The notes beneath the pieces were generated by a model, which saw only the letters and a program-made list of their open reading frames with translations, did not search any database and had not been told where the DNA came from. The translations under genes and the position numbers were made by a program. 48,545 nt of DNA from Actinomycetes bacterium (GTDB taxonomy: Bacteria; Actinomycetota; Acidimicrobiia; IMCC26256; PALSA-610), in NCBI GenBank assembly GCA_025463905.1, contig JAODBJ010000063.1:1-48545 (forward strand), given 5' to 3'. Shown here in pieces: positions 1 to 48,545 of the stretch. Numbering within the stretch: position 1 is the first letter of the stretch; the number at the start of each line of letters is the position of its first letter.

Positions 1-218
1 GCCTCGTGGTCGGCTGCGGTTGCCACCGTCGGTATCGCGAGCAAGACCTCCGCGGGCACGTTCTCGCCGTGGAGTGCGGCGCGGTCGCGCGCCACCGTCC
101 ACGCTTGTAATCCGAGCCACTCGGGACGTTGCGGCACCGGAGCCTCGAGAGCAGCGCGCAGTTCGGCGATTGCTTCACGAGTGTGATGTTCGAGGTCGGA
201 TGTGACCTTCATCAGCAT
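1..218 (-). CDS. Hypothetical protein, 3' part truncated by the window edge
   Basis: Open minus-strand frame from ATG (complement 216-218) to the window edge: MLMKVTSDLEHHTREAIAELRAALEAPVPQRPEWLGLQAWTVARDRAALHGENVPAEVLLAIPTVATAADHE...; absent from the ORF track because it has no stop in the window. Confidence 0.6.
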   Translation of the reverse strand, partial: MLMKVTSDLEHHTREAIAELRAALEAPVPQRPEWLGLQAWTVARDRAALHGENVPAEVLLAIPTVATAADHE

Positions 219-351
219 GCTCCCGCTCGCCGAAATCCCTGACCCGATCTCATCGGTATACCAGCGAGCTCGTGGAAGGTCCTTCGGCGATAGGGCGAGA
301 TGTGACGAGAAGGGCCTTATACGCGGCGCGTTCGAAGCCGACGATTTTGAG

Positions 352-501
352 ATGGAAGGACCACGAGGTGGAGGCATCGCACTGGCCGTCGTCGCGCTTC
401 TCGTGATGCTGGCCGCCGCCTTCCCGGCGTTTGCGACGCCCAGAGCCCACCACGGTGATCGACCGGTCGCGCCACACGCGACCGTCTCTACCGCCCGCTG
501 A
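352..501 (+). CDS. Possible small secreted/membrane peptide (49 aa, signal-peptide-like)
   Basis: ORF MEGPRGGGIALAVVALLVMLAAAFPAFATPRAHH...; hydrophobic stretch plus AxA-like site only. Confidence 0.25.
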   Translation: MEGPRGGGIALAVVALLVMLAAAFPAFATPRAHHGDRPVAPHATVSTAR

Positions 502-568
502 GCGCGGCCATCCTTACTTGCCGCTGAGCGCGGCCATGCTCACTTGCCGCTGAGCGCGGCGACGACCG
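488..568. repeat. 26-bp tandem repeat (~2.8 copies) across the 3' end of the oxidoreductase gene
   Basis: CCGCTGAGCGCGGCCATCCTTACTTG (495-520), CCGCTGAGCGCGGCCATGCTCACTTG (521-546), CCGCTGAGCGCGGC (547-560). Confidence 0.9.
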
Positions 569-1478
569 GCGCGAAATCGCGGGCTTTGTCGCCGGGAATC
601 ACGACGTAGGAGTAACCCCACCGTTCGCGGCGTTCGTGCAAGCGGTCGCCAATCTCGGCAACCGAGCCAACGAGCGTGAGTGGTGAGGCGAGCACGTCCT
701 TCGGGTCTGCTTCGAACACCGTGCCGAGCATCTCGCCGACGCCCGCGGCATCGTCGGTGACCTCGGCCACCGCCAACCACGCATTCAGCTCGAGTTCGTC
801 GAAGCGGTCACCGGCGCCCTCGCGGACCCATGCGACTTTGTCGTCGATGCGGTCGGGGAGCGCGTCGCGCGCGGCGGCCGTGTCGACCTCGCCTGAATGG
901 ATCGACGCGTTCACGCCGACGATGTCGGCGTGTTCACCGGCGAAGCGCAACACGCGGCGGGCGCCACCACCGATCAGTATCGGGGGACCTCCCGGCCGAT
1001 GGGGCTTAGGCGTGCCGTCGAGATCGGCGATGGAGTAGTGCTCGCCCGCGAACGTGACCGGTTCTCGAGCGAAGAGCGCCTTGAGCACGCGGGTGTGCTC
1101 GATCATGCGGTCGACGCGCACCTTCGGTGGGTCCATGGGGATACCGGAGCGGTCGTAGTCGAGACGCTTCCAACCGGCGCCGAGCCCTACTTCCAACCGG
1201 CCTTCGGACAACAAATCGATCGTTGCCAACTCGCGCGCGAGCACCGCAGGGTGGCGAAAGTCACAGTCGAGAACGAGCGCGCCAACGTTGAGCGTCGTGG
1301 TGCCTGCCGCGGCTGCGGCCATCGCCGCGATCGGGCCGAGCCCCTCGTCGAAATGGTCGGGCACGAACAGCGTGGAGAAGCCCAGTGATTCCAGCTCGCG
1401 GCACGTATCGGCCCACGTTCGGTCGGGCATCGCGGTGTGGGTCTCGATGGCGAAACGGAAACGGCGCAGGTGCGGCAT
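540..1478 (-). CDS. LLM-class (luciferase-like) F420-dependent oxidoreductase
   Basis: 312 aa; RFAIETHTAMPDRTWADTCRELESLGFSTLFVPDHFDEGLGPIAAMAAAAAGTTTLNVGALVLDCDFRHPAVLARELATIDLLSEGRLEVGLGAGW is typical of the family. Confidence 0.88.
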   Translation of the reverse strand: MPHLRRFRFAIETHTAMPDRTWADTCRELESLGFSTLFVPDHFDEGLGPIAAMAAAAAGTTTLNVGALVLDCDFRHPAVLARELATIDLLSEGRLEVGLGAGWKRLDYDRSGIPMDPPKVRVDRMIEHTRVLKALFAREPVTFAGEHYSIADLDGTPKPHRPGGPPILIGGGARRVLRFAGEHADIVGVNASIHSGEVDTAAARDALPDRIDDKVAWVREGAGDRFDELELNAWLAVAEVTDDAAGVGEMLGTVFEADPKDVLASPLTLVGSVAEIGDRLHERRERWGYSYVVIPGDKARDFAPVVAALSGK

Positions 1479-1584
1479 ACGCCAATTCCTAGCGCGTTCT
1501 GAGGCTCAAAGGTGGCGAACGTGAAGCTCATTTGAAGAGAAATCGCGTCGCTCAGGTCGTGCGCGTGTTCGCCGACAAGGCTCG

Positions 1585-2643
1585 GTGCCACCCCCTTGTT
1601 CACCCCGCGAAACGCGCGCGCGCTTCGGCCGACTCGTTTCAATCGCGATTCTCGTTGCGTTCATGGCCGCTGCGTGCGCGCCGCGCGCACTGCTCGGCGC
1701 GACGCCGATCCGCGCTGGGTTCCGGAGCGATCCGAGTGTGGTGGTCTACGGCGACTCGCTCACGTGGGAGGCACGGCGCTACATCCCCGCGCTGGCCGCG
1801 CAAATGCACGTGCAGGTGACGGTGTACAGCTTTCCGGGCACTGCGATCTGCGACTGGTTCCCAGACATGTGGCGCCGGCTACCCGCCGAACGGCCGACCG
1901 TGGTGGTCGACGCGTTCTACGGCAACTCCTGGACCAACTGCATGAAAGACAGTCACGGGATCGCGCTCGCCGGTTCGGCGACCGCGTCGAGGTACAAGCG
2001 CGACGCGCGCGCCGCGGCAGCAATTGCGATGGCGTCGGGCGCCAACGTCGTGTTCGTCGGCGCGCCGCGCACTCGGCTCCAAATGAGTGATCCGGACTGG
2101 CAGCGCGTGCGGAACCAGTTCCGCGTCGTCGCAGCCGAGCATCCCGGCCGCGTGACCTTCCGCGATTCGGGCGTGACGATCGCGCCCGATGGTCGTTTCG
2201 CCGCAACCGTGCCGTGTCTCCCGCGGGAACGGACGATGACGGACCCGGGCGGTGTGCCCGTATGCCAGCGCGGGAAGATCATCGTGCGCGCGCCCGACGG
2301 GCTGCACTTTTGTCCTCACGGCCTCGACAACAAGATGGGCCAACCGGGTAACTGCCCCGTGTACATGGCGGGTGCCTACCGCTACGCCGTCGCCATCGTT
2401 GCCGCCGCCCGCGCAAGCGTGCGTCGATATGGGTCAAATAGTGTCCCCGATCGTCGCACGCCCCCCGGGGTTAGTGGTCGAGGAGCGGACGCCACCAGTC
2501 GTCGTGCTCGAGGAGCAGGTGGAAGTCGAGCAGATCGTCGAGGATCACGGTTGGTCCCGCGTAGCGGGCTTCGTGCACTTCGCGCGGCCGCTGCCACGGC
2601 ACCACCGACATGCCGGCGTCGAGCAGCTCGACGATCTCGTTGA
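1585..2643 (+). CDS. SGNH-like hydrolase / acyltransferase C-terminal-like protein, N-terminal signal/lipobox-like segment; 3' end uncertain
   Basis: VVVYGDSLTWEARRYIPALAAQ (GDS block), DGLHFCPHG late block; the last ~70 codons run through a palindromic element and antisense to the next gene, so the annotated end is doubtful. Confidence 0.65.
   Translation: MPPPCSPRETRARFGRLVSIAILVAFMAAACAPRALLGATPIRAGFRSDPSVVVYGDSLTWEARRYIPALAAQMHVQVTVYSFPGTAICDWFPDMWRRLPAERPTVVVDAFYGNSWTNCMKDSHGIALAGSATASRYKRDARAAAAIAMASGANVVFVGAPRTRLQMSDPDWQRVRNQFRVVAAEHPGRVTFRDSGVTIAPDGRFAATVPCLPRERTMTDPGGVPVCQRGKIIVRAPDGLHFCPHGLDNKMGQPGNCPVYMAGAYRYAVAIVAAARASVRRYGSNSVPDRRTPPGVSGRGADATSRRARGAGGSRADRRGSRLVPRSGLRALRAAAATAPPTCRRRAARRSR
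2419..2461. repeat. Degenerate palindromic intergenic element (copy B)
   Basis: Reverse complement of 2419-2459 (GTGCGACGATCGGGGACACTATTTGACCCATATCGACGCAC) matches the perfect palindrome at 38929-38967. Confidence 0.75.
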
Positions 2644-2785
2644 CGTGCAGTTGTCCCACTACGTCGCGGCACCCGCAACCGGGGCAGCGATACGCGAGTG
2701 AATGGACGCTGTCGTCGTCGCAACGACGAAGCTGGCATTGCGTGATCATGACCACCACGTCGCCACAGTCGCGGCACGTCACCAT
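2471..2785 (-). CDS. Small zinc-ribbon-like hypothetical protein (104 aa)
   Basis: MVTCRDCGDVVVMITQCQLRRCDDDSVHSLAYRCPGCGCRDVVGQLHVNEIVELLDAGMSVVPW; two CxxC pairs; internal ATG at complement 2783-2785 of the longer ORF. Confidence 0.7.
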   Translation of the reverse strand: MVTCRDCGDVVVMITQCQLRRCDDDSVHSLAYRCPGCGCRDVVGQLHVNEIVELLDAGMSVVPWQRPREVHEARYAGPTVILDDLLDFHLLLEHDDWWRPLLDH

Positions 2786-2914
2786 GACGTCGCGACGCGA
2801 GCGCGAAGTGTTTCTCCGCCCGACCGAACCCGCCACTTCGAACCCCCTGTTCGTCCGGCGGAGAGTAATCCGAGGGGCCGGTTCGGGGCCAAGACGACGC
2901 GTAGGGTGCCCAGC

Positions 2915-3682
2915 ATGAAGCTTCTCCTCGCGGCCCTGCGCTGTGAGAAGGGCGACATTGCCGGCAACCGGCGTGCGCACGAACGCGTCGTGGCCGCTGC
3001 GTTCGAGGCCGGTGCCGACATCGTGGTGTTCCCCGAGATGTCGCTCACCGGGTCCGTCGACCCGCGCAGCCACCCGGCGCACCTCGCTGCCCTCGACGAT
3101 CCCGAAGTGCTCGCCCTGGCCGCCGCGACTCGCGACACCCGGCTCACGGTCGTGTTCGGTGTGGCCGAGCGAGCCGCGAGCGATGCCGCGCACATCACCC
3201 AGTGCGTGGCTCGTGGTGGGGAACTGGTGGGCGCGCAACGCAAACGCCACCTCGGCGAGGGCGAGGAAGGGTTCACGCCCGCGCGAACGTCGGGGACTGC
3301 GGCGGTGTTCGAGCACGACGGCGCACGCTTCGGCATTGTGATCTGCGCCGAGTCGCAAGTTGCGTTCCCGTCCGACGACGCCGTCGACGCCGGCGCCGGC
3401 GTCGTGCTGTTCTGCGCTGCTCCCGGCCTCGATCCGCCCCGGCGGCGCAGCGACGATGCGTGGCGCGACGCGCTCTCTTGGTGGGAGTCGGCCGGCCTCG
3501 CCGACATGTGCGGTCACGCCGCCCGGCGCCGCGTGTGGGTGGCCGTCGCGACCCAAGCGGGCGCGACCCACGACGAAGACTTTCCCGGCCTCGCCGCGCT
3601 GGTGGATCCGAGTGGCGCGGTAACTGCGCGGCTTCCCGACTGGCGGGAAGGCACGTTGCTCGTCGACATCCCCTTCGTGTGA
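2915..3682 (+). CDS. Carbon-nitrogen hydrolase (nitrilase superfamily)
   Basis: MKLLLAALRCEKGDIAGN..VVFPEMSLTGS (Glu), QRKRHLGEGEEGFTPA (Lys), FGIVICAESQVAFP (Cys) catalytic triad contexts. Confidence 0.88.
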   Translation: MKLLLAALRCEKGDIAGNRRAHERVVAAAFEAGADIVVFPEMSLTGSVDPRSHPAHLAALDDPEVLALAAATRDTRLTVVFGVAERAASDAAHITQCVARGGELVGAQRKRHLGEGEEGFTPARTSGTAAVFEHDGARFGIVICAESQVAFPSDDAVDAGAGVVLFCAAPGLDPPRRRSDDAWRDALSWWESAGLADMCGHAARRRVWVAVATQAGATHDEDFPGLAALVDPSGAVTARLPDWREGTLLVDIPFV

Positions 3683-3822
3683 CGCGGGGGCGCGCCAGGC
3701 CGCGCCCCGTTGTCACGCAGCGCGAGTGCCCACAACGTGACTTTTGTCGCAGGATTGCGCGCGCAGAGTGGTTGCCTCAAGCGACAATTGCCACGGGCCG
3801 ATGTAATCACCAGCGAGAGCCT

Positions 3823-3914
3823 CTGGAACAAGGCAAAACCGCAGGAATGCGGTGGCGCAAAGCCACGGAGCCCAGCCCTCGAAGCATCGAGGAGCGGCTA
3901 GCCGGGCTGCCCTG
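3823..3914 (+). ncRNA. Cyclic-di-GMP-I (GEMM-I) riboswitch aptamer
   Basis: AAGGCAAAACCGCAGGAATGCGGTGGCGCAAAGCCACGGAGCCC...AGCCGGGCTGCCC: GGAA (GNRA) tetraloop on stem CCGCA/TGCGG, GCAAAGCCACGG core, AGCCGGGCTGCC receptor strand; immediately upstream of a pilin gene. Confidence 0.92.
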
Positions 3915-3937
3915 AGGACCCGGTCCTGGCGGACGCG

Positions 3938-3958
3938 GGCCCGATGGGGGGTCGGGCC
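3938..3958 (+). promoter_or_regulatory. Probable expression-platform hairpin of the c-di-GMP riboswitch
   Basis: GGCCCGA(3938-3944) TGGGGGG TCGGGCC(3952-3958), 7-bp perfect stem between aptamer and pilin SD AGGAAAGGG. Confidence 0.5.
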
Positions 3959-3997
3959 TCGCGGACCCAAATCCGTCCAGGAAAGGGACACCCCAAA

Positions 3998-4468
3998 GTG
4001 CAGATGATTCACTCCCTCAAATCCCGTCGGGACGCCGAGGAAGGGTTCACGCTTATCGAGCTCATGGTCGTGGTGTTGATCATTGCCATCCTGATCGCCA
4101 TCGCCATCCCGACCTTCCTTGGTGCTCGGTCGCGTGCCCAGAACCGTGCGGCGCAATCCGACCTTCGCAACGGCTTGACCGCTGAGAAGACCTCGTACAC
4201 CGACGCCGAGACGTACACCGACGTCACCGCGGACTTGCACACCCTCGAGCCTTCGCTCGACTGGGGCGGCAAGCTCAAGGTCTCGTCAGCCACGAGCGTG
4301 GTGTGCCTCAGCCGTACGTCGGACTCGGGTACGACCTACTCGATCGCCGACGTTGCGACCGGTGCGAGTGCCGGCACCTACTACAGCAAGACCGCTTGTC
4401 CCGCGAGCGCCAGCCTGACCTCTGCGAGTGTCAGCGGCTGGAAGACGGACACGACCGGCTGGAACTAA
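3998..4468 (+). CDS. Type IV pilin, class III signal peptide (start GTG 3998 or ATG 4004)
   Basis: EEGFTLIELMVVVLIIAILIAIAIPTFLGARSRAQNRAAQSDLRNG: prepilin cleavage motif G/FTLIE plus hydrophobic helix. Confidence 0.93.
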   Translation: MQMIHSLKSRRDAEEGFTLIELMVVVLIIAILIAIAIPTFLGARSRAQNRAAQSDLRNGLTAEKTSYTDAETYTDVTADLHTLEPSLDWGGKLKVSSATSVVCLSRTSDSGTTYSIADVATGASAGTYYSKTACPASASLTSASVSGWKTDTTGWN

Positions 4469-4495
4469 GCCGGCCATCTACACCGAAGCATGTGG

Positions 4496-4522
4496 CGGCC
4501 CGGGGCCTTGTGCCCCGGGCCG
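4496..4522 (+). terminator. Strong stem-loop between tandem pilin genes (no U-tract; attenuator or mRNA-stability element)
   Basis: CGGCCCGGGGC CTTGT GCCCCGGGCCG, perfect 11-bp stem, 5-nt loop. Confidence 0.6.
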
Positions 4523-4543
4523 TCCGCGCGAAAGGTCTTCCGG

Positions 4544-5038
4544 ATGCCCGCTCCCCGCAACGCAGCCCCGAGAGAACAGGGCTTCAGCCTCGTCGAACTC
4601 ATCACCGTCGTCGCGATCATCGGTGTGCTCGCGACCATCGCGATCGTCACGCTCATGCGTGCTCGCGAACCGGTGATCGACCGTTCGGCGCAATCGCTCA
4701 TCACGAACGCCCTCGGGACCGTGCATGTGGTGCTCGCCGACAATCACTCGATTGGCACCCTGACCCGCGCCGACCTCGAGGCCGCCGAGCCGAGCATCCA
4801 CTGGCGTGACGCCAACACCGGCGGCGAGGCAGCACAGAAGGAAGTGTCCGTCGGGACCGGCAGCACCGCTGGGACCGACTACCTGATCCTGTCCACCCAC
4901 ACTGCCAACGGCGACTGTCTCGCCGTTCGATCTGAAGACAACTCGCCGACGCTCTACCAACGGATCGCTGGGGACGTTTGCCCTGCGCAAGCGTTCGACC
5001 CGTCATTCGGTTGGGTGTCGCAATGGCCTCCAAGGTGA
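4544..5038 (+). CDS. Type IV prepilin-like protein (second pilin)
   Basis: REQGFSLVELITVVAIIGVLATIAIVTLMRAREP: prepilin motif. Confidence 0.9.
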   Translation: MPAPRNAAPREQGFSLVELITVVAIIGVLATIAIVTLMRAREPVIDRSAQSLITNALGTVHVVLADNHSIGTLTRADLEAAEPSIHWRDANTGGEAAQKEVSVGTGSTAGTDYLILSTHTANGDCLAVRSEDNSPTLYQRIAGDVCPAQAFDPSFGWVSQWPPR

Positions 5039-5064
5039 CCCGGCTCTGACGATCAATACTCGCA

Positions 5065-5844
5065 ATGGAAAATCTGACCCCGTTCGTCACTGTCGTGTGC
5101 GGCGTGCTCGGCCTCGTTATCGGATCCTTCCTCAACGTCGTGATCTGGCGGGTGCCCCGCAAGGAGTCTGTGGTCGCGCCGCGCTCCAAGTGCCCGACCT
5201 GCGACACACCCATCTCCAACCGCGACAACATCCCCGTGGTCTCGTGGCTGGCGCTACGCGGCAAATGCCGCACCTGCGCCGCGACGATCTCCGCCCGCTA
5301 CCCGCTGGTGGAGTTCGCGACGGGGATGCTGTTCGCCGCGATCGGTGCGCGTTACGCGCACTCGTGGGCGTTGCCCGCCTATCTCGTGCTCGGCGCGGCG
5401 CTGATCGCCATCTCCGCGATCGACGTCGAGCACTACATCATTCCGAACCGGATCGTGTACCCGGTCGGGTTCGCGCTGGTGCCGCTGTTCGCGCTCGCCG
5501 CGCTCCTCGGCCACGATTGGCACGCCTTCGAGCGCGCGCTGCTCGGTGCCCTCGCCGCGTTCGGCGTACTCCTGGTCATCCATCTGATCTCGCCCGGCGG
5601 CATGGGCTTCGGCGACGTACGCCTCTGCTTCCTCCTCGGCCTGGCCCTCGGCTGGCTCGGTTGGCCCGAGGTGTACTTCGGGCTCCTCGCCGGCTTCATG
5701 TACGGGTCCGTGATCGGCGTGACGCTCATGGCATTGCGGGTCCTGAAACGGGGCGAACATCTCCCGTTCGGTCCGTTCCTCGCCGCCGGAGCCATAACGA
5801 TCGTCCTCCTAGGCGCCCCAGTACTCCACTTCGCCCCCAGGTAG
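5065..5844 (+). CDS. pilD: Prepilin peptidase (A24 family, leader peptidase/N-methyltransferase)
   Basis: GSFLNVVIWRVPRKESVVAPRSKCPTCDTPISNRDNIPVVSWLALRGKCRTCAATISARYPLVE; two CxxC pairs; SAIDVEHYIIPN and GMGFGDVRL catalytic Asp motifs. Confidence 0.94.
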   Translation: MENLTPFVTVVCGVLGLVIGSFLNVVIWRVPRKESVVAPRSKCPTCDTPISNRDNIPVVSWLALRGKCRTCAATISARYPLVEFATGMLFAAIGARYAHSWALPAYLVLGAALIAISAIDVEHYIIPNRIVYPVGFALVPLFALAALLGHDWHAFERALLGALAAFGVLLVIHLISPGGMGFGDVRLCFLLGLALGWLGWPEVYFGLLAGFMYGSVIGVTLMALRVLKRGEHLPFGPFLAAGAITIVLLGAPVLHFAPR

Positions 5845-6028
5845 GCGCGCCCAACGGGACGAGACCGCCCGCGACCGGGGTTTCCCGGGCAGACGGGGCG
5901 GCGGGCGGCGCAGCGAAGCGAGCACGGCCGCTCGCAGGAGCGGCGAGCGCAGCGAGCGCGACCGAAAAGCAGGAGCGCGACCCTCAATATGTGGTTGATG
6001 TTACCAATGTCTTACCCTGAGCACCTGG

Positions 6029-6058
6029 TTGACGATTGTTGCCAGTGAGCTTTACTGT
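6029..6058 (+). promoter_or_regulatory. Candidate promoter for the regulator-pilMN-pilO operon
   Basis: TTGACG (6029-6034) - 18 nt - TACTGT (6053-6058). Confidence 0.4.
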
Positions 6059-6086
6059 GGCTCTAGTCGACCAGAGGTGGAAAACG

Positions 6087-6290
6087 GTGGCAGCAGAGCA
6101 TCTCCTCCTCACAGTGCGCGAGGTGGCCGACGCAATGCGGGTGTCGACGATGACCGTCTACCGGCTGATCAAGGGTGGAGACCTGCCTGCGATACGCGTC
6201 GGGAAACACTTCCGCATCCGTGAACAAGATTTGAGCCGCTACCTCGACGTGCAGACCGTCAGGGGAGGTGGGTCGTGGCCCGCCGCCTGA
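6087..6290 (+). CDS. Excisionase/BldC-like helix-turn-helix DNA-binding protein
   Basis: LLLTVREVADAMRVSTMTVYRLIKGGDLPAIRVGKHFRIREQDLSRYLD; GTG start 6087 inferred from SD-like AGAGGTGGA. Confidence 0.8.
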   Translation: MAAEHLLLTVREVADAMRVSTMTVYRLIKGGDLPAIRVGKHFRIREQDLSRYLDVQTVRGGGSWPAA

Positions 6291-8038
6291 TCGGCCTCGA
6301 TGTCGGGACGAACGCGGTCACGGTCGCCGAGATCGCGACCGGCAATCCGCCGCGCCTCAACATGTTCGGGCAGGTCGCGCTCCCGCGTGACGCGATGCGC
6401 GAAGGCGAAGTGGCCGACGAAGGCGCGGTTGCCGAAGCGATCGCGCGCTTGCGCACCGAAGTCGGGTTGCGCCGCGCCGGTGTGCGCGTCGGGATCGCGA
6501 GTCCGCGGCTGATCGTGCGCCAGGTCGAGATGCCGGTGATGTCGCGCGACGACCTCGCGAGCGCGCTGCGGTTCCAGGCTCCCGATCTGATTCCGTTCCC
6601 GGTCGAGGAAGCCGCGATGGACTTCGCGGTGCTCGGCACCGATACGCCCGAAGGCGGGGAGCCGACGATGCGCGTGCTGCTCGCGGCCGCGCAAGGCGCG
6701 ACGGTGCAGCGTCTCGTTGCCGCGGTGGAAGCGGGCGGACTGATCGTCGACGCTGTCGACCTCTTACCGCTCGCACTCATCCGCGCGCTCGGGCAGCCGG
6801 CGACGGCCATGGGCGATCACCCGGGGGCCGAAGCGATCGTTTCGTTCGGCGGTGGCGTCACCGCAATCGCGGTGCACGAAGATCGTGTGCCTCGCTTCGT
6901 GCGTGTGCTCGGCACCGGTGGCCGCGAGCTCACTGAGGCGATCGCCGCGGAAGTCGAGTTGCCGTTCGACAACGCGGAGTCGCTCAAGCGCCAACTCGCG
7001 TCGCCCGGCGACCATCTCCTCACGCGTGCGCGCGCCGCGATCGATCGCCCGCTCGCCGCGTTGATCGACGACGTTCGCAGTTCGCTCGACTACTACCGCA
7101 ACCAACCCGGTGCGGTGCCGATCGTGCGGGTGATCATCACCGGTGGCGGTTCGCAACTGCCGGGCCTCGCCGAGCGCCTTGCGAGCACGGCCGGTGTGCC
7201 GGTCGAGGTGGCCCGCCCGCGCGACCTGCTCACGTTGGGCGACATCGGTTTCTCCGAGGAAGATCTCCCGCGCCTCGATCCCTACATCCCGGGCGCGGTC
7301 GGTCTTGCGCTCGGAGGTGCCGGCATCGGCACCGTTGTCAACTTGCTGCCTCGCGGCCGCGGGCGGGTTGCCGGCGCGTCGTCACGCAGCCGAGCCGTCG
7401 TGGGTGCGGCGGCGGGAGCCGCGGTGTTGATCGTGCTCCTCGCGATTCCCACGCTCGCCCGCCAGCACCAGATTTCGAACACCAAGAAAGACGCGACGAA
7501 GCAGCTCGCGCAGAATGATTCGTTGCAGCGGCAGATCAACAAGCTTGCCGATGCGCGTAACGCGCAGCTGACCCTCGAGCAGACCCGAGCCGAAGTACAG
7601 AACGTGCTCGCCTCCGACGTGTCGTGGGCGAAGATGTTGCAAGAGCTCGCCCGCACCATCCCGAACGATGTGTGGCTCACGTCGTTCCAAGGTTCGGTTC
7701 CGCCGCCGACGGCCGGAACCGGGGCGGCGACCACGACCACCACCTCCACCGGCACCGGCGGAACCACCACAACGAGCGGAACGCCCACCACCACGGCACC
7801 GCCCGCGGCCGCGTCGAACGGCACCATCACCTTCAACGCCATGGGACTCGATTACGCGTCGGTCTCCGCGTGGCTGCAACGGGTGTCGACGATTCCGTCG
7901 TTCGCCAACGTGTTCGTGCCGAACGCGGCGCTGGTTCAGGGCGACACGCGCAACACCGTGAGTTTCTCTTCAACGGCGACGATCACGCCGGCGGCGCATA
8001 CCGATCGCCTCAGCAAGTACGAAGGGACGGGGAAGTGA
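6275..8038 (+). CDS. PilM-PilN fusion, type IV pilus inner-membrane platform protein
   Basis: N-terminal actin-like PilM (RLIGLDVGTNAVTVAEI...VIITGGGSQLPGL), then PilN-type start VVNLLPRGRG, TM helix AVVGAAAGAAVLIVLLAIPTLA and coiled coil, in one 587-aa frame. Confidence 0.9.
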   Translation: MARRLIGLDVGTNAVTVAEIATGNPPRLNMFGQVALPRDAMREGEVADEGAVAEAIARLRTEVGLRRAGVRVGIASPRLIVRQVEMPVMSRDDLASALRFQAPDLIPFPVEEAAMDFAVLGTDTPEGGEPTMRVLLAAAQGATVQRLVAAVEAGGLIVDAVDLLPLALIRALGQPATAMGDHPGAEAIVSFGGGVTAIAVHEDRVPRFVRVLGTGGRELTEAIAAEVELPFDNAESLKRQLASPGDHLLTRARAAIDRPLAALIDDVRSSLDYYRNQPGAVPIVRVIITGGGSQLPGLAERLASTAGVPVEVARPRDLLTLGDIGFSEEDLPRLDPYIPGAVGLALGGAGIGTVVNLLPRGRGRVAGASSRSRAVVGAAAGAAVLIVLLAIPTLARQHQISNTKKDATKQLAQNDSLQRQINKLADARNAQLTLEQTRAEVQNVLASDVSWAKMLQELARTIPNDVWLTSFQGSVPPPTAGTGAATTTTTSTGTGGTTTTSGTPTTTAPPAAASNGTITFNAMGLDYASVSAWLQRVSTIPSFANVFVPNAALVQGDTRNTVSFSSTATITPAAHTDRLSKYEGTGK

Positions 8039-8688
8039 ACCGCCGCGCAGTGCTCCTCGCGGTCGTCGGTGTCGTGGGCGTCGTCGCGCTCTGGTGGGTG
8101 TTCATCTTCAGCCCGAAGGCCGACAGCCTCTCCAAGGCGCGCGAAAACTTGTCGACCGCTCGCACCCAAGCGCAGTCGCTGCAGGCGAAGCTCAACCAGC
8201 TGAAAGACCTGCAGCGGCGCAGCACGCAGATCGAGGCGCAGCTCGGCAAGCTGACCGCGGCAATCCCGAAGACACCGAACCAGGCCGACTTCATCTCCGG
8301 CCTGAACGACATCGCCGATCAGTCGGGCATCACGTGGCAGTCGGTGACGATGTCGCAACCGGCCGCATCGACGCCGGGCTCGCCGGACACGATCACGGTG
8401 CAGATACAGATCCAGGGCGGCTTCTTCCAGGCGCTCGACTACATGAACCGTCTCGAAAACCTTGGCCGGCTCGTGGTTGTCGACGGCGTGAACGTCGCAG
8501 GCACGCCGAGCAGTACCACCGGTACCACTGGCGGCGGCAGCACTGGATCGGGGAGTGGCGTCACCGCAGGGAGCGGCGACCTCACCGTGACGATGAACTC
8601 TCGCATCTTCTCGCAGAACGCGATCGATGCCGCGGCTCCCGGCGGCGCGACCACATCGACCACTACTCCCGGACAGGTGGTGAACTGA
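8035..8688 (+). CDS. pilO: PilO-like type IV pilus assembly protein
   Basis: N-terminal TM, coiled coil, then LTAAIPKTPNQADFISGLNDIADQSGITWQSVT and GGFFQALDYMNRLENLGRLVVVDGV; GTGA overlap with previous gene. Confidence 0.85.
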   Translation: MNRRAVLLAVVGVVGVVALWWVFIFSPKADSLSKARENLSTARTQAQSLQAKLNQLKDLQRRSTQIEAQLGKLTAAIPKTPNQADFISGLNDIADQSGITWQSVTMSQPAASTPGSPDTITVQIQIQGGFFQALDYMNRLENLGRLVVVDGVNVAGTPSSTTGTTGGGSTGSGSGVTAGSGDLTVTMNSRIFSQNAIDAAAPGGATTSTTTPGQVVN

Positions 8689-9314
8689 TGAGCGGTGACC
8701 AGCGACGCTTCGCAGTGTTGCTCGCGGTGCTCGCGCTCCTCGTCGCGATTGTTATCGGCCGCACGTTGATCGGTGGTGGCGGGTCGTCGCCCAAAGCAGC
8801 CGAGCGCCCGATCGCGACTCGTCATTTCACGAAAGCCGCAGCGAAGGTCAAAGCCAAAGCGAAGGCTCACCACGCGGTAGCGAGCGCGGCCAACGATCTC
8901 GCCGGAACCGACTCGTTCCAGGTGTTCGCGACGCGCGATCCGTTCCAGCCGCCGTTCGACAACACGCCGACTACCACGGTCCCGACGACGAACACGACGG
9001 TCCCAGGCGGAGGGTCCGTGACACCACCGACGACATCACCGACCGGAACCACGACGCCGACGGTCCCGCCGACCACCCAGCCGCCGAGCTTCAACCCCGG
9101 TTCGGGGCAGACGATCGCCGTGCTCGACGTGTTTACCGAGCCCGGCGGAACCGTGAAAGCTCGCGTCCGCGTTGGCTCCACCGTGTACACGGTTGGCGTT
9201 GGCGACACGTTCGCGACGTCGTACAAGGTCGTGTCGCTCAATCCGCCCTGTGGCCAGTTCCTCTTCGGCGACTCGCCGTTCACCCTCTGCATAGGTGAAG
9301 AAACGATCAAATAG
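8688..9314 (+). CDS. PilP-like/hypothetical pilus assembly protein, single N-terminal TM and Thr/Pro-rich linker
   Basis: TRDPFQPPF motif, Thr/Pro linker, C-terminal domain FTEPGGTVKARVRVGSTVYTVGVGDTFATSYKVVSL; ATGA overlap with pilO. Confidence 0.6.
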   Translation: MSGDQRRFAVLLAVLALLVAIVIGRTLIGGGGSSPKAAERPIATRHFTKAAAKVKAKAKAHHAVASAANDLAGTDSFQVFATRDPFQPPFDNTPTTTVPTTNTTVPGGGSVTPPTTSPTGTTTPTVPPTTQPPSFNPGSGQTIAVLDVFTEPGGTVKARVRVGSTVYTVGVGDTFATSYKVVSLNPPCGQFLFGDSPFTLCIGEETIK

Positions 9315-9356
9315 CACGGACCACCTCATGGCCTGCTGCCGTAAACTGGGGTTCTT

Positions 9357-10520
9357 GTGCTGCGCTTCTTGACCGCGGGGGAGTCGCACGGTCCAGCCCT
9401 CGTCGTTGTCGTCGAAGGGCTGCCTGCCGGACTCCCCATCCTCATCGACGACATCGCGGCCGAACTCGCGCGCCGGCGGCTCGGCTATGGCCGCGGACCG
9501 CGGATGCGATTCGAGCAGGACGACGTCGAGTTCGTCGGCGGGGTGCGTCACGGCCGCACGCTCGGATCACCGGTCGCGATCTTGGTGCACAACACCGAGT
9601 GGAAGCGGAGCGACAAGTGGCACGCCGAGATGTCGTCGGCACCGGGCACCACCGAAACACCCCTCACGACGCCGCGTCCCGGGCACGCCGACCTCGCGGG
9701 TATGCAGAAGTACGGGTTCGACGACGCGCGCGATGTGCTCGAACGCGCGAGCGCGCGAGAAACGGCGGCGCGTGTCGCGGCCGGGGCGATCGCCAAGGTC
9801 TTGCTCGGCGAGATCAGCGTGTCGATCATCAGCCACGTCGTGCAGCTCGGGAGCGCACACGCGGCGCCGGAGCGCCGCCCGCACGTAAGCGACTTGGAGC
9901 TGGTCGACAATTCGCAGGTGCGGTGCTTCGACACCGCCGGTGAAGCGGCGATGATCGCCGAGATCGAAGCCGCGGCGAAGGCGGGCGACTCCCTCGGCGG
10001 CGTGGTCGAGGTGCTCGCGTACGGCGTGCCGCCCGGTCTCGGGTCGCACGTCCATTGGGATCGTCGTATCGACGGTTTGCTCGCGCAAGCGTTGATGAGC
10101 ATCCAGGCGATGAAGGCGGTCGAGATCGGCGAAGGCGTCGACATTGCGGGCCGGCGCGGCAGCGACGCGCACGACGCGATCGTGTGGGACGAAGACGCGC
10201 AGGACTACCAGCGGCTGTCGGCCCGAGCCGGCGGCATCGAAGGCGGGATGACCACCGGCGCGTTGGTCGTGGCGCGCGCCTCCATGAAACCTCTCGCCAC
10301 CCTCAACCGACCGGTGCTCGCCACGGTCGATGTCGAAACCAAGCAGGCCACCGTTTCGTTCAAGGAGCGCACCGACGTCACCGCGGTGCCGGCCGCCGGA
10401 GTGGTGGCCGAAACGATGGTCGCGCTGGTGATCGCGTCGGAAGCGTTGCGCAAGTTCGGCGGCGATTCCGTGGCGGAGTTCGTGCGCAACCACGACGCGT
10501 ACCGCGCGTCGCTGCGATGA
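9357..10520 (+). CDS. aroC: Chorismate synthase
   Basis: LRFLTAGESHGPALVVVVEGLPAGLPI ... family signatures. Confidence 0.97.
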   Translation: MLRFLTAGESHGPALVVVVEGLPAGLPILIDDIAAELARRRLGYGRGPRMRFEQDDVEFVGGVRHGRTLGSPVAILVHNTEWKRSDKWHAEMSSAPGTTETPLTTPRPGHADLAGMQKYGFDDARDVLERASARETAARVAAGAIAKVLLGEISVSIISHVVQLGSAHAAPERRPHVSDLELVDNSQVRCFDTAGEAAMIAEIEAAAKAGDSLGGVVEVLAYGVPPGLGSHVHWDRRIDGLLAQALMSIQAMKAVEIGEGVDIAGRRGSDAHDAIVWDEDAQDYQRLSARAGGIEGGMTTGALVVARASMKPLATLNRPVLATVDVETKQATVSFKERTDVTAVPAAGVVAETMVALVIASEALRKFGGDSVAEFVRNHDAYRASLR

Positions 10521-11047
10521 CGCCGGGCGGCCGTCACCTCGTTCTCGTCGGGTTGATGGGTGCCGGAAAGACCACGGTTGGCAACCGGTCCGCGCAACAG
10601 CTGGACCGCGCCTTCGTCGACACTGACGACATCGTGGAAGCGCTCGCGGGGATGCGCGTCGCTGAACTCTTTGCAATCGCCGGCGGTGAGGCAAAGTTCC
10701 GCGACTTCGAACACCAAGCCGTTGCCGATGCGTGCGCGTCGCCCGCACCATTGGTGATCTCAACCGGCGGCGGCGCCGTGGTCGATGCCGAGAACCGCAA
10801 CCGACTCGCCGCGGCCGGGTTCGTGGTGTGGTTGCGGGCACCTGTCGACGTGCTCGCCACCCGACTGGCCGACGACAGCGACCGACCGTTGCTCGCGGGC
10901 GATGCACCGGCGTCACTGAGCCGGCTGCTCGCCTTGCGGGAGCACATCTACGAAGCGGTTGCTGATGTCGCCATCGACACGCAGGAGCGCTCGGTCGACG
11001 ACGTCGTGACCGCAGTGGTCGACGCCTACTGCGGGGTCACGCAATGA
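10517..11047 (+). CDS. aroK: Shikimate kinase
   Basis: HLVLVGLMGAGKTTVGNRSAQQL Walker A; STGGGAVVD. Confidence 0.95.
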   Translation: MTPGGRHLVLVGLMGAGKTTVGNRSAQQLDRAFVDTDDIVEALAGMRVAELFAIAGGEAKFRDFEHQAVADACASPAPLVISTGGGAVVDAENRNRLAAAGFVVWLRAPVDVLATRLADDSDRPLLAGDAPASLSRLLALREHIYEAVADVAIDTQERSVDDVVTAVVDAYCGVTQ

Positions 11048-12141
11048 GCACGGCAATGCATCGAGTCGGTGTCGAGCTCGGGCCCCGCTCGTACGACATC
11101 GTCGTCGGCGACGGTGCGGCCGGTGATCTTGCAACGCTGCTCAGTGGGCGCGCTCGCGTCGCCGTCGTCACCCAGACACGCGTCGCGGAATTGCACGGCG
11201 AGGCGGTGCAGGTCGCGCTGGCAGCCACCGAAGCGAACGTGGAGACGTTCACTATCGGCGACGGTGAGGAGCACAAGAACCTCGCCACGATCGAGGCGTT
11301 GTGCCGGGGGTTTACGCGCTTCGGGCTGCGGCGTAACGATGCGGTGGTCGCGCTCGGCGGTGGAATGGTGGGCGACGTCGCCGGCTTCGCCGCGGCGGTG
11401 CATTACCGGGGCGTTGCCGTTGTCCAGGTGCCCACAACGTTGCTCGCGATGGTCGATGCCGCGATCGGCGGCAAGACCGCCGTGAACCTGCCCGAGGGTA
11501 AGAACCTCGTCGGCGCGTTCCACCAGCCGGTCGGGGTGCTCGCCGATCCACGCGTGCTCGTCACCTTGCCCGAACGCGAATACCGCAGCGGTCTCGGTGA
11601 GATCGCGAAGTATGCGTTGCTCGGCGACCGCGACCTCGCGCACCTTGTAGAGAACGAGGGCGAGGCGCTCGTCGCGCGTGAGCGGCGGATCGTGTCCGAT
11701 GCGGTCGCGCGCTGCGCGGCGATCAAAGCTCGCTATGTGGAAGCCGACGAGGAAGAGCGGCTCGGGTTGCGCGCGCACCTCAACTATGGACACACGCTCG
11801 CGCACGCGCTCGAAACGGTGTGCGGCTACGCGCTCGCTCACGGCGAAGCGGTCGCGATCGGCCTCGTTTTCGCGGCTGAGCTTGCCGGCGCGCTCGAACG
11901 TATCGACACCGCGGAAGTCGACCGTCAGCGCGCCCTGGTCGAGTCGCTCGGGGTCGGCACGCGTGCCCCGGATGGCGTCGCAGCAACTGACCTGCTCGCG
12001 GTGATGGCGCGCGACAAGAAGTCTTCGGGTGGGCTCACGTTCGTGCTCGCCGGTGCCAACGGTCTCGACGTCGTCGACGACCCGCCGCCCGTCGCGTTGC
12101 GAGCGGCGTTCGCGGCCGTGGGCGTCACGGAAGGTGCATGA
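11044..12141 (+). CDS. aroB: 3-dehydroquinate synthase
   Basis: ALGGGMVGDVAGFAAAVHYRGVAVVQVPTTLLAMVDAAIGGKTAVNLPEGKNLVGAFHQP. Confidence 0.97.
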   Translation: MSTAMHRVGVELGPRSYDIVVGDGAAGDLATLLSGRARVAVVTQTRVAELHGEAVQVALAATEANVETFTIGDGEEHKNLATIEALCRGFTRFGLRRNDAVVALGGGMVGDVAGFAAAVHYRGVAVVQVPTTLLAMVDAAIGGKTAVNLPEGKNLVGAFHQPVGVLADPRVLVTLPEREYRSGLGEIAKYALLGDRDLAHLVENEGEALVARERRIVSDAVARCAAIKARYVEADEEERLGLRAHLNYGHTLAHALETVCGYALAHGEAVAIGLVFAAELAGALERIDTAEVDRQRALVESLGVGTRAPDGVAATDLLAVMARDKKSSGGLTFVLAGANGLDVVDDPPPVALRAAFAAVGVTEGA

Positions 12142-12621
12142 ATGGCCACGATCTTGTTGTTGTCGGGCCCGAACCTGAACCTGTTCGGCCAACGTGAGCC
12201 CGCCATTTACGGCACGCACACCCTCGACGACATGGTCGCGTCAGCTCGCGACACTGCCGCCCGGCACGGGTACGACTTGGAACACGTTCAGTCCAACCAC
12301 GAGGGTGCGCTCGTCGACGCCATCCACGGCGCGCGTGGCCGTTGCGCGGCGATCGTGGTGAACGCCGGTGCGCTCACCCACTACTCCTACGCGCTCGCCG
12401 ACGCCCTGGCGACCTTCGACGGCGTGAAGGTCGAATTGCACGTGTCGAACCCGAGTGCCCGCGACGAATGGCGGCACCTGTCGGTCATCGCTCCGGTGGT
12501 CACCGGTACGATCGCGGGTTTCGGTGCCGACGGTTACCGCCTCGCCCTCGATGCGGTAGCAGCCAGCCTGGCCGCTCCCGCGGTCGCACAATCGCCCCCC
12601 TCGCCGGAGGTCACACGATGA
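12142..12621 (+). CDS. aroQ: 3-dehydroquinate dehydratase, type II
   Basis: ILLLSGPNLNLFGQREPAIYGTHTLDD...VELHVSNPSARDEWRHLSVIAPV. Confidence 0.96.
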   Translation: MATILLLSGPNLNLFGQREPAIYGTHTLDDMVASARDTAARHGYDLEHVQSNHEGALVDAIHGARGRCAAIVVNAGALTHYSYALADALATFDGVKVELHVSNPSARDEWRHLSVIAPVVTGTIAGFGADGYRLALDAVAASLAAPAVAQSPPSPEVTR

Positions 12622-13730
12622 CGATCACCAGCCCGTCGCTCGCGCCGCTCGACATCGCGTCGCGCCTCGGGCGGTTACGGGCGCGGCTCGGCGACCTCGG
12701 TGTCGACGCGATGCTCGTGACGCGGCTCACGAACGTGCGTTACCTCACCGGCTTCACCGGTTCGGCGGCGATGCTTCTCGTCGGCCCCGACGCCGCCGTG
12801 TTCGTCACCGACGGCCGCTACCGCGACCAGTCGGCCGAGCAGCTGGGCGCGGCCGGCGTCGACGCGCGGGTCATGGTCGGCACGACGCTGGCGGCGCAGC
12901 GCGAGTACCTCGTCGAGGCCGCGGCGTCGTTCCGGCGGCTGGCCCTCGAAGACCACGATGTCACCTGGGCCCAGCAACGCGAGTTCGCAGCGGCGTTCGC
13001 GAACGCCGAACTTGTTCCGGCCGGCACACCGGTCGAAGACCTGCGTCGAGTGAAGGACGCGGGGGAGGTCGACCGAATCCGCGCCGCGTGCGCGATCGCC
13101 GACGACGCGTTCATGGAACTGGCTCCGAGCATGGGGTCGGGCATAACCGAGCGGCAGTTCGCGCTCGCGCTCGAGTTCGCGATGCGCGAACGTGGCGCGA
13201 GCGCAATGAGCTTCGACCCGATCATCGCGTCAGGGCCGAACGGCGCGATGCCGCACGCCCGTCCGTCGGACCGCGTCATCGCGCGCAGTGAGCTCGTCGT
13301 CTGCGACTTCGGATGCATCGTCGACGGCTACTGCTCCGACATGACCCGCACGGTGTCGGTGGGCGACCCCGGGCCGGATGCGCGCCACCTCTACGACGTC
13401 GTCCTCGCGAGTCAGGCCGCCGGTCGTGACGCGGTGGCAGTGGGCGCCGATTGCGCCGCCGTCGACAAGGCGTCGCGCGACGTGATCGACGCCGCGGGGC
13501 TCGGCGAGACCTTCTTGCACGGCACCGGCCACGGCGTCGGGCTCGACATCCATGAGGCCCCGCGGGTCGCGTCGAGTGCCCGTGATACCTTGCGCGACGG
13601 CGACGTCGTGACGGTCGAGCCCGGTGTGTACCTCCCCGGTGTCGGCGGCGTCCGTATAGAGGACACCCTGTTCGTCACGCCGGTTGGCCCGGTGCAGCTC
13701 ACCCTCACTCCGAAGGATCTGGTGCTGTGA
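12618..13730 (+). CDS. M24 family Xaa-Pro aminopeptidase
   Basis: VCDFGCIVDGYCSDMTRTVSVG; FLHGTGHGVGLDIHEAPRV; VTVEPGVYLPGVGGVRIEDTLFV. Confidence 0.94.
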   Translation: MTITSPSLAPLDIASRLGRLRARLGDLGVDAMLVTRLTNVRYLTGFTGSAAMLLVGPDAAVFVTDGRYRDQSAEQLGAAGVDARVMVGTTLAAQREYLVEAAASFRRLALEDHDVTWAQQREFAAAFANAELVPAGTPVEDLRRVKDAGEVDRIRAACAIADDAFMELAPSMGSGITERQFALALEFAMRERGASAMSFDPIIASGPNGAMPHARPSDRVIARSELVVCDFGCIVDGYCSDMTRTVSVGDPGPDARHLYDVVLASQAAGRDAVAVGADCAAVDKASRDVIDAAGLGETFLHGTGHGVGLDIHEAPRVASSARDTLRDGDVVTVEPGVYLPGVGGVRIEDTLFVTPVGPVQLTLTPKDLVL

Positions 13731-13861
13731 GCATCTCGACGAACGATCTCAAGAATGGCATGGCCTTAAATCTGCCGGGCCAGGCGCAGCCCGCAGGCGT
13801 GGTCAGTGTCGGCGGAATGATCGCCGTTCGCGATCGAACGCCTGAGGGCGTAGCCGCATGA
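13727..13861 (+). CDS. 44-codon ORF beginning with a truncated EF-P N-terminus, coupled to pepP-like gene and efp
   Basis: VSISTNDLKNGMALNLPGQAQPAGVVSVGGMIAVRDRTPEGVAA*; GTG overlaps upstream TGA (GTGA) and its TGA overlaps efp ATG (ATGA). Confidence 0.5.
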   Translation: MSISTNDLKNGMALNLPGQAQPAGVVSVGGMIAVRDRTPEGVAA

Positions 13862-13907
13862 GCATCTCGACGAACGATCTCAAGAATGGCATGGCGCTCA
13901 ATCTGCC
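13727..13907 (+). repeat. Direct duplication of the efp 5' end (copies 13727-13776 and 13858-13907)
   Basis: 37-nt identical core TGAGCATCTCGACGAACGATCTCAAGAATGGCATGGC, then AATCTGCC shared with 3 mismatches between; offset 131 bp. Confidence 0.95.
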
Positions 13908-14418
13908 AGAGGGCCTGATGACCGTTGTCGAGTTCCAGCATGTGAAGCCGGGCAAGGGTGGCGCGTTCGTCCGCACCAAGCTGAAGAACTATCGCACCGG
14001 CGCGGTCCTCGACCGCACGTTCCGGGCCGACGAGAAGGTGCCGCTCGCGGTGATCGACAAACGCGAGATGCAGTTCTTGTATCGCGAGGGCGTCGACTAC
14101 GTGTTCATGGACAACAGCTCGTACGAGCAGCGAAATGTTTCGCCGGAAGCGCTCGGCGACGCCGTGAACTACCTCAAAGAAGGCGACAGCGCCGTCCTTC
14201 CGACGTACAACGACGACGTCGTCGGCATCGACCTACCTGCGGCCGTCGAGCTCGAAGTGACCGAGACCGAGCCCGGCCTCCAGGGCGACCGTGTTTCCGG
14301 CGCCCGCAAATCCGCGACGCTCGAAACGGGCCTCGTCGTGCAAGTGCCGCTCTTCGTCGAAACCGGTGAGCGCATCAAGGTCGACACGCGCACCGGCGAG
14401 TATCTCACGAGGGCATGA
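13858..14418 (+). CDS. efp: Elongation factor P
   Basis: MSISTNDLKNGMALNLPEGLMTVVEFQHVKPGKGGAFVRTKLKNYRTGAVLDRTF. Confidence 0.97.
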   Translation: MSISTNDLKNGMALNLPEGLMTVVEFQHVKPGKGGAFVRTKLKNYRTGAVLDRTFRADEKVPLAVIDKREMQFLYREGVDYVFMDNSSYEQRNVSPEALGDAVNYLKEGDSAVLPTYNDDVVGIDLPAAVELEVTETEPGLQGDRVSGARKSATLETGLVVQVPLFVETGERIKVDTRTGEYLTRA

Positions 14419-14419
14419 G

Positions 14420-14809
14420 ATGGCGACGCGTCGCGAAGCTCGCGAGCGGGCACTCAGCCTCGCCTACGAATGCGAGCAGCGCGACGTCAGCGTCGAACAG
14501 GTCTTGGCCGACCTGCCGGTTGCCCCCGACCCGTATGCCACCCAACTGGCGGAGGGTGCCGAGTCGCACCACCACGAGATCGACGCGCTGTTGCGCAAGT
14601 ACTCGGAGCACTGGGCACTCGAACGCATGCCGGTCATCGACCGCGCGTTGTTACGCATCGGCGTCTACGAGCTCGCGTACGTTCCCGACGTACCCACCGC
14701 CGCGGCGATCACCGAAGCGGTCGAGCTCGCGAAGCAGTACTCCACCAAGGATTCCGGCCGCTTCGTGAACGCACTGCTGTCACGAATCGCGGAGGAAGTG
14801 CGCGCCTAA
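14420..14809 (+). CDS. nusB: Transcription antitermination factor NusB
   Basis: MATRREARERALSLAYECEQ...MPVIDRALLRIGVYELAY...TAAAITEAVELAKQYSTKDSGRFVNALL. Confidence 0.95.
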   Translation: MATRREARERALSLAYECEQRDVSVEQVLADLPVAPDPYATQLAEGAESHHHEIDALLRKYSEHWALERMPVIDRALLRIGVYELAYVPDVPTAAAITEAVELAKQYSTKDSGRFVNALLSRIAEEVRA

Positions 14810-14812
14810 CTC

Positions 14813-15118
14813 ATGGCGGCGAATGCGCCGACGGTGGTCCCCGACACCGTCGAGGAACTCTTTCGCGACGAAGTCGTCGAACGCGACGTGCCTTGGGTCG
14901 TGCTCGTCTGGAACGATCCGGTGAACACGATGCTCTACGTCGTGTACGTGTTCCAGAAGTTGTTCGGCTACTCGCGGGAGAAGGCGACGCGCTTGATGAA
15001 TCAGGTGCACTACGAAGGTAAGGCGGTCGTGGCGAACGGCGCCCGTGAGAAGTGCGAGATCGATGTCGCACGTCTTCACGCGCACGGCTTGTGGGCCACG
15101 ATGCAGCACGACCGATGA
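14813..15118 (+). CDS. clpS: ATP-dependent Clp protease adaptor ClpS
   Basis: PWVVLVWNDPVNTMLYVVYVFQKLFGYSREKATRLMNQVHYEGKAVV. Confidence 0.95.
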   Translation: MAANAPTVVPDTVEELFRDEVVERDVPWVVLVWNDPVNTMLYVVYVFQKLFGYSREKATRLMNQVHYEGKAVVANGAREKCEIDVARLHAHGLWATMQHDR

Positions 15119-15648
15119 TCTTCGGTCTTCGGTTCGAGCGCGCGGCCGATGGCGCGCTCATCGCGCGTTTGCACGGCGAGGAGATCGACCTGCTACGCCA
15201 GCTCGCCGGCGAACTCACGCAAGTGTTGGAAGATCCATCGCCGACCGACCCGGTGACGGACCGGCTGTTCCCGCACGCGTACCTCGACCCGACGGAAGAA
15301 GACGCGGAAGCCGACTGGCAACGGCTGGTGCATCCTGATCTGGTCACGACGAGGATGTCTGCGCTCAGTTTGCTCGTCGACACATTGCCGCGCGACGTCG
15401 CGACGGGTGATGTTGGCGAGGCCCACCTCGACGAAGAGCAAGAAGCGGCGTGGCTCGGTGTGTTGAACGACGCGCGGCTCGCGCTCGGCACGCGTCTCGG
15501 CGTGAGCGACGACGATGATTTCGACGACGTCGCCCCCGACGACCCTGCGTACGTCGCGTGGCAGATCTACGCGTGGTTGACCGCGTTGCAAGGTGACTTG
15601 GTGAGCGTGCTCTTGTCGGGCTTGCCGGGCGGCCCGGTCGAGGAGTGA
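15115..15648 (+). CDS. DUF2017-like protein
   Basis: Position after clpS and acidic sequence with LVDTLPRDVATGDVGEAHLDEEQEAAWLGVLNDARLALGTRLGV. Confidence 0.75.
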   Translation: MIFGLRFERAADGALIARLHGEEIDLLRQLAGELTQVLEDPSPTDPVTDRLFPHAYLDPTEEDAEADWQRLVHPDLVTTRMSALSLLVDTLPRDVATGDVGEAHLDEEQEAAWLGVLNDARLALGTRLGVSDDDDFDDVAPDDPAYVAWQIYAWLTALQGDLVSVLLSGLPGGPVEE

Positions 15649-16316
15649 ACCGGAACGGCATACCGGCGCGGCGAGTCGCGGTGGGGCGCGGCGCGGCGCT
15701 GTCCGCCGCGCTGGTCGTCGTCGCGGGCGGCCTGCTGTTCGTCGCGGCGGTCGGCCACCGGCCCCTCGCGTACCTCACGCGCGATCCGCAGGCCACCACG
15801 TTGCAGCGTTGGTTCCTCGGGTTCTTCTCGAACGTCGGAAGCGCGTGCTGGTGGGGCGCCACGGGGATCGCGATCTTCGCCGGGATCGTTGTCAGTGCGC
15901 AGTCACCCGGCGCGCGTTCGGCATCGTTCATCCTCGCCGTCGGCGGCCTCACCGCCGTATTCGGTTTCGACGACATGTTCGGCATCCACGACATTTGGGG
16001 TTATCAGGTAGGCCTGCCGGAGTGGCCGTTCTTCGCGTTGTACGGTGGTCTCGCGGTTGCGCTGATCGTTCGCTATCGGCGCGAGGTGGAGACCTCGTGG
16101 CTGACACCGTTCGTACTTGCGATCGCCCTGTACGCGCTGTCGACGGTGGCCGACTGGTTGAGCGGTCACTCGGAGAGCGACCTGCGCTACCTCGGTGAGG
16201 ATGGCGTGAAACTCCTCGCCATCGTGTGCTGGACCGGCTGGGTAGGGCACACGGCGTTCACCCTCTTGACCGGCCGGCCGCCGGATGAAGACGGTCGCGC
16301 GCTGCCCTACGATTGA
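15645..16316 (+). CDS. Hypothetical multi-pass membrane protein
   Basis: Several hydrophobic segments (LSAALVVVAGGLLFVAAVG, WWGATGIAIFAGIVV, FILAVGGLTAVFGF, ...). Confidence 0.7.
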   Translation: MNRNGIPARRVAVGRGAALSAALVVVAGGLLFVAAVGHRPLAYLTRDPQATTLQRWFLGFFSNVGSACWWGATGIAIFAGIVVSAQSPGARSASFILAVGGLTAVFGFDDMFGIHDIWGYQVGLPEWPFFALYGGLAVALIVRYRREVETSWLTPFVLAIALYALSTVADWLSGHSESDLRYLGEDGVKLLAIVCWTGWVGHTAFTLLTGRPPDEDGRALPYD

Positions 16317-16322
16317 AGAATC

Positions 16323-17282
16323 GTGCAGTCGCAACCGGCACCTTCTTCTTCGCGCGACCCGCGTGCGCTCGCCGCCGGTCTCTACGAGGCCGTCGTCAGC
16401 ACGGTGCGAGGTAAGCCCGACGAGGTGCGGCTTGCGCTCGTTGCTCTGTTCTCGGGCGGGCATCTCCTCGTGGAGGACGTCCCCGGCACCGGCAAGACGC
16501 TGCTCGCGAAGGCGCTCGCCTCCGCGATCGGCGGTCGATTCCGACGAGTGCAATGCACCCCCGACCTCCTTCCGGCCGACGTCACCGGCACTGACGTGTA
16601 CGGGCCCGCGACCGGTGCCTGGGAGTTCCGGCCGGGCCCGGTCTTCGCGAATGTCTTGCTGGTCGACGAGGTGAACCGCGCGTCGCCGCGAACGCAGGCC
16701 GCGCTGCTCGAGCCGATGGAGGAACGGCAGGTCACGGTCGACGGGACCACGCACCTGCTGCCCGAACCCTTTTTCGTCGTCGCGACACAGAACCCGGTCG
16801 GGGCCGCGGGCACCTTCCCGCTGCCCGAGAGTCAACTCGACCGGTTCGCGATCGCGCTCACACTCGGGCTGCCCGGCCGTGACGCCGAGCGCGAGATCCT
16901 CGCGGGCCGCGGCGGTGTCGACGCGCTCGACGCGATCGAACCCGTCACCACTCCCGACGCGCTCGCCGCCGCGATCACGTCCACTCGCCATGTGCATTGC
17001 GCCGCGTCAGTTATCGACTACGTGCTCGACGTCGCGGGTGCGACGCGAGAGCACCCCGACGTCGTGATCGGCGCGTCGCCGCGCGCGAGCCTCGGCCTGC
17101 TCCACGCGGCGCAGGCCTACGCGACCGTGGTCGGTCGCGACTTCGTGTCACCCGACGACGTGAAGGCGGTCGCTCCGCACGCGATGGCCCACCGGCTGGT
17201 GCTCTCGAGCGGGACCGACGTGCCCCACGCGGCGCGGATCATGCGCGACATCATCGCCGCGATCGCCGCGCCACGACCGTGA
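16323..17282 (+). CDS. MoxR-family AAA+ ATPase
   Basis: GHLLVEDVPGTGKTLLAKALASAIGGRFRRVQCTPDLLPADVTG; LLVDEVNRASPRTQAALLEPMEERQVT. Confidence 0.95.
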   Translation: MQSQPAPSSSRDPRALAAGLYEAVVSTVRGKPDEVRLALVALFSGGHLLVEDVPGTGKTLLAKALASAIGGRFRRVQCTPDLLPADVTGTDVYGPATGAWEFRPGPVFANVLLVDEVNRASPRTQAALLEPMEERQVTVDGTTHLLPEPFFVVATQNPVGAAGTFPLPESQLDRFAIALTLGLPGRDAEREILAGRGGVDALDAIEPVTTPDALAAAITSTRHVHCAASVIDYVLDVAGATREHPDVVIGASPRASLGLLHAAQAYATVVGRDFVSPDDVKAVAPHAMAHRLVLSSGTDVPHAARIMRDIIAAIAAPRP

Positions 17283-17292
17283 CACGAGCGTC

Positions 17293-18231
17293 GTGAATCG
17301 AAGCGGCCCCGGCGAATTCACCCTCGTCGCGGTCGCCCTGGTCGCGGTCGGCGCGTACAGCGCGCTGAACGGCACCGAGAACAGTCAGGTGACGCTGGCC
17401 GCAGTCGGCTTGTTCGCGATGGTGCTGTTCGTCGCCGGAGTCGTGTGGCCCTGGCTTACCCTCCTCGGGGTCCGCGTCGATGCGACCGCGCCGGCCGACG
17501 CAACCGCGGGCGACATCGTGCCGCTGCACCTGTCGGTGCAGGGTCGCGTGTCACGACTCGAACTACGCGTGCTCGACCCGGCGGGGGAGTGGCGCCGTTG
17601 TCGCGCTCCCGGGAGCGGCGAACTGCTGCACGCGGCGACGCGCCGCGGTGTGTTCCGGTACGTGCGCATCGAGGTTCGCAGCGCCGCGCCGCTCGGTGTG
17701 TTCCAACGTCGGCGCGTCCTCGTCGCGCACCTCGCGCGCCCGATCGCGGTCGGTCCGAAGCCGACTCGTGAACCCGCGGCGCTGCGTCCCGTCGGCGGCG
17801 GCGATGCGCCCGCCCCGCTGCCGGTCGCGTCTCCGAGCGCCGGCGATGTGGTGCGTGCGGTACGCCCATACGTGCCGGGCGACCCGGCGCGGCTCGTGCA
17901 CTGGCCGACGAGTGCGCGGCGCGGCGAACTCGTTGTTCGCGAGCAGGAACCGGCCGTCGTCCCTGGTATCGCGATCGTGGTCGATTTGCGTGGTGAACCG
18001 GCCGACGCCGAAGCGGCCGCGTCGCGCGCCGCGGGTATCGCGATCGCGACGCTCATGTCCGGCGGGCGCGTGGTGCTCGTGACGGTGGAAGCCGACGGGC
18101 CGGTCGTCGCGCCGGTGAACAGCCGCCGCGCGATCGGTTGGCGGCTCGCGGCATGCGTCGCGATGCCGTACTCGCCGCCGCCGCCGCTGGCACCGGAGGG
18201 GTGGCCGGTGATGGAAGTGCGGGCGCGATGA
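17293..18231 (+). CDS. DUF58 domain protein
   Basis: Two N-terminal TM helices; DVVRAVRPYVPGDPARLVHWPTSARRGELVVREQE signature; follows MoxR. Confidence 0.88.
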   Translation: MNRSGPGEFTLVAVALVAVGAYSALNGTENSQVTLAAVGLFAMVLFVAGVVWPWLTLLGVRVDATAPADATAGDIVPLHLSVQGRVSRLELRVLDPAGEWRRCRAPGSGELLHAATRRGVFRYVRIEVRSAAPLGVFQRRRVLVAHLARPIAVGPKPTREPAALRPVGGGDAPAPLPVASPSAGDVVRAVRPYVPGDPARLVHWPTSARRGELVVREQEPAVVPGIAIVVDLRGEPADAEAAASRAAGIAIATLMSGGRVVLVTVEADGPVVAPVNSRRAIGWRLAACVAMPYSPPPPLAPEGWPVMEVRAR

Positions 18232-20153
18232 GCAGCGCACCGGGCTCGAGCGCGCGTCCGTCGTGGCGCCATCCGCAACGCAATCCGGCCGCGCCAGGTT
18301 CACCGTGGCGCGCCGTTGCTGTGGTGGTCGCGGTTGCGCTCGCGTGTTCGGGCATTGTCAGTGCCGACCGCGCCGGCTTCCCGCGGTATGTCGGCGTGGC
18401 GGCGGGCGCGACGGCCGCGCTGCTCGGCGTGCTCGCGTTGCCGTCATTCCCGACGCGACGCATCGCGCTCGCGCTGCTCGCCTTCGGCGGGCTCGCCGCG
18501 GCCCGCCACGCCGCGCTGCCCGGCGTCGATGTGAAGGTCCTCGTGGTGTGGGCGATCGCGACGCTGATCGCGTTGTTGCTCGTCGATCGCGCCCAGTCCG
18601 ACGAGACACCCCATCTCTCCGGCAGCTCACCGCCGCCGCACCGGGCCGGTGAGATCGTGCGGGCCGCGACGGTGCTCGCCATCGCGGTTTTCGTTGCCGT
18701 GGTCGCGCTCGCGCCGACGATCGCGTCAGCAGTTCGCCACGACGCCGCGCCGGGCTCGGCGCCGGGCCAGAACGGTTTCGACAACGCCCCTTCGTCGTTG
18801 CGTCGGGGCGAACAGCTCGACATGACGTCCAGGCCGCACCTGTCGAACGATGTCGTGTTCACGGTCGACGCGAAGCACCCCGACTTCTGGCGCGGCGAAA
18901 CGTGGGACGTGTGGACGGGCAGCGGTTGGCAACGCTCCAACCGCGCCGGGATCGGACTCCCGCGGCAGGGCATCGACGTACCGGTGTATCCGGCGCGGAA
19001 CGACGTCGTGAGCAATGGCGGCGACAACATGCTCCAGACGTTCCATCTCGAAGCGCCGTACGCCGACGTCGTGTTCGGCGCACCGAGCGTGGTCAACGTG
19101 CGCACGACCGCGCTCCTCCTCGAGCGCGACGACGGGACGGTGTTCGCACCAGAGGGTCTCGGTCGTGGCGCCACCTACACGGTCACGAGCCGGCGCGCCC
19201 ACGCGACGCGAGCGACATTGACCGCCGCATCCGCGGCCGCGGTACCGCGCGCCATCGTGGAGCAGTACGCACAGGACCCTCAGACAACGAAACGTGTACA
19301 GCAGCTCGCCGCCGACATCACTGCCGGCGCGCCCAGTGCATACGACAAGGTGCTCGCCATAGAACAGTGGCTCGGCGCGCACACGAAGTATTCGCTCAAT
19401 GCGCCACCGTCGCGTTCGGGCCAGGACGCGGTCGACCAGTTCGTCTTCGACACGCACCGAGGTTGGTGTGAGCAGGTCGCGAGCACGCTCGTGGTGATGC
19501 TGCGCAGCGTCGGTGTGCCGGCGCGCGTCGCGACCGGCTTCGTCACGGGTAGCCGTGACCCATTGACCGGTCGGTACGTCGTGCGCGGGCGTGACGCGCA
19601 CGCGTGGGCCGAGGTGTATTTCGGCGGCGTCGGCTGGCAGGGCTTCGATCCGACTGCTTCGGTGCCGCTCGCGGGCGAGGCGGGCACCGCGACGTCGTGG
19701 CTCGAACAGGCGCGAGCGATGCTGCCGTTCCTCCTGGTCGGTGCGGCGGTGATCGGCGTACTCGTGTTGGCGCTCTCCATTTTCTGGCCGCGCGCACTTC
19801 GCTGGCCCCGGCGGCGCGCCCGGTCGACACCGTCCTGGGCCGCGGTCATGCTGGCCCGGGTCGAACGGCTCGGCCGGCGCGCGCACGTGCCCGCGCAGCC
19901 CGGCGAAACGGTGCGCGAATACGCGGGATCGCTCGCGGTGCAGCTCGGCGAGCCGCAGCTGGAAACCGTCGGGTCGGTGATCGACGCCGACGCGTTCTCG
20001 GCCCAGGGCGCGGCGCCCGCCGAGCGCCGCGCGGCCGAATCCACGCTCACCCAGGTGGAACTCGCAGTGCGCGAACGCCTGTCGAAGCGGCGCCGGGCGC
20101 GCGTGGTACGGTCGTCGGACCGGGAGCACCCGGTTACGAACCGCCACCCGTGA
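18228..20153 (+). CDS. TgpA-like transmembrane protein with transglutaminase-like domain
   Basis: Several TM helices, HRGWCEQVASTLVVMLRSVGVPARVATGFVTGS...GRDAHAWAEVYFGGVGWQGFDPT. Confidence 0.93.
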   Translation: MSSAPGSSARPSWRHPQRNPAAPGSPWRAVAVVVAVALACSGIVSADRAGFPRYVGVAAGATAALLGVLALPSFPTRRIALALLAFGGLAAARHAALPGVDVKVLVVWAIATLIALLLVDRAQSDETPHLSGSSPPPHRAGEIVRAATVLAIAVFVAVVALAPTIASAVRHDAAPGSAPGQNGFDNAPSSLRRGEQLDMTSRPHLSNDVVFTVDAKHPDFWRGETWDVWTGSGWQRSNRAGIGLPRQGIDVPVYPARNDVVSNGGDNMLQTFHLEAPYADVVFGAPSVVNVRTTALLLERDDGTVFAPEGLGRGATYTVTSRRAHATRATLTAASAAAVPRAIVEQYAQDPQTTKRVQQLAADITAGAPSAYDKVLAIEQWLGAHTKYSLNAPPSRSGQDAVDQFVFDTHRGWCEQVASTLVVMLRSVGVPARVATGFVTGSRDPLTGRYVVRGRDAHAWAEVYFGGVGWQGFDPTASVPLAGEAGTATSWLEQARAMLPFLLVGAAVIGVLVLALSIFWPRALRWPRRRARSTPSWAAVMLARVERLGRRAHVPAQPGETVREYAGSLAVQLGEPQLETVGSVIDADAFSAQGAAPAERRAAESTLTQVELAVRERLSKRRRARVVRSSDREHPVTNRHP

Positions 20154-20154
20154 A

Positions 20155-21739
<1,585 letters not shown>

Positions 21740-21740
<1 letters not shown>

Positions 21741-23047
21741 TGGCTGATCCGCAGGTCCTCGTGCGCGGTGGCCGCGTCATCGATGCCACCGGCGAACGCG
21801 TTGCCGACGTCCGCATCGTCGGTGGTGTGGTCACCGAAGTGGCGCCCTCGTTGGCACCCGAAGCCGGGTCGCTGGTGCTCGACGCCGAAGGTTGTGTGGT
21901 CGCGCCCGGCTTGGTCGACATCCAGGTGCACTTCCGTGAACCTGGTCGCGAAGACGCGGAGACGATCGAGACCGGCGCCCGCGCCGCGGCAAAGGGTGGC
22001 TTCACCGCAGTGGTGTGCATGCCGAACACCGACCCTCCACTCGATGATGCGGCCGTGGTGCAGGCGGTGCTCGAACGTGGCCGGTACGCCGCGTGCGACG
22101 TACGGGTCGCGGGCTGCATCACGAAGGGGCGGCGAGGCGAAGAACTCGCGCCCCTCGGAGAGTTGTACGACCGCGGCGTTCGCGTGTTCACCGACGACGG
22201 CGACTGCGTCGCCGACGCACTCGTGATGCGACGCGCGTTCGAGTACGCGCTCGCGCTTCCGGGCGCGGTGCTGTCACAGCACGCCGAAGATCCGTCGCTC
22301 GTAGCCGGCGGCCACATGAACGAGGGTGAATGGTCGGCCCGCCTGGGGATACCCGGACGGCCCGCCGAAGCGGAGATCTCGATCGTCGCGCGCGACCTCA
22401 CGCTCGCTCGTGTCACGGGTGGCCGCTATCACGTGCTGCACCTTTCCACTGCCGGCGCCGCGGCACTGGTGCGCGCGGCGAAGGCCGAAGGCGTGCGGGT
22501 CACCGCCGAGTGCACGCCCCAGCACGTCGTGCTCACCGACGCGCTGTGCGCATCATTCGACCCCGTGTTCAAGATGAACCCACCGTTACGTACGGCCGCC
22601 GACGTCGACGCACTCAAGGCCGCGCTCGCCGATGGCACGATCGACGCGATCGCCACCGATCACGCGCCGCACGCCCCGGAGACGAAGGAAGTGCCGTTCG
22701 AGGAAGCGCCGCCCGGGATGCTCGGCGTCGAAACCGCGCTCGGCGTCGCGATCACGCAACTGGTCGAACCAGGTGTGTTGTCGATGCAGCAAGCGCTCGC
22801 CGCGCTGTCGTGGAAGCCGGCCCGAATCGCCGGGCTCGACGCAGCAGGGCACGGCGGCCCCATCGAGCCGGGGCACGCCGCGCACCTCTGCGTGTTCGAC
22901 CCGAACGAACGGTGGGTCGTGGATGCCAGCCGGCTTGCGAGCAAGTCGCGCAATTCGCCGTTCGACGGTTGGAAGCTTGCGGGGCGCGTGCGGCACACGC
23001 TCCTGCGCGGTGTCCCGATGGTTCGCGACGGAGAGGCGCAACGATGA
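21740..23047 (+). CDS. pyrC: Dihydroorotase
   Basis: [46 protein letters not shown]. Confidence 0.96.
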
Positions 23048-24141
23048 CGCGTCCGCTCGACGAAGCACTGCTGGTGCTCGCCGACGGTGAGACCTTCGAG
23101 GGTGTCGCGGTGGGTCACCTTCCCGACCGCGGTATCGCGGCGGGGGAGGTCGTGTTCAACACCGCGCTGTCGGGCTACCAGGAGATCGTCACCGACCCGT
23201 CGTACGCGGGCCAGATGATCACGTTCACGTACCCGCACATCGGCAACTACGGCGTGACCCCCGACGACGACGAGTCGAGCGCCCCGCGCTGTCGCGGTGT
23301 GATCGTGCGCGACCTTGCGCGGCGCCCGTCGAACTGGCGCGCCCGCGACGACCTCGACGGCTTCTTCCGCCGCCATCGCGTCCCGGCAATCGCGGGTATC
23401 GACACCCGCCGCCTCACCCGTCATATTCGCCAGGCCGGCGCGCTGCCGGGCGCGTTCGGCACCGCGTCACGCGACGAGTTGCTTGCAGCCGCGCGCGAAG
23501 ACGGCGGTACCGACGGGCGCGACCTCACGAGCGAGGTCACCACCGCGGAGCCCTACACCGTCGGTTCGCCTGGCGCCGGTTACTACGTCGTCGCCTACGA
23601 CTTCGGCATCAAGCGTTCGATCGTCGAACAACTCGTCGATTGCGGTTGCCAGGTCGAGGTCGTACCCGCGCACACCTCCGCGCGCGACGTACTCGAGCGG
23701 GAACCCGACGGTGTGTTCCTGTCGAACGGCCCGGGAGACCCGGCGGCCGTCATTCGCGCGCAGGAGAACGTACGCGGTCTCCTCGGTAATGTTCCGATGT
23801 TCGGTATCTGCCTCGGCCACCAGATCATGGGTCTCGCGCTCGGCGCCGAAACCTTCAAATTGCGCTTCGGTCATCACGGCGGGAATCACCCGGTACGCAA
23901 CCTCGGCACGAATCATGTCGAGATCACGAGCCAGAACCACAACTACGCGATCGACGCGTCCACGCTGCCGACCGGGGTCGAGGTCACCCATCTCAACCTC
24001 AACGACGGCGACGTGGAGGGAGTGCGCGCCGAGGCGTTGCAGGCGTTCTCGGTGCAGTACCACCCCGAAGCGGGCCCCGGTCCCCACGACGCGCGCTATT
24101 TGTTCAACGAGTTCGTCTCCCTGATGAGAGCCGGCCACTGA
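23044..24141 (+). CDS. carA: Carbamoyl-phosphate synthase small subunit
   Basis: [68 protein letters not shown]. Confidence 0.97.
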
Positions 24142-27100
24142 TGCCCCGCCGCGAAGACATCGAATCCGTCCTCGTCATCGGGAGCGGCCCGATCGTGATC
24201 GGGCAGGCCTGCGAGTTCGACTATTCGGGAACGCAGGCCTGCCGCGTGCTCGCCGAAGACGGCTACCGGATCGTGCTCGTGAACTCGAACCCGGCCACGA
24301 TCATGACCGATCCCGAGTTCGCCGACGCCACGTATGTGGAGCCGCTCGACGTGCCATCCGTCGCGCGCATCATCGATCGTGAACGGCCCGACGCGATCCT
24401 GCCGACGCTCGGCGGCCAGACCGGCCTCAATCTCGCGATCGCACTCCACGAAGCCGGCGTCCTCGACGAGTACGGCGTGGAGATGATCGGTGCGAGCGTC
24501 GAAGCGATCCGTACCGCCGAAGACCGCCAGCGATTCAAGTCCGCGATGACCGAGATCGGGCTGCGCGTGCCGCCGTCGGGCGTCGCGTACACAATCGACG
24601 AGTCACTTCGCGTCGCCTCCGCGGTCGGCTATCCGGTGATCATCCGACCCGCGTTCATCCTCGGTGGTGGCGGCACCGGCATCGCGCACAACCGCGAGGA
24701 GATGCTCGCTGCCGCGGAACGCGGCCTCGCCGCCAGCCCGATCAGCGAGATCCTGATCGAGCGCTCAGTGGTCGGCTGGAAAGAGTACGAACTCGAAGTC
24801 ATGCGCGACCACGCCGACAACACGGTCGTGATCTGCTCGATCGAGAACCTCGACCCGATGGGTGTACACACCGGCGAGTCGATCACCGTTGCTCCCGCGC
24901 AAACCCTCACCGACCGCGAGTACCAAGTGATGCGCGACGCATCGTTCGCGTGCATCCGTCGCATCGGCGTGGAGACGGGCGGGTCGAACGTGCAGTTCGC
25001 CGTGCATCCGCGTACGGGCGAAATGGTGATCATCGAGATGAACCCGCGTGTCTCGCGTTCGAGCGCGCTCGCGAGCAAGGCAACCGGGTTTCCGATCGCG
25101 AAGATCGCGGCGCGACTCGCCGTGGGCTACCGGCTCGACGAAGTGATGAACGACATCACCCGTGAAACTCCGGCGTCGTTCGAACCGACCATCGACTACG
25201 TCGTCACCAAGTTCCCGCGCTGGGCGTTCGAGAAGCTGCCTGGATCGTCACCGGTGCTCGGCACGCAGATGCAGTCGGTCGGCGAAGTGATGGCGATCGG
25301 CCGGACGTTCCCCGAGTCGCTGCAGAAGGCGATCCGATCGCTCGAGACCGGTCGCGGCGGACTCAACTGCGACGAGGCCGAATCGGAGTACGACGCTCTC
25401 GACGCCGACGAACTGGTCCGGGCGGCCGCGATTCCCACGCCGGAGCGGATATTCCAGGTGGAAGCGGCGTTGCGGAAGTTCGAGTCGATCGAACGGTTGC
25501 ACGAGGTCACCGAGATCGACCCGTGGTTCCTCGACCAGATGTTGCAGATCGTCGAGGAACGGGACCGGCTCGCGTCAATTGGTTTCGCCGCCATGAACCG
25601 CACCGACTGGCGCCGCGCGAAACGTATGGGATTCGGCGATTCGCAGCTCGCGTACCTGTGGCAGGTCGACGCCGAGGACGTTCGCCGCGCCCGTCTCGAC
25701 GCCGGCGTACGCATCACCTACAAAACCGTCGACACGTGCGCGGCCGAGTTCGCCGCCGACACGCCGTACCACTACGGCACGTACGAGGACGAAGACGAAA
25801 TCGCGCCCCTCACGCGTCGCGCGGTCGTGATCCTCGGAAGCGGCCCGAACCGCATCGGCCAGGGTGTCGAGTTCGACTACTGCTGCGTGCATGCCGCCTT
25901 CGCCTTGCGCGACGCGGGCTACGAGACGGTGATGGTGAACTGCAACCCCGAGACGGTGTCCACCGACTACGACACGAGCGACCGTCTCTTCTTCGAGCCG
26001 TTGACGATCGAAGGGGTGCGCAACGTCTGTGAGGCGCTCGAAGACGCTGCGGTGCACGGTGGCGGTTCGCTCGCCGGCGTCATCGTGTCGCTCGCGGGTC
26101 AGACTCCACTCAAGCTCTCGCACGATCTCGAAAAGGCCGGTATTCCGATCCTCGGCACGAGCCCCGCGTCGATCGACCTCGCCGAAGACCGCGAACAGTT
26201 CAACGCGTTGTGCGAGCGTCTTGGCGTGCCGCAACCGGCGGGCGGCGTGGTCTCGAACGTCGACGACGCGCTCGCGATCGTGGCGAAGGTCGGGTATCCG
26301 GTGCTCGTGCGGCCGTCGTACGTGCTCGGTGGCCGCGCCATGGAGATCGTGTACGACGACGAAGACCTGCGCCGCGCGATGGCGCAACTCGAACGGAGCG
26401 GCACGCTCGGACGCGAAGGCGGGCTCTCCGCCGAGCGGCCCGCGCTCATCGACCGTTTCCTCGAGGACGCGATCGAAGTCGATGTCGACGCGTTGCGCGA
26501 TCACACCGGAGAGGTGGTGATCGGTGGCGTCATGGAGCACATCGAGGAAGCCGGTGTGCACTCCGGCGACTCCGCGTGCGCTATCCCTCCGCCCACGCTC
26601 GCGGCAGCAGTGATCGCGAAGATCGAAGAACACACACGCGCGCTGGCCGAAGCGCTCGACGTGATCGGCTTGCTCAACGTCCAGTACGCGGTGCGCGACG
26701 GCCAGGTGTGGATCATCGAAGCCAACCCGCGTGCGAGTCGCACGGTGCCGTTCGTGAGCAAGGCCACTGGGGTGCCTCTCGCGAAGGTCGCGGCGCGCGT
26801 GATGCTCGGCGCGACCTTGGCCGAGTTGCGCGACGAAGGGCTGCTCCGCCCGCCGGCGGAGGGCGGGCACGTGTCGGTCAAGGAAGCGGTGCTGCCGTTC
26901 GACCGCTTCCCCGACGTCGACACGATCCTCGGGCCCGAGATGCGCTCGACCGGCGAGGTCATGGGTATCGACCGCACGTTCGGCATGTCGTTCGCGAAGA
27001 GCCAGGCCGGCGCGGGCAACACGTTGCCGCGAGAAGGCACCGTGTTCTTGTCACTCGCCGACCGCGACAAGCCCATCGGGCTCATCGCGGCCCGCCGTTT

Positions 27101-27458
27101 CGCCGAACTCGGATTCACCATCGCGGCGACTGCCGGCACCGCCGCCGCGCTCGAAGACGACGGCATCTCGGTCGACATCGTCGTCGCCAAGGTCGGCGAG
27201 GCCATCGGGGTCGACGCCGTCGAATTGATTTCCTCGGGGAAGTGCGACCTCGTGATCAACACGCCACGCGGCCGAGGTCCCCGCGCCGACGGGATGCACA
27301 TCCGGCGCGCGGCGTTACGCCACAAGGTCCCCTGCGTCACCACCGTCGCGGCGGGCCTCGCCGCTGCCGCCGGCATCACGGAAACGTTGAGCCGCGAGCC
27401 GGAGGTGCGTTCGTTGCAGGACTACCACCGCGACGGGCAGCTGAGGTTGGACGTGTGA
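24141..27458 (+). CDS. carB: Carbamoyl-phosphate synthase large subunit
   Basis: 1105 aa; [28 protein letters not shown]; two ATP-grasp halves; C-terminal MGS-like domain. Confidence 0.98.
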
Positions 27459-28420
27459 ACGCAGCGCGCCGTCGCGAACGCGACCTCGCCGCCGACGTCG
27501 ATCTGTCGGTTGCCGTCGGGCCGCTTCGTCTCCCGAACCCGATCGTCGCGGCGTCGGGCACGTTCGGCCACGGCGACGAGGTCGCGTCGTTGTGCGACCC
27601 GGCCGGTCTCGGCGCGGTCACGGTCAAGTCGCTCGCTCCGTTCGCGTGGCCCGGCAATCCGCCGCTGCGCGTCACTGAGGCGCCGGGCGGGGGCATGTGC
27701 AATTCCATCGGGCTCGCGGGTCCGGGTGTCGAAGCGTGGATCGCGAACGATCTTCCGCGGTTGACCGACCGCGGCGCGCGGGTCATCGCGTCGATCTGGG
27801 GTCGGACCGTCGACGACTACGCGGTCGCGGCCGCGCCGTTGAAGCGCGTCGCCGATCGTTTGGTTGCGGTCGAGGTGAATCTCTCGTGTCCCAACGTCGA
27901 AGCGCGCAGCGCGGTGTTCGCCCACGCGTGCGAACCGACGTCGGCTGCGGTGCGCGGTGTCGTCGACGCGTTGGGCGGCGCGGTGCCGGTGTTCGCGAAA
28001 CTGTCGCCGAACGTCACCGACCTGGTTTCGATCGCGGCGGCCGCGCTCGACGCGGGCGCGGCCGGTCTCACCCTCATCAACACCGTGATGGCATTGATTG
28101 TCGACGTCGAGACCCGTCGCCCGAAGCTCGGCGCCGGTGGTGGAGGGTTGTCGGGCCCACCGGTGAAACCGATCGCATTGCGCGCGGTGTGGGACGTGTC
28201 GCGGGCGCTGCCGGGCACTCCCATCATCGGTACAGGAGGCGTCACCTCCGGGACGGACGCCATCGAAATGCTGCTCGCCGGCGCGAGCGCGGTGGGCGTG
28301 GGCACGGCGACGTTCGCCGACCCGAAAGCCACGCTGCGCATCGTCGACGAGATGCGGGCGTGGTGTGCCCGGCACGGCGTGCGAAACATCCAAGACCTCG
28401 TAGGAAAACTGGAGGGATGA
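27455..28420 (+). CDS. pyrD: Dihydroorotate dehydrogenase
   Basis: [64 protein letters not shown]. Confidence 0.95.
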
Positions 28421-29094
28421 TGGCAAGGTCGCGTCTCGCGGTGGCGCTCGATGTCCCCGATCTCGACGAAGCGTCGCTGATGGCCAAGCGCGTGCGCGAC
28501 TCGGTCGAGATTGCAAAGATCGGCCTCGAGTTGTACTCCGCGGCCGGCCCCGCCGCGGTCGAACGGATGCACGACCTCGGCTTCGACGTCTTCCTCGACC
28601 TCAAGCTCCACGACATCCCGACAACGGTCGGTCGCGCCGCACGGGTCCTCGGCCGTCTCGGTGTGCGTTATTGCAACTTCCACGCTGCGGGTGGCGAGGC
28701 GATGGTGCGAGCCGCGGTCGAAGGTCTCGCGAACGGTGCCCGAGACGTGTCGACAACCCCACCGGTCGCGCTTGCGGTCACCGTGCTCACGAGCGATCCT
28801 GACGCGTCAGCGTTCGACGCCCGCCTCGCAACCGCGCTTGCGGGCGGCTGCGGCGGCGTCGTGTGCTCGCTGCTAGAGATCGAACGCGTGAAGCACGCGC
28901 GTGCAGACTTCGTCACCGTCGTACCGGGTACCCGGTTACCCACCGACGACACGAACGACCAGGCGCGCACCGGCACCCCGTTCGAGGCCGCGCGCAGGGG
29001 TGCCGATGTGATCGTGTTGGGACGCACCGTGACGGCGGCCGCGCAACCTGAAGAAGTCGCGGCGTACATCGCACGCGAGGTCGCAAAGCTCTAG
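28417..29094 (+). CDS. pyrF: Orotidine 5'-phosphate decarboxylase
   Basis: LAVALDVPDLDEA; DVFLDLKLHDIPTTVGRAAR; VIVLGRTVTAA. Confidence 0.95.
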   Translation: MMARSRLAVALDVPDLDEASLMAKRVRDSVEIAKIGLELYSAAGPAAVERMHDLGFDVFLDLKLHDIPTTVGRAARVLGRLGVRYCNFHAAGGEAMVRAAVEGLANGARDVSTTPPVALAVTVLTSDPDASAFDARLATALAGGCGGVVCSLLEIERVKHARADFVTVVPGTRLPTDDTNDQARTGTPFEAARRGADVIVLGRTVTAAAQPEEVAAYIAREVAKL

Positions 29095-29224
29095 TCCGCG
29101 CGTTCGCAGCGCGCAAGCGCGGGCCCGGTTGCGTGCTGCACCTTGCTCGCTATGCTGACTCGTCGTTCGGGGCGGCGGGCCAGAGCCATGGACGTCGCCT
29201 CCCAGGATCTTTCATGTTTCACAC

Positions 29225-29240
29225 CGGCGGGAACCCGCCG
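29225..29240 (+). promoter_or_regulatory. Stem-loop just upstream of the mihF SD
   Basis: CGGCGGGAACCCGCCG perfect inverted repeat; SD AGGAGG at 29246. Confidence 0.45.
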
Positions 29241-29258
29241 AGCCAGGAGGACCGTTCC

Positions 29259-29591
29259 ATGGCGAACCCGCCCTCACTCACGCCCGAGCAACGTCAGCAG
29301 GCGCTCCAGAAGGCCGCGGCCGCGCGACGGCAGCGGGCGGAGGTGAAGGACAAGCTGAAGATCGGTTCGCTCACGCTCCCCGAGTTGTTCGACCAAGCCG
29401 ACCGCGGCGACGACTCCGGCAAGATGCTCGCGAAGCTGAAGGTGGTGTCGGTCCTCGAATCGTTGCCCGGCGTCGGCAAGGTGCGAGCGCGCAACATCAT
29501 GACCGAACTCGAAATCAGCGAGACGCGTCGGCTGCAGGGCCTCGGCACCAACCAACGCCGCGCGCTGCTCGAGCGCTTCAACCAAGGTTGA
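29259..29591 (+). CDS. mihF: Integration host factor, actinobacterial type (mIHF)
   Basis: LTPEQRQQALQKAAAARRQRAEVKDKLKIGSLTLPELFDQ...LESLPGVGKVRARNIMTELEISETRRLQGLGTNQR. Confidence 0.95.
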   Translation: MANPPSLTPEQRQQALQKAAAARRQRAEVKDKLKIGSLTLPELFDQADRGDDSGKMLAKLKVVSVLESLPGVGKVRARNIMTELEISETRRLQGLGTNQRRALLERFNQG

Positions 29592-30181
29592 CCGCCGCGC
29601 GCGAGGTACATCCTCGCGGGATCCTGCTCGTACTCGCGGGTACGTCGGGCGCGGGGAAGGGCACGATAGGCAAGGCCCTGCGCGCTCGGAACCCAGAGTT
29701 GCGTTGGTCGGTGTCGTGGGCGACCCGCCCGGCCCGGCCCGGCGAGGTCGACGGCGTCGACTACCACTTCCGGTCGCGCGACGAATTTGAGCGGCTCCGC
29801 GACGCCGGCGGGTTCCTCGAGAGCTTCGAGGTGTACGGCGATCTCAAAGGCACACCCCGCGACCTGGTCGAACAGTGGCTCGCGGCGGGCGACGACGTCC
29901 TCCTCGAGATCGACGTGAAGGGCGCGCTCGAGGTGAAGCGGAAGATGCCCGAGGCGGTGCTGGTGTTCGTGACGCCGCCGTCACGGGAGGCGCAGCGCAC
30001 GCGCCTCGTTGGCCGGGGGCACGACAGCGCCGAGGCGATCGAGCGCCGCCTGGCCGAAGCCGAGGAGGAAGAGACCATTGCCCGGGCCGAGTTCGACCAC
30101 GTGCTGGTCAACGACGACCTGGAGCGGGCCGTCGAGGAGGTGGCTGGTATCCTGGCTGCTCACCGGTCCGCCGCACCCTGA
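29588..30181 (+). CDS. gmk: Guanylate kinase (TTG start, TTGA overlap)
   Basis: LLVLAGTSGAGKGTIGKALRARNPELRWSVSWATRPARPGEVDGVDYHFRSRDEFE. Confidence 0.95.
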   Translation: MTAAREVHPRGILLVLAGTSGAGKGTIGKALRARNPELRWSVSWATRPARPGEVDGVDYHFRSRDEFERLRDAGGFLESFEVYGDLKGTPRDLVEQWLAAGDDVLLEIDVKGALEVKRKMPEAVLVFVTPPSREAQRTRLVGRGHDSAEAIERRLAEAEEEETIARAEFDHVLVNDDLERAVEEVAGILAAHRSAAP

Positions 30182-30219
30182 GTGCGCGGTCGCTACCTGA
30201 TTGCTGGGAGCAGCACCCA

Positions 30220-30534
30220 ATGGCCGAACGCCGCGCTTCGCTGATGTATCCGCGCCTCGAACAACTCATGGGGCGGGTCGACTCGAAGTTCACGTTGGTG
30301 ACGCTCGCCTCCATGCGCGCCCGCGAGATCAACGACTACTACAACCAGCTCGGCGAGGGCCTGGGCCGAATCGTGCCGCCGCAGGTCACGTCGGTGTCGC
30401 GCAAGCCGCTGTCGATCGCCCTCGAGGAGATCGCCGTCGGCAAGATTCTCGGCCGTCGCGTCGAGCCGGCGGAAGACGCCGAAGACGAGACCGCCACCGA
30501 CGGTGCCGCACCCGAAGGCGACGCGACCGCCTGA
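30220..30534 (+). CDS. rpoZ: DNA-directed RNA polymerase subunit omega
   Basis: YPRLEQLMGRVDSKFTLVTLASMRAREINDYYNQLGEGLG...KPLSIALEEIAVGKI. Confidence 0.93.
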   Translation: MAERRASLMYPRLEQLMGRVDSKFTLVTLASMRAREINDYYNQLGEGLGRIVPPQVTSVSRKPLSIALEEIAVGKILGRRVEPAEDAEDETATDGAAPEGDATA

Positions 30535-30578
30535 CCTCGGTCGAGCGCGACGCCCGGGGCAAGGAAAGACACCCTTCA

Positions 30579-31781
30579 TTGCAGCGTGTGGTCCTCGGGG
30601 TCGCCGGCGGGATCGCCGCGTATAAAGCGGTCGAGGTGTGCCGTCGCCTCGTCGATGCCGGCGTGCACGTTGCTCCCGTACTCACCGCCGACGCGCAACG
30701 CTTCGTCGGTGCCGTCACGTTCTCCGCGGTCGCGTCGGAACCCGCGCGCACCTCGTTGTGGGACGCGCCGGAACCGATCCCGCACACGCACCTCGGCCAG
30801 TCGGCTGACCTGATCGTGGTTGCGCCCGCAACCGCCAACGTGATCGGCAAGTACGCGGCAGGGATCTCCGACGATCTCCTTACGGCCACATTGCTCGCCA
30901 CCCGAGCGCCGGTGCTGGTGTGCCCGGCGATGCACACCGAGATGTGGGAGCACGTCGCGGTGCAAGAAAACATCGCCACGTTGCGCCGCCGCGGGGTGCA
31001 TGTGCTCGAACCCGAGGCCGGCCGCCTCGCGGGGGGCGATGTGGGCGCGGGTCGCCTCGCCGAACCCGGTGTGATCGCGGAAACCGCGCTCGCGTTGCTG
31101 GCCGGCGGAATCGGTGCACTCACCGGCGTTTCGGTGTTGGTCACGGCGGGCGGCACCCGGGAAGCGATCGATCCCGTCAGATTCGTCGGCAACCGCTCGT
31201 CGGGGAAGATGGGCCACGCGGTCGCGCGCGAAGCCGCGCGGCGAGGCGCAAGGGTCACCCTCGTCACCACGACGACGCCCGTTGCGCCGATCGCGGGCGA
31301 GATCGTGCCGGTCGAGAGCGCCGACGCCATGCACGAGGCCGTCATGGCGCACGCAGCAGGCGCCGACGTCGTCGTGATGGCGGCCGCGGTCGCTGATTTC
31401 CGGCCCAAGGCGGTCGCGGACCAGAAGCTGAAGAAGGGCGACGGCGTGCCCGAGGTCGTGCTCGAGCCGACCATCGACATCCTTTCCGCGCTCGGTCGCG
31501 CCAAACGCCCCGGCCAGTTCCTGGTGGGTTTCGCGGCCGAAACCGAGTCGGTCGTGGAGCATGCGGCCGCCAAGTTGCGGGCGAAAAATGTCGACCTGAT
31601 GGTCGCCAACGACGTTGCGGCCGAGGATTCGGGCTTTGAAGTCGACACGAATCGCGCCGTTTTGCTTGACTCCACCGGTCGTGCCTTGGAACTCCCACTC
31701 ATGGGCAAGGACGCGCTGGCGGGTCTCATCCTCGATCGGGTCGCAGACGCGGTCGCCAAGAAGGAGCCACAACAGGCATGA
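30579..31781 (+). CDS. coaBC: Phosphopantothenoylcysteine decarboxylase / phosphopantothenate-cysteine ligase (start TTG 30579 or GTG 30588)
   Basis: VVLGVAGGIAAYKAVEVCRRLVDAG; PAMHTEMWEHVAVQENIATLRRRG; RFVGNRSSGKMGHAVAREAARRGA. Confidence 0.95.
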   Translation: MQRVVLGVAGGIAAYKAVEVCRRLVDAGVHVAPVLTADAQRFVGAVTFSAVASEPARTSLWDAPEPIPHTHLGQSADLIVVAPATANVIGKYAAGISDDLLTATLLATRAPVLVCPAMHTEMWEHVAVQENIATLRRRGVHVLEPEAGRLAGGDVGAGRLAEPGVIAETALALLAGGIGALTGVSVLVTAGGTREAIDPVRFVGNRSSGKMGHAVAREAARRGARVTLVTTTTPVAPIAGEIVPVESADAMHEAVMAHAAGADVVVMAAAVADFRPKAVADQKLKKGDGVPEVVLEPTIDILSALGRAKRPGQFLVGFAAETESVVEHAAAKLRAKNVDLMVANDVAAEDSGFEVDTNRAVLLDSTGRALELPLMGKDALAGLILDRVADAVAKKEPQQA

Positions 31782-31807
31782 GTTTCCAGGCGCAGCCGAA
31801 TGAGTAG
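31778..31807 (+). CDS. Micro-ORF 1 in the coaBC-metK junction (MSFQAQPNE*)
   Basis: ATGAGTTTCCAGGCGCAGCCGAATGAGTAG; ATG overlaps coaBC TGA; TAG overlaps the next ATG. Confidence 0.35.
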   Translation: MSFQAQPNE

Positions 31808-31879
31808 CCAGGCGCAGATCCTCTGGTGCGGACCGGAGAGACTCGACTATGGAAGCGTGAGGTCGCAGCCGAATGAGTA
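31778..31879 (+). repeat. Interleaved direct repeats in the metK leader
   Basis: ATGAGTNNCCAGGCGCAG at 31778-31795 and 31800-31817; CGCAGCCGAATGAGTA at 31791-31806 and 31864-31879. Confidence 0.92.
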
Positions 31880-31880
31880 A
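31800..31880 (+). CDS. Micro-ORF 2 in the coaBC-metK junction (26 aa)
   Basis: [26 protein letters not shown]; stop TAA overlaps metK ATG (ATGAGTAA). Confidence 0.4.
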
Positions 31881-33069
31881 TCGCCACACGTTCACCTCCG
31901 AATCGGTGACGGAGGGCCACCCCGACAAGATGGCGGACCAGATCAGCGACAGTGTGCTCGACGCGGTCATGGCCGAAGACCCCTATGGCCGGGTGGCGTG
32001 CGAGACGATGGTCACCACCGGTCTCGTCGTGGTTGCCGGCGAGATCAGCACCAAGGCCTACGTCGACATCTCCCGTCTCGCTCGTGACGCCATCAACGCG
32101 ATCGGTTACACCGACGCGGCGTACGGCATCGACGGTCGTACGTGCGGCGTGATCGTGTCGCTCGACGAGCAGTCGCCCGACATCGCGATGGGCGTCGACA
32201 AGTCGCAGGAACAGAAGGTCGGCGGCGGCGACGCGTACGACGAAGTCGGCGCCGGCGACCAGGGAATGATGTTCGGCTACGCATGCAACGACACCGAAGA
32301 CCTCATGCCCATGCCGATCTGGCTCGCGCACAAGATGGCGCAGCGGCTCGCGCAGGTGCGCAAAGAACGCATCGTCGACCTGCTCCGCCCCGACGGTAAG
32401 ACGCAGGTGAGCGTCGAGTACGAAGACGGCGTCCCGACGCGTTTGAACACAGTGCTGATCTCCACGCAGCACCACCCGGGCGTGAACATCTACGACGAGC
32501 TGCGACCCGCGCTCATCGAGCACGTCATCCGGCCGTCGTTGCCGGCACAGTTCGCCGACGACGACTTCGAGATCTTTGTGAACCCCACCGGCCAGTTCGA
32601 ACTGGGCGGCCCGCACGCCGACTGCGGTCTTACCGGGCGCAAGATCATCGTCGACACGTACGGTGGCATGGCTCGCCACGGTGGCGGCGCGTTCTCAGGC
32701 AAGGACCCGACCAAGGTCGACCGCTCGGGTGCGTACGCGGTGCGCCAGATCGCGAAGGCGGTTGTCGCGGCGGGGCTTGCACAGCGTTGCGAGGCGCAGG
32801 TGGCGTACGCGATCGGTGTTGCCCACCCCGTGTCGATCATGGTCGACACGTTCGGTACCGGTGAGGTCGCCGACGAGAAGCTCGAAGCAGCGGTGCGCGA
32901 CGTCTTCGACATGCGTCCGGCCGCGATCATCGAGCGGCTCGACCTGCGGCGCCCGATCTTCAAGCGCACCGCGGCCTACGGCCACTTCGGTCGGAACGAC
33001 GGCGACGGGTTCACCTGGGAGAACGTCGACTCGTACGCCGCCGACCTGCGGCGCGCGGTAGGGGTTTGA
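31873..33069 (+). CDS. metK: S-adenosylmethionine synthetase
   Basis: [57 protein letters not shown]. Confidence 0.98.
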
Positions 33070-34922
33070 CGCGGGTTTGTCGCGTCGTTCCGGACGTCAC
33101 CGCACTCGAGCGGTCGTTCGACTATCTGGTTCCTGACGACATCGGCGCGTCGCTGCGCGTCGGCACGATCGTGCGCGTTCCGTTGCACGGTCGGCGAGTG
33201 CGCGCGTGGGTGGTCGAAGACGGTGTCGAACCCGAAACCGACCCGGCGAAGCTCCTCGCGGTGCACTCGGTGGTGTCGGCGGGGCCGCCCGCCGACGTCG
33301 TCGCGCTGGCCGAGTGGACGGCGCGGCGATGGTGTGGCCCGCGAGTCGCGGTGCTGCGTACTGCCTCGCCACCCAACAATGTGCGCGATCACGCACCCGC
33401 AATCGTCGAGCGGAACGCCGTGGCGATTACCGACCCGACGAACGACGTCGAGCGGAGCGCCGACGCGATCGCGCTCGACGCGAGCCTGTCGGCTCGGGCG
33501 GTGCTGCAGTGGCCACCGCTGGTCGATCGGCGCCGGCTCGTCGAACGTCTGATCGCACCGGCGGGTTCGACGATCATCGCCGTGGCCGACGGCAGCCGCG
33601 CCGCGGCGCTTGTAGACAGCTTGGCCCGCCGGGGCCACCGCGCGCTCTTGTTGCACTCCGATGCCTCGGCGGCCGTGCGCACGCGCGCGTGGAGTGACGC
33701 ACGCGCCGGCCACTGTGTGGTGATCGGTGGGCGCGTCGTCGCCTTCGCGCCGGTGCCCGACCTCGCCGCCGCGATCGTCGTCGACGACGCGGATGAGGCC
33801 TTGCAGGAGGAACGTGTCCCTACCTGGCATGCGCGCGACGTCCTCGCCGAGCGCGCCGCGCGTGCCGGAGCCCACTTCGCGATCGTGAGTGCCGCGCCTA
33901 CTACGCACGCGGTCGTGCAGTACGGAGAGCCGTTGCGCCCGCCGTCCGATGTGCAGCGGGCAGGATGGCCCCGGCTCGAGATCGTCGATCGCCGGGAGGA
34001 GCCGCCCGGTGCCGGCCTCTATTCGCCGGCGCTCGCGGACGCGCTCCGCACGGTTCACAGCGCGGGCGGTACGTCGGTGTGTGTGCTGAATCGCCGGGGT
34101 CGCGTGCGGCTGCTCGCGTGTGACACTTGTCGCGCGTTGACCCGCTGGGACCGCAGCGGCGCGCCCGCCTGGAGCGTCGGCGACGACGCCGCACGCGTCG
34201 CGCGCCTCGGCGAACCCGAAACGAAACCCACGGTGTGCCCGCATTGCGGGAGCACGCGATTACGAACGTTGCGGTCCGGCGTCACACGCTCGCGCGAAGA
34301 GCTGTCGGCTCTCTTGGGCGGAGTCGAAGTAGCCGAGGTCGATACGGCGACCGACGTCGTGCCGGACGCGCCGGTTCTCGTCGGCACGGAATCAGTGCTG
34401 CACCGCGCGGAGGTGCGCCGTCGCCGGCCCTTGCTGGTCGCGTTCCTCGACTTCGACGCCGAGCTCCTCGCACCGCGGTACCGCGCGGCCGAGCAGGCGC
34501 TGTGGCTGCTGGTGCGCGCCGCACATCTCTTGATGCAGCGGCGTCGCGACGAGACCCGGGTGCTGGTCCAGACCCGCCAACCCGACCACGAAGTGCTCAT
34601 CGCCGCCCACGACGGCCGGCCCGATTTCGTGGTCGAAGGCGAACGCGCTCGGCGCCGGGTGCTGGCGTTGCCACCGTTCGTCGCACTCGCCGAGTTGTCG
34701 GGCGACGCGGCGGTGCTCGGCATCGCGCTCGACGCGCTGCGCACGCTTGATCACCAAGCCGCCGGTGTGGTCGCGCTCGGCCCGCTCGCGGGTACCAAGG
34801 AAGCCCGGGCCCTCGTGCGCGCGCCGGATGCGGACACGCTCGCTGACGCGTTGGCCGCGACCTTGCCGGCTGCTCGCGCCCACGGTCGCATCCGCGCCGT
34901 CGTCGACCCGCCCCGCGTTTGA
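33066..34922 (+). CDS. priA: Primosomal protein N' (PriA-like), degenerate in helicase motifs; TTG start
   Basis: [46 protein letters not shown]; zinc pairs [10 protein letters not shown] and CPHCGS; no GxTGSGKT, no DEEH. Confidence 0.85.
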
Positions 34923-34986
34923 GGCGCCTGGTCGGCACCGTTCGCCCGGGGAAGGGATAGCGCCCTCGGCTGGTTAACCTCTCTTG

Positions 34987-35514
34987 ATGGCTACGCACCA
35001 AATACGCGTCTTCGGCGACCCCGTGCTGAAGCGGCCGGCCGCGCCCGTCACCGAGGTCGACGGCGCGCTCGCGAAGCTGGTCGACGCGATGTTCGAGACG
35101 ATGTACGAGGCGCCCGGCGTCGGGCTCGCCGCGCCACAGGTTGGGGTGCAACGGCGGTTCTTCGTGTACGACATCGGCGACGGCGAAGGGCCGCAGGTGA
35201 TGCTCAACCCGCAGGTGGTCGCGGCGAGCGGTGAATGGCTCTACGAAGAGGGTTGCCTGTCGCTGCCGGGCCTCGCATTCGAGATGGTGCGCCCCAAGCT
35301 CGTCACGGTGCAGGCCCAAGACCTCGACGGCAACGAGGTCGTGATCGAAGGCGACGAGTTGCTCGGCCGAGTGTTCCTTCACGAGATCGACCACCTCGAC
35401 GGTGTGTTGATGCTCGACCGGCTCGACAAGGCGCAACGCAAGCAGGCGATGCGCGAGTTGCGCGAGCAGGGCATGGGTGTACTCACACCCGGCGGCCGCA
35501 AGCACGCGCTCTAG
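34987..35514 (+). CDS. def: Peptide deformylase
   Basis: PGVGLAAPQVGV; EEGCLSLPG; FLHEIDHLDG. Confidence 0.97.
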   Translation: MATHQIRVFGDPVLKRPAAPVTEVDGALAKLVDAMFETMYEAPGVGLAAPQVGVQRRFFVYDIGDGEGPQVMLNPQVVAASGEWLYEEGCLSLPGLAFEMVRPKLVTVQAQDLDGNEVVIEGDELLGRVFLHEIDHLDGVLMLDRLDKAQRKQAMRELREQGMGVLTPGGRKHAL

Positions 35515-35532
35515 CACGGTCGAACGCAACGC

Positions 35533-36471
35533 GTGCGCCTCGCCTATTTCGGGAGCCCAGAAGACGCAGTCGTGCCCCTGCGCGCGCTCGTCGACGCGGG
35601 TCACGACATCGCGTTGGTGGTCACCCAACCCGATCGTCGTCGCGGGCGCGGAACTGCGACCACACCGAGCCCGGTGAAAGCCGCCGCGCTCGAACTCGGG
35701 CTTCCCGTGCGTACGCCCGAGAAGGCGCGTGAGGTCACCGACGACCTCCGAAGCGCCGGCGTCGACCTCGCCGTTGTTGTCGCGTTCGGCCAGCTGCTAC
35801 CGCCCTCGCTGTTGGAAACGGTGCCCGGCGGGTTCCTGAACGTGCACTACTCGCTGTTGCCGCGCTGGCGCGGCGCGGCACCCGTCGAACGAGCAATCCT
35901 CGCGGGTGACGCAGAAACCGGCGTGTGCCTGATGCAGATCGAAGCCGGTCTCGACACCGGACCGGTGTACGCATATGAACGAACCGCGATCGCACCGCAC
36001 GAGACGGCCGGCGAATTGCGGGCGCGCCTGACGCAACTCGGAACCGAACTCCTACTGCGCGAGCTCCCGACTCTCGCGACGGCAACGCCGACCCCCCAGA
36101 TCGGCGAACCGACGTACGCGGCCAAGCTCGAAATCGACGAGTTCCGCCTCGATCCCAACCGCCCTGCCTCCGAACTCGAGCGGGTGGTGCGCGCCGGCAA
36201 TCCTCGTCCCGGCGCGTGGGTGACGATCGGCGGGTCGCGCCTGAAAGTGCTGCGCGCGCACGCAACCGACGACGCCGCGACGGACGACACTGCTACGCCC
36301 GCGCTCGGGGACATCGACGACGATTCGGTACTCGGCACGGCCGACGGCGGCCTCGCATTCGACGAAGTGCAACCGGCGGGGAAGCGCGCCATGCCGGCGC
36401 GTGCATGGCGGCACGGAGTGCGCGCCGACACATCCACCAACGCACTGCGCGTCGACCCGAGCTCTGCATGA
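35533..36471 (+). CDS. fmt: Methionyl-tRNA formyltransferase
   Basis: LAYFGSPEDAVVPLRALVDAGHDIALVVTQPDRRRGRG; LNVHYSLLPRWRGAAPVERAILAGDAETGVCLMQIEAGLDTGPV. Confidence 0.96.
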   Translation: MRLAYFGSPEDAVVPLRALVDAGHDIALVVTQPDRRRGRGTATTPSPVKAAALELGLPVRTPEKAREVTDDLRSAGVDLAVVVAFGQLLPPSLLETVPGGFLNVHYSLLPRWRGAAPVERAILAGDAETGVCLMQIEAGLDTGPVYAYERTAIAPHETAGELRARLTQLGTELLLRELPTLATATPTPQIGEPTYAAKLEIDEFRLDPNRPASELERVVRAGNPRPGAWVTIGGSRLKVLRAHATDDAATDDTATPALGDIDDDSVLGTADGGLAFDEVQPAGKRAMPARAWRHGVRADTSTNALRVDPSSA

Positions 36472-37769
36472 GTTCGGCGCGCGCGACGGCGCTCGAAGCG
36501 CTCGTTCGCATAGACGGTGGCGCGTTCACGCACATCGTCGTGCCGCAACTGCTCGCGCGAAGCCGGCTGTCGCCGCGCGATCGAGCGTCCGTCACCGCAT
36601 TCGTATACGGCGCGGTGCGTATGCAAGGGGTACTCGACGACGCGCTCGCCGGCGTCTCCAAGCGTCCCCTCGGCGAGCTCGACCCGCCGGTACGCGCCGC
36701 ACTGCGCCTCGGTGCGTTCCAGCTGTTCGACGGTGTGGCGCCACACGCGGCGGTGGGGGAGACCGTCAGCGCCGCGCCCGAGCGCGCGCGTTCGTTCGTG
36801 AACGGCGTGCTGCGCGGGCTCGCTCGCACCAACCCGGTTTGGCCGGTAGTCGACGCCGACACACCCGACGCAGACCTCGGCGCGATCACGTCACACCCCG
36901 ACTGGATCGCGCGGATGTTGCTCGAGGCATTCGGTCGCGACGACACCGTCGCGATGCTCCACACCGATAACCGCCCGCCGGCGGTCACGCTGCGGCCGAA
37001 CCCGCTTCGCACCAACACCTCCACGCTCATGGCCCAATTGGGTGAAGCCGGGGTGGGGGCGCGGCCCGGCAACCTGCTGGCCGACTCGATCGTGCTCGAC
37101 GCACCGCGCGACCCCGGTGCGCTCGAGGCGGTGCGCGCCGGCTGTGCCACACCGCAGGATCAGGCCAGCCAGGCGGTGGTGGAAGCGCTCGACCCGCAAC
37201 CCGGAGAGCGTGTCGCCGACCTCGCCGCCGCACCCGGCGGAAAGGCCACGGCCGCGGCCGAGGCGATGGCCGACACCGGCATCGTCGTGGCCGCGGACGT
37301 ACACGCCGGCCGGATCGACCTGGTGCGCGACGGTGCCGCGCGCCTGCGGCTGAACGCGGTCGTCCCCATCGTCGCCGACGGCCGGCGGCCGCCGTTGCGT
37401 GAGCGCTCGTTCGATCGGGTCCTGCTCGACGCGCCGTGCAGCGGCCTCGGCGTGCTGCGCCGCCGGCCGGACGCGCGCTGGCGCATCACCGAGCACGATG
37501 TGCACGAGCTCGCGGAGTTGCAGCGCGACCTTCTTGCCCGCGCGGCGCGGTTGGTGCGGCCCGGCGGCCGGCTGGTGTACAGCGTGTGCACGATCACGGC
37601 GGCGGAGACCCTCGCAATCGACGAGTGGGCGAGCGGCACGCTCGAAGGCTTCGAGGCGCTCGCCCCGCCGGGTGCACCGTGGCGCGCGCATGGTCGGGGG
37701 GCACTGCTGCTCCCACACGATGCCGACACCGACGGCATGTTCGTCTTGTCGTTGCAGGCACCTGGGTAG
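36468..37769 (+). CDS. rsmB: 16S rRNA m5C methyltransferase RsmB (NusB domain plus SAM methyltransferase)
   Basis: VADLAAAPGGKATAAAEAM; LLDAPCSGLGVLRRRPDARWR; LVYSVCTITAAET. Confidence 0.93.
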   Translation: MSSARATALEALVRIDGGAFTHIVVPQLLARSRLSPRDRASVTAFVYGAVRMQGVLDDALAGVSKRPLGELDPPVRAALRLGAFQLFDGVAPHAAVGETVSAAPERARSFVNGVLRGLARTNPVWPVVDADTPDADLGAITSHPDWIARMLLEAFGRDDTVAMLHTDNRPPAVTLRPNPLRTNTSTLMAQLGEAGVGARPGNLLADSIVLDAPRDPGALEAVRAGCATPQDQASQAVVEALDPQPGERVADLAAAPGGKATAAAEAMADTGIVVAADVHAGRIDLVRDGAARLRLNAVVPIVADGRRPPLRERSFDRVLLDAPCSGLGVLRRRPDARWRITEHDVHELAELQRDLLARAARLVRPGGRLVYSVCTITAAETLAIDEWASGTLEGFEALAPPGAPWRAHGRGALLLPHDADTDGMFVLSLQAPG

Positions 37770-37778
37770 CCTCGAACC

Positions 37779-38435
37779 GTGACCGCCAAGAAGATCGCGC
37801 CGTCGATCCTCGCCGCCGACTTCGCGAACCTCGCCGCCGACATCGAGCGCGTTGCGGCCGACGCCGACCTCCTCCACGTCGACTGCATGGACGGCCATTA
37901 CGTGCCGAACCTCACCATCGGTCCGCCGGTGGTGAAGGCATTGCGCAAGCACACCGACCTGCATCTCGATTGCCATCTGATGGTGACCAACCCGCAGGTC
38001 TTGTTGCGGGACTTCGCCGACGCCGGCGCCGACGGCTGCACCATCCATGTGGAGCTCGGCGATCCACGGCCGCTGCTCGAACGCATCCACAACCTCGGCA
38101 TGCGCGCCGGGCTCACCCTCGAACCGGAAACACCGTTCAGCGCGGTGGAGCCCTACCTCGGCGACATCGACGTGCTGCTGGTGATGAGCGTCCGCACCGG
38201 TTTCGGAGGTCAGCCGTTCATCGCGAGTGTGCTCGACAAGGTGCGCGCGGCCCGCCGCGCGATGAGCGAGCGCGGCTTGTCGTTCGAGATCTCGATCGAC
38301 GGCGGCATCAAGATCGAGAACGCCCGGCTCGCGGCCGAGGCGGGGGTCGACATCCTCGTGTCTGGCACCGGCATCTTCGCCCAGCCCGACCCCGCGGCCG
38401 CAGTCCGCCAGATGCGGACCACCGCGTGGGGCTGA
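37779..38435 (+). CDS. rpe: Ribulose-phosphate 3-epimerase
   Basis: IAPSILAADFANLAADIERV; LLHVDCMDGHYVPNLTIGPPVV; MSVRTGFGGQPFI; EISIDGGIKIENA. Confidence 0.96.
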   Translation: MTAKKIAPSILAADFANLAADIERVAADADLLHVDCMDGHYVPNLTIGPPVVKALRKHTDLHLDCHLMVTNPQVLLRDFADAGADGCTIHVELGDPRPLLERIHNLGMRAGLTLEPETPFSAVEPYLGDIDVLLVMSVRTGFGGQPFIASVLDKVRAARRAMSERGLSFEISIDGGIKIENARLAAEAGVDILVSGTGIFAQPDPAAAVRQMRTTAWG

Positions 38436-38914
38436 CGCTGCAGGCGAAGGTGTTAACCGTGTCTGACGGCGTGGCCGGGGGCACCCGCGACGACAAGTCG
38501 GGGCGTGCTCTGGTCGAGCACCTCACGTCGGCCGGGTATTCGGTGGCGGAACACCGCGTGGTCGCCGACGGTGTCGAGTCGGTAGCGACGGCGTTACGTG
38601 AGCTCGCCGCGGGGTTCGAAGGTTTCATCGTGACCACGGGCGGCACCGGCTTCGGACCGCGCGATCTCACACCCGAAGGCACCAGTGCCGCGCTCGAACG
38701 TGAAGCGCCCGGCTTCGTGGAGGCAATCCGGCGGGTGAGCGACAACGACGGCCGCGGCTTCGGGCTGCTGTCGCGTGCCGCGGCGGGCACCATCGGCGCC
38801 GCGCTGGTGTGCAATCTCCCCGGGAGCGCGAGCGGCGCCATCGAAGGTCTCGACGTCGTCCTCCCCGCCGTCCCCCACGCCCTCGACCTCCTCCGCGGCG
38901 GCCACCCCCACTGA
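38426..38914 (+). CDS. MogA/MoaB-family molybdenum cofactor biosynthesis protein
   Basis: LQAKVLTVSDGVAGGTRDDKSGRALVEHL; VTTGGTGFGPRDLTPEGT; LVCNLPGSASGAIEGLD. Confidence 0.9.
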   Translation: MGLTLQAKVLTVSDGVAGGTRDDKSGRALVEHLTSAGYSVAEHRVVADGVESVATALRELAAGFEGFIVTTGGTGFGPRDLTPEGTSAALEREAPGFVEAIRRVSDNDGRGFGLLSRAAAGTIGAALVCNLPGSASGAIEGLDVVLPAVPHALDLLRGGHPH

Positions 38915-38928
38915 CCGGCCGGTGGGCA

Positions 38929-38967
38929 TGCGTCGATAGGGGACATTATTTGTCCCCTATCGACGCA
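38929..38967. repeat. Perfect palindromic intergenic element (copy A)
   Basis: TGCGTCGATAGGGGACA TTATT TGTCCCCTATCGACGCA: 17-bp perfect stem, 5-nt loop; diverged copy at 2419-2459. Confidence 0.92.
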
Positions 38968-38996
38968 CGCCCCCGCGGCGCCAAAAATGGAACGCG

Positions 38997-39044
38997 TTGC
39001 AATTTTCGGCGACGGTGTTACGCTTTACTCAACAGTCAAGTAAA
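38997..39044 (+). promoter_or_regulatory. Candidate rib operon promoter with overlapping 21-bp operator-like dyad
   Basis: TTGCAA (38997-39002) - 16 nt - TACGCT (39019-39024); dyad TTTACTCAAC A GTCAAGTAAA (39024-39044). Confidence 0.5.
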
Positions 39045-39050
39045 AAAACT

Positions 39051-39201
39051 GAGCCCTCGGGGTGTGGTGAAAGTCCCGACCGGCGGTGACTGGGCCTGGC
39101 CCAGAAGCCCGCGAACGCACGGCCGCCAGTCGTGCGCCGACCAGGTGAGCGCTCCGGCGCAAGTCCTGGGCCGACGGTAAGAGTCCGGATGGGAGAGGGC
39201 G
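39051..39201 (+). ncRNA. FMN riboswitch (RFN element)
   Basis: CTCGGGGTGTGGTGAAAGTCCCGACCGGCGGTGAC...AAGCCCGCGA...CAAGTCCTGGGCCGACGGTAAGAGTCCGGATGGGAGAGGGCG; P1 GCCCTC/GAGGGC. Confidence 0.96.
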
Positions 39202-39272
39202 AATGGGGTCGGCGTGAGCATCACGTCCGGCTTGTCGTTCGCGCGCACCTCGGAGGCACCGAAGGAGCAAAG

Positions 39273-40382
39273 GTGCGCGACGACGAGGCAATGGAGCGAG
39301 CGCTCCACATTGCCGCTACCGCGCGCCGTCGTACGGCGCCGAACCCCTGGGTCGGCGCGGTCCTCGTTCGCCACGGAGAGATCGTGGGCGAAGGCGCGAC
39401 GCAACCGCCGGGCGGCGACCACGCCGAGATCGCGGCCCTCGCGGCAGCCGGCGACCGAGCGCAGGGCGCCACCGCCTATGTCACCCTCGAGCCGTGCTCG
39501 CACCGCGGCCGCACCGGCCCGTGCGCCGACGCACTCGTCGCCGCCGGCGTCACCCGCGTCGTCGTTGCGCTCGCCGACCCCGACGAACGGGTGGCGGGCC
39601 AGGGCATCGAGCGACTCCGCGCCGCCGGCGTCGACGTCGTCGATATCGACGGCAACTATCGCGATCAGGCGGCCGCATTGCTCGCGCCGTACCTCCATCA
39701 CCGTCGCACGCACCGCGCCTACTGCGTCGTGAAGGCGGCGACGAGTCTCGATGGCCGGATCGCGGCCGCCGACGGGTCTTCGCGCTGGATCACCGGCCCC
39801 GAGGCGCGCGCCGACGCCCACGAACTGCGCGCCAACGCGCAAGCAATTGTGGTCGGCGCCGGCACCGCGCTCGCCGACCGCCCCGCGCTCACCGTGCGCG
39901 ACGCCGATCCGATGCCCCGACTCGCGCCGCTGAGGGTGCTCCTCGACGCACGCGGCCGGGTGCCCGCCGAGGGTCCGCTGTTCGATTCGAGCCTCGCGCC
40001 CACGCTCGTCGTCACGACGGAAGCCGCGGACGCGCGCACACTCGACGCATGGCGAGCCGCGGGGGCGAAAGTGGAGACGCTCGATCCCGGCGCGGGCGGA
40101 GTGGGTGTCGACCTCGACCGGACGCTCGAATTGCTCGGGCGGCTCGGCGTGTTGGAAGCGTTGGTGGAAGGTGGCGCGGCCCTGCACGGCGCGCTGCTCG
40201 GCCAGGGACTCGCGCAACGTCTCGTTGCGTACATCGCTCCCGGTCTCCTCGGCGACGGGGGCCGCGCCGGCTACGGGATCACCGGCCCGCAAAGCATCGA
40301 TGATTTCGAGCGGTGGCGTCTCGCGTCAGTACGCGCACTCGGCGACGACGTGCGCCTCGACTACGAACCGGTGGTGCGCTGA
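39273..40382 (+). CDS. ribD: Bifunctional riboflavin deaminase/reductase (GTG 39273 or ATG 39291)
   Basis: [60 protein letters not shown]. Confidence 0.96.
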
Positions 40383-40990
40383 TGTTCACCGGCATCGTGG
40401 AGGAACTCGGTCGAGTGTGCTCGGTCGTGCCGCGTACCGGCGGTGCGCGCATCGAGATCGAAGCGAAGGTTGTGCTCGAAGACGCACAGATCGGTGCGTC
40501 GATCGCGGTCAATGGGTGTTGCCTCACGGTCGTCGACCTCACCGACGGCGCCTGGGCCGCCGACGCGGTCGTCGAGACCCTCGACCGCACGAACCTCGGC
40601 GCGCTGCGCGCCGGAGACCCGGTCAACCTCGAACGCCCGGTCCGACTCGCCGATCGCCTCGGCGGACATCTCGTGCAAGGTCACGTCGACGCGGTCGGGC
40701 AAATCGCGGCCATCGATCCGCAGTCCGACGGGTCGGTGCTCGTGCGCGTTGCCGCACCCGCGGGCGTGTTGCGGTACGTCGTCGAGAAAGGGTCCATCAC
40801 GGTCGACGGCGTCAGTCTCACGGTTGCCGTCGTTGCCGACGACGCGTTCTCGATCGCCATGATTCCGCACACGCGCGACGTGACGACATTGGGAACCAAG
40901 AACGTCGGTGCGACGGTCAACCTCGAAGTCGACGTCGTCGCGAAGTATGTAGAGAAATTGCTGCCCTCCCGAAGGGAACCGAACTCATGA
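40382..40990 (+). CDS. ribE: Riboflavin synthase alpha subunit
   Basis: [41 protein letters not shown]. Confidence 0.96.
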
Positions 40991-42219
40991 CCTTCGACAC
41001 CGTTGAACGAGCAATCGACGCCATCCGGCGCGGTGAGCTCGTGGTCGTCGTGGACGACGAAGACCGCGAGAACGAGGGCGACCTCATCGTCGCGGCGGAG
41101 AAGATGACGCCCGAGAAGATGGCGTTCATGATCCGTTATACGAGCGGTGTGATCTGCCTGCCGATGGAGGGGAGTCGTCTCGACGAACTGAACCTCCCGT
41201 TGATGGTGTCGGGCAGCGACAACACCGAGACGCAGCGCACGGCCTTCACCGTGTCGGTCGACGCGCGCGTCGGTACCAGCACCGGCATTTCGGCCGCCGA
41301 CCGCTGCGCGACCGTGCGCGCAATGATCGACGCGAACACGAAACCCGCCGACATCTCGCGCCCCGGCCACATCTTCCCCCTGCGTTACCGCGAGGGTGGC
41401 GTGCTCAAGCGGGCCGGTCACACCGAAGCCGCGGTCGACCTGGCGCGCATCGCGGGCTGCTACCCGGCCGGCGTGCTCAGCGAGATCGTGAACGACGACG
41501 GCACGATGCAGCGGCTCCCAGACCTCGAAGCGTTCGCCGCTGAGCACGGCCTTGTACTCGTGACGATCGCCGACCTGATCCGCTACCGGCGTCACCGCGA
41601 AAAGTTGGTGCGGCGCGTGTCGGAGGCGCGGATCCCAACCCCGCACGGCGACTTCACCGCTCATGTGTTCGAGAGTTTGCTCGACGGCACCGAGCATGTC
41701 GCGTTCGTGAAGGGTGAAGTATCCGGCAAGCAGAACGTGTTGGTGCGCGTCCACTCCGAATGCCTCACCGGCGACGTGTTCGGTTCCATGCGTTGCGATT
41801 GCGGCGAGCAACTCGAAGAAGCGCTCGAACGCGTCTCGGCGATCGGCGAAGGTGTCGTGGTGTACCTACGCGGCCACGAAGGTCGCGGCATCGGACTCGG
41901 CCACAAGCTGCGGGCGTACCAGTTGCAGGAGCAAGGTCGAGACACCGTGGAGGCGAACCTCGAATTGGGGTTCCCGGCCGACTCGCGCGAATACGGTATC
42001 GGCGCGCAGATCCTGGTCGACCTGGGAGTCACCACGATGCGCCTGATGTCGAACAATCCCGCGAAGTACGGCGGCATCGAGGGATACGGCCTCGAGATCG
42101 TCGAGCGCGTGCCGTTGCGCACCAAGCCGACGCACGAAAACATCGCATACTTGCGAGCGAAGCAGCAGAAGCTGGGTCACCTGCTCGATATCGACGACGA
42201 AGGACTTGGCGGTAGCTGA
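40987..42219 (+). CDS. ribBA: DHBP synthase / GTP cyclohydrolase II
   Basis: [78 protein letters not shown]. Confidence 0.97.
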
Positions 42220-42692
42220 TGGGGCGTCACAGTGTCGGCGAAGGTCCGCTCGACGCAAAGGGAATGCGGTTCGGCATCGTCGTCGCGCGCTACAACCGCG
42301 ACGTCACTGAGAAGCTCCTGGCGGGCACGGAACAGACCCTGCGCGACCATGGCGTCACCGACGACCATGTGACCGTCGTGTGGGTGCCGGGCGCGTTCGA
42401 GGTACCGCTCATCGCGAAACAGATCGCGCATACCCGTCATGTCGACGCAGTGATCTGTCTCGGCGCCGTCATTCGCGGCGAGACCCCGCATTTCGAGTTC
42501 GTCGCGAGCGAATCGGCGGCCGGAATCATGCGCGTGGCGCTCGAAACCGATATCCCGGTGGTGTTCGGCGTGCTCACTACCGACGACGTGCAACAGGCGA
42601 TGGACCGCACGGGTGGCGCGGTCGGCCACAAGGGCCAAGAGTCGGCGCTCGCCGCGATCGAAATGGTCACGTTGCTCCGCCTGCTGCGCTAG
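42219..42692 (+). CDS. ribH: Lumazine synthase
   Basis: FGIVVARYNRDVTEKLL; VWVPGAFEVPLIAKQIA; ICLGAVIRGETPHFEFV. Confidence 0.96.
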   Translation: MGRHSVGEGPLDAKGMRFGIVVARYNRDVTEKLLAGTEQTLRDHGVTDDHVTVVWVPGAFEVPLIAKQIAHTRHVDAVICLGAVIRGETPHFEFVASESAAGIMRVALETDIPVVFGVLTTDDVQQAMDRTGGAVGHKGQESALAAIEMVTLLRLLR

Positions 42693-42700
42693 GCCGGCGC

Positions 42701-43450
42701 GTGGCGAGCGGCGCGAAGTACGACGCGATCGGCCGCACGTACACCCGCACGCGCATCCCCGACCCGCGCATTGCCGCGCGAATCACCGCGAAGCTCGGAG
42801 ACGCGCGGACGGTGTTGAACGTCGGTGCCGGCACCGGTTCCTACGAACCCGTCGATCGCGCGGTCGTGGCGGTCGAGCCGTCGGCGACGATGCTCGCGCA
42901 ACGCCCCCGAGGCGCAGCACCGGCAGCTCGCGCAGTCGCGGAGGCGCTGCCGTTCGCGACGGCCACGTTCGACGCGGCGATGGCGACGCTCACGCTGCAT
43001 CACTGGAACGACCTGGAGCAGGGCGTCGCCGAGATGCGCCGCGTCGCGACGCGCCAGGTCGTGCTGTTCTTCGAACCATCGTGCTCCGACGATTTCTGGC
43101 TCTACGCCGACTACTTCCCGGAGTCCGGCGAAGTCCCGAGCGAACGCGCTCCCGGCGCCCGCCGTCTCGCCGCGTTGTTCGACGTCCGCTCGATCGAGTC
43201 CGTCCCGGTCCCCGCGGACTGCACCGACGGGTTCGGTGCTGCGTACTGGAACCGCCCCGAGGCCTACCTCGACCCTGACGTCCAGGCCGGCATATCGTCG
43301 TTCGCGCAACTCGACGACGCGACGCGAACCGAGAACACGGAGCGGCTGCGCTGCGACCTCGCGAGCGGCGCGTGGGACACGCGCTACGGCTACCTTCGCA
43401 CGCTCGCCGAATACGACGGCGGTTATCGCCTCCTCGTCGCCGGCTCATAA
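42701..43450 (+). CDS. Class I SAM-dependent methyltransferase
   Basis: YDAIGRTYTRTRIPDPRIAARI...VLNVGAGTGSYEP...LPFATATFDAAMATLTLHHW. Confidence 0.88.
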   Translation: MASGAKYDAIGRTYTRTRIPDPRIAARITAKLGDARTVLNVGAGTGSYEPVDRAVVAVEPSATMLAQRPRGAAPAARAVAEALPFATATFDAAMATLTLHHWNDLEQGVAEMRRVATRQVVLFFEPSCSDDFWLYADYFPESGEVPSERAPGARRLAALFDVRSIESVPVPADCTDGFGAAYWNRPEAYLDPDVQAGISSFAQLDDATRTENTERLRCDLASGAWDTRYGYLRTLAEYDGGYRLLVAGS

Positions 43451-43552
43451 GGCCGCGCGTGCAAGGCGAAGCCCCCATCGCCGCGGGCGGGGCCCGAGCG
43501 GCCCGCCGTTCACGGCAAGAGCGGAAGGCATCGCGGTTACTCTGCCGACTCG

Positions 43553-44428
43553 ATGTTGCGCATCGTGCTCCCGAAAGGTTCGCTCGAACGAGCGACGTTG
43601 CAGTTGTTCGAGGATGCCGATCTCGCGGTGAACCGATCCTCTGAGGTCGACTATCGCGCGGCGATCGACGATCCGCGGGTCATCGACGTCACGATCCTTC
43701 GTCCCCAGGAGATCCCGCGCTACGTCGCCGAAGGCCTCTTCGACCTCGGTGTCACGGCACGCGACTGGATCGAGGAGACGAGCGCGGACGTTGTCACCGT
43801 CACGCAGTTGCACTACTCGAAGGCGACCGCGCGCCCGACCCGTATCGTGCTCGCGGTCAGCGGTGATGCCACGTACGAGTCGGTGAAGGATCTGCCCCGC
43901 GGGGTCCGCGTACACACCGAGTATCCGGAGCTCACGCGCCGGTTCCTCGTCGACCATGGGATCGACGCGCAGATCTCCCTCTCGTACGGCGCGACCGAAG
44001 CGAAGATCCCGGAAATCGCCGACGCGGTCGTCGAGCTCACCGAAACCGGCCGTGCGTTACGCGCGGCCGGCCTGAAGATCCTCGACACGATCCTGGTGTC
44101 GCACACCGAGCTGATCGCGAACCCCGTCGCATACGAAGATGCCGAGAAGCGTCGCGCGATGGAACAACTCCAGACGTTGCTCTCCGGTGCGCTCGAAGCC
44201 CGCGGTCGCGTGCTCGTGAAGCTCAACGTCGACGACGCGAACCTGCAGGCCGTCATCGACTTGCTCCCCGCGTTGAAGTCGCCGACGGTGTCGAAGCTCT
44301 TCGGCGAAGACGCGTACGCGGTAGAGACGGTGGTGGCGAAGACCGACATCAACACGTTGATCCCGGCGCTCAAAGAACACGGCGCGACCGGCATCCTCGA
44401 GATCCCGATCGCAAAAATCGTGCAGTGA
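43553..44428 (+). CDS. hisG: ATP phosphoribosyltransferase, long form
   Basis: LRIVLPKGSLERATLQLFEDADL; C-terminal regulatory domain LLSGALEARGRVLVKLNV...TDINTLIPALKEHGATGILEIPIAKIV. Confidence 0.95.
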   Translation: MLRIVLPKGSLERATLQLFEDADLAVNRSSEVDYRAAIDDPRVIDVTILRPQEIPRYVAEGLFDLGVTARDWIEETSADVVTVTQLHYSKATARPTRIVLAVSGDATYESVKDLPRGVRVHTEYPELTRRFLVDHGIDAQISLSYGATEAKIPEIADAVVELTETGRALRAAGLKILDTILVSHTELIANPVAYEDAEKRRAMEQLQTLLSGALEARGRVLVKLNVDDANLQAVIDLLPALKSPTVSKLFGEDAYAVETVVAKTDINTLIPALKEHGATGILEIPIAKIVQ

Positions 44429-44646
44429 GCGGGCCGATCGGTGGCCCGATGGACGGCACGGTGAGCGCGTTCGACGAGGGTCGCGGCCGCGGTGTGATTG
44501 CCACTCCCGACGGCGCGGTCTACGAGTTCCACGCCACCCGTCTCGTCGACGGCAGCCGCCGCATCGCGGTGGGTGCGGCGGTGCGGTTTTCGGTCGCACC
44601 CGCGCCGCTCGGCCGGTGGGAGGCCACCGAAATCACGCGGTGCTGA
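44425..44646 (+). CDS. Small cold-shock-domain-like protein
   Basis: MDGTVSAFDEGRGRGVIATPDGAVYEFHATRLVDGSRRIAVGAAVRFSV; overlaps hisG stop (GTGA). Confidence 0.6.
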   Translation: MSGPIGGPMDGTVSAFDEGRGRGVIATPDGAVYEFHATRLVDGSRRIAVGAAVRFSVAPAPLGRWEATEITRC

Positions 44647-44650
44647 CTCC

Positions 44651-45412
44651 TTAGGTGCGGAGCGGGCCGATTTTGTTGGTGCGACACTTCGCGATCCAGA
44701 GCCAGGTCTCGTACGGCACCGTGAGCGTCCCGCCGGGGAATGCGAGGCGCAGGTGTGCTTCGAGCGATGTGAGGAGCGCGTCGCGGGCGTGCGGTTCGAG
44801 GAGGCCGATGTACGACTTCGACCGCTCGTCGCGCATCCACACGTCGAGTGCCACTTCGCGTCGCCAGGCGACGTCGATCCGCCGCGGCGGGCCGAAACGG
44901 CGAGATGCGGCGACGTCACGGCTCCAGTCGATGTCGCGCTGGCGCCGGTCGTAGCTCGTGGAGTGTTCGAGCAGCCGCTGGTACTGGTCGAACCACGCGG
45001 TGCCGTCGGCGCGCGGATGGCTCCACCATGCGGCCCAGGCGCCGTCGGCGCGCAGCACGCGCGCCACCTCCGGCACCGCGTCGAGCGGATCGAGCCAATG
45101 CCACGACTGCGCGAAGCAACACAGGTCGGCGCAGCCGTCGGCGAACGGCAGGTGGTTGCCGTCGGCAAGCACGGTGTACGCGCCGGCCGCGTTGCGCGAT
45201 GCGTGCTCGAGCATCGGTGCCGAGAGGTCGAAGCCGACAACGTGCGCGCCGAGTGCGACGAGCGCACGGGTGGCGAGTCCTGTGCCTGCTCCGCCTTCGA
45301 GCACGACGCGATTCGCGAGCGAGCCGACGGCCGATTCGAGCGCTTCGTATAGCGCCGGTGGGTACGCGGGCCTACCGTCGTCGTACGCGTCGGCGAGTGG
45401 GTCGAAAATCAG
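44651..45412 (-). CDS. Class I SAM-dependent methyltransferase; probable CTG start directly after the upstream TAG
   Basis: In-frame extension LIFDPLADAYDDGRPAYPPALYEALESAVGSLANRVVLEGGAGTGLATRAL restores the family N-terminus; no ATG/GTG/TTG before the internal GTG of VVLEGG. Confidence 0.75.
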   Translation of the reverse strand: MIFDPLADAYDDGRPAYPPALYEALESAVGSLANRVVLEGGAGTGLATRALVALGAHVVGFDLSAPMLEHASRNAAGAYTVLADGNHLPFADGCADLCCFAQSWHWLDPLDAVPEVARVLRADGAWAAWWSHPRADGTAWFDQYQRLLEHSTSYDRRQRDIDWSRDVAASRRFGPPRRIDVAWRREVALDVWMRDERSKSYIGLLEPHARDALLTSLEAHLRLAFPGGTLTVPYETWLWIAKCRTNKIGPLRT

Positions 45413-45859
45413 CTAGTCGCCATCTTGCGCGGCGATCGCTTCCGCGATCTGCACGTAGATCATCTGCGTCTGTTGCAGCGCGTCGCGCAACGGTTCTTCG
45501 TGGGGTCCGAGGCGGGGGCCGATGCCGTCGAGCAGCGCCGCGACCGCGTCGATCACGAGGCCGGCGGCGGCGAGATCCGGTTCCGGCTGGAGACCCTCGT
45601 CGTCGGGCGGTGTGGCGACACCGAGATACACGAGCGCCAACTGCCACAGACCGAACGCATGGTTCGCGACAACGTCCTCGACCGGCGTGGCCACGAGCCG
45701 CGCGTGAACCTCACGCATTGCGGCAATCTCTTCCGGTGACGGCGCGGCGTCGTCGTCACCCGGCGGTGGACCGCCTCCCGAAGGCGGCGCCGCGGGCGGG
45801 GAAGCATTTCCCTCGTCGCGGGGTTCATACTCACCGGATGGTGTCCACAGCGTGCCCAC
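45413..45859 (-). CDS. DUF1844-like protein (GTG start)
   Basis: VGTLWTPSGEYEPRDE...VEDVVANHAFGLWQLALVYLGVATPPDDEGLQPEPDLAAAGLVIDAVAALLDGIGPRLGPHEEPLRDALQQTQMIYVQIAEAI; adjacent to infC. Confidence 0.78.
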   Translation of the reverse strand: MGTLWTPSGEYEPRDEGNASPPAAPPSGGGPPPGDDDAAPSPEEIAAMREVHARLVATPVEDVVANHAFGLWQLALVYLGVATPPDDEGLQPEPDLAAAGLVIDAVAALLDGIGPRLGPHEEPLRDALQQTQMIYVQIAEAIAAQDGD

Positions 45860-45938
45860 GCGGGTATCCTTCCACCAAAATCTAAAAGGGAAGCGGGACG
45901 CTGCCCAGTTTACGAACAGTGTTTTTGGAGAGTGTCCC

Positions 45939-46070
45939 CACCCGGCCGGGTGCACGGAGTTTCGTGCCCACCGAGTCCGGGTCCGTTGCCTCACTGGTGA
46001 CCCTACCGGTCCGGCGGTGGACGCTTCCTCGTGTCCGCCGTCGCTTCGCGTCGGCGGCTCCCCCGGAAAC
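45939..46070 (+). promoter_or_regulatory. Structured 5' leader of infC-rpmI-rplT
   Basis: ~220-bp noncoding gap with CACCCGGCCGGGTG palindrome (45939-45952) and further GC-rich inverted repeats before SD AAGGAG (46071-46076). Confidence 0.45.
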
Positions 46071-46084
46071 AAGGAGTGAGCGCT

Positions 46085-46660
46085 ATCGCAACAGACGACA
46101 CCCGCATGAACGACCGAATTCGCGCTCGTCAGGTGCTGCTCATCGGCTCTGACGGACACCAATTCGGCGTGAAGCCCCTTCCCGAAGCGCTGGCGATAGC
46201 GCGGGAGGAAGGTCTCGACCTTGTCGAGGTCGCCTCGACGGCCGATCCGCCGGTTTGTCGGATCATGGACCACGGCAAGTGGAAGTACGAGCAAGACCAG
46301 CGGCGCAAGGAATCGCGCAAGAAGGCCTCGAACGTCGTCATCAAGGAGATGAAGTTCCGGCCCAAGATCGACTCGCACGACTACGACACCAAGATGAAGC
46401 ACGTCGAGCGCTTCCTCGCCGAGGGGTCGAAAGTCAAGCTGACGATCATGTTCCGAGGGCGCGAGATGGCCCACCCGGAACTGGGCCGCCGCATCCTCGA
46501 GAAAGTTGCAGAACGGGTTGCCGACCTGGCGATGGTCGAGTCTGCACCCCGCCAAGACGGCCGCAACATGACGATGGTGCTCAACCCCACGAAGAAGCCG
46601 TCGCGATCGGCTCGGCCGCCCGCCGCCAAGGCTGCCGCCGCAACCGAACCGGCGAGCTGA
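46085..46660 (+). CDS. infC: Translation initiation factor IF-3, probable ATC start
   Basis: (I/M)[76 protein letters not shown] 8 nt upstream of ATC 46085; alternative GTG 46076 overlaps the SD. Confidence 0.93.
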
Positions 46661-46695
46661 CCGCACACCCCCGAACAGGACACCTGGAACTGACC

Positions 46696-46893
46696 ATGCC
46701 GAAGATCAAGACGCATCGCGGCGCGGCCAAGCGCTTCAAGCTCACCGGAACGGGCAAGATTCTCCGGCGCAAGGCGTTTCGTGCCCACCTGCTGGAAAAG
46801 AAGCCGAGTCACCGCACCCGCCGCCTCGGCCGCGAGGCGGAAGTGACCGGCGGCGACAAGAAGCACGTCGAGCGCCTGCTCGGGCGCGCATAA
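46696..46893 (+). CDS. rpmI: 50S ribosomal protein L35
   Basis: [44 protein letters not shown]. Confidence 0.97.
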
Positions 46894-46905
46894 AGGGGGG
46901 GAACG

Positions 46906-47268
46906 ATGGCACGGGTCAAGCGATCAGTCGGCGGCAAGAAACACCGCCGGGCAATTCTCGAAGAGGCAAAGGGCTACTCCGGTGCTCGCGGCCGCCACTT
47001 CCGTAAGGCCAACGAGCAGGTCATGCACTCGCTCCAATACGCCTACCGGGACCGGCGAGCGCGCAAGGGCGAGTTCCGCCGGCTGTGGATCGTGCGGATC
47101 AACGCCGCCTGCCGTGAGCACGGCATTGCGTACTCGCGTTTCATCGCGGGGCTGAAGGCGGCCGACATCGATCTCGACCGCAAGGTTCTGGCCGATCTCG
47201 CAGTGCGCGAGCCCGAGGCGTTCGGCCAGCTGGTCACCACCGCGCGCGGCGCGCTCGGTAGCAACTGA
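46906..47268 (+). CDS. rplT: 50S ribosomal protein L20
   Basis: [80 protein letters not shown]. Confidence 0.98.
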
Positions 47269-48083
47269 ACCGAGCGGCGCCGCTCGGGGCGCGCAACGCA
47301 GCCGTCCGCGAACTGCGGGCGTTGCTGCGCGACGGGCGCGCCCGCGACGCAGCCGGGTCCTTCGTCATCGAAGGCCCCCGGTTGCTTGCCGCGGCATTGG
47401 CGCAGCGCGCACCACTCGACGCGGTGTTCGTCGCGGCCGACGCGAGCGGTGCGATCCGCGAGGTCGTCGAGCAGTCGGCGCAGTCGGGCGTCCGGGTCGA
47501 GTGGCTCAGCCCCGGGGTGGCGGAACGCCTCGGCAGCACCGTCGCACCGCAGGGGGTGTTCGCGCTGGTCAAGCGCGACAAGCAGCGGGCCACGGATGCG
47601 TTCGCGGCGGCCGATTTCGTCGTGATCGCCGACCGGGTCAACGACCCGGGGAACGCGGGCACGTTGTGGCGGTCGGCCGCGGCGGCCGGCGCGGATGCGT
47701 ATCTCCTCGGGCGCGGATCGGTCGACGCGTACAATCCCAAGCTCGTGCGTGCCACCGCGGGTGCCTGTTTCAGCGTGCCGGTCATCGACGATGTCGATGT
47801 CGCAGACGCGCTCGAACGCTGCGGTGCGCGTGGTCTTGTGCGGGTCGGTGCCGTCGTCACCGGCGGTGCGACTGCTACGCCCGACGCGGTTGATCTCAGC
47901 GGCCCGGTCGTGGTGGTGCTCGGGCACGAAGCGCGAGGCCTGTCGTCGGACCTGCCGCTCGACGTCACGGTCACGATCCCGATGGCGGCCGGCACGGAGT
48001 CCTTGAACCTCGCCATGGCCGGCACCGTCCTGTGTTTCGAGGTAGCGCGCCAACGCCGCGCCGCCGGCCGGGGACCGGCATGA
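47265..48083 (+). CDS. TrmH/SpoU-family 23S rRNA/tRNA 2'-O-methyltransferase; probable CTG start (CTGA overlap with rplT), fallback TTG 47322
   Basis: [41 protein letters not shown]...[22 protein letters not shown]...[34 protein letters not shown]. Confidence 0.9.
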
Positions 48084-48545
48084 GTACCGCGACCGAACTG
48101 ATCGAGCAGGCGAACACCGCGGCGGCCGAGGGGGCCAAGGCGGCGGCCGATGCCGCGACCCTCGAAGACCTCGGCGTGGTCGAGCGGCGCGCTCTCGGCA
48201 AAGGGTCGCCGCTCGTCACGATCCGAGAGTCGATCAAGAGCGTCGCAGCCGAGGAACGAGCCCGCGTCGGCAAGGCGCTCTCGCAGGCGCGCGCCACCGT
48301 CGAGGAAGCGATCGCGCAGCGCCGCGCCGATCTCGAAGCATCGGGTCGCGCCGGCGCGTACGAACGCGACCGCCTCGACCTCACCGTCGGAGGCCGCGAC
48401 TACGAGCGCGGTCATCTTCACCTCGTCACGCAGGTGTGGCGCGAACTCGAAGACATCTTCACCGGACTCGGCTACCGGGTGTTCTACGGCCCCGAGGTCG
48501 AAGACGACTGGCACAACTTCGAAGCACTCAACTTCCCGCCCGGGC
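48080..48545 (+). CDS. pheS: Phenylalanyl-tRNA synthetase alpha subunit, 3' truncated by window edge
   Basis: [48 protein letters not shown]...RDYERGHLHLVTQVWRELEDIFTGLGYRVFYGPEVEDDWHNFEALNFPPG; ATGA overlap. Confidence 0.93.
   Translation, partial: MSTATELIEQANTAAAEGAKAAADAATLEDLGVVERRALGKGSPLVTIRESIKSVAAEERARVGKALSQARATVEEAIAQRRADLEASGRAGAYERDRLDLTVGGRDYERGHLHLVTQVWRELEDIFTGLGYRVFYGPEVEDDWHNFEALNFPPG

Follow-up and report, generated by a model that had tools for sequence, protein, structure and literature searches.

A small dispersed repeat, probably mobile, at in-operon start codons in a family of Acidimicrobiia

Mycobacterial interspersed repetitive units (MIRUs) are used worldwide for typing tuberculosis strains, and they reportedly lack dyad symmetry, as Supply et al. 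are said to have noted in 1997. They are short (40–100 bp) and are dispersed in operons as single or tandem units (PMC12548453, PMC2734929). MIRUs appear mobile: they are described as inserting at start codons, which leaves the ORF inside the unit coupled to the host gene by an overlap of −4 nt (PMC12548453). Also comparable are REP/REPIN sequences and their RAYT (TnpA-REP) transposases, in which imperfect palindromes are dispersed in many copies, and bicistronic design, in which the stop codon of a short ORF overlaps the gene start and the Shine–Dalgarno (SD) site of the gene lies within that ORF.

We analyzed a 48,545-nucleotide stretch of DNA (the window) from a member of the Acidimicrobiia, in which positions 13777–13857 are one copy of a dispersed 70–95-bp element. 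In several soil-type actinobacteria, the element is found at many loci, some of them in tandem, at start codons with NTGA overlaps, and its ORF overlaps the downstream start by 4 nt. Compared by architecture alone, its likeness to MIRUs appears close in kind. In contrast to MIRUs, it resides in a family of Acidimicrobiia rather than in mycobacteria, it has a conserved stepped hairpin where MIRUs reportedly have no dyad symmetry, and one copy (that at efp) has an unusually long target duplication of ∼48 nt. We call the element MIRU-like, not a MIRU. The anatomy of bicistronic design is shared as well, although that design is synthetic and engineered, whereas the element is natural and dispersed. 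We consider it highly probable that the sequence is a small dispersed repeat, probably mobile, which occupies in-operon start codons and duplicates the start site, and whose leader would chain translation.

The junction between the aminopeptidase gene and efp

Pfam confirms both neighbors of the leader ORF, which are an M24 aminopeptidase gene (pepQ-like, 12618–13730, forward strand; PF00557, PF01321) and efp (13858–14418, forward strand; EFP_N, EFP, Elong-fact-P_C). The initial annotation reported that the start of efp recurs upstream, and this repeat is real: 13728–13776 and 13859–13907, both on the forward strand, agree at 46 of 49 positions, lie 131 nt apart and are identical over the first 37 nt. 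The three mismatches are all synonymous (GCC-TTA versus GCG-CTC). A 44-codon ORF described in the same place (VSISTNDLKNGMALNLPGQAQPAGVVSVGGMIAVRDRTPEGVAA, 13727–13861, forward strand) is indeed open throughout. Its GTG start lies in a GTGA that overlaps the TGA stop of the peptidase gene, and its TGA overlaps the efp ATG in an ATGA. Residues 1–17 are the N-terminal start of EF-P; the remainder (13777–13861) matched nothing in Pfam or Rfam, and the 44-residue product matched no Pfam family. The leader has a TTA leucine codon at 13766–13768, and nine genes of the window together contain 1 TTA in 2633 codons.

On the forward strand, the element itself (13777–13857) has the left end GGGCCAGGCGCAG and the right end TGAGGGCGTAGCCGC, with the efp ATG directly after it. 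It brings an SD-like TGAGGG (13843–13848, forward strand) that is situated 9 nt 5′ of this ATG. The left copy of the efp start has a native SD-like GAAGGA upstream. When the aminopeptidase–efp junction was examined in relatives, the element was absent: in five genomes of the same family (G001, G002, G008, G011, G013), the overlap is a plain GTGA and the native efp start is GTGAGCATCTC. Because the pepQ–efp junction of relatives is empty, the left GTG is identified as the native efp start. The extra material is thus not an upstream copy of the start, as had been proposed, but the element plus a second copy of the start region behind it. Likewise, the part of the repeat that was annotated as having diverged is the dispersed element, which is present before many unrelated genes. 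A plain tandem duplication of the efp start was rejected, since the inserted part recurs elsewhere in the genome.

The genome is a metagenome assembly in 366 contigs and has short tandem arrays, as might be expected of an artefact of assembly or of a local duplication that arose by chance. However, the two copies carry three synonymous differences, and several independent assemblies carry the inserted sequence at many loci, again in this architecture. The initial argument against an artefact, which relied on the mismatches, becomes stronger because this architecture recurs in independent genomes, and we regard an artefact or a chance duplication as hardly credible.

Distribution and anatomy of the element

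The window's own genome holds ∼12 copies. A BLAST search with 13700–13910 against this genome matched 13780–13863 in tandem arrays and at single sites (best E 1.2e-8). A unit typically measures 72–95 bp, and tandem arrays consist of 2–4 copies. On contig 6, three copies in 86-bp steps lie 5′ of an enoyl-CoA hydratase-like gene, and on contig 263 a weaker match with two copies lies between an acyl-carrier-like gene and a ketoacyl-synthase (fabF-like) gene. The right-end pattern revealed further copies before a proteasome alpha-like gene (prcA), metK, an epimerase-like gene and others. The prcA-, fabF- and sufS-like host genes were checked with Pfam.

The metK site is in the window. Between a coaBC-type flavoprotein gene, which ends at 31781 and is the upstream neighbor of metK, and metK itself (31873–33069, forward strand, checked with Pfam), a second, degenerate element pair occupies 31778–31880. 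One member (31783–31804, forward strand) has an internal deletion and a micro-ORF at 31778–31807. The other, for which metK lies on the 3′ side (31805–31877, forward strand), has a micro-ORF at 31800–31880, whose TAA stop overlaps the metK start region. One micro-ORF encodes MSFQAQPNE. Elsewhere in the window, an FMN riboswitch (39049–39204) and a c-di-GMP-I (GGC) riboswitch (3823–3915) match above the gathering score.

The R1 covariance model, for which seven copies of the own genome were used, scores the efp copy at 89.3 bits and the degenerate metK copy at 52.7 bits. Its matches listed number at least 61 in G001, at least 17 in G008 and at least 14 in G013, with few or none elsewhere; 80 regions were fetched. 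A second model that contains no start codon (R2) scores the efp copy at 82.7 bits (13779–13857, forward strand) and finds the element in at least 9 of 296 genomes of the class, of which seven are one family and two others have single hits. Extended to 397 genomes of the phylum, the R2 search listed no match in any of the 396 others. Among the matches listed, copies of the element amount to at least 59 in a relative of another genus (G001) and to at least ∼15 and ∼10 in two others. These genomes are without exception drafts, and most of those with a matching record derive from metagenomes; tandem copy numbers may be off. An Rfam search at element loci matched no family, the right-end pattern had no exact match in viral contigs, and a degenerate DNA pattern run genome-wide on contigs gave chiefly chance hits.

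A typical copy reads, from the upstream gene to the downstream gene, (A/G)TGA-nnn-GCCAGGCGCAGACC-...-GGAGGTCG(N)AGCCGC-ATGA. For the R2 matches listed in G001, an ATG or GTG occurs 0–4 nt after the right end in 56 of 59 (46 of these 56 starts open at least 60 codons), and an ATGA or GTGA start/stop overlap is present at the left end in 50 of 59. Over all genomes, the left NTGA is found in 91 of 103 copies, versus a background of 18%. A start-to-start distance of 2 mod 3 was measured for 74 of the 91 copies that carry NTGA on the left, and in 74 the leader stop lands precisely at position +1 of the start that follows. All 75 in-phase ORFs are free of internal stops, versus 28 and 14 with such stops in the other two frames. 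Of 87 right ends, 42 have GGAGGT 9 nt 5′ of the start. Seventeen single copies have a GTG start on the left and an ATG start on the right, and therefore the A comes with the element.

Sites without the element were also recovered at other loci. For five or more other insertions, the orthologous junctions of two congeners are without the element; when the flanks of sites in G008 and G013 are joined, they align to the empty orthologs in G002 and G011, where there is a single overlap. The exception is L133/L149, a few bases 5′ of the start. Empty sites were taken as ancestral without an outgroup tree, and they could in principle be deletions instead. For single copies, the run common to both flanks from the TGA onward averages 4.36 nt, versus 3.85 ± 0.09 in permuted data (0 of 5000). 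The target duplication is typically 3–6 nt, and the efp copy, with 48–49 nt, is extreme. Because its 49-nt duplication far exceeds that of the other sites, the efp case requires an unusual step or a second event.

Mean identity among copies of one genome is ∼66–73%, and from their sequences the copies appear to be old and diverged. For this reason, recent movement is visible solely as tandem duplication, and movement as a mobile element is suggested by sequence comparison. Could the unit be a REP-type palindromic repeat spread by a Y1/RAYT transposase, with its location at start codons being secondary? The stepped palindrome with GNA/GNA internal loops, the high copy number and the fact that in three other genomes some copies lie between convergent genes would fit. 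However, REP sequences are 20–40 bp and extragenic, whereas this element has 70–95 bp, is read as an ORF, and in nearly all copies in four genera sits at start codons of genes in operons in one orientation, the same as the host gene, with few extragenic copies elsewhere. A search for a transposase or source element identified none, and Y1_Tnp is absent from every element-rich genome, all being drafts; spread of the REP/RAYT or IS200 type was rejected on this basis. We judge a REP-type origin to be quite unlikely.

Several copies depart from the typical arrangement. At L153 (G005), L154 (G049) and L155 (G036), copies are found not at start codons but at the ends of genes or between genes that converge; these off-start copies are on short contigs, and some are without ATGA. 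At L142 (G013, near 580–620) and L290 (G001), the left end of the element is fused in frame to a gene N-terminus (e.g., MSMSQAQNGGADKKIEIYDTTLRDGS), and repeat sequence appears now to be part of the protein start. At L305 (G000:C208, ∼29121–29150), right-end-like sequence ends the upstream gene and left-end-like sequence (GTGAGCACCCAGGCGCAG) opens the next, which resembles a solo junction of two copies.

Hairpin folding and translation of the leader

The arms of the predicted hairpin are GC..GGC-GNA-GNCC-GNA-GGCGC and GCGCC-GNA-GGNC-GNA-GCC-GC. RNAalifold, run unguided, yielded the same structure in 38 copies from other genomes; 95.1% of hairpin cells are paired. Changes on both sides of a pair affect 25 hairpin cells, compared to 4.3 ± 1.7 in shuffles (0 of 500). 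The modeled stepped hairpin is thus supported by compensatory changes. A local left-arm hairpin (GACCGC-AGGC-GCGGTC) was rejected as weaker than the long-range one, with 80% versus 95% of cells paired.

One function for such a leader would be dedicated regulation, in which the ORF and hairpin tune EF-P synthesis, either by attenuation or by acting as a decoy for initiation, while the sister copies form a regulon. The hairpin and the ORF phase are conserved, the leader contains a rare TTA codon, and the efp SD site is calculated to be mostly paired (unpaired probability 0.17), opening to 0.66 when the leader is held unfolded. Across 63 copies, however, the SD unpaired probability is 0.37 versus 0.36 in control coding windows. 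Since calculated SD occlusion is not above controls, coupling via hairpin melting is not supported in general, and the hairpin was rejected as a general SD lock. Protein-level constraint on the leader peptide was looked for by codon position, and no sign of it was found: differences per pair at positions 1–3 are 10.6, 12.9 and 9.9. The third codon position is not where most of the variation lies, and a different frame is used at the start of several copies (MRARRQ...); a conserved leader peptide was rejected on these grounds. In addition, the host genes are functionally unrelated, and relatives of the same family lack the element at the efp junction. A dedicated regulatory leader is therefore unlikely, and the suggestion that the small ORF tunes EF-P levels found no specific sign in its favor.

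The initial annotation also proposed that the small ORF feeds ribosomes to efp. The overlaps, the open frame and the GAGGG 9 nt 5′ of the ATG fit this idea, and 74 of 91 sister elements are built alike. What does not hold is an efp-specific role, because the element precedes many unrelated genes (fabF, prcA, metK, sufS-like and others).

In the preferred reading, that of a probably mobile repeat at start codons, the element would have inserted at the GTG that natively starts efp and overlaps the stop codon of the peptidase gene, and left the first 49 nt of efp ahead of it. It would have brought a new SD site and an ATG, with the start region repeated behind it, so that the remnant and the element together would form a leader ORF running from the former efp start to the new efp ATG. 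Ribosomes that end the peptidase would begin the leader at GTGA, read its 44 codons and initiate again on efp at ATGA. The operon would tolerate the insertion because ribosomes should pass from the peptidase through the leader to efp. Leader translation and re-initiation on efp are predicted here from the arrangement of codons. Since the ORF phase is kept and the peptide is unconstrained, the simplest reading is that insertions preserving termination–reinitiation survive, which rests on established translational coupling (PMC12548453). We infer that neutrality, rather than regulation, is the cause of persistence.

A second repeat family and wider implications

A second repeat family, AGCGTGGCCC-AGCGGCCCGG-CGCCGAAGGCGCC-AGGAGCGGAAGC-ATGAG, is unrelated in sequence to the first and lies at the same pepQ–efp junction in G016 and G051. 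At L019 (G016, ∼1420–1505) and L031 (G051), it has overlapping ORFs or start–stop overlaps at both ends. Its matches listed number at least 51 in G016, other families of the order have several, and it was noted in G016, G044, G001, G040, G030 and G000. Of 46 inspected copies, 10 are fully coupled, and many merely follow a stop codon. These observations suggest that stop/start junctions in the order attract more than one repeat family.

A more tentative proposal is that micro-ORF elements which target start codons constitute a general class of mobile DNA in bacteria, one that has arisen more than once. The present family, with its stepped palindrome, would then be unrelated to MIRUs and would spread through a mechanism not described so far, in which its TGA end would anneal to a target start codon and 3–49 nt of the host gene would be duplicated. 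We regard this generalization as possible but somewhat doubtful.

The gene starts annotated in element-bearing genomes may have been displaced, or they may be fused to sequence derived from the repeat. The filled and empty sites, and the single and tandem copies, are natural experiments for measuring termination–reinitiation, and they offer a comparative route toward the mechanism that moves such units. That uncultured Acidimicrobiia can have dozens of copies in one genome, lying before essential genes, suggests that repeats live within operons by translation-coupled insertion more broadly.
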